Part shown: positions 1 through 42,045 of the stretch, piece after piece
Layout of the letters: every line of letters starts with the position of its first letter
How positions within the stretch are numbered: position 1 is the stretch's first letter
NCBI GenBank assembly: GCA_022627515.1
Contig: JAKEGK010000021.1
Location: 1 to 42,045 of the forward strand
Length of the DNA: 42,045 nucleotides
Source: Gammaproteobacteria bacterium
GTDB taxonomy: Bacteria; Pseudomonadota; Gammaproteobacteria; SZUA-152
Reading direction: 5' to 3'
The notes under the pieces: model-generated
Told to the model about the DNA's origin: nothing
What the model saw: the letters and a program-made list of their open reading frames with translations, nothing else
Database searches by the model: none
Translations under genes and position numbers: made by a program

Positions 1-74
1 ACTGCTGCAGGCGCCAGTAGCGCAACCAAAAGCAGGCAGAGTTTCATTGCGGGTGTTACAAATCTTGTGATCAT
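1..74 (-). CDS. Exported protein, N-terminal part only (cut by window edge)
   Basis: Reading leftwards from an ATG at 74, the frame stays open to base 1. The first 25 residues form a Sec-type signal peptide: a short basic start (MITRF), a second Met at residue 10 followed by Lys, then a hydrophobic run (LCLLLVALLAP). A Shine-Dalgarno sequence (AAAGGAGA) lies about 5 bases before the ATG, which favours this start over the internal Met at 47. It lies 54 bp downstream of the lipoprotein gene on the same strand, so the two are probably one operon. Nothing can be said about the mature protein because it lies outside the window. Confidence 0.7.
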   Translation of the reverse strand, partial: MITRFVTPAMKLCLLLVALLAPAA

Positions 75-128
75 TTTTGTCTCCTTTCTTTTCCTTGACT
101 CAGGGGGCCGCTACAGGTGATGCATGGA

Positions 129-947
129 TTATTTTTTAGCGGTGAGGCGTTTCACTCTGTCCAGCTGGTCCTTGGGCTGGAAATCCAATGCATCAAGCGC
201 TGTATAGCCGGGCACCCGGAATTTTGGGCCGCCTTTTTCCTGCTGGTCTTTTTGCAGTATCCAGATGCCTTCTGCTTCCACTTTGGGTTTTGGAGACGCT
301 ATCCACACTTCATCATTGCTTTCAGGATAGATCATGCGCAGTTCCTCGCCCTGCAACTCCCCTTTTACAATGGAACTGATTTGCAGAACGGCTTCGCGCC
401 ACTGGGGATTGTGTTCGCTGATGGGCAGGCGTTGATCGAGCTTCAATTCATCAGTCTTGACTACCTTGGCCACGGCGACAATGGCGGCGCGGTCAATACG
501 GTCTTTTAATTGCTGGTCCGCTTTTCGCTGCAAGGAACTGTCGACTCTTGATTTGAATTTGTCCGGCTGATCTTCTTTCATTCGTCCCACTTCCATAAAT
601 GCTATGCCTTTGCCATAGATCCAGCCGTTGGTGAAGAACACAGTTGTTTCGCCCGGACCCGTTGAAGGATCTTGCTGAAGCTGAATCGTGACTTCTTTCC
701 CGGTAAGATCACCCAATACATCAGAGGGTGTATAAACGCGGCTGATTTTTACCACGGCGGTTTTGTCGTTAACCGGCACGCTTTCCATGTGCGCCGCGCC
801 GGATTTCTCTACGGCGCCGCTGAATATATAGGTTGAGTCCTGAACCAGCTTGTCGAGGACTTTATCTTCCGGGGGTGGCTTTTTTTCACAAGCGCTAACG
901 GTCAGAGCAGCGAGTATACAAAACAAAACCCAACGTTTATTAACCAT
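129..947 (-). CDS. Lipoprotein of unknown function, 272 aa
   Basis: The N-terminus is a lipoprotein signal: MVNKRWVLFCILAALTVSAC, where LTVSAC is a lipobox with the lipidated Cys at residue 20, followed by charged and proline-rich EKKPPPED. The rest is soluble. It contains two similar halves, each with a stretch of the type 'VVKISRVYTPSDVLGDLTGKE' (residues about 65-85) and 'VLQISSIVKGELQGEELRM' (about 185-205), which looks like a duplicated small beta domain often seen in exported proteins with 'V..V..V.KG.' strands. I do not recognise a named family. The RBS is AGGGAGAT, 6 bases before the ATG. The next gene downstream (1-74) is also exported, suggesting an envelope-related operon. Confidence 0.75.
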   Translation of the reverse strand: MVNKRWVLFCILAALTVSACEKKPPPEDKVLDKLVQDSTYIFSGAVEKSGAAHMESVPVNDKTAVVKISRVYTPSDVLGDLTGKEVTIQLQQDPSTGPGETTVFFTNGWIYGKGIAFMEVGRMKEDQPDKFKSRVDSSLQRKADQQLKDRIDRAAIVAVAKVVKTDELKLDQRLPISEHNPQWREAVLQISSIVKGELQGEELRMIYPESNDEVWIASPKPKVEAEGIWILQKDQQEKGGPKFRVPGYTALDALDFQPKDQLDRVKRLTAKK

Positions 948-1553
948 ATCTGATCTCCCTTCAACTTGGTTCCAGCATTTTTTGTTTCATTAAACCTATC
1001 TGTAACCGGAAAATCCATTACACATCCCATTGCACATTAAATTGGACATGCAAATTGGACATGCGGATATCACCAGTTTTAGATCCATTACAAACTTTCG
1101 CGCCAACGGATAATCTCAAAGGCGGTAAAATATAAACCAGCCGACAGGGTCCACAAACGAATTAATACTGCGCAGCTTGTGCTATATATACAAAGACTGC
1201 TGGCTGATGTACGAATTAGTGGGGCTGTCTATGAATGCTAGTTTATAACTGTTTAATTACAATGACCGGCGTCAATATAAGGTAAGCTCTGATTAATTCT
1301 AAATTTCCCCCTCCCTTTCAGGGCGCGGGTTTGGGGGACGATCATACTTGAAAAACCTCCTATGGTGTTGCGGCCCCACACACACATGAGTGACACCCAT
1401 GTAATGGCCGGTGAAGACGGAAGGAAAGCGCCATGCGGGCCCTGCATCACTATTTTTTGCTAGTGTTTATACGATCAGGCGGGTTGAATGCAAGGTTTGT
1501 TGTTATCAATTAATTTTTGCATTGACTTATGTTTGGAGAATCGGTCATAGCGC
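948..1553. other. Intergenic region without a supported gene
   Basis: About 600 bp. It contains the 13-bp direct repeat at 1039-1064 and an A/T-rich stretch at 1150-1250. Open frames here (for example 1253-1450 on the minus strand) lack a ribosome binding site and have compositionally odd translations, so I do not call them genes. Confidence 0.5.
1039..1064. repeat. 13-bp tandem duplication
   Basis: Two perfect adjacent copies of AAATTGGACATGC (1039-1051 and 1052-1064), about 90 bp upstream of the lipoprotein start at 947. It is one of several short tandem repeats placed in front of genes in this window. Confidence 0.8.
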
Positions 1554-1764
1554 ATGAAATCCTCCGGGCGTCAGTCAGTATCCGCGCGCATCTGGACGGC
1601 GGTGACTGTCATTGGCATATTGGCGGCCGGATCTGGTGGTGGAAAACGAGTGCCGGATTCCAATTGCGGTTATTGTCAGGCCGGGTAGCGAGCCCCAATG
1701 TAAGGACGATTCCGCCGACTACCCGCTATGGGACTGTCAGCCGCACGTCCGCCTACAAGCCTAA
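1554..1764 (+). pseudogene. Small exported Cys-containing protein, probably frameshifted
   Basis: An ATG at 1554 starts a signal-peptide-like sequence (MKSSGRQSVSARIWTAVTVI, then GILAAG). In this frame it stops at 1688 after a short tail with a C-x-x-C pair (NCGYC). In the next frame, from the G-rich run at about 1632-1645 onward, the sequence reads more like an ordinary mature domain with three spaced Cys (ENECRIPIAVIVRPGSE, then QCKDDSADYPLWDC) and ends with TAA at 1764. A strong terminator follows at 1800. A +1 slip in the GGTGGTGG run would join the two parts into a roughly 70-residue exported protein. GGAGA lies 14 bases before the ATG, a long spacing. Alternatives are an intact 44-aa peptide from 1554-1688, or no gene at all. 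Confidence 0.35.
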
Positions 1765-1799
1765 ATAAAATTTTCCGTAAATTTTATTCGGCCACTATC

Positions 1800-1838
1800 G
1801 CCATTCCCGGTTGAACCGGGAGTGGCTTTTTTATTTCG
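1800..1838 (+). terminator. Rho-independent terminator
   Basis: GCCATTCCCGGTT pairs with AACCGGGAGTGGC around a very short loop, and the stem is followed by TTTTTTATTT. The T tract lies on the plus strand, so it ends a rightward transcript, most likely that of the small gene at 1554-1764. Confidence 0.8.
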
Positions 1839-2334
1839 CCAATGACTTCTTAATCGGCCTGTATTCGAGCCATCCCTGATCAACTGCCGTGACTTTGTAG
1901 AACCTGTCTCAAAATTGGTTTGTCAGCGATTTCGGGGGTGTATTTCAAAACCGTCGGCGGCATGGATGCCGCCGCCGAGCATTCTTTTCGAAACAAGCAT
2001 GGACGGCCGCTTACGGCAACCTCGACAATTGCTCCTGCATTGTTCTACCTTCGCCCATCCATGGGCTCGCGCCTCCCGCGGCGATTGTGCATCCATGCAC
2101 TTCGTATTTACAGCGTGTCCGGCAACGCCAAGCCCAAGGTGGCTTACCTTTGCAGCATGTGTTTTTTACAACCTAAGGGTATGTTCTGCTTACCGGGTAC
2201 CAATGGCTGATCATGAATGCTCACCGGGTGTTGTTTATACTCAGTTCAATTCCGTGATACAAACGTGATTTTTACGTGACGTGAGTGTGACCTTTGGCGT
2301 GCACCATCTTCTCTCCACAATGGGTTTGTTTGAT
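1839..2334. other. Intergenic region with a near-perfect palindrome, no supported gene
   Basis: Overlapping open frames at 1915-2268 and 1920-2210 have no RBS and give proline/cysteine-rich translations typical of noncoding GC-rich DNA. The clearest structure is the near-palindrome GGCGGCATGGATGCCGCC at 1956-1973. The phrases CATGGATGC, CATCCATGGGC and CATCCATGC recur at 1961, 2057 and 2091, which suggests a degenerate dispersed repeat. Confidence 0.4.
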
Positions 2335-2409
2335 GACACTGTGTTCATTGACATTCTGTTCATTGACACTTTGTTCATTGATATGGTGTTCATTGACATT
2401 GTGTTTACC
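2335..2409 (+). repeat. 15-bp tandem repeat, five units, carrying TTGACA boxes
   Basis: Five consecutive 15-bp units of the form GACATTSTGTTCATT at 2335, 2350, 2365, 2380 and 2395. Each junction reads CATTGACA/CATTGATA, so the consensus -35 hexamer TTGACA (or TTGATA once) recurs every 15 bp. The array ends 26 bp before the spondin-protein ATG. It could be an expanded promoter region or simply slippage-prone leader DNA; no matching -10 box is obvious downstream. Confidence 0.85.
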
Positions 2410-2435
2410 GGAACATTAGCCAAAGGAGATTAACT

Positions 2436-3107
2436 ATGAGTAAAAAGATAACAGTTATTGCGGGATGCATACTCTCAACCACCGTCTTTGCCGCGGTCAC
2501 CAGCTGGGCCGGCGATATAGGCGATATAAAAGTCTATGAAGTTACCCTCACCAACCTCACTCCCGGGCAACCAATCGCACCGGTGATGGTGGCGGCTCAC
2601 CAGCCGGGTATGTCGTTTTTCGTGGCCGGTGAAGCGCCAAGCGAAGAGCTGGCGGCTTTGGCGGAAGCCGGCAATGGCGCTCCCATGGCCGAGAAGCTGC
2701 GCGCCACGCCTGGTTTCACCGCGGCGGAAGTCGGCGCGGGCGGGACCGGCCCCGGCCAGACCTCAACACTGATGATTACCACGGCAAGGGGAGATCACCT
2801 GAGTCTTGGCGCCATGCTGGGTAATACGAATGACGCCTTTGTTGCTTTGACAGACGTGCCGCTGCCCAAAGGCATGCAAATGACCGTCTATATGGCGTCG
2901 GCCTACGATGCCGGCAGTGAAACCAATGATGAATTGTGCGCGACCGTGCCGGGTCCGGCCTGTGGCGGCGAGGCTCTGTCACCCGACGATAGTGGCGAGG
3001 GTTTTGTATATATTCACAACGGTATTCACGGTATAGGCGGTCTTTCCGCCGCCGAGTACGACTGGCGCAATCCCGTGGCGAAGATTGTCATCAAGCGCGT
3101 GCAATAA
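2436..3107 (+). CDS. Secreted spondin-domain protein, 223 aa
   Basis: The precursor has a Sec signal peptide (MSKKITVIAGCILSTTVFAA, cleavage probably after SWAG at about residue 26). The mature part matches the bacterial Spondin_N domain: an early 'YEVTLTNLTPGQPIAPV' strand, a 'H.PGMSFFVAGE.ASEELAALAE.GN' block, then 'GAMLGNTNDAFVAL', 'AYDAGSETNDE', two Cys in 'CATVPGPAC', and a C-terminal 'GEGFVYIHNGIHGIGGL....YDWRNPVA'. In bacteria this domain occurs in secreted proteins of unknown role; in animals it is found in extracellular matrix proteins. RBS AAAGGAGAT precedes the ATG by 7 bases. A terminator follows directly and a TTGACA tandem array lies upstream, so it is monocistronic. Confidence 0.85.
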   Translation: MSKKITVIAGCILSTTVFAAVTSWAGDIGDIKVYEVTLTNLTPGQPIAPVMVAAHQPGMSFFVAGEAPSEELAALAEAGNGAPMAEKLRATPGFTAAEVGAGGTGPGQTSTLMITTARGDHLSLGAMLGNTNDAFVALTDVPLPKGMQMTVYMASAYDAGSETNDELCATVPGPACGGEALSPDDSGEGFVYIHNGIHGIGGLSAAEYDWRNPVAKIVIKRVQ

Positions 3108-3124
3108 GCGCAGCAGAGAAAGCG

Positions 3125-3162
3125 GCGAGCCGATGGATTGATTCGGCTCGCTGTTCTTTAGT
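3125..3162 (+). terminator. Rho-independent terminator after the spondin gene
   Basis: GCGAGCCGA (3125-3133) pairs perfectly with TCGGCTCGC (3143-3151) around a 9-nt loop and is followed by the T-rich TGTTCTTTAGTTT. It begins 18 bp after the spondin stop codon. Confidence 0.75.
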
Positions 3163-3431
3163 TTATTGCCACGCGGAGATAGGTAGCATAACAGCCTGCA
3201 GCAGAGCATGAGGGGATTTATTGCTGTGTTTTTTATTCAACACTCAAATTGTGCCATAATTATAGCGAGGCCGGCCCGCAACAGCAGGCCGTCGAGGAAG
3301 GTGGTAAACAACGCTTAATTTATTGCGCTGACGCGCCAAGAGAAACCGCTAGCCTGCAGCAACCCGCCGCCAAGGGAACAATTCGGGCAATTTGCTTACT
3401 AATTGAGTATTGAAGCTTTCACACTGATTGA

Positions 3432-4979
3432 ATGACCAGACACGCACATACCGACGATTTGGCGCTATTAATTTCCGCGTTGCCTGCAACTCTGCAGGAA
3501 GCCTTAAGTAAACTCCCGCGCGAAGAATTATTGGAAGTGGTCCTTGACCTGGGACGGCTTCCGCAGGCGCGCTTGCCTGGCCGTGCCATGGATTTGGCCG
3601 AAACACCCGTGACCCGGGCGGATCTTGACCAGGTGGTCAGCAATGTCGGTGAATTTGGCGCGGATAACCGGGCCGGTATCGAAGGCACGCTGCACCGGAT
3701 ATCCGCCATCCGCAACCGCCTTGGCGTTATCGTTGGATTAACGTTACGGGTGGGACGGGCCATGTTTGGCACCATTGATCTGATCCGGGATCTGATTGAA
3801 GACAACCACAGCGTGCTGCTGCTTGGACGGCCGGGGGTGGGCAAAACCACCAAGCTGCGCGAGATTGCCCGCGTGCTCGCCGATGAATTCAACAAACGGG
3901 TCATCATTATTGATACCTCCAATGAAATCGCCGGTGACGGTGATATCCCGCATCGCGCCATAGGTTCCGCGCGCCGCATGCAGGTGGCGCATCCTGATCA
4001 GCAACACGCCGTAATGATTGAAGCCGTCGAGAATCACATGCCCGAAGTCATCATCGTGGATGAAATCGGCACCGTCGCCGAGGCGATGGCGGCGCGCACC
4101 ATTGCCGAGCGGGGAGTGCAGTTGATCAGCACCGCGCATGGTAATACCCTGGATAATGTGCTGCGCAATCCCACGTTATCTGATCTGGTTGGCGGCGTGC
4201 AGACCGTGACGCTGGGCGATGAGGAAGCGCGCCTGCGCGGCACGCAAAAAACCATCAGTGAACGCAAGGCGCCGCCCACCTATAACGCCGTGGTGGAAAT
4301 AGTGGATCATGATCAGGTGATTGTGCATACCGATACCGCGAAAGCGGTTGATGCTCTGCTGCGCGGCAGGGAACCCGGCGGCGTGCGCCGTACACCGCAG
4401 GGTGAAGAGCTTGTGACAATAACAGCTGCGCCGCCGGATGCTGAATATATTGAAAGACCGGTTGCGTTTTCCATTGCCGATATCAAAGGTCCGGTGCGCA
4501 TTTTTCCCTATAGTATCAGCCGCGACTCGGTGGACCGCATGATCCGTGATTTGCGCCTTGAAGCGGTCGCCACGAATAAACCGGACCGTGCGCATCTTGT
4601 TGTGACCTTGCGCAGCCGCGTTGAGGATCAGCGGTTACGCCGTCTTGTGCAGGCGACCGGATTGCCCGTGTATAGTGTCAAGAAGAGCACAACATCCCAA
4701 CTGCGCCGCCTGTTCCTCGATATATTCAATGTGGTTCGCGGAATGGATGACGATGATATCAATGAAGCCGTGCGTGAAACCGAAGCGGCGATTCAACGCG
4801 CGATTAAGGAAGGCGTGGTAGTGGAACTTTCCCCCAAGCCTCCCGCCCTGCGCAAAGTGCAGCACCGTGTTGCCAGCCGCCACCATGTGATTACGGAAAG
4901 TGTCGGCAGTGAACCCAAACGCCATCTCGTTATTTATCCCCATGCGTTCGCGGCGTTGAAAGAAGGTCAGGTATATTAA
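3432..4979 (+). CDS. AAA+ ATPase with R3H nucleic-acid-binding domain (Ycf45/SpoIIIAA-like), 515 aa
   Basis: Residues about 120-300 form a P-loop ATPase: Walker A GRPGVGKTTK, a sensor region around 'IIIDTSNEIAGDGDIPH', Walker B 'PEVIIVDEIG', and 'STAHGNTLDNVLRNPTLSDLVGG'. This arrangement is that of the Ycf45/SpoIIIAA group of secretion-ATPase-like proteins. A linker region (about 350-440) is followed by a C-terminal R3H domain with the conserved Arg-x3-His: 'VQHRVASRHHVITESVG' then 'RHLVIYP'. R3H domains bind single-stranded nucleic acid, so a role in RNA or ssDNA handling is likely, but no substrate is established for the family. The length is typical. The ATG at 3432 has no good RBS. The gene stands alone, with 450-500 bp spacers rich in repeats on its 3' side. 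Confidence 0.85.
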   Translation: MTRHAHTDDLALLISALPATLQEALSKLPREELLEVVLDLGRLPQARLPGRAMDLAETPVTRADLDQVVSNVGEFGADNRAGIEGTLHRISAIRNRLGVIVGLTLRVGRAMFGTIDLIRDLIEDNHSVLLLGRPGVGKTTKLREIARVLADEFNKRVIIIDTSNEIAGDGDIPHRAIGSARRMQVAHPDQQHAVMIEAVENHMPEVIIVDEIGTVAEAMAARTIAERGVQLISTAHGNTLDNVLRNPTLSDLVGGVQTVTLGDEEARLRGTQKTISERKAPPTYNAVVEIVDHDQVIVHTDTAKAVDALLRGREPGGVRRTPQGEELVTITAAPPDAEYIERPVAFSIADIKGPVRIFPYSISRDSVDRMIRDLRLEAVATNKPDRAHLVVTLRSRVEDQRLRRLVQATGLPVYSVKKSTTSQLRRLFLDIFNVVRGMDDDDINEAVRETEAAIQRAIKEGVVVELSPKPPALRKVQHRVASRHHVITESVGSEPKRHLVIYPHAFAALKEGQVY

Positions 4980-5270
4980 AGTTTTTCCTGTCATCGTTAT
5001 CCCCTCATTGTGAGAGAGGGTAAAGATGCAAGCATCAGATATAATTCACCTCGCATCCTTTCCTGAAACAGTGGTAAGTTGAAACAGTCGCAGATTGCGG
5101 TGAGTTCCGCGAACCGCAACAATCAAGAGGTTATGGTGGGCGCGATGGTGCGCATTGTGCGTCAGCGGCCCCCTGTAAGAAAAACTTTCACGGTCTCCTT
5201 GCCCGCCATGCCGGCGATAACCTTATAATGCCGTAACAAACAGGGCTTTTGGTGTTCGCGGCGCCCACCC
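4980..5270. other. Intergenic spacer before the FBP phosphatase gene
   Basis: No gene is supported. The spacer contains one copy of a dispersed repeat (5091-5178), described separately, and leads into the inverted repeat at 5271-5300. Confidence 0.5.
5091..5178 (+). repeat. Dispersed intergenic repeat, family R, copy 1
   Basis: The segment CAGATTGCGGTGAGTTCCGC, then GAACCGCAACAATCAAG, and after a short gap ATGGTGCGCATTGTGCGTCA with GCGGCCCCCTG, matches the reverse complement of 39898-39986. Part of it also matches 29117-29170. It is the most diverged of the three copies. No coding content. Confidence 0.65.
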
Positions 5271-5300
5271 ATGTATCAATGCCAAAAGTAATTGATACAT
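5271..5300. promoter_or_regulatory. Perfect 10-bp inverted repeat upstream of the FBP phosphatase gene
   Basis: ATGTATCAAT (5271-5280), 10-bp spacer, ATTGATACAT (5291-5300). The arms are perfectly complementary. TATCA/TGATA half-motifs recur closer to the gene (GTATCAAAA near 5338, ATGATACAG near 5434). The site is about 180 bp upstream of the ATG at 5479. It could be an operator for a dimeric regulator or an RNA hairpin; no T tract follows, so it is not a terminator. Confidence 0.5.
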
Positions 5301-5478
5301 ATCAGTGTTACATATTTCAAAACGCGGTATTTTAAACGTATCAAAAAACCTTTCACACAAAAACTGCAAGCAACTACATTGCCACAGTAAAACCTGTTTT
5401 CCAGGGCAGCAATTTTTCCGGACAATACCGCGGTTATGATACAGGCGGTCAATCAATTCGATACGGAGCGGCACAGAC

Positions 5479-6579
5479 ATGAAACTCACACTCAGTGTTA
5501 TAAAAGCGGATATCGGCTCGATCGGAGGCCATATCTGTCCTTCCCGGGAATTATTCGAAAGCGTCAGTTCTTATGTTAAGAAACACAGTCATGATCTGCT
5601 CATCGACCACTATCTCAGCTTTACCGGTGATGACATTGCGATTGTCATGACGCACACGCGCGGAACCGGAGACGGGAAAATTCATAAACTTGCCTGGGAT
5701 GCCTTTATTACCGGCACCGAAACCGCAAAAGCGCAGGGTCTGTATGGCGCGGGGCAGGATCTGCTGAAAGACTCGTTCTCGGGTAATGTTAAAGGCATGG
5801 GTCCGGCGGTGGCGGAGATGGAGTTCGAGGAACGGACCAACGAACCGTTTTTGTTTTTTGCGGCGGATAAAACCGATCCGGGCGCCTACAACCTGCCTTT
5901 GTATCTGGCGTTTGCCGATCCCATGACGACGCCGGGCCTGATGCTGGCGCCGGTGATGGCGAAGGGATTCCGGTTTGTGATCATGGATGTGAATCACACG
6001 GAAGGCGACCGTATCATTGAACTCAACGCACCGGAAGATTTATACGATATCGCGGCGCTTTTGCGCGACACCGAACGCTACGTGGTGGAATCCATCTGGT
6101 CGCGGACGACGGACGAACAATCCGTCGTGGTCTCAACATCCCGCCTGCATAATATTGCGGGCACATATACCGGCAAGGATGATCCGGTCATGCTGGTGCG
6201 CGTGCAAAAATCTTTTCCAGCGACGGGAGAGATTCTCGCGCCCTATGCGATTGGCCCGTATGTAGCGGGTTGCATGCGCGGATCGCATCAAATGCCCTTG
6301 ATGCCGGTGCCATTGAATTCCGGCATCAGTTATTTTGACGGGCCGCCGGTCGTCAGCTGCGCGGCGTTTGCCATGCATAAAGGTAAAATGACGGAAGCCG
6401 TTGACGCCTTCGCTCATCCTTTCTGGGATAACGTCCGCAACACGGTTTCCGAAAAAGCGATCGGGATGCGGCGCCAGGGTTTCTTTGGCGCGGCTATGCT
6501 GCCCATGTCGGAACTGGAATATACCGGCATCATGGAAAAACTGGATAGACTTGACGGCAAGTTCCGCATCCGTGAATAG
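5479..6579 (+). CDS. Fructose-1,6-bisphosphate aldolase/phosphatase (class V FBPase), 366 aa
   Basis: The whole chain matches the archaeal/deep-branching bacterial FBPA/P family, a Mg-dependent bifunctional enzyme that condenses triose phosphates and dephosphorylates the product to fructose 6-phosphate. Diagnostic blocks: the N-terminus 'KLTLSVIKADIGSIGGHICP', 'DIAIVMTHTRG', 'WDAFITGTETAKAQGLYGAGQDL', 'FFAADKTDPGAYNLPLYLAFADP', 'DDPVMLVRVQKSFPATGEI' and 'PYAIGPYVAGCMRGSHQMPL'. Length is normal for the family. It serves gluconeogenesis or carbon fixation. GGAG lies about 11 bases before the ATG. An inverted repeat at 5271-5300 may regulate it. No other Calvin-cycle gene is visible nearby. Family assignment is firm; the physiological role is inference. 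Confidence 0.9.
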   Translation: MKLTLSVIKADIGSIGGHICPSRELFESVSSYVKKHSHDLLIDHYLSFTGDDIAIVMTHTRGTGDGKIHKLAWDAFITGTETAKAQGLYGAGQDLLKDSFSGNVKGMGPAVAEMEFEERTNEPFLFFAADKTDPGAYNLPLYLAFADPMTTPGLMLAPVMAKGFRFVIMDVNHTEGDRIIELNAPEDLYDIAALLRDTERYVVESIWSRTTDEQSVVVSTSRLHNIAGTYTGKDDPVMLVRVQKSFPATGEILAPYAIGPYVAGCMRGSHQMPLMPVPLNSGISYFDGPPVVSCAAFAMHKGKMTEAVDAFAHPFWDNVRNTVSEKAIGMRRQGFFGAAMLPMSELEYTGIMEKLDRLDGKFRIRE

Positions 6580-6656
6580 GCTGTATGGCTGCGGCTTTAT
6601 CGCGCGCGTATTAATAGCAAAAATAATCAGCGGCCAAAAATGTTCAGGATACCGTG

Positions 6657-6854
6657 ATGACCGACCAGCAACCGATGGTGTATGTTGACGAGCCTCTATT
6701 ATGGGAATACAAACACCTTGTAAAGGCCGTGCGTGATCAATCACTCCCGGCGGAAGAGGAGCTGAACAGCCTCGGCGCGCAAGGCTGGGAGCTTGCCGCC
6801 GCTTTCATTGTTTTAAATGAAGCGCACTTCTACTTCATGCGGGTGAAAGCATAA
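6657..6854 (+). CDS. Small DUF4177-like protein, 65 aa
   Basis: Contains the pattern 'WEYKHLVKAV' followed by 'EEELNSLGAQGWELAAAFI' and an aromatic C-terminus 'HFYFMRVKA', typical of the DUF4177 fold (two strands, a helix ending in LN.LG..GWEL, and a last strand). Function unknown. CAGGAT lies close to the start; GTG at 6654 is an alternative start three bases earlier. It lies 77 bp after the FBP phosphatase gene on the same strand and may be read from the same transcript. Confidence 0.65.
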   Translation: MTDQQPMVYVDEPLLWEYKHLVKAVRDQSLPAEEELNSLGAQGWELAAAFIVLNEAHFYFMRVKA

Positions 6855-7031
6855 TAACTCTTTGCTGCCTGAAGTTTCCTGTGTTTCAAAAAACAGTGAT
6901 CAGGATTCAAGTTCCCTTCATTAAAAAGGATTCTCAATGACAAGCATGGAATTGTTGCAGACGGGGATTGCAGGCAATAACCTGCAAACCCGGCCGAATG
7001 CCCGGCGCTGTAATGTTCATGTTTGCGGCTG

Positions 7032-7478
7032 TTACATTTCCACAAGATCCGTGTGCCCGAATCCTCTTTCGTAATTCAGCACTGAAATAACCTGTGGCAT
7101 TAGTTTGAGCACGGTGATTTCGGATGGGTCCGGCTCAGGCCAGTCCTTGAGTTGGGGAAATTTGGCAAGCATCAATTCCCCTGCATGCGATATTTCTCTC
7201 GCATCCGTCACTATTTCAGCGCGGGCCGCCATCGACAGGCCTTTGATCTTGTTCCAGTCGGATTCATCATGGTCGATAGTGAGGGATACACGGGGATCGT
7301 GTTTAATGTTATTGACCTTCTGTGCCTGTGGAAATGTCATGACATAGATTTTCATACCATCATTGGCATAACCTACCGTGGTCGCCTGCGGCCAGCCATC
7401 CGGGCGGATCGTGGCGAGCGTCAGAATATTGTTTTGCGCAAGTATTTCCCGTATCAATTTTTCGACCGCTTTGTCCAT
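7032..7478 (-). CDS. Pyridoxamine 5'-phosphate oxidase-like flavin-binding protein, 148 aa
   Basis: A split-barrel FMN-binding fold: 'ILTLATIRPDGWPQATTVGYANDGMKIY' near the N-terminus (the usual PNPOx strand-turn-strand), 'KVNNIKHDPRVSLTID', a helix with 'EISHAGELMLAKFPQLKDWPE' and a last strand 'ITVLKLMPQVISVLNYERGF'. Members of this broad family bind FMN or F420 and reduce small molecules; most are uncharacterised, so the substrate is unknown. The RBS GAGGAGA lies 6 bases upstream of the ATG. It runs convergently to the DUF4177-like gene. Confidence 0.8.
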   Translation of the reverse strand: MDKAVEKLIREILAQNNILTLATIRPDGWPQATTVGYANDGMKIYVMTFPQAQKVNNIKHDPRVSLTIDHDESDWNKIKGLSMAARAEIVTDAREISHAGELMLAKFPQLKDWPEPDPSEITVLKLMPQVISVLNYERGFGHTDLVEM

Positions 7479-7672
7479 GTCTTGTCTCCTCGATAATAGG
7501 AATCAGTAATTGCCGATTGTTGCGGCGGAAACCGTGATTAACCGCCGCGTGATGCGAAAATCCGGCAGGATTCTCTGGTTCTATGTGTACGGAAAATCCT
7601 GTGACGGGTCGTTGAAGATCATCAATGAAACCGCTTGTTACCAGTTTACCGCATTTAAGGAACGTGTCCGCA

Positions 7673-8215
7673 TCAAGGCGCGAACACCGCTGCCGCGACA
7701 ACGGTAGTCCACAAACCATGTTTATCACCGGTCGCCGATTGCGTGACGTTGGTGGTGCGGATGATGAGTTCGCTGGTGCGGTAATGCTGCTTGCGTTGAT
7801 CCCAGGCCTGTTCCGCGTCAAAGTCAAGCCCAACGGTCGTGGCCAGCATCGTTGCCGCAAGATCCTCGGCATAATCGCCGGTAATTTCGCCGGCCTGGCC
7901 GAAAGCGTGGTGCTCCGAGATGTAACCATGCATGTGCTTGTCGGCCGGAATAGCGAGTCCAACGGATGCCGACAACAAACGATGCGGTTCGCTGGTTTCG
8001 TTCCGGGCCAGCACCACATAGGTAATCTCACCGGGCGAGAGCAAAGTCAGTCCCTTGTCTTTCGGTATGACGTCGCAGGCCGGCGGCAGCACGCTGGACA
8101 CTGTCACCAGGTTCAGATGCGCAATGCCCGCGTCGCGCAGCGCCAGTTCAAAAGAATGCAGTTTCTCGCGGTGACGCCCGGCGCCTTTGGTCAGAAAAAG
8201 TTTGTTGGGAATCAT
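7673..8215 (-). CDS. Pyruvoyl-dependent arginine decarboxylase (PvlArgDC), 180 aa
   Basis: Converts arginine to agmatine, the first step of a polyamine route. The sequence starts '[19 protein letters not shown]' with the family's 'F.TKG.G.H...L.SFE.AL..AGI' pattern. Self-cleavage to alpha and beta chains normally occurs before a Ser in a VSSxxPP motif; here '[12 protein letters not shown]' (residues about 36-47) provides it, the second Ser becoming the pyruvoyl group. Later blocks '[13 protein letters not shown]', 'SASVGLAIP' and '[12 protein letters not shown]' also fit. Length is typical. The gene starts 10 bp after the stop of the DHS-like gene on the same strand, so the two form an operon. 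Confidence 0.9.
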
Positions 8216-8224
8216 GCTTGCCGC

Positions 8225-9286
8225 CTAACCCGGATCGTTGAACAGCCGGTTCAGGTCCGGGATGTGCCGCCTTTGCGTTACACGTTCCGCCAACGCATGA
8301 GTGAGAATCGGCAAGGCGATGGTGGCGTCACAATAACAGGTCACGTGCCGTCCTTGCGCCGAAACTTTTCCCCAGCTTACTGCTTCATCCAGGGTACAGC
8401 CGGACAAACCGCCCCATTGCGGTGAGTCCGTGGTGATCTGGATGGCATAGCGATGGGGATAGTAAAATTCCTTGAGACTCTTGCGTTCAAAACCGCGGCG
8501 GCCGGGAACCGCTTCGTCCTCGAAACGCGGCGACAGCGAAATTGCCATGAGTTGTGTAAAGTCCTTTGGCACGCCGCCGCCAATATAGATGACGCCGACG
8601 TCACCAACGCCGGCGCCGATGCCGACGAACTGATCGAACTCGCGACCCTGATCGACGACTATGCGCCGGCCGCGGTTCTTCGCCATGAAATAGGCCTCGC
8701 CGAACGCACTGTCAAAGAGCGCGGGAGAGAACACCGGCACGCCGTGGCGCGCAGCGGCGGCGAGAATGCTGTTGATGCCCTTGGCGCCTAGCCACTTCCC
8801 GAACAGGTGCAGCAGTTCCATGGATGAATACACCGCGCCATCAGGCAGGCCGGACATGAATCCTGTGAGTAGTTCCTCCATCTCGCGGTAGTCGGTTTCC
8901 TTGCCATACACATCGTAATATCGATTGAGATCAGCCGCCAGTAAATCCTCGTCGTTGATATGCGGTGTTCCCTGTTTATAGCTGTACCCCATTGCTTCGA
9001 CAATATCTTCGGAAACATTCGCGCCGGTGGAGACCAGCACATCAACGAAACGCTGTTCGATCAGCCAGCGCACCAGCTTCCATTGACCAGCTGTGCTCAT
9101 GGAGCCGGCCAGTCCCATCACGATAGCGATATTTTTCTCGTTGAGCATCGCTTGCCAGATTTCGGCGGCTTCGGCGAGAGTGCGTCCCTGATAGGCGGTT
9201 TTGCCCATGGCGGCGAGCAGATCGGAGACGCCGCGGGATTTCACCTCGATAGCCTCGACGCTTGCAGGTGATTTAATGTTGCCCAT
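8225..9286 (-). CDS. Deoxyhypusine synthase-family enzyme, probably homospermidine-type polyamine synthase, 353 aa
   Basis: A full-length NAD-binding DHS-like enzyme. Visible blocks: 'IVMGLAGSMSTAGQWKLVRWLIEQRFVDVLVSTGANVSED', 'GTPHINDEDLL', 'INSILAAAARHGVPVFSPAL', 'GVGDVGVIYIGGGVPKDF', and 'TDSPQWGGLSGCTLDEAVSWGK', in which the Lys of SWGK aligns with the catalytic Lys of eukaryotic DHS that forms the imine with the aminobutyl group. Bacteria have no eIF5A, so the usual hypusine reaction is excluded; homologues are thought to move aminobutyl to putrescine or agmatine-type acceptors. The adjacent arginine decarboxylase supports a polyamine role. RBS AAGGAT precedes the ATG. Confidence 0.85.
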   Translation of the reverse strand: MGNIKSPASVEAIEVKSRGVSDLLAAMGKTAYQGRTLAEAAEIWQAMLNEKNIAIVMGLAGSMSTAGQWKLVRWLIEQRFVDVLVSTGANVSEDIVEAMGYSYKQGTPHINDEDLLAADLNRYYDVYGKETDYREMEELLTGFMSGLPDGAVYSSMELLHLFGKWLGAKGINSILAAAARHGVPVFSPALFDSAFGEAYFMAKNRGRRIVVDQGREFDQFVGIGAGVGDVGVIYIGGGVPKDFTQLMAISLSPRFEDEAVPGRRGFERKSLKEFYYPHRYAIQITTDSPQWGGLSGCTLDEAVSWGKVSAQGRHVTCYCDATIALPILTHALAERVTQRRHIPDLNRLFNDPG

Positions 9287-9532
9287 GTGTAATCCTTTCC
9301 GTTAAACCGCGTGTTGAGTTCGCTGTGCGCACAGCCGGATAAAAGAGCCGTATAAACCATGCCACATTAACAGTCCCCGCGCGTTGAGCCTGGTCAATAG
9401 CAGGCCGGGAATTGAAACTGGAGTCAGACGCGCGTCGCTATTCAGGCGGTAGCCGGAATCCAGGAGAATAAAAAAGATCGTTGACTATATTCACTATAGG
9501 GGTCGGGAACAGCATTGCCGTCCCCGCCCTCC

Positions 9533-9565
9533 GAACCGTACAGGCGGTTTTCCCGCATACGGCTC
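9533..9565 (-). ncRNA. Group II intron domain V
   Basis: The minus strand reads GAGCCGTATGCGGGAAAACC then GCCTGTACGGTTC. This is the conserved domain V hairpin, with the catalytic AGC triad, a GAAA tetraloop and the CG bulge side. It is the ribozyme active site and identifies the intron's 3' half. Confidence 0.85.
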
Positions 9566-9582
9566 TCCAGTTGGTGGTTGCT

Positions 9583-10929
9583 TCAACGAGATCGGCTCGC
9601 GCGTGCATAGGCTTGAGTCATGGTGAACAGCCCATGAGTTGCGAAGAAGGCATTCGGCCAACGCTTGTGGTCGCTGAGAGCATGACCCTGTCCGGGACGC
9701 TTGCGCTGTTGCTTGCGCAAGATAGCAGGCAGGCGTCGGCGTACGAAACCGTCCACGTTGGTGAAGGTGTACCGATGCGCGTGTTTGAAGTATTCAAACC
9801 ATCCTCGAAGAATGGGGTTGAGTTCTTCAATGACGCAGGTGATGGCCACCCCTCGTCCACGTGCCGTACGGCTCCGGATTGCATCGCGCAACTTGCGCAT
9901 ACTTTTACGCCTCACCCAGCGTTGTCCCGCTTCAAATCGATACCCCAGAAACTCAAAGCCCTGTCCCACTTGCCGGCAGTCTCCAAGATGCGTCTTGTCT
10001 GGATGGAGTTCCAGTCGATTCGCAGCCATCCAGCTTCGGATATTCTCCAAAGCGCAAGTGGCTTGTTCATGGCTTTCGCATAATACAACGAAGTCATCTG
10101 CGTATCGGACCATATTGAAGCCATGCTCCGTCAGTAATACATCCAGATCGTGCAGGTAAATGTTCGCCAGCAGAGGGCTCAGTACCGCACCTTGCGGTGT
10201 GCCTTTGGTTGGTGTCCATTGTTCCAGCCCGTTGAAAATATCCTGCTTGAGAAAGGCTCCTATGAGTCTGAGCAACTTTTCATCACTGATGCGTTTTTCC
10301 ATCTTGCGCATCAGCATGTCATGGGAAATGCTGTCAAAATAGCTCCGAATATCCGCATCCACCACGTAGACATAGCCCGATTGAATCAGCTCATCTACCT
10401 CACGCAAGGCGTCTTTGCAACCCTTGCCGGGGCGGAAGCCGTAGCTCACCGGCAGAAAGTCTTTCTCGAATATGGGTTCGATGACTTTCTTCGCGGCGGC
10501 CTGGACCACCCGATCTTTCACAACCGGGATACCCAACGGTCTTCTCTTACCCTCGGCCTTGGGAATTTCCACGCGTCGCACGGGGTGGGGATGATAGTTT
10601 CCGGTTTTAAGTTGCTCATGCAATTCGTCCAGGTAACGCTGTGATTGGTTGTCAAACCGTTCAATCGTGATTTGATCCACTCCCGCTGCACCTCGATTCT
10701 TGCGCACAGTTTCCCATGCCGTTCGTAACGTCGTTTTCGCATAGACTTTGTCGATCAGACTAAACCATTTGCCTCCTTTGACGCCGTTATCCAGCGCCGC
10801 CAACATCCGCTCGTTCCATACGCAGGCTTCCACCCAACCCCATTCCAGGGCTGACGTTTCTGTATCTTGTCTAGTTGTTTCCAACACTTTCAATACTCCG
10901 TTTACACAGTGCCTTTGGTTGGTCCTCAC
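9583..10929 (-). CDS. ltrA: Group II intron reverse transcriptase/maturase, 448 aa
   Basis: Residues about 75-330 carry the seven RT blocks: 'RGAAGVDQITIERF', 'RRVEIPKAEGKRRPLGIPVVKDRVVQ', 'SYGFRPGKGCKDAL', 'VVDADIRSYFDSI', 'GTPQGAVLSPLLANIYL', the catalytic 'MVRYADDFVVLC' (YADD), and 'FEFLGYRF'. The maturase (X) domain follows with 'LNPILRGWFEYFKHA' and a short C-terminus ending 'HGLFTMTQAYARASRSR'. No HNH endonuclease domain is present. It assists splicing of its own intron and copies it into DNA. Length is normal with no stops or frameshifts. The first 35 residues lie in RNA structure, and the exact start is uncertain. Confidence 0.92.
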   Translation of the reverse strand: MRTNQRHCVNGVLKVLETTRQDTETSALEWGWVEACVWNERMLAALDNGVKGGKWFSLIDKVYAKTTLRTAWETVRKNRGAAGVDQITIERFDNQSQRYLDELHEQLKTGNYHPHPVRRVEIPKAEGKRRPLGIPVVKDRVVQAAAKKVIEPIFEKDFLPVSYGFRPGKGCKDALREVDELIQSGYVYVVDADIRSYFDSISHDMLMRKMEKRISDEKLLRLIGAFLKQDIFNGLEQWTPTKGTPQGAVLSPLLANIYLHDLDVLLTEHGFNMVRYADDFVVLCESHEQATCALENIRSWMAANRLELHPDKTHLGDCRQVGQGFEFLGYRFEAGQRWVRRKSMRKLRDAIRSRTARGRGVAITCVIEELNPILRGWFEYFKHAHRYTFTNVDGFVRRRLPAILRKQQRKRPGQGHALSDHKRWPNAFFATHGLFTMTQAYARASRSR

Positions 10930-11427
10930 GTCTCCACCTTCCTACCTCCCTTTCCTGTTTACGGGTTATGCTGTCCCGCACTTTTCGCGTTGCGCGTTTG
11001 GTCTTAGGCAGAGTGTCCACTCCAGGTTCTCCGCCGATGCGTTTCCACATCGTCGCCATCACCACCGCTTTCAACGTCACAGTACTATGAAGGTTCTGAC
11101 TCCTGCCCCGTTTCACCACCAAGGCAGGTCTCCCCGCTTAATGCGCACCACCTTCAACCCATTCCATCCTCAAACACGTCATGTGCTCAGACATCACTTG
11201 ATTCACCATACTCAGCGTGTCTGACGGTTTCTCAGGCTTCGCCTTGTATCCGCAGGCTCGCCGCAACATGCCGCCAATATCAGGTTCGTTATCCTACGGA
11301 CTGGGCTTTCACCTCCCGTTGCTCTCCACCCCGCTTCGCAGCGACGCAGTTACGTTCGGTTATGAAGTTCATGGCAAACTCCTGTACAGACTTCCACTGT
11401 ACTGATGGTACGCCCTCACGGGCGCAC

Positions 11428-11889
11428 GGATACCGGCGTTCGCCGGCGCGGCGAAAAAAGATTCTTTGCCGTACCACTTATTTGGGGATACTGTTGTTTT
11501 GATCAGTACCACATTATTTCAGTACACAGAGATCGGCTTAAATCTGATGGATAAGCGGCGGCGTCAAGCGCGGATGGATGAGTTGTCAAAACCGGGACCG
11601 GTGTCATAGTTATTCAGGACAGAAGGGGGGGCATGCGCAGCGAATATCACCGTGAACGCTCGATGGCGGCATCCTTACCGCCAACGATTTTTTCCTCGTA
11701 GCTTGCGTCGGTTTCAGGTGGCCATGGCATAACTGGTTTTGTTTGCTTAACTATGTACGATTCCACTCTGACACGTTTTATTCTGACACGTTATATTCGA
11801 CAAAAGCGATGAGCGTATACTATATATGTATAACGATGCGCGGTGTCTAAGTAACAATGCTGGGTTACTGCCGGGAATAAGGAATTTAC
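11428..11889. other. Intergenic region beside the intron, no supported gene
   Basis: Holds the 5' exon arm of the palindromic intron target (11428-11451, GGATACCGGCGTTCGCCGGC) and a 15-bp direct repeat with core TTCTGACACGTTA (units at 11764 and 11779, third decayed). The rest shows nothing recognisable. Confidence 0.5.
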
Positions 11890-11960
11890 AAAAAGGCCGG
11901 GTGAAGCGAAGTGTTAACATGCCCATACGTATACCGCTAACACACCGCTTCTACCCGGCC
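11890..11960 (-). terminator. Long-stem terminator behind the cytochrome remnant
   Basis: GGCCGGGTGAAGCG (11895-11908) pairs with CGCTTCTACCCGGCC (11946-11960) with one mismatch, and inside it TGTTA (11912) pairs with TAACA (11938). On the minus strand the stem is followed by TTTTTG, so it ends a leftward transcript, matching the cytochrome fragment whose stop is at 11986. Confidence 0.7.
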
Positions 11961-11985
11961 GTTCCCCCATACTAACCCGGTACTG

Positions 11986-12250
11986 CTAGTTAATGACAGG
12001 CAACCATGCTGTTGTCGTGTGACACACTGAACAATCAAAGGTGGTAGGAATATGCGCCGCGTTTTTTCCACTTGCCAGGACGCCGTTGTGGCAACTTGAA
12101 CATGTGCCTAAGACCTGGTTGTGATCAACTTGCATAACCGGCGCCCATTGCGCCGGGTACACGTAGTGGCATGCATCGCATACGTCTGTCGCATTAATAT
12201 GCGTTGGAGTTTTACCGCTGGCGGTTACGCCATTGTGACAGGCCCTGGAT
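11986..12250 (-). pseudogene. 3' remnant of a multihaem c-type cytochrome-like gene
   Basis: The minus-strand frame encodes the end of a repeat protein with haem-attachment motifs: CDACH, CSSCH and CSVCH are complete, and a fourth is cut to 'RACHNG', having lost its first Cys. The unit is 'CHNGV.ASGK...HI.TT..C..CH', typical of exported multihaem proteins with NHL-like or CHNG repeats that carry electrons across the envelope. No signal peptide or proper start remains. The break at about 12250 coincides with the break of the oppositely oriented gene remnant to the right. The terminator at 11890-11960 is preserved, showing that this was once a transcribed 3' end. Confidence 0.75.
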
Positions 12251-13318
12251 GATATCGGAAGTTTGGAATTCACTTTCGAACCGGACACGGTTTACGGCAT
12301 TACGGTTACCGGCCGGCATTTTAATGAGATAACAGGTGAGATATCCGAACAGCCAATTACCCTTAAAAGCACCTATTATCATGGCGCGGACAGCAAGCCC
12401 TTTGTCAGTGTGAATATACTGACTCACCTGATTCATTCCAGAATCAACTATTTGATTGTCAACAACGGCCTGCATCCCCGTGACGCCACCGTACAGGCAA
12501 GTCAGGAGTTAATTGACGAACTCAAGGAAGTAATCTTCGCCGATCACCTGAATAACTACAGCTTCAGCAACATGACCGTATATAACAATCAGGCAGATTC
12601 AGATCCTGATGCGAACGCAGTGTTGTTGTTTATCTCCGCCGCGTTTTACCATCAATCCGGGCTCTATGCTAACAGCCGCCCGCTCGCGGAGATGTTAACA
12701 ACCATCGCGGATGATCTGGAAAAGGATGGTAAAATTGACGGTGACAACTCTCCTGACACAGCGGAAATACCGGATAACTCCGCCAGCAATGGCCCGGTTT
12801 ATGTCTCCAGTCTTGATTTTGCCGCCCGCCTGCTGAATCCGCAGACGATAACGGACAATCTGACCGCATACAGCATCGCGAAAACAGGCGCGGCGATCCC
12901 CGTGCCTGATATCAGCTTCCTGCTGGATAACGATGCCGATGGCGTGACAAACAACGTCGATGCCGATGATGATGGCGATGGACTGGCGGATCTGTCCGAT
13001 CCAAATCCCTGTCAATTTGAAATTATCGCAAATCCCCAGCTGTTCACCACAACTCAGGCTGTCAGCATCGTTCTGGATCTGCAATTTAACATCCCGGAAA
13101 ATCCGGATGCCAATCCCGTGTATATGGGAATAGCCAGCGCGCCCGGTAACGGCGTGCTGAGCGGCGCGTATCCCGATCTTGTTTACACGCCTGATCCGGG
13201 ATTTACCGGCGCCGATAGTTTTACTTATACTGTCGATTGTATAACATGTTCAGCGATTTATACTGGCGTTTATACCAGTGGCATATTTTCAGTCACGATA
13301 AATGTACTGGCGCCCTGA
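12251..13318 (+). pseudogene. 5'-truncated exported surface protein with TSP3-type and tandem-95-like segments
   Basis: The frame is open from 12239, but the first codons continue antisense through the cytochrome remnant and there is no RBS or signal peptide. It begins mid-domain with 'TFEPDTVYGITVTGRHFNEI', a strand pattern common in large exported proteins, followed by a helical block 'VNILTHLIHSRINYLIV'. Next comes a calcium-binding-like 'DNDADGVTNNVDADDDGDGL' (TSP3-like), then a C-terminal bacterial Ig/cadherin-like domain with 'GVLSGAYPDLVYTPDPGFTGADSFTYTV'. The stop is at 13316-13318. Probably a dead remnant; TTG at 12263 is the only nearby start and is unconvincing. Confidence 0.6.
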
Positions 13319-13461
13319 CAATGTTGCAGGACCGAACTTGCGCCGCCAAACCGCGGGTTTAGTTAAAAAGGATAACCAGCGCAGGGAATGAATGACGTTG
13401 ATATTCCCGGGACTCATTAATCCTGGGTTGCCGGTTTAAGGGGGTAATAGCGGCGCAGGCG

Positions 13462-15108
13462 TTAGTACTCTATTTTCAATTTTTCCATCCGGTAATGCAG
13501 CTGTCGCGGCGTCAGTCCCAGCTTTTTCGCCGCATAGGTTTTATTGCCTTTCGCGTATTTCAGCGCCTGGACTATCTGCTCTTTTTCATCAACAGTTACC
13601 CGGCAATAGGGTCTGACAATGGTGAGGTCGTCTTTAGTATCTAAATAGGTGTAGTACGACACCTTTTCGGTTTTAATCTTGTTATCGTTGGACAAGGAAT
13701 GCGATTCCAGATCGATTTTTGATTCTTCATTGATGATTTGTTCTATGTCCGACGCCGTGACGATGTTGCCATCCGACATGATCACCGCGGCGCGTTCAAT
13801 AACGTTTTCCAGTTGCCGTATATTACCCGGCCAGCAATAACGTTCAAACTTGCCGATTGCTTCCTGCGTCAAGGTAATATTTGTTTTCAGTTTTTCGTTT
13901 TGCCGGATCCAGAAATAGCGTGTCAATAAACTGATATCTCCCTTTCGTTCCCGCAACGGCGGCAGTTTGATGCGGATTACATTCAGGCGGTAAAACAGAT
14001 CCAGCCGGAACACCTTATCATTCACGGCCGATTGCATGTTTTTGTGCGTCGCCGTGATGATGCGGACGTTGACCGGTATATCTTCTGTTCCCCCAATCCT
14101 CTGCAATACATTCTCCTGCAAAACGCGCAAGAGTTTTGATTGCAGATCAAGACTCATATCACCGATTTCATCAAGGAACAGAGTTCCTCCGGAAGCAAGC
14201 TCAAATTTGCCCTTGCGGGTATTGGTGGCGCCGGTAAAACTGCCCTTTTCATGGCCGAATAATTCGGATTCCAGAAGGTTTTCCGGTATCGCCGCGCAGT
14301 TGATTGCGATGAAGGGCTGGTTTTTCCGGTTGCTCTCATTGTGAATCATGCGCGCGAATTTTTCCTTTCCGGTGCCTGATTCGCCAAGCAACATCACTGA
14401 CGCCTGGGAACTGGCGGCGCGCAACGCGGATTTAACCGCGTTCTGCAGCGCGTCACTTTTTCCCACGATGCCGTGTTGGCTGGAGATATCGGCAAATTCA
14501 TTGGCGGCGCCGCGAAGATTGTTATCGGCGGTGTGTCCGCCTTTGTCTCTGGCCAGAGCGCTGATTTGCAGCAAATGATTTATGATCGTGGAGCTGATAC
14601 ACAGCACGTCAATTATGGAGTTAAACGGCTCTTCCTGTTCTACAAGTGCGGACGCTGCAAACATTCCCCCCAGAATGTTGTCATGCATTATCGGAATACC
14701 CACCCAGTCTTCGGCAATGACGCAGTGTTTAAGCGGTATATTGTAGCGGTTGAGGGTTTTTTTGACCGCCGGATGTTTTGCCACGATGGATTGGATGCGG
14801 ACGAGCTGATCCTGATAAATGTGGTTATTTATTTTAGCCTGGATGGACTGGTATTCCTCCGCTGGAACACCCGCGGCATAAGCAATTTGAAATAACCTGG
14901 TGGTTTCATCAGGAAGCAACACGCAAGGTTTATGAATATTCACCTGGTCCTCCAGCAATTGCAGCACTTTGGTGATAGAGGGCTCAGGATCAACGTTTTG
15001 ATTGAGGAGTTTCACAATGCGCTGAATAGTCAGTAACACCATTTGATTGTCAGTTTCCTTGTATTCCATGGATTGAAATATCACCGGGCCGGAACTGGGC
15101 ATTTTCAC
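13462..15108 (-). CDS. Sigma54-dependent activator of the NifA/NorR type, 548 aa
   Basis: Three domains: an N-terminal GAF-like sensor (about 20-190, ending near '[18 protein letters not shown]'), a central AAA+ sigma54-interaction domain (about 210-445), and a C-terminal Fis-type helix-turn-helix. The AAA+ part has Walker A GESGTGKE, the GAFTGA loop as GSFTGA, Walker B '[12 protein letters not shown]', and '[21 protein letters not shown]'. The C-terminus '[19 protein letters not shown]' resembles NifA most closely. The GAF domain would bind a small ligand or partner to control ATPase activity at sigma54 promoters. No nif gene is visible, so the target is unknown. GSFTGA in place of GAFTGA is seen in some working members. 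The GTG at 15108 or ATG at 15102 is the likely start; neither has a clear RBS. Confidence 0.88.
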
Positions 15109-15258
15109 AATGTGATACCAAGACTAAAACTGGTTAAGGCAATTCATACTACAGAGGTTACTGTGAAGCGTAGCAATGGAATATTGCATTCATGTCATCT
15201 TTCCTGATATCCGCACGATTAGAAAATGTTTGAGCTGTTGTTTGTTCCAGTTCAAGGA

Positions 15259-15426
15259 TCACAAACCCATGATCTCCGGAAAACTGTCCTTAGGTACATC
15301 ATGCAAACCACGCGAAAGCCATGACGAAGCGGAATTGAACGGTTTATGCAATCCTTCACTGGATAATAATTGACGAGTAGCGTGGGCTATTATATCGATA
15401 ATATCGGTATAATCAACTTTTGTCAT
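15259..15426 (-). CDS. Possible small protein upstream of the sigma54 activator, 55 aa
   Basis: An ATG at 15426 opens 55 residues: 'MTKVDYTDIIDIIAHATRQL', then 'LSSEGLHKPFNSASSW' and a charged C-terminus 'HDVPKDSFPEIMGL'. The composition is protein-like (amphipathic helix at the start, no stop-prone bias), but there is no good RBS and no family I recognise. It lies 150 bp upstream of the activator gene on the same strand. It could also be a decayed gene or noncoding. Confidence 0.3.
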   Translation of the reverse strand: MTKVDYTDIIDIIAHATRQLLSSEGLHKPFNSASSWLSRGLHDVPKDSFPEIMGL

Positions 15427-15612
15427 GGTTAATGAAAAAGAACGGCAAAGGCGCCCGCGAGGGGGTGCAGGCATGCAGGTAGCATGGGATGATGCCCGCA
15501 ATGATTGAAGGTTGGCGCCCCTGCCAAAGTGAGTCAAACTGATAACCATAATATTCATCTTCCAGCGTCTTGGCGGCTGGTTAAGTGAATACCGTAATCC
15601 GGTTTTACAGTT

Positions 15613-15870
15613 CTAGTGAGTGTATGCTTGCCGGTGAATGGCTTTGGATTTCCGGCAAAGATAGTTGTGAATTTTATAACGGACCCACAAAAATACCCCG
15701 GAGAGCGGGTCCCACTGAATAATACCGCTCATTATAGGATATACCGCGATGAGGGAGAGCCACGGCGGGACAGATGAATACACCAGTACTGCCAGAATTA
15801 ATACAATTCCCCCAAAGATACGTACGACGGCTTCATGTTTACTGATATTTGCGCTATTGAAATTAAACAC
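15613..15870 (-). CDS. Small inner-membrane protein, DUF2892 type, 85 aa
   Basis: Two hydrophobic segments, 'IFGGIVLILAVLVYSSV' (about 18-34) and 'WLSLIAVYPIMSGIIQW' (about 37-53), separated by a tight PP turn, with the family's 'VVRIFGG' entry and 'YPIMSG' pattern. DUF2892/YgaP-type transmembrane domains occur alone or fused to rhodanese domains and are of unknown function. The usual CPL motif after the second helix is replaced by 'WDPLSG', so this is a diverged member. The C-terminal tail is basic. An ATTGTCA tandem repeat lies about 180 bp upstream. Confidence 0.7.
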   Translation of the reverse strand: MFNFNSANISKHEAVVRIFGGIVLILAVLVYSSVPPWLSLIAVYPIMSGIIQWDPLSGVFLWVRYKIHNYLCRKSKAIHRQAYTH

Positions 15871-16260
15871 GATGTTCCTCCCGGTACTGAGTACCGTTGT
15901 CTGTCATTGACGTTACATGCTGAATTGTTGTTTTGTTATGCGGCTTTTACGAGCAAGGTATGTGCCAAGGAGCGGAATCAGCGATTCAATGACGTTAACG
16001 TTCTGTCAGAACAGAAAAATTTCATTTGCATGACAATCAAGTAAGGCTGGAAAGATTGTCAGCATTGTCATAATTGTCCGCATTGTTAAACATTTTATCC
16101 GTAAAAAGTTAAGTTTGTGCAATCCTGGCTGCGCGCAGGTTAAGTGAATGCTGTGAGGCAGTGGTTAATTTTCCGAAACCACGCGTTCATTAACAGGTTA
16201 ATGGCGGGTTAGCGGTGGATTACTATTGAAAGCATCATCATGCGTCAAGCGGTTTCAGAA
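15871..16260. other. Intergenic region without a supported gene
   Basis: Contains a 9-bp tandem repeat (16053-16088) and a short phrase GGTTAAGTGAATGCTG at 16138 that also occurs as GGTTAAGTGAATACCG near 15580. Otherwise AT-rich and featureless. Confidence 0.4.
16053..16088. repeat. 9-bp tandem repeat, four units
   Basis: AGATTGTCA, GCATTGTCA, TAATTGTCC, GCATTGTTA in direct succession, all sharing ATTGT. It lies between the start of the DUF2892 gene (15870) and the next gene (stop at 16261). Confidence 0.7.
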
Positions 16261-16548
16261 TCAAATAAAGAATGCGGGATCACTATAGGAAATCAGTAAA
16301 TCTTCGTCTTCAAGCTGGCAGTTCAACAAATTATTTTCCAGAGCGCGAAGTTCGAGCTTCTCAGATTCCCTGGTTGCCGTACAGCAACCGAATTCATACA
16401 GAAAATCCAATATGCTCTTGTTTAAAGCGGCGAGGTCGTATTCGGGGCCGATCTTGCGTCGGGTGTCAAACAGGGAAATGTCGGCGTAAAACGCGTCTGT
16501 TTCATAAATGTCAATACAGGTTTTCGTGCTGATGCTGATCTGGACCAC
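16261..16548 (-). CDS. Orphan acidic protein, 95 aa
   Basis: A perfect AGGAGG lies 9 bases before a GTG start at 16548 (N-terminus VQISISTKTCIDIYETDAFY), strong evidence that the frame is translated. The protein is acidic and soluble. A central amphipathic helix 'ALNKSILDFLYEFGCC' includes two adjacent Cys, and a Leu/Glu-rich helix 'ESEKLELRALENNLL' follows; the C-terminus is hydrophobic ('DPAFFI'). I do not recognise a family. It is read in the same direction as the DUF2892 and activator genes to its left, but is separated from them by 390 bp. Confidence 0.6.
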   Translation of the reverse strand: MVQISISTKTCIDIYETDAFYADISLFDTRRKIGPEYDLAALNKSILDFLYEFGCCTATRESEKLELRALENNLLNCQLEDEDLLISYSDPAFFI

Positions 16549-17133
16549 TACAAGCGTCCTCCTATATGTCTACTGCTGCTGATACATGTACTTTTTTTAT
16601 CGTCCCGGAGTGAGTTTTATGGAGTGGTTTTGATATAAATCGCTGTGTCATGGTCACCATATTAAGCGCGGCCAAAATCAGCATTTTCGGCGAACTGAAA
16701 ATCTTTAATTATTTTTCCAGCCCATTTACATCAGCAACGCCGGGAATAGTCAACGGATTTGCCAAGTTGCGGAACTCGGGATTTTTCGAATGCGAGCTGT
16801 TTTATCGCGGCGGAGCTGGCCCTCTGGATTGGCTGAATTGTGGAGTGCGTCACAAAAACTTGCCGGAATCAGGGGATTACTTTTTATGGAAATGGACGTT
16901 TATAGAAATAGAGTGCTATGGAAATAGAGAGCGGCTCACGGTTTTGTGAATAACAGATTATCCGGACGTTGATATTAACCTGGAGGCCGCGGAAACTTCG
17001 CCAAAGTCATAAGTAATCATTTTAAAATTCTGAGTGGCCTGGGCAGGACGTATTTATCTTTAATTTTTGCGCCGGCGCGGATGTCATGGCAGGTTCACGC
17101 AACGGAAATAACTAACGCATAAAGAGTGAAACT
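16549..17133. other. Intergenic region without a supported gene
   Basis: An open frame at 16650-16949 has no RBS and an unconvincing composition, and I leave it uncalled. No palindrome or repeat stands out. The last 30 bases hold the RBS of the GAF-protein gene. Confidence 0.4.
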
Positions 17134-17772
17134 ATGTGGTCAAACAAAGTAACCCGACTTGAAACCAGGCAGCAAAAATCGGATCTGCATCAGAAATTGA
17201 AAGAACTGCGCAACAAACAAAAGCTGGTGGATGCGAAATGGAGGCAGGCAGGCGACCGTAACCTGCTATCCTGTTTTGTGGAGCTTGTGCCCATGGCGCT
17301 AAATGTCGCGCGGTGCAGTATATTCATTTTGAATCCAAAATCATCCCAGGTTTGGCTGCAATGCGGCACCGGATTAAAGGAGAATGCGATCCATGTTTCG
17401 CTTGCTGGTTCTCTCGTGGGAGAGGTGATTGCAACCGGACGGCCGCTGATCGCGACTGATCTGGAAGAACGCGCGGGCGAGCATTACGAAGTTTCGCTGA
17501 AGACCGGCTTTCAGCCACGTAATGCGTTATGCGTGCCCATTATGAGTAGTGAGAGCAAGAAGGCAACGGGAGCGATTCAGGTTCTGAACAAGGTTTCTTC
17601 GGGTCCTGGCCAGGATCCGTATACGAAAAAAGACATAGAAGTGCTGCAAAAACTTGCGGACAACATTCAGATGACCATTGAGAACATCTATTTGCGGCAG
17701 GAGTTCTCCCGCATATCCAAGGCAATGAGCCAGCAGATAAAAATGCTGGAAGACAAGTTGGGATTGCTCTAG
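17134..17772 (+). CDS. GAF-domain protein with flanking coiled coils, 212 aa
   Basis: Residues 1-50 form a charged helix with heptad character (KSDLHQKLKELRNKQKL). Residues about 55-185 form a GAF domain: 'ARCSIFILNPKSSQVWLQCG', 'HVSLAGSLVGEVIATGRPLIATDLEE', 'ALCVPIMSSESKKATGAIQVLNK' and 'DIEVLQKLADNIQMTIEN'. A final helix 'RISKAMSQQIKMLEDKLGLL' ends the protein. GAF domains bind small ligands such as cyclic nucleotides or haem; there is no output domain, so it probably acts through another protein. The sigma54 activator nearby also has a GAF domain, though on the opposite strand. RBS AAAGAGTG lies 6 bases upstream. Confidence 0.8.
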   Translation: MWSNKVTRLETRQQKSDLHQKLKELRNKQKLVDAKWRQAGDRNLLSCFVELVPMALNVARCSIFILNPKSSQVWLQCGTGLKENAIHVSLAGSLVGEVIATGRPLIATDLEERAGEHYEVSLKTGFQPRNALCVPIMSSESKKATGAIQVLNKVSSGPGQDPYTKKDIEVLQKLADNIQMTIENIYLRQEFSRISKAMSQQIKMLEDKLGLL

Positions 17773-17950
17773 TTTCACCTCTGCAGTGTTGCGCTCAATA
17801 CACTTTGCACGGCGCCGGCGCCAGTGTCAGTCAACCTATACCACTGGCTCTCCACGCGGCGTTGTATCGTTGATCGGCAGGAGGGACAATAGTCAGTACG
17901 ATGATGCTTTTGCGGCGAGCTGCATGTAGTACCGCAAGAGAACGGTGTGT

Positions 17951-19237
17951 TCAGCGGGGTGGAAGCAGAATGAGAAATCCATCTGGCGCAAGACTGGTTG
18001 CCAGCATCACTTCGTTTATGTCACGGTGCTCGGACCAAACGCCGGTGCGCTGATGCGCCGGATCACGCCAGAATGACTCAATCTCCCCGCGCAAGGGCAG
18101 GTATTGCATCAGTGTTTGCAATACCGCGCGCGCATCGGAATCCGTGGAGGAGTGCGGCGCGTTTTCACCGGCGGATTTCCACATGCGTTCCACGGCGTGC
18201 AATCCAATCGAAAGACCCAGTTCCCGGAACGCGAGGCGGTAAGCGGCAGGCATCTGCAAATCGCCGCTGCGCGCATAAGATTGCAGACCGGTGAGCGCTG
18301 CTGACAGCAAGGCAGTAAGAAGCTGTTTATTCAGTTCTATTTCCTGCCGCGTCAGTTGATCCACACGGTAAGCGTCCATCAATAAACCGCCAATGCCCAG
18401 CGGATCAGCGGTTATCCAGTTTCCGTCTTCAATCATTGCCGCAAGCTGGCGGGTTTCCTTTGCCAGGTCCGGTTCGTTCTGTGATGCGGCCAATTGGCCG
18501 GCTGTTGAACGCAATTGCACGCAGGTGATGTAGCCGTCAAGCGGATCATGCTGTCCCATGGAAGGCGCTAACGCGCGTGAAAGATCAATGCTCATCTTCC
18601 AATACATGCGCCGCGTTTCACCGGCAGCGGATGGCGAGTAGGTAAACGCTTTATGCGCGGTCTCGGAGAGTTCCCGTCCCCAACGATTGAAGCGTGGCTG
18701 TCCTGTGCCTCGTGTTGCCAGGTCGAGGGCATGCATCCATTTTGTCAAATAATGAAAATACTGGCCATCACGGTTCCATTCCAGCTGCTCGTTGAAAGGC
18801 TGGTCCGGACGCCGTTCGGGCAGTGGTTTACCGATGCGAAGTCCGCCGCGGGCCGGATGCAGTTCGCCTTCATGTTCAGCCAATCCACTGATCCATCCTG
18901 ATCGTGAATCATCGGGCCGATGTTTTCCCAGTGTGTGATGCACCTGATCGATGAGGCGCAACGCCAGTTGCATATAGCGGTCATCACCGGTCGCGCGCGC
19001 CAGGCCGATAAAGTTGCCCACCGCAAAAGCGTCCGTCCACAGATAACGTTTCGGCGGTAACTCACTGCTTAACCCGGTGCGTTCCGCAAAGTTTGTCATC
19101 AATGCGATAGACTCTTGTATTCCCGAATCCGGTGTCATGTTTCCGCTCTCTGCTTGCATTGCTTGAATTGCATGCGTGTGTACCGGTGATGACGCGAGTA
19201 AAATCATCACGAGCGTCAAACAGGAATGAACGCGCAC
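17951..19237 (-). CDS. Exported conserved protein of unknown function, probable alpha/alpha barrel, 428 aa
   Basis: The frame is open from 19366, but a GTG at 19237 preceded by AGAAGG gives a good Sec signal peptide (RVHSCLTLVMILLASSPVHT, then HA), so I choose that start. The mature protein is rich in helices and contains blocks I associate with a conserved hypothetical family: 'RYLWTDAFAVGNFIGLARAT', 'LRLIDQVHHTLGKHRPDD', 'SGWISGLAEHEGELHP', 'GGLRIGKPLPER', 'EWNRDGQYFHYLTKWMHALD' and 'YWKMSIDLSRALAPSMGQHD'. These Trp/His/Asp-rich helix pairs resemble the six-hairpin glycosidase-like fold, so a carbohydrate-active role is possible but not shown. It is convergent with the GAF gene. Confidence 0.7.
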   Translation of the reverse strand: MRVHSCLTLVMILLASSPVHTHAIQAMQAESGNMTPDSGIQESIALMTNFAERTGLSSELPPKRYLWTDAFAVGNFIGLARATGDDRYMQLALRLIDQVHHTLGKHRPDDSRSGWISGLAEHEGELHPARGGLRIGKPLPERRPDQPFNEQLEWNRDGQYFHYLTKWMHALDLATRGTGQPRFNRWGRELSETAHKAFTYSPSAAGETRRMYWKMSIDLSRALAPSMGQHDPLDGYITCVQLRSTAGQLAASQNEPDLAKETRQLAAMIEDGNWITADPLGIGGLLMDAYRVDQLTRQEIELNKQLLTALLSAALTGLQSYARSGDLQMPAAYRLAFRELGLSIGLHAVERMWKSAGENAPHSSTDSDARAVLQTLMQYLPLRGEIESFWRDPAHQRTGVWSEHRDINEVMLATSLAPDGFLILLPPR

Positions 19238-19552
19238 TTGCCTTCTCTTGTAACAGTTTATACTGAACGTAATATCAATAATAATCCACCGCCCCCAAGG
19301 AGTCAAAGTAACCATGAATATAAAGTTTCTGATAATCTGTATTGAAATTAATGAAAAATCTGACAAGAAAACGTGAATCGTTGTATTGTTAGTTACATGA
19401 AAGGATCAACAGGGCAGGAATTATCCCAACCGCCCGCGATCTAATTGAATGTTGCCAGGGGCGTGTATTGAATTTCGCCGCGAATAATTCATTTTTTCTG
19501 TTTATCGATGTATTAATTTAACCAATCAAAATCACGTTAGCTGGAAAATTTT
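19238..19552. other. Divergent intergenic region
   Basis: The 315 bp between two divergently read genes probably hold both promoters. No terminator or convincing operator is visible. The region is AT-rich towards the right-hand gene. Confidence 0.4.
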
Positions 19553-20251
19553 ATGCCGAATATTTTAATAACAGGCGGCAATCGCGGGCTAGGCCTGGAA
19601 TGGGTCAGGCAATATGCCGGACTGGGATGGCGGGTCTACGCCACTTGCCGGTTTCCCGAACACGCTGATGATCTCAAGCACCTGAGCAGGCAACACGGCA
19701 ACATTTCCATTCATCAACTGGATATCACTCAAGACATTCACATCCGGGGAATTTGCGGTGAATTAAAAGAGACGGGACTGGATATTCTCGTCAATAACGC
19801 GGGTGTTTACTTCGAGCGCTGGGGAAAAGACAAGCTGGGAGCCATTGACTATGCCGCATGGCTGGAAAGCTTTAACGTTAATACGTTGGGCGCTGTGCGG
19901 ATGACGGAAGCCTTGCGGAAAAATATCGCGCGAAGCGAAAAACGCCTGGCTGTTGCCGTGACCAGCCATATGGGCAGCATTGAAGACATCACCACATCGA
20001 ATGACTACGCGTATCGTTCCAGCAAGGCGGCGCTAAATGCGGCAATGAAAGGTTTGGTTTGCGAACTTTCACGATCAGGTGTTGGAATCTTGCTGGTGCA
20101 TCCCGGCTGGGTAAGAACACGAATGGGTGGCAATGAGGCGCCGCTTTCGGCCGAAAAAAGTGTGCGCAATATGCGGATGTTAGTGGATAACTTTACGCTA
20201 AAAGACAGCGGACGTTTCTTCCGGCATGATGGTGTTATAATTCCATGGTAA
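19553..20251 (+). CDS. Short-chain dehydrogenase/reductase (SDR), 232 aa
   Basis: A classical SDR: NAD(P)-binding 'ILITGGNRGLGLEWVRQY' (TGxxxGxG), 'HQLDIT' for the adenine pocket, 'LDILVNNAGVYFERWG' (NNAG), catalytic Ser probably in 'AVAVTSHMGSIEDI', and the active-site pair 'YAYRSSKAALNAAMK' (YxxxK). The C-terminus includes 'VHPGWVRTRMGG', the usual PG block. It belongs to the CsgA/sniffer-like group that lacks obvious substrate clues. The Arg after the first Gly-rich turn suggests NADP. It lies 68 bp before the kinase/metallohydrolase gene on the same strand. Confidence 0.88.
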   Translation: MPNILITGGNRGLGLEWVRQYAGLGWRVYATCRFPEHADDLKHLSRQHGNISIHQLDITQDIHIRGICGELKETGLDILVNNAGVYFERWGKDKLGAIDYAAWLESFNVNTLGAVRMTEALRKNIARSEKRLAVAVTSHMGSIEDITTSNDYAYRSSKAALNAAMKGLVCELSRSGVGILLVHPGWVRTRMGGNEAPLSAEKSVRNMRMLVDNFTLKDSGRFFRHDGVIIPW

Positions 20252-20319
20252 CTTCTGAAGTTGCAGCGCAACCGGAACACCCGCTGTATTAAACCGGAAA
20301 CAATACAATCGTTACCGCT

Positions 20320-22098
20320 ATGGTTCAATTCATTCAGCCTTATGCAATTCACGATACTGTCCTGGCGTATGACCGGCGTGTTTTGTTGTATGGTCCGCCG
20401 GGTATTGGTAAATCCACCATGGCTGCGCAGTTGGCCCGTTCCCTGTTTGCCAGTGGACGGCTCAGCCGGTGTATCAGCGCTGATCCAGGTTCACCGGCCT
20501 TCGGTGTGCCGGGCGCCATAACGCTGGCAAAGTGGCTAAACGATAACTGGGAAGTTATAACTTATGAAGCATTATGCACGCTGGATGCCGGACGTTTTCG
20601 CCTGCCGTTGATTGTTGCCGTGCAGCGACTGGCGCAAACATTAGGTGCGGGCATGGTGTTCGTCGATGCGCCGGGCGTGGTGCGTGGCGTGGCAGGGCGG
20701 GAGTTGCTGGCGGGATTGATCGAAGCCGCGCGAATTGACGCAGTCCTGGCGTTTACTGTGGCGGACCGGCCGCCCCCGTTGCTCGATGAACTGCGCGCCA
20801 TGGGCATCGAAGTATTTGCAGTACCGGCCGCGCCTGATGCAAAACGTCCCGGTAAAAAGACGCGGGCGAAGCAACGCACCACGCAGTGGGATGCGTTTCT
20901 CGCTGATGCAACGCAGCGGATCATCGATCTTGCCAGGGTGAATCTCCTTGGTACGCCACCGCCCAGGGAAGAACCCAGCGTCTGGACCGGCCGGCAAATC
21001 GCTTTGTTATCCGGCGCCGCCACCATTGCCATGGGTGAAACGCAGCGGCTGGAAGGCAACACGCTGTTGGCGCGGTTTCCAGCCGGCGTTGGAAGCCTTG
21101 ACAAGTTTGATACGATTGTAATGCGGGATGCGGTGCGCACACCTGAGGGCGTTGTGGAAACCGCGGCGCCGTTTGCCGCCGAACGTCTTGAACATATCCC
21201 GCCAGCGTATCTGGCGCCTGCGATGGAAGAAAGCAACGGGCCGCGCATAGTGGGCCGTGTGGGGCCAATCGATATCGCGCTGGTCAATGGCGTATTCGGT
21301 GATCCGTTATTGCATCTTCGTTCGCGTTATCAGCGCCGCAGTTTATTATTTGATTTGGGTCAGGGCGGGCGTTTGCCGGCGCGCCTTGCGCATCAAATCA
21401 GTGACGTATTCATCAGTCACGCGCATTTTGATCATATCGGAGGATTCCTGTGGTTGCTGCGGTCGCGCATTGGCGAGTTTCCGCCGTGCCGGCTTTATGG
21501 GCCACCGGGCCTGACCACGCATATCGCGGGTTTCATCCAGGGTATTTTATGGGACCGGGTGGCGGAGCACGGTCCATTATTTGAAATAACTGAAATCCAC
21601 GGGCAGCATTTGCAACGCTTCAGCATGCAGGCCGGTCGCAAAGAGCCTTTTCCACTCGGTCAAACCGGCTGGGTGAATGGCGTTTTACTGGATGAACCGG
21701 GCTTTAAAGTGCGTGCAACCGTACTCGATCATAATCGGATACCGGTTATCGCCTATGCCTACGAAGCCGCAAAGCAGATTAATATCCGCAAAGACCGGCT
21801 GCACGCGCGTAATCTAAACGTGGGTCACTGGCTGACGCAATTGAAACAATGCCTGATGGCGGATGACAACAACGCGATGATTCAGCTGCCAGACGGCGCT
21901 GCGGAACAGGCCGGCGTTTTGGGTAACGAACTGACACTGATCACCCCGGGCAAGAAACTGGTGTATGCCACGGATCTTGCCGATACCCCGGATAACCGCG
22001 AGCGCTTGACTGCTTTCGCGCGCAATGCGCATACTTTTTTCTGTGAAGCTTCCTTTCTGGAAAGTGATGTCGACAGGCAAGACGCACCGGACATTTAA
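20320..22098 (+). CDS. Clp1/Grc3-like P-loop kinase fused to RNase Z-like metallo-beta-lactamase (frameshifted at 3' end)
   Basis: Residues about 18-330 are P-loop NTPase-like: Walker A 'LLYGPPGIGKSTMA', 'CISADPGSPAFGVPGAI' as in Clp1/Grc3 polynucleotide 5'-kinases, 'LCTLDAGRFRLPLI', Walker B-like 'GMVFVDAPG', and a following beta-rich part. Residues about 345-590 form a metallo-beta-lactamase domain with 'HAHFDHIGG' (HxHxDH) and 'KLVYATDLADT' (metal-binding Asp), close to tRNase Z. The frame stops at 22098 before the expected 'H..HFSRRY' end, which continues in another frame to 22298. An RNA 5'/3' end processing function is plausible, not shown. A one-base deletion near 22081 explains the break. 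Confidence 0.8.
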   Translation: MVQFIQPYAIHDTVLAYDRRVLLYGPPGIGKSTMAAQLARSLFASGRLSRCISADPGSPAFGVPGAITLAKWLNDNWEVITYEALCTLDAGRFRLPLIVAVQRLAQTLGAGMVFVDAPGVVRGVAGRELLAGLIEAARIDAVLAFTVADRPPPLLDELRAMGIEVFAVPAAPDAKRPGKKTRAKQRTTQWDAFLADATQRIIDLARVNLLGTPPPREEPSVWTGRQIALLSGAATIAMGETQRLEGNTLLARFPAGVGSLDKFDTIVMRDAVRTPEGVVETAAPFAAERLEHIPPAYLAPAMEESNGPRIVGRVGPIDIALVNGVFGDPLLHLRSRYQRRSLLFDLGQGGRLPARLAHQISDVFISHAHFDHIGGFLWLLRSRIGEFPPCRLYGPPGLTTHIAGFIQGILWDRVAEHGPLFEITEIHGQHLQRFSMQAGRKEPFPLGQTGWVNGVLLDEPGFKVRATVLDHNRIPVIAYAYEAAKQINIRKDRLHARNLNVGHWLTQLKQCLMADDNNAMIQLPDGAAEQAGVLGNELTLITPGKKLVYATDLADTPDNRERLTAFARNAHTFFCEASFLESDVDRQDAPDI

Positions 22099-22298
22099 CC
22101 ACACATGCCTGTGGCGAGATTGCCATGGCAGCCGGTGTTACACGCCTGGCGCCGTTTCATTTTTCCCGCCGCTACACAACCAATCCATTACCGCTCTATG
22201 AAGAAATCAGCGAGGTTTGCGATCGCCTGTGCGCGCCGCTTTCGATGAGCGTGTTTTCCGCGCAGGAATCACAATCAATACTGGAACTGGAAGAATAA
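22081..22298 (+). pseudogene. Displaced C-terminal end of the kinase/RNase Z-like fusion
   Basis: In the frame of 22092 the DNA reads 'TGHLTTHACGEIAMAAGVTR', then 'LAPFHFSRRYTTNPLPLYEE', and ends with TAA at 22296-22298. This is the conserved tail of RNase Z-like enzymes: the 'TGHLT' His and the 'HFSRRY' His are metal or catalytic residues. It joins the upstream frame if one base is restored within CAAGACGCACC at about 22078-22088. The upstream ORF is otherwise intact, so this is either a recent mutation or a sequence error. The site lacks a slippery heptamer, so programmed frameshifting is unlikely. Confidence 0.8.
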
Positions 22299-22708
22299 AG
22301 CGCCAGCCATTTTCATAATTTCCATGCCAGTCACAATCATTACAAGACTATTACAAAATCATCACACCTCGAATAAGACGGGTGCTGTTAAATTCTCTTC
22401 AAAGCCGAGGAATTTCCGATTATTTCTCTCTCCCCTGAGAGGATGTCGCAAAACTCATGCGCAGGTTGGGCTGAGGTACGAAGTCCAACAGAAACCTTTT
22501 AGAAATCAAAGTATGCAGGGTTGAGTTCCTCACCACCAACCTGCAGAAAAACGGGTTTTGCGGCACCCTCCCTGAGGGAGACGACTGCAAGGATACATGA
22601 GGTAGGGCGGTGCAGGATGTTAATGCCAAGGGCCAGAGCCTGCCCCGGACTCGATCCGGGGGTGCGGATAAGCACTTGAAACTTTTACCCTCCCCCTAAC
22701 CCCCTCCC
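22299..22708. other. Intergenic repeats next to the insertion sequence
   Basis: No gene. Contains a large imperfect inverted repeat (22437-22577) and the hairpin CCCCGGACTCGATCCGGGG near 22643, then a C-rich tract (CCCTCCCCCTAACCCCCTCC) that abuts the left end of the IS. Confidence 0.5.
22437..22577. repeat. Imperfect inverted repeat, arms about 45 bp, MITE-like
   Basis: Left arm GAGAGGATGTCGCAAAACTC ... GCAGGTTGGGCTGAGGTAC (22437-22480). The reverse complement of the right arm (22529-22577) reads GGGAGGGTGCCGCAAAACCC ... GCAGGTTGGTGGTGAGGAAC. Such long arms with a short centre suggest a nonautonomous transposable element. No target-site duplication is evident. Confidence 0.6.
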
Positions 22709-24199
22709 CAATGCTGTTGACTTAACAACCCCTTATTTTTCGTATTTTTGCCTCACGCCATTTATTCATGGGTGTTTTTGATACTCTCGGTTGAGGTTTT
22801 CGAGGCGTTTTCGGTCGATAATATTTCACGCGTTTTATTTCTTGTAATATGTCATTAAAGATTTCGTAAGCTTTATTTGGATTGTTGCTCACCAGCACGC
22901 AAGCCTCCGATGCTAACGTTAGCATCGTGTGTTTGAATTGTGGCTGTATTGGCCGTCCATTGCATTGTGACGCCGATAAGACCATTAGCGTTCTCGATAT
23001 AACGGACATAATTAAAACCGCAAACAACTCCTGGAGAATGCCATTGGGCGTTTTACTGTGAAAAGCCTCAATATCGAGATATACTTTTTCGTCACGATAA
23101 TGCTCTTCTATCGCCCAGCGTTTGAAATATAAATCGATAATGGTTTTACGAGTAAACGGCGTGCGAGGCAGGTTTGTCAGTAGTACTGATATGACACCCT
23201 CTGGGCTCTCTAAGCGGATCGCTCTTAGTCGAATCGGGCGGCTACTAACGCGCTCTTGTTGTGAGGCTCTTTGATTGAATTTTTTCGATGGGTTGATATG
23301 GATCATCGCTTGTTGTTTTCCTGAGGCAAGGAAAGACTCAACCGCCGGAAATGTTTGGCTCGCTTGGCAGCGATAAACGTATTAGCCCTCATAGTGGTGA
23401 TTCATGTGGCGAATTAAGTCATAACTTGGATAACCCCGGTCAAAGAGCACCACGTTACCAGAGGGTATCGATTGAATTAAGGTTTTTGCTTGTTCGCGTT
23501 CATTCCCCGCCTCAATGCCCACGACCGTTCTTGCCACGGGTAGACGGCGAAACACATCGTAAGCCGTGGAGACTAAGCATTGGGGGAAATGTTTGTGCGT
23601 AGGGGAATCGAGCCCGCTGCAAGGGTCAAATGTTGTACGCAGTTGTTGCGTGGCCGGTAGATCGTATCTTGAACCATCCACGGCAAATACCGACATGCCT
23701 TGCCACAAGCCTTCAGGATTTTGCGGCCAATGATCATAGGCGATGTTAACTGCCTCCTTGAGTCAATCGTCAAAGACTTGCCAAGGGAGCTTTTGCCGCG
23801 AGCGCGTGATAGCGCTTTTGTGAACCGCTTGTGCTTGTGGCCATAAGCCACTGCGTTTAGCATTCTTGAAAAAAACGCCGCTCTTATGATCAACGCTACC
23901 GTTAGCGCTAGCCGATAGCGATAATACTAATGTAATAAGCTGTGCTAACGGTAGTTTGCGGTTGCGTATAAAATGCTGGGGAGATTGTAATGATATTTTG
24001 TTTTGATTGGCAGGAATGATATTTAAAAATTTATCAATAACAGTAGAAAGTTGGCATGGATTTTCAAATCAATACGTGTGCCATGTTAGTCTCCTTTTTT
24101 AAATAAATTTACCAAACCATTGCATCAGGAAAACAGTTTATCACATTTGTTTTGATGTACATCCGCGTACAAAATGCATTTCTTAAGTCAATAGCATTG
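22709..24199 (-). mobile_element. IS4-family insertion sequence, 1491 bp, inactive
   Basis: Terminal inverted repeats: left end CAATGCTGTTGACTTAA (from 22709) and right end, reverse complement, CAATGCTATTGACTTAA (ending 24199), 16 of 17 identical. Between them lies one transposase pseudogene on the minus strand. The size suits the IS4 family. The flanks are C-rich on the left and GAAAGGGAGGGGGG on the right, so it appears to sit in a CCCTCCC/GGGAGGG palindrome. A clean target duplication is not seen, in line with an old, decayed insertion. Confidence 0.8.
22722..24068 (-). pseudogene. IS4-family DDE transposase with two in-frame stop codons
   Basis: One continuous reading frame from about 24068 to 22722 encodes a transposase interrupted only by TGA (23763-23765, in 'WQVFDD*LKEAVN') and TAA (23382-23384, in 'HYEG*YVYRCQ'). 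Conserved features: N-terminal 'SGVFFKNAKRSGLWPQAQAV' and 'ITRSRQKLPW', first Asp in 'FAVDGSRYDLPAT', second in 'VVLFDRGYPSYDL', and the C-terminal 'YFKRWAIEEHYRDEKVYLDI' signature containing the third acidic residue with the Y..R..EK pattern. No frameshift is needed, so decay is recent or limited. An N-terminal start is not evident. Confidence 0.85.
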
Positions 24200-24486
24200 C
24201 CCTGAAAGGGAGGGGGGATTTATAGTTAATCAGATCGTCCCTTGTATAGCAGGGGAGTCATGATAAGCCTGTTCAGATAAAGCCCGCTTAATATGCGCAA
24301 TGTTTTTTCGCGGGGAATATCAAGTAAAACCAGTTTGCCTGCCAAATAGAAACTGCAAGAATTGAATAAAAATTTTCATGATTGAAGAGTCCTCGAAATA
24401 GTTTGCGCATTTGTCAATAGTACTTTTGTTTCTTGCCGATCAGCAAAACTCTGCTACTTTGTAGTAATCAGCAAAGCCTTTCAAAC
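24200..24486. other. Intergenic region before the GH13 gene
   Basis: AT-rich DNA without a supported gene. GATCAGCAAAACTCTGCTAC and TAATCAGCAAAGCC share the phrase ATCAGCAAA (near 24440 and 24467). It leads into the 15-bp array at 24487. Confidence 0.4.
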
Positions 24487-24531
24487 GATTGTCTTTATAA
24501 TGATCGTCTTTATAACGATCGCCTTTATAAC
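24487..24531 (+). repeat. 15-bp tandem repeat, three units, carrying TATAAT boxes
   Basis: GATTGTCTTTATAAT, GATCGTCTTTATAAC, GATCGCCTTTATAAC in direct succession. Each unit ends in a -10-like hexamer (TATAAT, TATAAC, TATAAC). The array ends 40 bp before the GH13 start codon. It could offer several alternative transcription starts 15 bp apart, or be a by-product of slippage. Confidence 0.85.
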
Positions 24532-24571
24532 CTCAACACATTTCAGAGATCCTCAATAAACAGGAGGGTGT

Positions 24572-26662
24572 ATGGCGGATTACACGGAAACTAAGCAAAC
24601 CCGGGGCAAAAAGGCTGCCAAAGAGCCTGCGCTCACGGAGTTGCTTGAAAAACTGGAAATTGAGCGGTTGTCGTCCCCGGTTACTCAGGAACATATTAAT
24701 GAACGCACGCCAATGGGCGTCAATTTGATTGCGGATGGCGCCACATTCCGTGTCTGGGCGCCCAATGACGCTATCGAAGTTTATATTCGCGTATCGGCCA
24801 GTCCTGACACCATCAACGGGCCGGATGATCATTGGCAACCCAATGGAGAGCGGCGTTTGCACCGAAATGGTGACAACACCTGGACAGGTTTTCTTCGCGG
24901 TGTTCGTGACGGCGATTTCTACCGCTTTTATATTGCCAACCGGGGCGCGCAACCTTACAAGCGCGATCCTTATGCGCGCGAGCTGGAGTTTTATGGTTAT
25001 CCCGATTGCGATTGCATTGTCCGTGATCCAATCAGTTACCCCTGGCATGATCAACAGCACCGCACCCCGCCGTTTAATGACCTGGTGATTTATGAATTTC
25101 ATATTGGCAGGTTTTATGGCGTGGACAACAATGGCAATGACGCCCGCCAGATGCGGGTGGGAAATTTCCTGGATGTGCTCGATCAGATTCCGCATCTCGT
25201 GGCGCTTGGCGTCAACGCCATCGAACCCATGCCGATCGTCGAATTTCAGGGACCGCATAGTCTGGGTTACAATGGCACGGATATTTTTTCTCCTGAGATG
25301 GATTACGGTGTTGAATCAAAGGACCTGGCGCCCTACCTGGAGAAAGTAAACCGGCTGCTGGCTGATCGCGGCTGCGCGCCGTTGACGCGTGAACAACTGG
25401 AAAGCCAGGTTAATCAGTTGAAGGCCATGATAGACATTTGTCATTTATATGGCATCTCGGTCATTCTGGATGTTGTGTACAATCATGCCGGGCGTTTCAG
25501 CGATGATGATGAAAGTATTTTTTTCTTTGACCACGCTATTACGCCAAACAACAATGAAAGCCTGTACTTCACCGACGGGGAATGGGCGGGCGGACTGGTG
25601 TTTGCCTACTGGAAAAATGAAGTCCGGCAGTTTCTGATTGATAACGCAACGTTCTTTCTTGATGAGTATCATGTGGATGGACTGCGCTATGATGAAGTGA
25701 CCGTAATTGACAATTATGGCGGCTGGCGTTTCCTGCAGGATCTCACGTCCACGGTAAAATATGTAAAACCGCAATCCATTCATATTGCCGAGTATTGGCG
25801 CGATGATCCCTCGGCCGTGCTGCGGGAAACGAACCAGGATGGCGCCGGCTTCGATGCGGTCTGGCATCCGGGCATACGCCATGCAGTGCGCGATGCTATT
25901 GCGCAGGCCGCGCAGGGCAGAGACGCCTATGTCAACCTGAACGCGGTGCGCGATCAACTGTATAAACCCGGCAGCTTTTCCGCGTCGTGGCGCGCGGTAC
26001 AGCACCTGGAAAATCATGATCTGCAACGTTTGGGTAACACCAATGATAGGGAACCCCGCGTTCCCGCATTGGCCGATGCCACGAATCCGCGTTCCTGGTA
26101 TGCGCGCAGCCGTTCGCGTGTTGCAATGGGAATGCTGTTAACAGCGCCCGGCATTCCGATGCTGTTTATGGGACAGGAGATCCTGGAAGATAAATACTGG
26201 AGCGATGCGCCCGATCCCTCCGCGCTGATCTGGTGGGATGGGCTCAAACAAGACAAACACATGCAGGATTATCTGCGCTTCAGCGGTGATCTTGTCTGGT
26301 TGCGGCGGCGGCATCCGGCGCTGCGCGGTGAAGCGATCAATGTATTTCACGTCCATGAAGGCAACCGTGTAATCGCATACCATCGCTGGCTGGAGACCAT
26401 CGGGCGCAATGTGGTTGTGGTCGCGAGTCTTAACGAGTCGGCGTTTCCGGCTTATGACCTGGGTTTTCCCGTCTACGGCGACTGGCTGGAAGTGTTTAAC
26501 AGCGATGCTTATGACAACTGGATTAATCCCAATGTTGCCGGCAACGGTGGCAGGATACAGGTAAACGGATCCGCAATGCATGGACTGCCTTACTCCTGTT
26601 CGATCACCATTCCGGCCAACAGCATGCTGGTGTTTGCCCTGGATGCCGGAGATAACAGTTAA
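24572..26662 (+). CDS. GH13 alpha-glucan branching-type enzyme, 696 aa
   Basis: An N-terminal lysine/glutamate-rich tail (1-45) is followed by a CBM48-like beta-sandwich (about 46-150, 'GVNLIADGATFRVWAPNDAI'). Residues about 165-590 form the catalytic barrel: 'ILDVVYNHAG' (region I), 'VDGLRYDEV' (region II, Asp nucleophile), 'SIHIAEYW' (Glu acid) and 'HLENHD' (region IV). A C-terminal all-beta domain follows ('GRNVVVVASLNESAFP'). The order is that of glycogen branching and related trehalose-forming enzymes, which cut alpha-1,4 links and often transfer to position 6. No glg or tre neighbours are visible, so branching versus hydrolysis is not settled. A strong RBS (AGGAGGGT) lies 5 bases before the ATG. 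Confidence 0.85.
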   Translation: MADYTETKQTRGKKAAKEPALTELLEKLEIERLSSPVTQEHINERTPMGVNLIADGATFRVWAPNDAIEVYIRVSASPDTINGPDDHWQPNGERRLHRNGDNTWTGFLRGVRDGDFYRFYIANRGAQPYKRDPYARELEFYGYPDCDCIVRDPISYPWHDQQHRTPPFNDLVIYEFHIGRFYGVDNNGNDARQMRVGNFLDVLDQIPHLVALGVNAIEPMPIVEFQGPHSLGYNGTDIFSPEMDYGVESKDLAPYLEKVNRLLADRGCAPLTREQLESQVNQLKAMIDICHLYGISVILDVVYNHAGRFSDDDESIFFFDHAITPNNNESLYFTDGEWAGGLVFAYWKNEVRQFLIDNATFFLDEYHVDGLRYDEVTVIDNYGGWRFLQDLTSTVKYVKPQSIHIAEYWRDDPSAVLRETNQDGAGFDAVWHPGIRHAVRDAIAQAAQGRDAYVNLNAVRDQLYKPGSFSASWRAVQHLENHDLQRLGNTNDREPRVPALADATNPRSWYARSRSRVAMGMLLTAPGIPMLFMGQEILEDKYWSDAPDPSALIWWDGLKQDKHMQDYLRFSGDLVWLRRRHPALRGEAINVFHVHEGNRVIAYHRWLETIGRNVVVVASLNESAFPAYDLGFPVYGDWLEVFNSDAYDNWINPNVAGNGGRIQVNGSAMHGLPYSCSITIPANSMLVFALDAGDNS

Positions 26663-27031
26663 GGAAACCCTGAACAAGTCTATGTGTTTAATTGAAGTCA
26701 TGCCGGCGTTCGCCGGCATGACGAACAAGATGCTTAACCAGAGACGCTTTACTGTTTCACGGATGGAACCGGCGGGACAAAGGAGAACAAAAGAGAACAA
26801 AAGGGAAAAGCAAACACTGTTTCAACTCGCCGGTTTCTTATCAAACATGACAACAAGCCGGCGCTGCTGCCGAAAAACAAGCGCCATCAAGTGCCTGCCA
26901 CCTGATCCGGTAATATTCAGGCTTGCCTGAATCCCGGCTGATAGAGAATGATGTGCGAGCCGTAAAACACACGTCATTCTTCCCTATGCGCCATTGATTA
27001 ATGTCAATACGCCTGAGGATTTCTGTTGCAT
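26663..27031. other. Intergenic region without a supported gene
   Basis: Holds the palindrome at 26697-26722. An open frame at 26580-26930 overlaps the GH13 end and the palindrome and has no RBS, so it is not called. Confidence 0.4.
26697..26722. repeat. Perfect palindrome of the REP-like GCCGGC family
   Basis: GTCATGCCGGCG joined to CGCCGGCATGAC by TT, arms of 12 bp. It begins 35 bp after the GH13 stop. The same core (CCGGCGTTCGCCGG) flanks the group II intron at 11430-11450, and a variant is at 30072-30086. It could stabilise or end the GH13 mRNA, but no T tract follows. Confidence 0.75.
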
Positions 27032-27129
27032 ACTTCCACTAAACAAACTTACATTAATAAACGCCAACTTTGATGCAAGGTTGGTGGTTTTCATCAAAGT
27101 TTTAGCAACATACTGATTTACGTGGAAGT
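27032..27129. promoter_or_regulatory. Nested inverted repeats upstream of a small orphan gene
   Basis: Outer arms ACTTCCAC (27032-27039) and GTGGAAGT (27122-27129); inner arms AACTTTGATG (27065-27074) and CATCAAAGTT (27091-27100), both perfect. The last arm ends 26 bp before the GTG at 27156, so the structure would lie in the promoter or leader. It could be a double operator or a leader hairpin. Confidence 0.5.
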
Positions 27130-27155
27130 GCCTGTAATCAATCGAGAGGTGTATC

Positions 27156-27476
27156 GTGGCTTCCAATTACGAACGACTCATACGCGCCATGAATATCCTG
27201 GATGGTCCGGGCAGCATTCAGGAACGCCTGGCCAGCGCGTTCCGGACCGAATTGCAATATGTAGGTCCGGAAGGGCTTGATGAAAGGCTGGTTAACATCC
27301 TGGAGATGATTAACGATGAGCTGACCAAGGTGGAGGCCGACGGCGATAAAGACACATTCGATATGTCCTCGGAAAATATGACCGACTACGAAGCGCAAAC
27401 TCTGGCAAATCAGATCCGGGATATTTACCGCTATCTCGGCGAGCACTACAAAATATCTCCCGCCGAAATGCACTAA
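27156..27476 (+). CDS. Small cytosolic protein of unknown function, 106 aa
   Basis: Starts at GTG 27156 (GAGAGGTG lies 5 bases upstream). The sequence is acidic and helical: 'YERLIRAMNILDGPGSIQER', 'LASAFRTELQYVGPEGLDER', 'ILEMINDELTKVEADGDKDTF' and 'EAQTLANQIRDIYRYLGEHY'. No membrane segment, no Cys. I do not recognise a family. It is followed by an 11-bp tandem repeat and the propeller-protein gene 46 bp downstream on the same strand, so joint transcription is possible. Nested inverted repeats upstream suggest its own regulation. Confidence 0.65.
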   Translation: MASNYERLIRAMNILDGPGSIQERLASAFRTELQYVGPEGLDERLVNILEMINDELTKVEADGDKDTFDMSSENMTDYEAQTLANQIRDIYRYLGEHYKISPAEMH

Positions 27477-27514
27477 AAGTACAATAAAAGTGCACTAAAA
27501 GTACAATTAAAGGA
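27471..27514 (+). repeat. 11-bp tandem repeat, four units, in front of the propeller gene
   Basis: CACTAAAAGTA, CAATAAAAGTG, CACTAAAAGTA and CAATTAAAGGA follow directly. The first unit overlaps the stop of the preceding gene and the last provides the Shine-Dalgarno (AAAGGA) of the next. Confidence 0.8.
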
Positions 27515-27522
27515 TACTCATT

Positions 27523-29010
27523 ATGAAGCTAAGTACGCGTTTTTATAATTTGCTGGCGCTGGCCGTATTGCCGTTGCTGCTACCGCTGTATGTCATAGCC
27601 GATCCGCTTGCCTATGTCGGCAACTTTGACGGCAATTCGGTGACCGTACTTGATACTGCCGGCAACAGCGTCGTGACAACGATTCCGGTAAGCGCAACGC
27701 CGACGCAAATCGTATTCACGCCCAACGGTACGCGCGCGTATGTGCCAGGCTATAACGGTATGGCAGTTTCGGTAATCGATGTTCCCGGCAACACGGTTAC
27801 TGCTACGGTGATGCTGGGCACGCCACCGTGGGGCGCGGCGGTGACACCGGACGGCGCGTTAGTCTATGTCTGTCTGAATTTAACGGGCGAGCTGGCGGTT
27901 ATCTCGACCGCCACCAACACGGAAGTGAAACGGGTTGCTGTCGGGCCGCGTCCGGCGTATGTATTGATTCCGCCCAATGGCCAATACGCTTACGTGACGC
28001 TGGAGCACAGCGATCTCGTTTCCGTTGTCGAACTCGCAACGGATACGGTACTGCCGGCAATTCCTGTCGGAAATCAACCTTATGCCATGGCTGTGACACC
28101 GGACAGCGCTCGCGTGTATGTTGGAAACTACAGCGGCCACACCGTATCGGTAATTGATACCGCGAGTAACACCGTTACCGACACGTTTCCCTCCGGCTAT
28201 TCTCCCTCAAGCATCGCTGTGAATCCCGCTGTTACGGAACTTTATGTCACCAACCGCCTGATAAACACAGTTTCGGTGATAAACATCGTCACGGGCGCTA
28301 TCGAGGCGGCTATACCCGGCGTACAGCATCCAAACGGCGTCGTCTTCAATCCAAACGGCGCGTTCGCTTATGTTACAAACTACGAGGCTGCCAGCGTTTC
28401 AGTCATTGATACCGCAAGCCGCGCCGTGGTTGCAAGCGTGCCAGTTGGATCAGGGCCAGTTGGCATTGCGATTGCCCCGCCGCTGGATACCGATAGCGAT
28501 GGCGTACCGGATGACATGGATAATTGCCCAACGGTCTACAACCCTGACCAACTGGACAGCAATAGTGACGGCTATGGCGACGCCTGTGTTTCACCCGACG
28601 TTGTTATAAATCCCAGCGTGACAATTGGAGTCAATCCGGTTATTGGCAGCGGCGCCGAGATCAAGCAGAACACAACTATTGGCGACAACGCGGCGATTGG
28701 CGCTAATGTTACGGTGAATAGAGACGTTACTGCCGGTGATGATCTTGTGGTGGGTGATGGAACTGTCATTAACCAACAAGTTGTGCTGGGCGATGATGTA
28801 ACGATCGGCGCCAATGTTATCATCAATAGGGACGTAGTCATTGGATCGAGAGTGACCATCGGCAACAGCACCGTGATTGGGAAAGCCACGGTGATCGGTG
28901 ACGATGTGTCGATCGGCAGTAATGTGATGATCGGACAGAATGTTACTGTTCTCGCGGGAGCGGTGATCCCCGACAACGCTGACATCCCGGCCGGTGCGGT
29001 GGTGCCTTAA
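27523..29010 (+). CDS. Exported beta-propeller, TSP3 and hexapeptide-repeat protein, 495 aa
   Basis: Signal peptide 1-26 ('[17 protein letters not shown]', then DP). Residues about 27-320 are YVTN/YncE-type propeller repeats ('[20 protein letters not shown]', '[20 protein letters not shown]', '[20 protein letters not shown]'), about seven of them. Residues about 323-360 form one TSP3 calcium-binding unit ('[20 protein letters not shown]', '[11 protein letters not shown]'). Residues about 362-495 are left-handed beta-helix hexapeptides ('[15 protein letters not shown]', '[20 protein letters not shown]'), normally found in acyltransferases and carbonic anhydrases, here without an obvious catalytic His. 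It is probably a periplasmic or surface scaffold. The combination of the three modules is unusual. Confidence 0.85.
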
Positions 29011-29033
29011 CAGGGATTTTCTCAGTATTTAGT

Positions 29034-29170
29034 ACGTAGCCCGGATGGAGTGTAACGCAATCCGGGAAACAGGGGTTACGTGGACTACGCGGAGTTTGTA
29101 ACCCAAAGGGCACAAGCAAGAGGTTGTGGAGCCACAATGGTGCGCTTCGTGCCTCAGCGGCACCCTACAA
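29034..29170. repeat. Dispersed palindromic repeats, including family R copy 2 (partial)
   Basis: GTAGCCCGGATGGAG...CAATCCGGG (29034-29067) is a palindromic repeat. The segment 29117-29170, with ATGGTGCGCTTCGTGCCTCA and GCGGCACCCTACA, matches the reverse complement of 39898-39930. It fills the space between the propeller gene and the stop of the HhH gene on the opposite strand. Confidence 0.7.
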
Positions 29171-29212
29171 TCGCGGCACCCAGCAATGAATATTTTCGTT
29201 GAAATGCTACAG

Positions 29213-29875
29213 TTAAGCATGTGTGGCGGTTTCTTGCTGTTGCTTGTTTATTTCTTTTCGCAAACGAATCAGCCCGGCCTCGATGCGCGTGAACGTGATA
29301 GCTTTTCTATTGTAACGGCTCAAATCGAGTCCAAGGATCGTGGCAGCTTCGATAACGGCGGGTAAAGGTTCCGGATTACTTTTCTTCCAGAATGGCCGCA
29401 GTTCGCGCAGGAAAATATTCACCGTCACCGGGCCGACGCCATAAAACCGGTCGAGCCTTGCTTCAAGATCCCGGCTGCCACTTGCCATCTCATGCAGCAG
29501 AAGCAGGCTGCCGCCATATTCCGCGTTCAGCGTTTCGCAGATCAGCAAAAGCGTGGTCGATGTTTTGCCGTCGTAACGTACGTAACCGCCTTCCGCCATG
29601 ATGGGATTGACCAAAAAATCCCATCCCGCATCCAGGATTTCATCGGGCGTCAATAAACCATAACGGGCAAAGGTTTGGTATGTGTGTTTGGCGATGGTTT
29701 CCGTAATGCGGGCGCCAAACAGGACGCTGGCCAGAAACCATTTGAAGAGTTCACCGTCCGTGTTTCTGGAAAGGGCAATACCAAGCTCCTCGGAATAGAG
29801 CGCGCTTTGTTTGAGTTTTGCCAGCGTAATGGCCATATGCCGGGGTGATCCGACGGGTTTAAACCGCGATGACAT
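29213..29875 (-). CDS. HhH-type DNA glycosylase/endonuclease III-like protein, 220 aa
   Basis: A helical protein with a helix-hairpin-helix in the right place (about 144-160, 'DRFYGVGPVTVNIFLREL'), preceded by the six-helix pattern 'FKWFLASVLFGARITETIAK', 'HTYQTFARYGLLTPDEIL' and 'YGGSLLLLHEMASGSRDLEA'. Endonuclease III itself has a catalytic Lys in the hairpin (GVGRKTA) and a downstream Asp; here the hairpin is GVGPVTV with no Lys, and no matching Asp-Thr-His follows, so strand cleavage by the usual lyase mechanism is not expected. A monofunctional glycosylase or a DNA-binding role remains possible. No iron-sulfur Cys cluster. The gene overlaps repeats on its 3' side and has no partner. Confidence 0.7.
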   Translation of the reverse strand: MSSRFKPVGSPRHMAITLAKLKQSALYSEELGIALSRNTDGELFKWFLASVLFGARITETIAKHTYQTFARYGLLTPDEILDAGWDFLVNPIMAEGGYVRYDGKTSTTLLLICETLNAEYGGSLLLLHEMASGSRDLEARLDRFYGVGPVTVNIFLRELRPFWKKSNPEPLPAVIEAATILGLDLSRYNRKAITFTRIEAGLIRLRKEINKQQQETATHA

Positions 29876-30021
29876 TTTTCAAATGATAAACTTTTATATT
29901 CCAGGATTATTGATTTTTATCATGACAAAAGCACAACACTTAATTCATATTATTAAAAGGCAGCTTCGCAAGTCTGGGTTGATTATTTGTGGTCATGTCG
30001 GCATGTTGTAAAGTATGCGCT

Positions 30022-30095
30022 GGCATGTCGTTAGCGGCGGCCGGAATCCTTTATCTGCCAGGAATTCATGGGTGCCGGCTTTCGCCGGCAAGACG
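30022..30095. repeat. REP-like palindromic repeat
   Basis: GCATGTCGTTAGCGGCGGCC then GGAATCC, followed by GGTGCCGGCTTTCGCCGGCA and AGACGAAAAAG. It resembles copies at 39752, 41475 and 26697. It lies about 80 bp upstream of the sufC-like gene. Confidence 0.65.
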
Positions 30096-30174
30096 AAAAA
30101 GCCACTTGCTCCGATGCCGCTTAATTGTATTTGCACGCTTATAGTCTTAACGAATCCGGCAATTGGTGTTGCTT

Positions 30175-30885
30175 ATGGCATTACTCGAAGTCAGATCACT
30201 TTCATTTGGCATCGGAAACAGAACCATTCTTGACGATCTGGATTTCCAGATTGACAGGCAGGAGATCCACGCCTTGCTGGGAAGTAATGGCACCGGCAAA
30301 AGCACCCTGGCGCAATTGATTATGGGCTGCTCCGGTTATCAGCCCGGCGCCGGAAAAATCATCTTTGACAATCAACTCATCAACGAACTGCCAATATATG
30401 AACGCGCGCGTCTTGGCATCACCATGGCCTGGCAGGAGCCGGCGCGGTTTGAGGGAGTCGGCGTATGGGATTATGTTTCGTTGAGCAAATCGGACGCTGA
30501 ACCCGCCGCTTGTCTGGATCGGGTGGGACTGGACCCGGCGCTGTACGTGGGACGGCTGCTGGATAAAACACTGAGCGGCGGCGAGCGCAAACGCATTGAA
30601 CTGGCGTCCGTGCTGGCCTTGCGGCCGCGGCTGGCGATACTGGATGAGCCCGCGTCGGGAATCGATATGTTGTCGACCGGTGAAATAGCCGGCGTGATAC
30701 TGTCGCTGAAACGTGAGGGATCGTCCGTGCTGTTAATCACGCACCGCGAGGAAATCGCCCGCATTGCGGACCGCGCATCTTATTTATGTAAAGGAAAAAT
30801 TATCGATACCGGTCCGCCGGATGAGATTGCCGAGCAATATAAATCCCGGGCCTGCAAAGTATGTGATGGAGTTATCTGCCGATGA
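30175..30885 (+). CDS. sufC: SufC-like ABC ATPase of a minimal iron-sulfur assembly system, 236 aa
   Basis: ABC ATPase with Walker A 'GSNGTGKSTLAQ', Q-loop region 'MAWQEPARFEGVGVWDYV', signature 'LSGGERKRIEL', Walker B 'PRLAILDEPASGIDM' and switch His in 'LLITHREEI'. The 'F.QEP...GV.V..Y' region and the 'SGID' D-loop are SufC features rather than those of a transport ATPase. It ends 'SRACKVCDGVIC', a Cys-rich tail. I place the start at the ATG at 30175 (MALLEVRSLSFGI); ORFs begin earlier without an RBS. The stop overlaps the next start (ATGA), so the two are translationally coupled. SufC drives cluster assembly on the SufB partner. Confidence 0.85.
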   Translation: MALLEVRSLSFGIGNRTILDDLDFQIDRQEIHALLGSNGTGKSTLAQLIMGCSGYQPGAGKIIFDNQLINELPIYERARLGITMAWQEPARFEGVGVWDYVSLSKSDAEPAACLDRVGLDPALYVGRLLDKTLSGGERKRIELASVLALRPRLAILDEPASGIDMLSTGEIAGVILSLKREGSSVLLITHREEIARIADRASYLCKGKIIDTGPPDEIAEQYKSRACKVCDGVICR

Positions 30886-31817
30886 GCAATCTTAATGACA
30901 TGATGCGCGTGCTCGGTGATTATTATACCGATGCGGCGATCCTCGCCAATCGGCAAACCGCGCACCTCGTTGCCGATGGAACAAACCTGCTCAGCCTGAA
31001 TGAAATACCCGGCGTTTCGATTGCGGCGGAAACCCGCGGCGAGGAAATCCATGCGGAACTGATTGTCAGGGAAGGCGTGCATATAATAAATCCCGTGCAC
31101 ATGTGCGTTGGCATTCTGGCGCCCGATGGCGCGCAGATCATACGCCTACGCACCCGGATCGAACGGCATGCCAGCGCCAGGCTGATCGCGCATTGCCTGT
31201 TTCCCAACGTGGTCGCGGCGCGGCATGTCATGAATGCCGAGCTGGAAATGGAAGAGGGCGCGCAGCTCGTTTATTCCGAAGGCCACTATCATGGCATGTC
31301 CGGCAACACGGAAGTGATGCCAAAAGCCAGATTGCGCATTGGGCCCGGCGCGCGCTACTTTTCCGATTTTTCACTGACGTCGGACCGGGTTGGAAAACTG
31401 ACTCTGGATTATGCGGTGACAGTGGATGAGGAAGCTGTCGCCGAACTCACCGCGCGGGTGTTTGGTCATGCAACGGATCAAATCAGAATCCGGGATGAAA
31501 TGTATCTGAACGGCAAACACGCGCGCGGATTAATTAAAACCCGTGTGGCCGTTGACGGCCGCGCATCAAGCGAAGTGATCGGGATTACCCACGGCAATGC
31601 CGAAGGCGCGCGGGGTCACATGGATTGCATGGAGATCGTGCGCGAGCAGGCGATTGCCACCGCCGAACCCATCGTGAAAGTAACGCATCCACTGGCCAAG
31701 ATCACGCATGAAGCCGCCGTTGGCACCGTCGACCAGAAGCAGCTGGAAACATTAATGGCGCATGGTTTATCGCCGGAGCAGGCGGTCGATATGGTGATTA
31801 CCGGCATGCTACGTTGA
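30882..31817 (+). CDS. SufB/SufD-like scaffold of the minimal SUF system, 311 aa
   Basis: A short version (311 aa against about 480 for SufB) made mostly of the right-handed beta-helix core: 'EEIHAELIVREGVHIINPVHMCVGI', 'IERHASARLIAHCLFPNVVA', 'LEMEEGAQLVYSEGHYHGMSG', and the C-terminal helical block 'EPIVKVTHPLAKITHEAAVGTVDQKQLE' then 'MAHGLSPEQAVDMVI', which contains the H-E pair for cluster binding. The archaeal/anaerobic-type SufBC pair has this short form and lacks SufA, SufD, SufS and SufE, none of which are seen here. Co-translated with the ATPase. Confidence 0.85.
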   Translation: MSNLNDMMRVLGDYYTDAAILANRQTAHLVADGTNLLSLNEIPGVSIAAETRGEEIHAELIVREGVHIINPVHMCVGILAPDGAQIIRLRTRIERHASARLIAHCLFPNVVAARHVMNAELEMEEGAQLVYSEGHYHGMSGNTEVMPKARLRIGPGARYFSDFSLTSDRVGKLTLDYAVTVDEEAVAELTARVFGHATDQIRIRDEMYLNGKHARGLIKTRVAVDGRASSEVIGITHGNAEGARGHMDCMEIVREQAIATAEPIVKVTHPLAKITHEAAVGTVDQKQLETLMAHGLSPEQAVDMVITGMLR

Positions 31818-32250
31818 ACAGAATACCGCTTGTAATCACAATACCCGAAACGTACTTGTAACCGTTAGGGTACTTGTTATGCCTATCTTATAGTTTTCGC
31901 AGGGTGTGCGCCGCGCACCGGTGATGAGCAATGCGAACCTTTAAAGATGGGCAATGCCCATCCTGCCGTTTTCGTAGGGTGGGCATTGCACACCAAAGAA
32001 GTGTTCCCAATTGCGCAGGCTGGATGAAGCATCCAAAGGGCACTCGTAACCTTTTGGTTAGAAACTTCGCCGCCATCCATTCTTTCAATCCTCCCCTTTG
32101 TAAAGGGAGGTTAGGCGGGATTGAACCGAATTGCCCTGAATAAATTACTAAATCCAAACACCCAACCACAGGAAAGAAACACGCTTTTTTTGCCTGATCC
32201 TGTCGAATGATAAAGCAACGTATTTTCAATAACATATGAAATTCTGCTTG
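31818..32250. repeat. Intergenic repeat cluster
   Basis: Two direct copies of GTTTTCGYAGGGTGKGC (near 31890 and 31967), CCCATC/GGGTGGGCATTGC-type inverted pieces around 31945-31995, and the palindrome CCTCCCCTTTGTAAAGGGAG (32090-32109). Open frames here lack an RBS. No gene. Confidence 0.5.
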
Positions 32251-32252
32251 CG

Positions 32253-32296
32253 TACATTAATGCCAATGCTACATTATTCATTAATGAATACATTAA
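32253..32296 (+). promoter_or_regulatory. Probable toxin-antitoxin operator
   Basis: TACATTA occurs three times (near 32253, 32270 and 32290), and between them lies the perfect palindrome TTCATTAATGAA (32277-32288). The sites end about 20 bp before the antitoxin ATG at 32318, where Phd/YefM-type antitoxins normally bind to repress their own operon. Confidence 0.6.
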
Positions 32297-32317
32297 AACT
32301 AGAGAAGGCCACTATAT

Positions 32318-32632
32318 ATGAGCATTAAAAGCAAAGACATCGTTCCCATCAATCAGGTGCGTGCGCGCTTTACCGAACTGGCGGAAGAAGTCCGCCAGGG
32401 CAGTGAAAAAATCGTGACACGCAATGGCGAAAGTTATGTGGCGCTGGTCGATGCAAGGCGCCTGGATTATTACCACCAGCTGGAGAAAGAAAATATTCAT
32501 TTGATTTTGCTCCAGGATGTTAAGCGAGGCCTTTCAGATATTGGAGCGGGCAGATACAGCAAAGTCGCAGAAGCGCAAGCCCGTTATCAAGCGCGACTGA
32601 GTAAAAAATCCAAACCAAAACCAAAAAAATAA
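32318..32632 (+). CDS. Phd/YefM-type antitoxin, 104 aa
   Basis: The N-terminal DNA-binding fold is recognisable: 'DIVPINQVRARFTELAEEVR' followed by 'EKIVTRNGESYVALVDARRL' (the usual 'I.TrnG.p.avlv....Y' strand). The C-terminal part is helical and ends in a very basic tail (KKSKPKPKK). It would repress the operon and neutralise the toxin encoded 12 bp downstream. GAGAAGG lies about 13 bases before the ATG. Three TACATTA repeats and a palindrome upstream fit autoregulation. Confidence 0.8.
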   Translation: MSIKSKDIVPINQVRARFTELAEEVRQGSEKIVTRNGESYVALVDARRLDYYHQLEKENIHLILLQDVKRGLSDIGAGRYSKVAEAQARYQARLSKKSKPKPKK

Positions 32633-32644
32633 CAACAACAAAAC

Positions 32645-33025
32645 ATGAGCCAACACGCCACGGTTTACATCACGCAAAACTTCGAAAATAATCTCGACTC
32701 CATTGAGCAGTTCTTTACAGATAACGAAGCGCCAGAACAATTTGACGCTCTGATCGAGGACCTGTTCGGTACGATTATTCCCAACCTGCAAAGATTTCCC
32801 CTTTTGGGTAAAAATTTTCTAGAGCACCAGCCGGGATCAATAGAAGGTGTAAACCTTACAGAATCTATACAACGGTATTTAAATGGCAAAGGCGAGGTAC
32901 GCGAGTACATAACCGGGGATTACCTGATTCTCTATGCATTGATAGCCGGCATTATATATCTGTTGAGCATCAAACATCACAAACAACTGGCATTTGACTT
33001 TATCAGCACATGGATTGATAACTGA
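32645..33025 (+). CDS. RelE/ParE-type toxin, 126 aa
   Basis: The sequence 'TVYITQNFENNLDSIEQFF' is the typical first strand and helix ('v.it..f..nL..i..f'), with 'PNLQRFPLLGKNFLEHQPGS' in the centre and a final 'REYITGDYLILYALIAGIIY' and 'LLSIKHHKQLAFDF' strand pair, as in ParE-like proteins. The central insert makes it longer than usual (90-100 aa). RelE-type members cut mRNA at the ribosome and ParE-type members poison gyrase; this one cannot be placed. It lies 12 bp after the antitoxin stop. Confidence 0.75.
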   Translation: MSQHATVYITQNFENNLDSIEQFFTDNEAPEQFDALIEDLFGTIIPNLQRFPLLGKNFLEHQPGSIEGVNLTESIQRYLNGKGEVREYITGDYLILYALIAGIIYLLSIKHHKQLAFDFISTWIDN

Positions 33026-33082
33026 CAAAATCCTGATTCATCATTCCAGCAATACAATTTGCCTGTCATCCCGGTGTGACCG

Positions 33083-33229
33083 CCATGGAGAAGTACATGG
33101 ACAAGTTGAGATCGTGTAACGATCGAGAAGGTGGTCTGGACCATGTGTGAGATAGAAAATGTCTGGAACACATTTCGAGAATTGCGTCTGGAACACGCAG
33201 TCGAGAGCGCTGTCTGGAACAAGCGCTGA
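33083..33229 (+). repeat. Array of six consecutive hairpins, four with a shared CTGGA apex; possible small RNA
   Basis: Hairpins in order: CCATG/CATGG (33083-33100), GATCGT/ACGATC (33110-33124), TGGT/ACCA (33132-33143), AAATGT/ACATTT, TGCGT/ACGCA, and AGCGCT/AGCGCT (ending 33229). The last four show the same apex GTCTGGAACA (GTCTGGACCA in the first) at 33134, 33161, 33186 and 33212, while the stems below differ in sequence but keep pairing. GAGA-type linkers separate them. The 27-25-26 nt spacing is not a multiple of three, which argues against coding. GGA in loop tips recalls CsrA/RsmA-binding RNAs, though the flanking bases differ from that consensus. No promoter or terminator was identified. 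Confidence 0.6.
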
Positions 33230-33310
33230 GAGCGACGCAGGATGCCAAAACCGAGGAGCAATTTTCTGCCGGGCCGGATCCATGTTTGTTACAAAAAGAG
33301 GTTAGAGGAG

Positions 33311-33454
33311 AATGGCGCTTAGTTAAGGCGTAATTCAGGGTGTTCGTCATTCCGGCGAAGGCCGGAATCCAGGGAAAACTACCACCATTGTAGATTCTGG
33401 ATCCCGGCCTTCGCCGGGATGACGGCGGTTCCAGGCTTAACTAAGTGCCATTCA
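33311..33454. mobile_element. MITE, 144 bp, with target-site duplication
   Basis: Terminal inverted repeats AATGGCGCTTAGTTAAG (33311-33327) and CTTAACTAAGTGCCATT (33436-33452) differ at one position. The sequence GGTTAGAGGAG is duplicated on both sides (33300-33310 and 33455-33465), as expected of a transposed element; because AG is shared with the end, the duplication is 9-11 bp. Inside is a second palindrome with 28-bp arms (33345-33372 and 33397-33424), CGTCATTCCGGCGAAGGCCG and so on. It has no ORF and must be moved by a transposase encoded elsewhere, probably of IS4 type from the target length. Confidence 0.8.
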
Positions 33455-33499
33455 GGTTAGAGGAGGTTTAGATTACTTCTCACCTTGCTTCGCAGACAC

Positions 33500-33823
33500 C
33501 TAAGCAGCTTTGGATTTGAAAATAGTCTTTGCGATTTCTTTTTCAGTTGCCCCCAACGCCAACATCGATTTGACTACCAGATCAATTGACACCGAAGGAT
33601 CACCGGTTTCCATTTTAGCTACTCTGGACTGGCTGGACTTTATAAGTTTTGCCAATCCTTCCTGGGTCATGTGCCGCTTGATACGCAGATTTTTCAAGCC
33701 ATTGCAAAGCTTCAATTTCATTTCGATATAGGCAGCTTCTTCATCTGACAGACCCAGAAAGTCTGCCGTGTTACCAACTTTCCAACCTTTGGCTTTCAGT
33801 TTTTTACGTTTAGCTGCTTTCAT
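33500..33823 (-). CDS. HigA-type XRE antitoxin, 107 aa
   Basis: Residues about 40-100 form an XRE helix-turn-helix: 'GLKNLRIKRHMTQEGLAKLI' and 'SSQSRVAKMETGDPSVSIDL' with the SRVAKME recognition helix, then 'VVKSMLALGATEKEIAKTI'. The N-terminal extension has 'NTADFLGLSDEEAAYIEMKL', characteristic of antitoxins paired with Gp49/HigB toxins. The toxin gene ends four bases into this gene on the same strand, so the two were an operon in toxin-first order, usual for higBA. Here the toxin is frameshifted, so the antitoxin may stand alone. Confidence 0.85.
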   Translation of the reverse strand: MKAAKRKKLKAKGWKVGNTADFLGLSDEEAAYIEMKLKLCNGLKNLRIKRHMTQEGLAKLIKSSQSRVAKMETGDPSVSIDLVVKSMLALGATEKEIAKTIFKSKAA

Positions 33824-34108
33824 TCATCATACTCCTTGATTCGCTTTTTACAGGTATCAATAACTTGTTTAGGAGTTTTATTGGTTTTTTTCTCAAATAC
33901 GTCCAGAATTACGATAGCATCGTCGTCAATTCTATAGATAATTCTCCAGGTTCCTGTTTCATCATTAATGCGTAATTCATGGCAACGGCGGCCTATATTC
34001 GGCATAGGGGAGCGATTGAGGCATTGATAGCTTGATCTCCTGCTGCAACTGCCTTAACAAATAGCCGGCTTTTAACCGTGCATTCTGCGAAAAAGGAGGT
34101 GACCCCAT
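33820..34108 (-). pseudogene. HigB/Gp49-like toxin with a frameshift
   Basis: An ATG at 34108 opens 'MGSPPFSQNARLKAGYLLRQ', then 'LQQEIKLSMPQSLPY', the typical N-terminal half of Gp49-like toxins. The frame breaks at the C4 run 34007-34010 (CCCC on the minus strand). In the next frame 'PMPNIGRRCHELRINDETGT', 'WRIIYRIDDDAIVILDVFEK' and 'DTCKKRIKEYDE' complete the protein. Removing one C joins the halves into a normal toxin of about 95 residues (SLPMPNIG). Translated alone, the second half (61 aa) would lack the first helices. The antitoxin downstream is intact, so loss of the toxin would cost little. Confidence 0.8.
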
Positions 34109-34287
34109 GATTTCGTTATCTGAGATCACTTGTGGCCCGACGCTTATTATTCTTGGACGCGTATTAAAGCAACTGGCTACGGTGTTTCAATTGGATATGA
34201 CACTATAGGAACGAGATACGTTAGCGGATATAATATCGATAAAAGCACATGGTGACGTTACCTATGCCACTTCTTATCTATTGGGGG
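34109..34287. other. Spacer between the higBA remnant and the TSP3 gene
   Basis: Contains no supported gene. It leads into the 18-bp repeat at 34288 and probably carries the promoter of the surface-protein gene. Confidence 0.4.
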
Positions 34288-34341
34288 CAACTGTGTCTAT
34301 GGAGACAACTGTGTCAATTGGAGCAACTGTGTTAATTGGGG
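34288..34341 (+). repeat. 18-bp tandem repeat, three units, at the start of the TSP3 gene
   Basis: CAACTGTGTCTATGGAGA, CAACTGTGTCAATTGGAG, CAACTGTGTTAATTGGGG, then CAACAATGG. The repeat is in frame with the large ORF, so a start at TTG 34281 or ATG 34299 would translate it as repeated TVSIGA-type hexapeptides. I think it is leader DNA and that translation starts at ATG 34347. Confidence 0.8.
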
Positions 34342-34346
34342 CAACA

Positions 34347-37300
34347 ATGGCTTTTCAAAAAATAACAAATCCATTAATGGCAGTGGTATTCCGCATAACG
34401 CGGCCCGGGAAATACCGTCATTCTATTGTGAGGTCTGTTTGTACCATTCTTTTGTTGTTTCTGTTAACCACAACCGGCAATGCGGCGGTTATTGTTCAGC
34501 ATTCCGGTGCTACCGACCCGGCCACTGAAGGCTGGAGCTCATCGTTCGGCGCGCCGGTTACCGGAAACCCGGGTGCTGAAGATATCGGCGCCGGTGGCTG
34601 CGAGCCCCCCTGTGCCTATTGGCGTGTGAATGATCCCAGTACTGCCGGCGGCTCCACGGGCGGACACAGTGTGATTCCGAGCGACGCGCAATTTAAAGAC
34701 GCGGGCGGCTGGTCCTTGCGCGCGCGCGTCAAGCGCATTCAGGCCACGCCAGGGGTTGAGGAGGCACCCAGTTATTCCGCGACGTTCTATCTCCGTTCCG
34801 CGGCCGACGGCGCAACGCGGGAATTTTCCGCCCGATTGGGTGTGACGGCTGCGGGGCAATTGACCATGGAAGTATTGGGGGCGGGTGTATTCACACTGGG
34901 CGCCACCGCCGACTACCAGTTAATAGATATTGTGTTCGACCCGGACCGCAACGCCGCCGATTTTCTGGTGAACGGTAACGTGGTTGTGGCGGATTACGCG
35001 GGCTATTCTCCGGGCGGCACCATCAACTCGATCTTCTGGGGTTCCGGGCAATCCAGCACCACGGCGCAAACCTTTTGGCATGAAGTGGTGTTTGAAACCA
35101 GCCCGGATACCGACGGCGATGGATTGTCGAATGTCGCGGAACGCCGCGATCACGGCACGGATACGTATGTGGCCGATAGCGATGACGATGGCGCCAGTGA
35201 CGGCGAGGAAATCACCGCAAGCTCCGACCCCCTGAACAAGGACAGTGATAATGACACGTTGCTGGATGGATTTGAAATCAGGTATGGACTGGCGCCCAAT
35301 GCGCCCGGCGATGATGCCGCCGATCAGGAATCCGATGGCCTGAATAATTATCTCGAGCAAAAAGCCGGCGCCAATCCGCTGGCCGCCGACACCGACAACG
35401 ACGGCATCAGCGACAGCGACGAAGTATTGGTATACGGAAGCAATCCCAATCGTACCGATTCCGATAACGACGGCCTTGGTGATGCCGATGAGGTGATGGT
35501 CTACAACACCAATCCCGCAAGCTTCGACTCCGACGCCGATGGCATCAATGATGACGCTGAGCTCAATACCCACAATATCGATCCAAACAGCGCTGATAGT
35601 GACAGTGACGGCGCCCTGGACGGACAGGAGATTGCCAATTACAACACTGATCCTCTTGACCCCGACAGCGATGATGACGGCCTGCTGGATGGTTTTGAAG
35701 TGCGTTATGCGTTCGACCCCAATCAGGCGGGCGAACAGGACGATGACAATGATGGTGATACGCTTGACAATCTCGCCGAACAGACCGCCGGCGCCAGTCC
35801 TGTTAGCACCGACACGGATGAGGATGGTCTTGACGATAACGCCGAACTGAACAACCACAACAGCAATCCCGCCCTGCCTGACAGCGATGGCGATGGCCTG
35901 CGGGACGGTTTTGAAATCCAGTATGCTTTTGCGGTGCTCACACCCGGCGACGACGCGCTTGATCCGGACAGTGACGGGCTCAGTAATCTGGAAGAACAGA
36001 CGATCGGCACCGGCCCCCGGGATAACGACAGCGACAATGATGGTGTGATCGACGGGCAGGAAGTGAATATCATCGGCTCCAATCCGCTTTTTAACGATGC
36101 GGGTAAGGTGCCGCAACAGGCCGTCAGCGCCCTGATGTTTAGCGCGGCGCAACAGCCGCTTTTTATTAATCCACCGTCCGCCAGCCGCATTAATCTAATA
36201 CCGGCGTCATTGATTCAAAAGGCTATGGCGGAAAACGATTATGGCGCCGGTCCCAATACCTACGGCAAGGTTGTCAATGTCGAAGGCGAGGCGCCGTTGT
36301 GGGCCTATCAGGAAGCCTGGGATCGCGGCTGGGCCGCTTGTAAAACAACACGTACCGGTTCAACACAATACGACGTTCCAGGTTTAGGGCTGTTTGACGC
36401 CTGTTCCAATTGGTCTTACACACCCAGCGACAGCTTGTGCCGCGACGGTGGCTCCATCAATCTCGAAGCGCAAAGCGTTATGTGTTGTACTTATTTAGGT
36501 GGGTTTGATGCAGCATCGTCCTACCCCGGTTGCAGTCCATTACCCGGCAGCGGAACCGCGAGTTTTTCCCTGGGTTATGTCGAAGGGCTGTATGCCGGCG
36601 ACCAGATTCCCGACACCATTACTATTCCCACCGGCCTTGGCGCCCGGCCAACGCAGGCTCCGCCGCCCGCCAACTATACCGTCGGAGCGGAAATTACTAC
36701 CGACGTGTCCATGACCGCCGATCTCGTCATTTCCGCGGAAAGCCAGGACCCGGGCCAATTCAATATCAACTATGTAACGGACGCCGCGCTGCGGTCAGAC
36801 AACAGCAGCGTAACACCCGGCGAAACTTTTAAAGTCTGGCTCGACTATCAACCTCGAACCAATGAAAGCACCATGAGTTCAACCTGGGCCGCGATTGGTT
36901 TCACCGCCGGTTATGAAATCACAAGTTCGGCGCACGTCAGCGCGGAGTACTGGACCATTAATCCCAACAAGGCTGTCAATTATCCTAATCCCGATTTTCA
37001 GGAACACGGGACTTTCACCATGCTTGATGAAACGCGCACGGAAACCGGAGAGTTTATTGGTTTCACTGCCGCCGCGTCCGACCGTATTGAATTTCGTTTT
37101 ATGCACGGTGTGGATGCCGAAGCCATCCCGGACTTTATGAAAGATCAGACCTTTGCCATTACGTCAGACATAATCGACTTCGATCTGCCGGATGTAAACC
37201 AAAATGCCCTGCCCAAGGTGGATGACGCCATTCCGCCCGGAACCGCTTTACCGATCTCCATACCGCGTTGCGTATCCACGGATAAATCCAAACCCTGTCC

Positions 37301-38801
37301 CGCGGCGCCTTGTCCGTTTGGATTCGCCATTAAAGGTTTCTGTTTCGGCCTTGGCCAGGCGGCCAGTTTTTTCAAAAACTTCTTTACCGTTGGTGTATCC
37401 CAGGAAGTGGTCAACCTGCGTTTTCAGCTGCCCGAAGTCAATACGCCGGTGTCCGACGCGTTTTGGGGTGGTTATACCGGTGATATTACCGATCTCTTCA
37501 ACGGAAATGTGCAGCAGATCAATGCGCCCAGGCGCTCGGCCATCGAAGCCGATGGCAGTCTCGTCAATACCGTGCCCAACGGCGCCCGTCCACTGACCAA
37601 CTATACCGATACGAACCCGTTGGAGGCGCTGTTTTTCGATACCACGCTGTTGAGTTCCGATACCATGCGTTTTCAGTGGGACATCGATGGCACTTTTTCA
37701 ACGGCGGGCCAGGTCGGCTGGTTTGATAAATCTTATGGCAACTCCTTTTTATCTCTCACCGCGGGTGTATTCGACGTGGATGCCGCGGTGTGGACCGGTA
37801 TTGACCAGACGCTGATTTTCAAGCCCGGCCTGGTTGCCGATATTTCATTTAGTCAGCCGGTTATGGTCAGGCTGGTTTCCGATGATCCCGCCTTGCACGA
37901 AGTAGCGCCCAGTCTCATCAATCCCGGCGAAGTCAAAAGTTTGCCGGCGAATATCGTTGCAAAATTATCAACGCCTTCGGTCAATCCAACTACTTGGCTT
38001 GAAGTCAGTCAGCCCGTTGGGGGCGTGCAAATCACGGCATCGTACAGTTTCCGCAATAACAGCTTTGCCAATGACACCCGGCGTATCATTACCATTGCCC
38101 CAACCTTGACGATTTTAAAGGCCGGCATCCATGGCCTTGTTGGTGGCCTGTTAACAGCGGCTTTAGGCTCGTCCGAAATTCACGGACCGCGGGTTACGTT
38201 GCCGACACCCGCGGTTGATAAGGTTGTTCTGGGTGACCGGTTCAACAGTGAAGGTGAAGTCGTTGATGACCAGGGCAATGTTATCGGCGCCCGAAATGTT
38301 CCAGGACAAGTGAATATTCTAAGCGGGGTACAGACGCTCACCGTCGTGGAACGTGGCAGTGACACAGACGGCGATGGCATACCCGACAGCGTGGAACAGG
38401 CATCGTGTACTAATACACTGGACCTGGACAGTGACGACGATGGCGTTGGCGACGGTATCGAAGACATCAACCGCAACGGTGTTGTGGATGCGGGCGAAAC
38501 CAATCCCTGCAACGCCGACAGTGATGGTGACGGCATACAGGACGGTACCGAAAAAGGCGCCATGGTTGGCATCGCCGATCCTGATGGTAACGGCCCCTTG
38601 TTGGGTACCGACCTTAGGGTATTTGTTCCCGATCCGGAACCCACGACACGCACTGACCCCACGGAGGTCAACGACGTTAACAATGGTCCAGGCCGGGGAG
38701 GGAGCGGCGGCGGTGGAGGCAGCATCGATCCCGTGCTGATTTTTATACTGGCCCTGTGGTTGATGTTTTTGCTGTATCGCCAAACCCGGCGTTTCCGATA
38801 A
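34347..38801 (+). CDS. Giant TSP3-repeat surface protein with C-terminal membrane anchor, about 1484 aa
   Basis: From ATG 34347 the signal peptide is 'VCTILLLFLLTTTGNAA' after a long basic start (ATG 34377 is an alternative). A first beta-sandwich domain (about residues 30-250, 'FYLRSAADGATREFSARLG') is lectin/LamG-like. Residues about 253-600 hold around ten thrombospondin type 3 calcium-binding units ('DTDGDGLSNVAERRDHGTD', 'DSDNDGLGDADEVMVYNTNP'). A 750-residue middle part is not recognised and contains Cys pairs. Two more TSP3-like units precede a Gly-rich linker and a TM-arginine tail (GGSGGGGGSIDPVLIFILAL, ending RQTRRFR), a GlyGly-CTERM-like sorting signal. Probably a large calcium-stabilised surface protein. 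Confidence 0.82.
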   Translation: MAFQKITNPLMAVVFRITRPGKYRHSIVRSVCTILLLFLLTTTGNAAVIVQHSGATDPATEGWSSSFGAPVTGNPGAEDIGAGGCEPPCAYWRVNDPSTAGGSTGGHSVIPSDAQFKDAGGWSLRARVKRIQATPGVEEAPSYSATFYLRSAADGATREFSARLGVTAAGQLTMEVLGAGVFTLGATADYQLIDIVFDPDRNAADFLVNGNVVVADYAGYSPGGTINSIFWGSGQSSTTAQTFWHEVVFETSPDTDGDGLSNVAERRDHGTDTYVADSDDDGASDGEEITASSDPLNKDSDNDTLLDGFEIRYGLAPNAPGDDAADQESDGLNNYLEQKAGANPLAADTDNDGISDSDEVLVYGSNPNRTDSDNDGLGDADEVMVYNTNPASFDSDADGINDDAELNTHNIDPNSADSDSDGALDGQEIANYNTDPLDPDSDDDGLLDGFEVRYAFDPNQAGEQDDDNDGDTLDNLAEQTAGASPVSTDTDEDGLDDNAELNNHNSNPALPDSDGDGLRDGFEIQYAFAVLTPGDDALDPDSDGLSNLEEQTIGTGPRDNDSDNDGVIDGQEVNIIGSNPLFNDAGKVPQQAVSALMFSAAQQPLFINPPSASRINLIPASLIQKAMAENDYGAGPNTYGKVVNVEGEAPLWAYQEAWDRGWAACKTTRTGSTQYDVPGLGLFDACSNWSYTPSDSLCRDGGSINLEAQSVMCCTYLGGFDAASSYPGCSPLPGSGTASFSLGYVEGLYAGDQIPDTITIPTGLGARPTQAPPPANYTVGAEITTDVSMTADLVISAESQDPGQFNINYVTDAALRSDNSSVTPGETFKVWLDYQPRTNESTMSSTWAAIGFTAGYEITSSAHVSAEYWTINPNKAVNYPNPDFQEHGTFTMLDETRTETGEFIGFTAAASDRIEFRFMHGVDAEAIPDFMKDQTFAITSDIIDFDLPDVNQNALPKVDDAIPPGTALPISIPRCVSTDKSKPCPAAPCPFGFAIKGFCFGLGQAASFFKNFFTVGVSQEVVNLRFQLPEVNTPVSDAFWGGYTGDITDLFNGNVQQINAPRRSAIEADGSLVNTVPNGARPLTNYTDTNPLEALFFDTTLLSSDTMRFQWDIDGTFSTAGQVGWFDKSYGNSFLSLTAGVFDVDAAVWTGIDQTLIFKPGLVADISFSQPVMVRLVSDDPALHEVAPSLINPGEVKSLPANIVAKLSTPSVNPTTWLEVSQPVGGVQITASYSFRNNSFANDTRRIITIAPTLTILKAGIHGLVGGLLTAALGSSEIHGPRVTLPTPAVDKVVLGDRFNSEGEVVDDQGNVIGARNVPGQVNILSGVQTLTVVERGSDTDGDGIPDSVEQASCTNTLDLDSDDDGVGDGIEDINRNGVVDAGETNPCNADSDGDGIQDGTEKGAMVGIADPDGNGPLLGTDLRVFVPDPEPTTRTDPTEVNDVNNGPGRGGSGGGGGSIDPVLIFILALWLMFLLYRQTRRFR

Positions 38802-39118
38802 ACGGCATCCCGGGCCTGCGCGCCATCCTCCCGAGAAAGTGGCCTGGGTCATGGCCGGAGCGATCAGGTCAGGAGCGATTTGCTTTTTTCTCGTCATACA
38901 GGCCCTGTTAAAGCCTGCCCGGCATGTAGTAAGGGGGGCAGGCATCCATATAGCGTTTGCAATGGGCGCCGGCCCAAGGCTTAAACCTACCGGGCAAAAC
39001 ACTATAAGACGCCAGGCCTTTATTCAAGCTCGAATTATTGAAACAGGACCGAATAAAGACTATATTTAGTACCATCATCGTGTCACACACATCACATAAG
39101 GTACATGAAGGTACAGCC
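38802..39118. other. Intergenic region with a REP-like repeat
   Basis: The segment AAGCCTGCCCGGCATG...GCAGGCATCC at 38911-38949 resembles copies at 39752 and 41475. Near 39097 the phrase AAGGTACATG AAGGTACAG is a tandem pair, just before the antitoxin ATG at 39119, and may be part of its operator. No other gene. Confidence 0.5.
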
Positions 39119-39400
39119 ATGAAATTCAGCAAAGCGGTAAAGCCAATCAGTTATCTAAAATCAAAAACAGCCGATGCCATTCGTGAAGTAAACGAGAACC
39201 ATGCAGTCATGGTGATTACGCAAAATGGCGAAGCCAAAGCGGTTTTGCAGGATATTACCGACTATGAACAGACGCAGGAGTCGCTGGCCTTAATGAAAAT
39301 AATGTCGCAAAGTATCAGCAGTTACCAGAAGGGGCGGCATAAAAGCGCCAGGCAGGCGCTAAGTTCGGTTCGTAAACGCATCAAGGGTGTTGAGTATTGA
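39119..39400 (+). CDS. Phd/YefM-type antitoxin (second module), 93 aa
   Basis: Starts at ATG 39119: 'KFSKAVKPISYLKSKTADAI' and 'NENHAVMVITQNGEAKAVLQ' show the antitoxin's N-terminal DNA-binding fold ('I.yfks....i..v....pvvITQNGeakaVl.d...y'), and the C-terminal half is basic and helical ('KSARQALSSVRKRIKGVEY'). An upstream in-frame extension to 39038 has no RBS. A tandem pair AAGGTACA at 39099 may be the operator. Its stop overlaps the toxin start by four bases, the usual coupling in TA operons. Confidence 0.85.
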   Translation: MKFSKAVKPISYLKSKTADAIREVNENHAVMVITQNGEAKAVLQDITDYEQTQESLALMKIMSQSISSYQKGRHKSARQALSSVRKRIKGVEY

Positions 39401-39723
39401 AAACTCCCAGTATAAGAATAACAAAAGACGCAGAAGATGATTTATTTGATATCTACGATTACATTGCGCGGCACGATTCCGTAGCCCAGGCAAATTACGT
39501 TTTAGATAAATTAGAGTCTCTTATTTACAGCCTGGAAAAAATACCCAATCGTGGCCATGTTCCTCCCGAACTGGATCGCATTGGCGTTAAAGAATTCAAA
39601 GAACTTCATTACAAACCGTATCGTGTTATTTATCAGATCATTGATGGCGATGCAGTCATCCACGCCTGTCTGGATGGGCGAAGGGATATGCAGATACTGC
39701 TGGAAAGAAGACTTACCCGGTAG
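39397..39723 (+). CDS. RelE/ParE-type toxin (second module), 108 aa
   Basis: Starts at TTG 39397, overlapping the antitoxin stop. Blocks: 'IRITKDAEDDLFDIYDYIAR' (the 'it..a..dl..i.dyia' helix), 'LDKLESLIYSLEKIPNRGHVP', 'FKELHYKPYRVIYQIIDGDA' and 'VIHACLDGRRDMQILLERRL', where RRDMQ...L is typical of ParE toxins ('v....h..rd...ll..Rl'). Normal length and no visible mutation, so this module appears intact. Confidence 0.85.
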   Translation: MKTPSIRITKDAEDDLFDIYDYIARHDSVAQANYVLDKLESLIYSLEKIPNRGHVPPELDRIGVKEFKELHYKPYRVIYQIIDGDAVIHACLDGRRDMQILLERRLTR

Positions 39724-39751
39724 CCTCAGCTTTCGTTATACCGACGGTAAT

Positions 39752-39850
39752 TAGCCTGCCCCGGCATGTTGTTAGCCGGGGCCGGTATCCATAGAACGCT
39801 TGACATGGACACCAGCCCCGATGAACACTGGGGCCAGCTTCCAGTTTCTC
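39752..39850. repeat. REP-like palindromic repeat
   Basis: AGCCTGCCCCGGCATGTTGT then TAGCCGGGGCCGGTATCC, followed by a second palindrome AGCCCCGATGAACACTGGGG. The first part is nearly identical to 41476-41513 and related to 38911. Confidence 0.75.
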
Positions 39851-39897
39851 TTATCTTTTTCTCGTTCCCACGGTCCTGAGATGATGAAAGTATTCAT

Positions 39898-39986
39898 TGT
39901 AGGGTGCCGCTGAGGCACGAAGCGCACCATAGTGAGCATTGCCACCGCTTGATTGTTGCGGTTCGCGGAGCTCGCCGCAACCTACA
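39898..39986 (-). repeat. Dispersed intergenic repeat, family R, copy 3
   Basis: In reverse complement it reads GTAGGTTGCGGCGAGCTCCG, then CGAACCGCAACAATCAAGCG and ATGGTGCGCTTCGTGCCTCA with GCGGCACCCTAC. It matches 5091-5178 over its whole length and 29117-29170 in its right half. Confidence 0.75.
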
Positions 39987-40093
39987 GGTTAAGGTATTTT
40001 GGTGTATTGCAGAATACTTTCACAGTCTCTCCTCCGTGGGAATGCATAAGCCTCATCAACCGAACCTCTGCAGGTTCTCTGATGCCAATCAAT

Positions 40094-41305
40094 TCAACGT
40101 GGATCAGGAAACAATCCCGGCATCCAGCGCGGCGCCAATTCAGCGGGTAAAGCCAGCCTTAAAGGCGACCGTTGACTGTCGGAAACGATAACACCGCGAC
40201 CTATTAATGAAGCGACGATACGCCGTGCCTGCCGGTCGCTGAGATTAAGCAAAGTCATCACATCACCCCGAGGTAATTCACCACGATAAAGAACGGTTTC
40301 CAGGATCATCCCTGCTTTTGCGGGTAATGCGCCGAGACGTATTTCTTCTTCCGTCCAGAGTAAAATCCGGTTTCGTAAGCGATCGAGTTGCACCAGGTTC
40401 TCCATAAACTGTACCTGATCAATACACGTTTGCAGAAAAAATTGCGTAAACGACGCCAAAGCTTCTTCGCTTAAATGGCCCCGGCCATCCAGGTCATTAC
40501 GACGTGGCAGGTCACACTCCATTAAATGGCGTTTATACCTGTCAACGCTACGCGCCAGGCCGCGTGCAATGGACCAAATGCCCCTGGTATCCAGTGATTC
40601 ACGCAACATGGCATATGACATTAACCGCGCCACCCGGCCATTGCCGTCCAGGAACGGATGAATCCACAGCAAACGGTGATGGGCGCTTGCTGCTGCTAAT
40701 ATGGCGTCGGTTTTTCTCAACTGTTGGTAGGCTTGTTCAAAGCGAGACATAAATCGCGGCAATGCACCCGCACTCACCGGAATATGGCGCCCCACCTTGA
40801 CATCGCGTGCGCGCAACTGGCCGGCAATGACTTTCGTGCGTTCACCCGTATCCGGGTCTTCTGCCCATAACAGATCTTCGGGCAGCAATTCACTAAAGCG
40901 GCGATGAATTTCACAGATACCTTCACTACTGGTCGCGCGTCCATCTAATCCGCCATCATCGATCCATTGCTGCACCGCAATATGCGCCCTAGCTTCAAAT
41001 TGCAGGTTGCGCTGTTCGGTATTGCTGCTGTAGTCATTCTTAAGTGCGCGCTCAATGTCTATCGGGTGGGTATCATGGCCTTCAATCAGGTTGCTGTAAT
41101 AACAATTCACCAAGCGCACCAGATCCGCCAACGAACCCAAAACACTCTCGGGTAAACTGCGGTGAAATCCCGTGGCGCAGCTCACCAATTCCAAAGCAAG
41201 ATCCGTCAATTCACCATGGTGTTTTGAGCTTTCGCGGATAAGCATCGGCTCCATCAAATCGGGCGATTCACCGCGATCTACAGGCGTATCATTGACCTTT
41301 ATCAT
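40094..41305 (-). CDS. Fic-domain protein with winged-helix C-terminus, 403 aa
   Basis: Fic proteins transfer AMP or similar groups to target proteins. The active-site motif 'HPFLDGNGRVAR' (HxFxDGNGRxxR) lies at about 220-231. An N-terminal 'SNLIEGHD' fits the inhibitory [S/T]xxxE[G/N] helix of class II Fic proteins, meaning the enzyme would be autoinhibited. The segment 'AGQLRARDVKVGRHIPVSAG' forms the target-binding flap. The C-terminal 110 residues ('LPRGDVMTLLNLSDRQARRI', 'VASLIGRGVIVSDSQRSPL') form a winged helix that may bind DNA. Single gene, no Phd-like partner next to it, although two TA modules are close by. Confidence 0.9.
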   Translation of the reverse strand: MIKVNDTPVDRGESPDLMEPMLIRESSKHHGELTDLALELVSCATGFHRSLPESVLGSLADLVRLVNCYYSNLIEGHDTHPIDIERALKNDYSSNTEQRNLQFEARAHIAVQQWIDDGGLDGRATSSEGICEIHRRFSELLPEDLLWAEDPDTGERTKVIAGQLRARDVKVGRHIPVSAGALPRFMSRFEQAYQQLRKTDAILAAASAHHRLLWIHPFLDGNGRVARLMSYAMLRESLDTRGIWSIARGLARSVDRYKRHLMECDLPRRNDLDGRGHLSEEALASFTQFFLQTCIDQVQFMENLVQLDRLRNRILLWTEEEIRLGALPAKAGMILETVLYRGELPRGDVMTLLNLSDRQARRIVASLIGRGVIVSDSQRSPLRLALPAELAPRWMPGLFPDPR

Positions 41306-41783
41306 GACTGGTTAATAGTAGGCAAATTATCTATTAAATACATAAGGATAATAAATATTTACTGAAAACATGGCCGATTAAATGGCCGTTTGCAAGGCCG
41401 GATCCATTCTACTCCGTCCCTCCCTCTAATTTCTTCTCGTCATCCCGGCTCTTATCATCATACCGGCGCTGTCAAAGCCTGCCCCGGCATGCTGTAAGCC
41501 GGGGCCGGTATCCATTCTCTTATCCCTCCCTTTGTAAAGGGAGGCGAGGAGGGATTTTCTCAGCGCCACCTATATCTACACTCAACCCCCAAACATGAAC
41601 CAGGTCACATATCAATTCCTAAAAACTGGTTTATAGTTACTAAATCCCTTAAAAAAACCAACCAACACCACAACACAAAATTTTATCGAAACAAGCAATA
41701 AGCATTGTTGCATGCCGAGATTTCCCACTGTTTAACACCCGTCAGTGCCATTCACTTATCACCAGCATAAAAAGACAAGCACC
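41306..41783. other. Intergenic region with repeats
   Basis: Includes a REP-like copy (41475-41515, see separate entry) and an AT-rich stretch. No gene is supported before the cold-shock gene start at 41784. Confidence 0.5.
41475..41545. repeat. REP-like repeat and CCCTCCC palindrome
   Basis: AAGCCTGCCCCGGCATGCTG then TAAGCCGGGGCCGGTATCC, nearly identical to 39752-39791; next to it CCCTCCCTTTGTAAAGGGAG (41524-41543), also seen at 32090. The adjacent occurrence of both units suggests a compound element. Confidence 0.75.
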
Positions 41784-42045
41784 ATGCGCAGCAAAGGAAA
41801 AATAACCACCTGGAACGACGAAAAAAGATTTGGCTATATCACGCCTGCTTCCGGCGACAAACCGATCTTCGTTCACATCAGCGCTTTCAGTAACCGCAAC
41901 CGGCGCCCGGAGCTCAATCAACGGGTAACCTATGCCGCAACCACCGACAAACAGGGCCGACCATGCGCCATCAATGTCACGCTGGCCGGGGATCGGCTCT
42001 CGCAAATGCCCAAACTCACCACCGGTTCCCTGCCAGTCATGACAG
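41784..42045 (+). CDS. Cold-shock-domain/DUF1294 protein, N-terminal part (cut by window edge)
   Basis: An ATG at 41784 gives 'MRSKGKITTWNDEKRFGYIT', then 'PASGDKPIFVHISAF', a cold-shock domain with the RNP1-like 'KRFGYI' and RNP2-like 'IFVHISAF' motifs. The following 'RRPELNQRVTYAATTDKQGR' matches proteins in which a CspA domain is fused to a DUF1294 membrane domain. The frame is still open at 42045, so the membrane part lies outside. The protein binds single-stranded nucleic acid; the role of the fusion is unknown. The RBS is weak (AAAAGA). Confidence 0.85.
   Translation, partial: MRSKGKITTWNDEKRFGYITPASGDKPIFVHISAFSNRNRRPELNQRVTYAATTDKQGRPCAINVTLAGDRLSQMPKLTTGSLPVMT

Follow-up and report, generated by a model that had tools for sequence, protein, structure and literature searches.

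A Clp1-like domain fused to an RNase Z-like domain in bacteria, and its co-occurrence with the RNA repair genes RtcA and RtcB

In eukaryotes, kinases of the Clp1 family act alongside nucleases when tRNAs are spliced, rRNA is processed and mRNA 3' ends are formed. The locus described here joins a relative of such kinases to a relative of a nuclease in bacteria. It lies in the window, by which we mean the whole stretch of 42,045 nucleotides that was analysed (contig JAKEGK010000021.1 of assembly GCA_022627515.1, from a gammaproteobacterium of the lineage SZUA-152). For positions 20320-22298, the sequence-only reading had proposed one protein joining a Clp1/Grc3-type N-terminal half to an RNase Z-type C-terminal half, that is, an enzyme of RNA end processing or repair, in a combination for which neither half is known to be named in bacteria. 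The features of the gene are as follows, all on the forward strand, with residue counts taken over 65 aligned rows.

20320..22098, +, fusion ORF of 592 amino acids, truncated by a frameshift, holding the Clp1-like half and the greater part of the RNase Z half
20350..21240, +, Clp1/Grc3-type half (P-loop kinase domain and a region matching the Clp1 C-terminal domain), modelled alone with a pLDDT of 93.5
20389..20418, +, Walker A or P-loop, YGPPGIGKST, with the lysine codon at 20410
20482..20511, +, Walker B-like segment DPGSPAFGVP, with Asp in 65/65 rows and Ser in place of the expected Gln in the window
20665..20697, +, clasp-equivalent segment DAPGVVRGVAG, the Trp of the Clp1 family being absent in 65/65 rows
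20863..20877, +, lid-equivalent R-x-x-x-R, both Arg in 65/65 rows (published motif RxxxxR)
21250..22095, +, RNase Z half, with metal or catalytic residues His367, His369, Asp371, His372, His471, Asp552 and Glu576
21418..21435, +, HxHxDH metal motif (HAHFDH)
22060..22098, +, frameshift region relative to intact relatives
22099..22298, +, out-of-frame C-terminal RNase Z segment (GHLTTHACGEIA..PFHFSRRY..), stop at 22298, profile match G000:C21:22020-22247 at 84 bits

The interval 20320-22298 is not a single open frame here. The ORF at 20320-22098, which contains the motifs GPPGIGKST, DPGSPAFGVPGAI and LCTLDAGRFRLPLI, loses its frame near nucleotide 22075 and stops at 22098, and the conserved C-terminus (GHLTTHACGEIA...PFHFSRRY) lies in another frame, up to 22298. 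A profile search of the window's genome (G000) likewise returns the fusion in two pieces, covering model positions 3-574 and 556-631. As the nearest relatives carry intact single ORFs, of 675 aa (L002/L012) and 645 aa (L003), the break of about one base near 22075 is, judged from sequence comparison, either a local assembly error or a recent mutation. A programmed frameshift is not supported, the closest relatives being in frame; two further loci (L090 and L094) are broken too, at places other than the window's. A chance or antisense artefact is ruled out, as the whole architecture is kept in homologues of 43-63% identity.

Both halves of the window protein are recognized by Pfam, as CLP1_P (50 bits, cut-off 26.6) and Lactamase_B_2 (33.1 bits, cut-off 27), and its best NCBIfam match is the RNase Z subfamily PRK02126 (E 2.7e-62), at 210.7 bits and thus below the cut-off of 315. 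CLP1_P was matched in 30 of 31 members of the fusion family. A profile search of the PDB by sequence alone returned chiefly P-loop proteins of a generic kind, and Clp1 entries stood further down the ranking. In structure comparison, the AlphaFold model of the window's own N-terminal half matches human CLP1 (8hmy_E) with a Z score of 26.1 over 254 residues; the first 16 matches are Clp1, Grc3 or NOL9 (Z 26.1 to 17.8), and the next fold outside the Clp1 group, that of the SRP-type GTPases, follows at Z 12.3. Residues 1-270 of an intact fusion (L019), modelled in full from 59 sequences with a mean pLDDT of 89.1 and a pTM of 0.74, gave Z 26.3 for CLP1 (8hmy_E) and 25.7 for C. elegans Clp1. The Clp1/Grc3 assignment made from the letters thus stands, and by the fold ranking an SRP-type GTPase, an AAA protein or MinD is not the better match. 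With the Clp1 family (CLP1, Grc3/NOL9 and archaeal or bacterial Clp1) the fusion shares the P-loop and the C-terminal-domain-like fold (Z 26), together with an intact Walker A, and, like prokaryotic Clp1, it is devoid of the eukaryotic N-terminal domain, the alignment starting at about residue 96 of CLP1. It differs from this family in the nuclease fused in the chain, in the loss of the clasp Trp and the Walker B Gln, in the shorter lid spacing, and in a fusion-specific LDAxRFRLP block, where a stand-alone bacterial Clp1 (L161) has SPRGHFLP, as aligned by eye.

How far the Clp1 half keeps the equipment of a kinase was followed through four Clp1 motifs, namely Walker A, Walker B, clasp and lid, as described in sections of PMC6777427, across the 65 rows (64 loci and the window). 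Walker A, GxxxxGK[S/T], is the one of the four found complete, in 63/65 rows including the window, the P-loop Lys being likewise present in 63/65. In the Walker B position ([D/E]hhQ) the Asp is invariant, 65/65, and the Gln occurs in 2/65, the window having Ser. In the clasp ([T/S/L]xGW) the Gly is kept in 65/65 rows and the Trp in 0/65, and this Trp is also absent from the stand-alone bacterial Clp1 of L161 (TDGL). The lid retains two invariant Arg (65/65), spaced RxxxR and thus one residue closer than the published RxxxxR. Changes in the clasp are linked to inactive Clp1 members in passages of a 2023 survey (PMC10598085). The absence of the clasp Trp in 65/65 rows and of the Walker B Gln in 63/65 means that kinase activity is not assured. 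The Clp1 half is nevertheless conserved, with an intact ATP-binding P-loop; from the modelled fold we infer that it may act as an RNA 5'-end kinase. In two loci (L087 and L092) the P-loop is degenerate and the RNase Z half intact, and these may be natural kinase-dead copies or sequence errors in metagenome bins.

The same motif counts bear on a reading that we consider rather doubtful, in which the Clp1 half binds ATP but has a regulatory or scaffolding role and, like yeast Clp1, no kinase activity, the whole protein then being an ATP-gated RNase Z. The missing clasp Trp (0/65) and Walker B Gln (2/65) speak for it, as do the two loci with a degenerate P-loop and a Halomonas locus (L096) that has the RNase Z half alone; yeast Clp1 itself is described as being without kinase activity in the Discussion of PMC6777427. 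However, the polar positions D65, D99, R102, R104, R132, R192 and R196 of the Clp1 half are invariant in 65/65 rows, which looks like an active site, and the two loci with a degenerate P-loop come from metagenome bins that may hold sequence errors.

The RNase Z-type nature of the C-terminal half, claimed from the letters, was borne out. H382, H384, D386, H387, H486, D566 and E590 are invariant in 65/65 aligned rows, and H606 is present in 64, the frameshifted window row having a gap there. Residues 313-634 of the modelled L019 protein match B. subtilis RNase Z in complex with pre-tRNA (4gcw) with Z 26.8 over 279 of 307 residues; for the same enzyme without tRNA (1y44_A), 241 residues align, a difference that fits a retained tRNA-binding arm. 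The C-terminal half is therefore shown by modelling to have the predicted fold and metal ligands of bacterial RNase Z and, by aligned length, its tRNA-binding arm, and we regard it as a predicted nuclease. In its details it shares with the short form of RNase Z and with PRK02126 the HxHxDH motif, the other metal ligands, the catalytic Glu and His motifs and the arm region, its structure being closest to tRNA-bound B. subtilis RNase Z; it differs from them in the N-terminal Clp1 half and in forming, in the tree, a clade apart from the two canonical RNase Z rows. The intact L019 protein scores below the family cut-offs, with 110 bits for TIGR02651 (cut-off 292.95) and 292.1 for PRK02126 (cut-off 315), the latter being passed by stand-alone relatives (L156, 463.6 bits; L151, 404.8 bits).

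The architecture extends well beyond the window's assembly, to which it might have been confined. Among 57 relatives there were nine matches at E <= 0.001, including the window's own genome, and two others of the same set carry an intact fusion, one in the same family (G022) and one in another (G031). A scan of GTDB genomes gave 80 loci, about 70 of them with one full-length fusion ORF; this figure joins the 66/80 in which a script found a single ORF spanning the whole of both domains to four loci (L019, L037, L039 and L040) that fail the script's test solely through a domain split by HMMER. Of the remaining ten loci, some are truncated at a contig end, one has a late start (L084), L090 and L094 are frameshifted or broken, and L096, from a Halomonas genome, has just the RNase Z half in mid-contig. 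Most hosts belong to the Gammaproteobacteria; a few bins bear the label Deltaproteobacteria or Desulfobacteraceae, and one that of Acidobacteria. Of 369 genomes sampled from the class, 37 match and 14 have full fusions, which are spread over 13 families. Two of the matching genomes (G333, G355) have fusion fragments cut by a contig end, and 18 have an RNase Z without a fused kinase, one of these (G107) probably being a fusion of which a contig end leaves a fragment. In the comparisons below, the background for each class omits the fragments and the other class, and keeps three weakly matching genomes (G207, G375 and G315).

A tree built on the RNase Z half places 15 stand-alone proteins together in a single long-branched clade; seven other rows without a kinase sit among the fusions, all but L096 being contig ends or a frameshift. 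This topology fits one fusion, or one split, with rare losses. One genome (G216) has a bacterial Clp1 gene directly upstream of a stand-alone RNase Z of the same subfamily, and the pairing of Clp1 and RNase Z thus exists also as neighbouring genes. The two halves occur, then, as one protein across many lineages, or as two neighbouring genes in one genome. Elsewhere, a stand-alone RNase Z gene is immediately followed by a gene with a PEP-utilizers_C domain (L167:5132-7442, in G320). Of 72,556 plasmid records, 25 matched, none over 80% of the query, and the search for defence systems with PADLOC yielded, for the P-loop, just a weak match to Csx3 (E 5e-4).

The genes that accompany the fusion bear on its function. 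RtcB needs 5'-OH ends and cannot use a 5'-phosphate, and RtcA makes 2',3'-cyclic phosphate ends and is able to adenylylate RNA ends. RtcA adjoins the fusion, or lies one gene off, in 5/80 scanned loci (L019, L022, L024, L025 and L026). A THUMP protein is found near the fusion in 3/80, immediately upstream of it in L022 and L044 and separated from it by a Prim-Pol gene in L048; the Pfam THUMP cut-off is passed solely by the L022 protein, the other rows being assigned from the alignment. In one genome (G097), THUMP, RtcA, an archease-like ORF (by eye) and RtcB are consecutive on the fusion's contig, about 8 kb from the fusion. On the whole, compared with the Rtc operon (RtcR/RtcB/RtcA), the fusion co-occurs with RtcA and RtcB and sometimes stands beside RtcA, but is usually elsewhere in the genome: most of the 80 fusion loci have no Rtc gene alongside, and the Halomonas group showed no RNA-repair gene nearby, the neighbours being syntenic (e.g., carA/carB, by eye).

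At the level of genomes in the class sample, RtcA is present in 8/14 fusion genomes versus 21/335 others (Fisher p 1.8e-6) and RtcB in 11/14 versus 97/335 (p 2.5e-4), these p-values being indicative only, as the genomes are related to each other. Within RtcB-positive genomes the enrichment of RtcA is modest (6/11 with the fusion versus 20/97, p 0.02). THUMP occurs in 4/14 fusion genomes versus 3/335 others, an association that is partly circular because two of the four profile rows come from sample genomes (G097 and G228); once these donors are removed it becomes 2/12 versus 3/335 (p 0.010). Among 50 genomes chosen from the 80 loci, a set that overlaps the class sample, 21 have RtcA. RtcA was not found in 6/14 fusion genomes nor RtcB in 3/14, the window's own genome among the latter; that genome gave a partial RtcA match, a THUMP-Prim-Pol pair on another contig and no RtcB match, and RtcA was not seen in the window. 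The stand-alone RNase Z proteins of the subfamily show a similar pattern (RtcA in 9/18 genomes, RtcB in 16/18), so the Rtc association, being equally strong there, may belong to the RNase Z half alone. The idea of an RNA end-processing or repair enzyme thus draws independent support from its setting, through the co-occurrence and adjacency of RtcA, RtcB and THUMP, with a caveat as regards the kinase, one of four Clp1 motifs being complete.

A role in ordinary tRNA processing has to be weighed at this point. Canonical RNase Z is found, at a score of at least 225 bits, in 11/369 genomes of the class sample (0/14 fusion genomes and 9/335 others). In a best-match search of 25 genomes, the fusion is the best RNase Z-type match in 20/22 genomes searched via the loci, the remaining two belonging to Marinobacter, and likewise in G022 and G031; G000 gave no match at the threshold. 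The notion that the fusion replaces canonical RNase Z was dropped, the class background being just 11/369. All tRNA genes in the scanned flanks (12/12, after two further calls inside the fusion gene were dropped) encode CCA. We hold it unlikely that the fusion matures tRNA 3' ends without any specific link to Rtc repair, and that its kinase would act on other RNA, such as rRNA or mRNA fragments, and promote their decay, like Grc3-Las1. Its rank as best RNase Z-type match and the lack of an Rtc gene beside most fusion loci would agree with this, but the encoded CCA leaves no obvious need for classical RNase Z maturation, the rarity of canonical RNase Z in the class makes its absence beside the fusion uninformative, and the co-occurrence with RtcA and RtcB is significant.

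The domain logic, with one half for each end, and the co-occurrence of RtcA would also suit end healing for a ligase that joins 5'-phosphate to 3'-OH, in the manner of Pnkp, the kinase healing the 5' end and the RNase Z half removing a blocked 3' end. We consider this improbable, however, since RtcB, which needs 5'-OH, is present in most fusion genomes, and in a search of 20 genomes, 14 of them with full fusions, that covered the Rnl2-type RNA ligase family (PF09414), a match appeared in just three, two of which are full-fusion genomes, and none in G000.

We tentatively favour another reading, to which we give somewhat less than an even chance, namely that the fusion is a two-site tRNA or RNA-end enzyme tied to Rtc repair, its kinase half sorting 5'-OH ends away from RtcB. 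The steps that go beyond fold and co-occurrence are ones that we infer. The arm of the RNase Z half would bind tRNA or tRNA-like RNA, and this half would cut on the 3' side of the acceptor stem or close to it, removing trailers or 3' ends that are damaged; as all 12 flank tRNA genes encode CCA, routine maturation of CCA-less transcripts does not suggest itself as the task, and the likelier substrates are 3' ends with damage or an aberrant form. The Clp1 half would phosphorylate 5'-OH ends left by tRNA breakage by metal-independent RNases. As RtcB joins 5'-OH ends only, such phosphorylation would block religation, and the phosphorylated fragments would be withdrawn from RtcB and passed to 5'-phosphate-sensing decay, the fusion protein serving as an end sorter beside the RtcB/RtcA repair path. 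Such a role of the kinase would have the same sense as that of animal CLP1, described in portions of PMC8935212 as a negative regulator, or brake, of RtcB, and the Salmonella rtcBA operon responds to broken tRNAs, according to excerpts of PMC7790460. The full version of this scheme, in which a single bacterial protein reads tRNA with the RNase Z arm, cuts on the 3' side, phosphorylates 5'-OH and so decides between religation by RtcB and decay, is possible, though we would not call it probable. Such a protein would correspond, in bacteria and within a single chain, to the eukaryotic Clp1-nuclease complexes.

The comparison with those complexes, Las1-Grc3 and TSEN-CLP1, is close in that they too unite an RNA endonuclease with a Clp1-family kinase, but the fusion is one polypeptide, is bacterial, and has a metallo-beta-lactamase as its nuclease. 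A nuclease of this type is expected to leave 3'-OH and 5'-P ends, not cyclic phosphate and 5'-OH. That the RNase Z half would cut no RNA, and would instead hydrolyse adenylylated ends or proteins, for example undoing faulty adenylylation by RtcA, seems to us very improbable. RNase Z does have a deAMPylase activity that needs its catalytic residues and is helped by the exosite, as reported in PMC12663964, and the association of the subfamily with RtcA holds whether or not the kinase is present; yet the same paper states specificity for SelO-mediated AMPylation.

Both halves of the protein are of known kinds; searches of the open-licence PMC literature yielded no report of their covalent combination, of how widely it occurs or of its association with Rtc, and no description of the fusion as part of an Rtc operon was found there either. 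The words 'Lactamase', 'RNase Z' and 'fusion' are absent from the main text of the bacterial Clp1 survey PMC6777427, which, in the sections consulted, describes no nuclease partner. A conserved fusion that tracks RtcA and RtcB offers a concrete, testable partner and pathway for bacterial Clp1, prompts one to ask what opposes RtcB in bacterial cells, and brings the coupling of nuclease and kinase into one protein for study. Cultured carriers exist (Halomonas, Billgrantia, Methylobacter and Marinobacter), which makes tests practical.

Some observations concern the surroundings of the gene. About 420 bases downstream of the fusion in the window, an IS transposase lies in pieces on the minus strand (22722-23893, with DDE_Tnp_1 for 22722-23303), and this element may have separated the fusion from former neighbours. 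The window also encodes, at 9583-10929, a group II intron reverse transcriptase/maturase (RVT_1, GIIM). FBPase_3, pyruvoyl-dependent arginine decarboxylase and deoxyhypusine synthase are gene types best known from archaea, and Pfam assigns all three families in the window, at 5479-6579, 7673-8215 and 8225-9286, respectively. The THUMP/Prim-Pol pair on another contig of the window's genome is at L205:8377-9540, and in G228 the genes for a THUMP protein and, next to it, a small Prim-Pol protein stand in this order upstream of the fusion (L209:5956-9768). Finally, a decayed or frameshifted fragment of the Clp1 half lies downstream of an archease-like ORF (by eye) and an RtcB gene in L179 (G207:C288).

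Follow-up and report, generated by a model that had tools for sequence, protein, structure and literature searches.

REP sequences of the GTAG and CGTC types and the BIMEs are palindromic repeats, and some REPs are reported, for three species, to be inserted within other palindromes, according to the part of PMC3733652 drawn on here. In CsrB, the repeats read CAGGA(U/A/C)G, and the CsrA motif obtained by SELEX is RUACARGGAUGU (PMC7652899). The locus compared with these systems is a run of hairpins in a window of 42,045 nucleotides, the whole stretch of DNA that was analysed (contig JAKEGK010000021.1 of the gammaproteobacterial assembly GCA_022627515.1). The original prediction read it either as a regulatory RNA, perhaps a CsrA sponge, or as a structured DNA site. 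The structured-DNA alternative is the best fit among the readings: with a probability of roughly 0.7, the array is one member of a dispersed family of mosaic DNA repeats, each built of multiple hairpins, that behaves like REPs or BIMEs. The family is dispersed, modular and nested, its stems covary, its tips are conserved and its orientation to genes is random.

All six of the consecutive hairpins first predicted are present at 33083-33227 (+ strand, as are all parts of this element). Hairpin 1 (33083-33100, CCATGgagaagtaCATGG) reads directly in the sequence as CCATG/CATGG around gagaagta. Hairpins 2 (33110-33124, GATCGTgtaACGATC) and 3 (33132-33143, TGGTctggACCA) lie within 33096-33145 (CATGGAGAAGGTGAGACCGGGAACCGGTCGAGAGGCTGGCCTGGGCCATG), where the 50-nt module M1 is present in diverged form (row L102 of the alignment is the same sequence). 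The other three are M3 modules: hairpin 4 (33157-33175, AAATGTctggaacACATTT) pairs AAATGT with ACATTT and hairpin 5 (33183-33199, TGCGTctggaacACGCA) TGCGT with ACGCA, both around ctggaac, and hairpin 6 (33206-33227, AGCGCTgtctggaacaAGCGCT) is a one-base bulge form with AGCGCT on either side of gtctggaaca. The shared top starts at 33134 (variant GTCTGGACCA), 33161, 33186 and 33212, in agreement with the predicted spacings of 27, 25 and 26.

The element is larger than was first described, extending from about 33075 to 33271, and a seventh hairpin-type block and two flanking repeat arms also belong to the feature. The block is the terminal module B (33232-33256, GCGACGCAGGATGCCAAAACCGAGG, tip CAGGATG), with one mismatch to the module consensus. 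The left arm (33064-33074, TGTCATCCCGG) and the right arm (33272-33282, GGCCGGATCCA, placed by sequence and by flank analysis of homologues) are the two halves of a host palindromic repeat, a CGTC-type REP, which the window copy splits; an intact REP of the same type lies just downstream (33345-33424). A neighbouring MITE-like element with GAATGGCGCTTAGTTAAG ends (33310-33453) has the intact CGTC-REP pair inside and is separate from the hairpin array; ends of a similar kind lie on either side of a Y1 transposase region in L083 (~2200-2320). Two toxin-antitoxin pairs flank the window element, Phd/ParE-like at 32318-33025 (+) and HTH/Gp49-like at 33500-34005 (-), and a group II intron with Rfam D5 and D1-D4 matches occupies 9496-11345 (-). 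The window copy is a long version of the element, with three tandem M3 hairpins. A second family copy in the window (1998-2105, -) has the hairpins GTGCATGGATGCAC, GCCCATGGATGGGC and ACAATGCAGGAGCAATTGT, and a third copy, a degenerate form of the two-hairpin basic unit, lies inside CCCTCCCTGAGGGAGA...GGGCCAGAGCC (22582-22631, +).

The hairpin content of the array exceeds that of most shuffled sequences, since its perfect stems of at least 4 bp are reached by 14 of 1000 dinucleotide shuffles and its three hairpins of at least 5 bp by 10 of 1000. The same repeat-rich contig, on the other hand, has 62 of 2095 147-nt windows that match its hairpin score, so that hairpin content by itself is unremarkable, and the reality of the array is shown instead by the apex common to its hairpins and by homologous copies elsewhere. 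The stability of the whole-strand fold is also ordinary relative to shuffles (z of -0.78 for the + strand and -0.43 for the - strand). Since neither stability nor hairpin content is distinctive, the case rests on the homologues.

Homologues beyond the locus, which the original prediction had proposed as a check, are found both in the same genome and in others. A 251-base query finds five other places in the same genome, and a longer copy from contig C45 gives 28 BLAST matches there, a copy number that is known from searches and comes from that one query. The C45 query has matches in 11 of the 30 genomes searched, this genome included. The pattern of the terminal module B occurs nine times in this genome and 22 times in four relatives that share its family, and the reversed control finds none in either set; a fifth genome, from another family, has a lone match with three mismatches. 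When about 85,000 named species genomes were scanned with the 50-nt module, 45 stretches were found, nearly all from uncultured gammaproteobacteria, in lineages that include Ectothiorhodospiraceae, Chromatiales, Acidiferrobacteraceae and Thiotrichaceae, named MAGs among them. Two matches are labelled Flammeovirgaceae and Halobacteria, and these labels are plausibly binning errors. Searches of phage and plasmid collections for the element gave no match, and none of the papers searched mentions the module sequences. A pattern for M3 between fixed linkers gave zero matches and was probably too strict.

Four hairpin modules recur in the family. Module A/M2 (for example CTGCATGGATGCAG and GCACAAGGATGTGC) has the tip CANGGANG, module B (GCAGGATGC, or ACAATGCAGGAGCAATTGT with one bulged base) has CAGGA(T/A/C)G, and module M3 (GACAACGTCTGGAACAAGTTGTC, with a bulge) has GT(C/A)NGGAAC. 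Module M1 is 50 nt long, consists of two hairpins within a CATGG/CCATG closing stem, and occupies the tip of hairpin A. All modules of one element have the same orientation and are joined by purine linkers of the GAG type. The basic A+B unit, 48 bp with two hairpins, is found either as a lone insert or directly repeated in tandem every 48 bp, while M2 and M3 are added to it in the longer forms. At L204 (~1500-1700) there are three tandem 48-bp units, the third of which has an unrelated palindrome, CGCTGGTTGGGGCGATTTCAATCGCCGTACCAGCG, in a hairpin tip, another case of nesting in a tip.

The conserved feature of these modules is the hairpin with its tip, and the stem sequence is free. In an alignment of 23 distinct M1 copies, 96.7% of the cells are paired; both sides have changed at six of the 12 pairs, a count that overstates the number of events because the family copies are related, not independent. 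Each of five covariation measures is higher than in all 500 shuffles, and sliding the pairing partner abolishes the signal. The claim that pairing is maintained while stems change, and the covariation check suggested along with it, are thus borne out across homologues. Constant GGA-bearing tips, also claimed, are seen in the copies of hairpins A, B and M3. Among 28 distinct copies of hairpin A, the tip CANGGANG has A in 27, G in 27, G in 26 and A in 28, with the N positions varying freely, while the stem columns are GC in 14, AT in seven and CG in four, with compensated changes. The GT(C/A)NGGAAC tip of M3, in which N is free, is common to unrelated stems. The exception to tip constancy is the inner loop of M1, which varies and often has no GGA (GTGTAA in the window copy). 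In the wobble comparison, aimed at the functional strand, there are about 17 G-T cells against nine A-C cells. An unbiased survey of hairpin loops over 295 kb did not show tip enrichment, the copies being too few.

At least four unrelated repeats have elements lying between their two halves, among them TTGGGGTGA/ACCCCAAC, CCCTCTCCCTTGAGGGAGA/GGGCTGGGG, CTCCGGCGAA/GGCCGGAG and GGCGGCA/TGCCGCC. The left and right flanks are complementary, with a score of at least 8, in 15 of 41 elements, compared with 7.9% of mismatched flank pairs. When the elements were considered as MITEs, the inverted repeats flanking them proved to belong to the host repeats, and no clean or consistent target-site duplication was found at their ends. 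Like REPs, the elements show no preferred direction relative to the genes beside them and favour convergent gaps. A simple longest-ORF caller assigned both neighbouring genes for 60 intergenic copies: 18 of these copies read in the same direction as the two genes and 20 in the opposite direction, while the gap is convergent for 18 and divergent for four. One M1 copy (L148) lies in frame within an integrase-core transposase gene, which makes the earlier view that the spacing excludes coding too strong.

One rival, in which chance or slippage brought together quasi-palindromes that share neither ancestry nor constraint, would account for a fold no more stable than shuffles and for a contig in which hairpin-rich stretches are common, but the modules have homologues of high identity in other genera and their covariation exceeds that of all shuffles, and this reading is extremely improbable. 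That the array belongs to an ordinary GTAG REP family mobilised by a RAYT, a Y1 tyrosine transposase, is very unlikely. The genome does have Y1_Tnp genes, GTAG (AGGTAG followed by a hairpin) precedes several modules, though only some, and the family shares with GTAG and CGTC REPs the character of a dispersed short intergenic palindrome in many copies. Its hairpins, however, show neither a conserved terminal tetranucleotide tag nor a family-specific stem, whereas stem, loop and tag together are what define a REP family. Among the 34 Y1_Tnp loci of this genome and nine relatives, the unit occurs within 3 kb at two and never at the gene ends, and a RAYT partner forming a REPtron was rejected, no RAYT gene in that scan being flanked by the 48-bp unit. 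One RAYT gene (L086, G000:C4) is bracketed by a different repeat, GGGTGGGC...GCCCACCC, and is likely to be the REPtron of that repeat, which also occurs in the window near 31910-31990.

The reading of the arrays as CsrA/RsmA decoys supposes a transcript of the GGA strand in which each hairpin would be a putative CsrA site, with the dispersed copies jointly, or a few long ones, titrating CsrA. It draws on the tips of hairpins A, B and M3, which match the CsrA motifs CAGGA(U/A/C)G and RUACARGGAUGU (PMC7652899), on hairpin-tip GGA above shuffles in all four elements tested, and on csrA itself, which is found as one gene in this genome, where the original prediction had advised looking for it, and in 28 of the 30 genomes. 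Multiple GGA occur in hairpin tips as in CsrB and RsmZ, though not in every hairpin. Beyond the tips the sponge idea finds no support, and as a whole this reading is unlikely. The copies have no preferred direction relative to genes, GGA is often missing from the inner M1 hairpin, and the total GGA count equals that of shuffles in two long copies. At the window element there is no promoter or intrinsic terminator above chance, and the free fold of its + strand does not favour the hairpins (-52.3 kcal/mol, against -38.5 kcal/mol when pairs are restricted to short range; hairpins 3-6 have pair probabilities below about 0.1). Rfam covariance models run against the elements at E up to 5-10 gave no CsrB or RsmZ match, nor any to the TwoAYGGAY RNA at E up to 5 or 10. 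A stand-alone regulatory RNA at this locus, as first proposed, does not agree with a dispersed, nested repeat that is random in gene orientation and lacks both an Rfam match and such signals. To judge from motif matches, titration of CsrA by the arrays is possible. A better Csr-RNA candidate, with no significant similarity to the element, lies on contig C229 of the same genome (G000:C229 ~15640-15800, L263, - strand): it has eight GGA, a GTCACAGGATGTGAC hairpin, promoter-like sequence upstream, a terminator-like GGCGGCAGTTGCCGCC hairpin and a weak CsrB match of 16.7 bits. Descent of the family from this Csr-like RNA was rejected, the alignment being no better than shuffles. In a relative (G025), L258 1501-1714 is likely to be a CsrB-family RNA (30.2 bits, below the gathering score), with eleven GGA in the stretch that includes it and a terminator-like hairpin and a T run after it.

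In the preferred reading of the array as a copy of a structured DNA repeat, the basic 48-bp A+B unit (tips CANGGANG and CAGGANG) lies within pre-existing palindromic repeats, and the element would grow as further modules are inserted next to its hairpins or into the tip of one. It would most likely propagate as a folded single strand, a hairpin or cruciform exposed in replication; the tip would be read by a host or trans-acting enzyme, and existing palindromes, since they fold out as well, may serve as landing sites. That the element is mobile, that such an enzyme acts on it and that the host is affected are inferred. Against this reading, no transposase partner was found among the Y1/RAYT loci of the genome and nine relatives, there is no clean target-site duplication, and the restriction to GGA at the tips calls for an explanation that REPs generally do not need. 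A version in which the family is self-spreading or host-amplified and its mobile part is a putative CsrA-binding hairpin, giving tens of dispersed decoys, is improbable; if true, such mobile hairpins could modulate the Csr regulon and seed new Csr-type RNAs. The structured-DNA reading would add a class of repeat in which the tip is conserved, the stem is free and hairpins are added singly inside existing palindromes. Two questions become testable: by what enzyme or process the tips of hairpins are read in bacterial chromosomes, and whether a global RNA-binding regulator can draw binding sites from repeat families.

The family was previously unnamed, and its unusual rule is that the tip is fixed and the stem free; a family of this kind is not described in the part of PMC3733652 considered here. 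With the CsrA-sequestering RNAs of the CsrB/RsmZ type it has in common tandem hairpins, GGA tips, purine linkers and CAGGA(U/A/C)G, but unlike them it occurs in tens of dispersed copies, in random orientation, nested in repeats and without a terminator, and matches no Rfam model even when E values up to 5-10 are allowed. Rickettsia palindromic elements (RPE) are likewise palindromic modules able to lie in frame in genes, whereas the array family is mostly intergenic, with one in-frame example (L148), and has another sequence and another lineage. From REPs and BIMEs it differs in its free stems and constant tip, in its direct-oriented multi-hairpin arrays, and in hairpins that do not each have a defining 5' tag or a RAYT association. 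Like the GTAG and CGTC repeats covered in that part of PMC3733652, it consists of short, dispersed, many-copy palindromes that are intergenic, favour convergent gaps, and are sometimes found in genes and sometimes nested in other palindromes.
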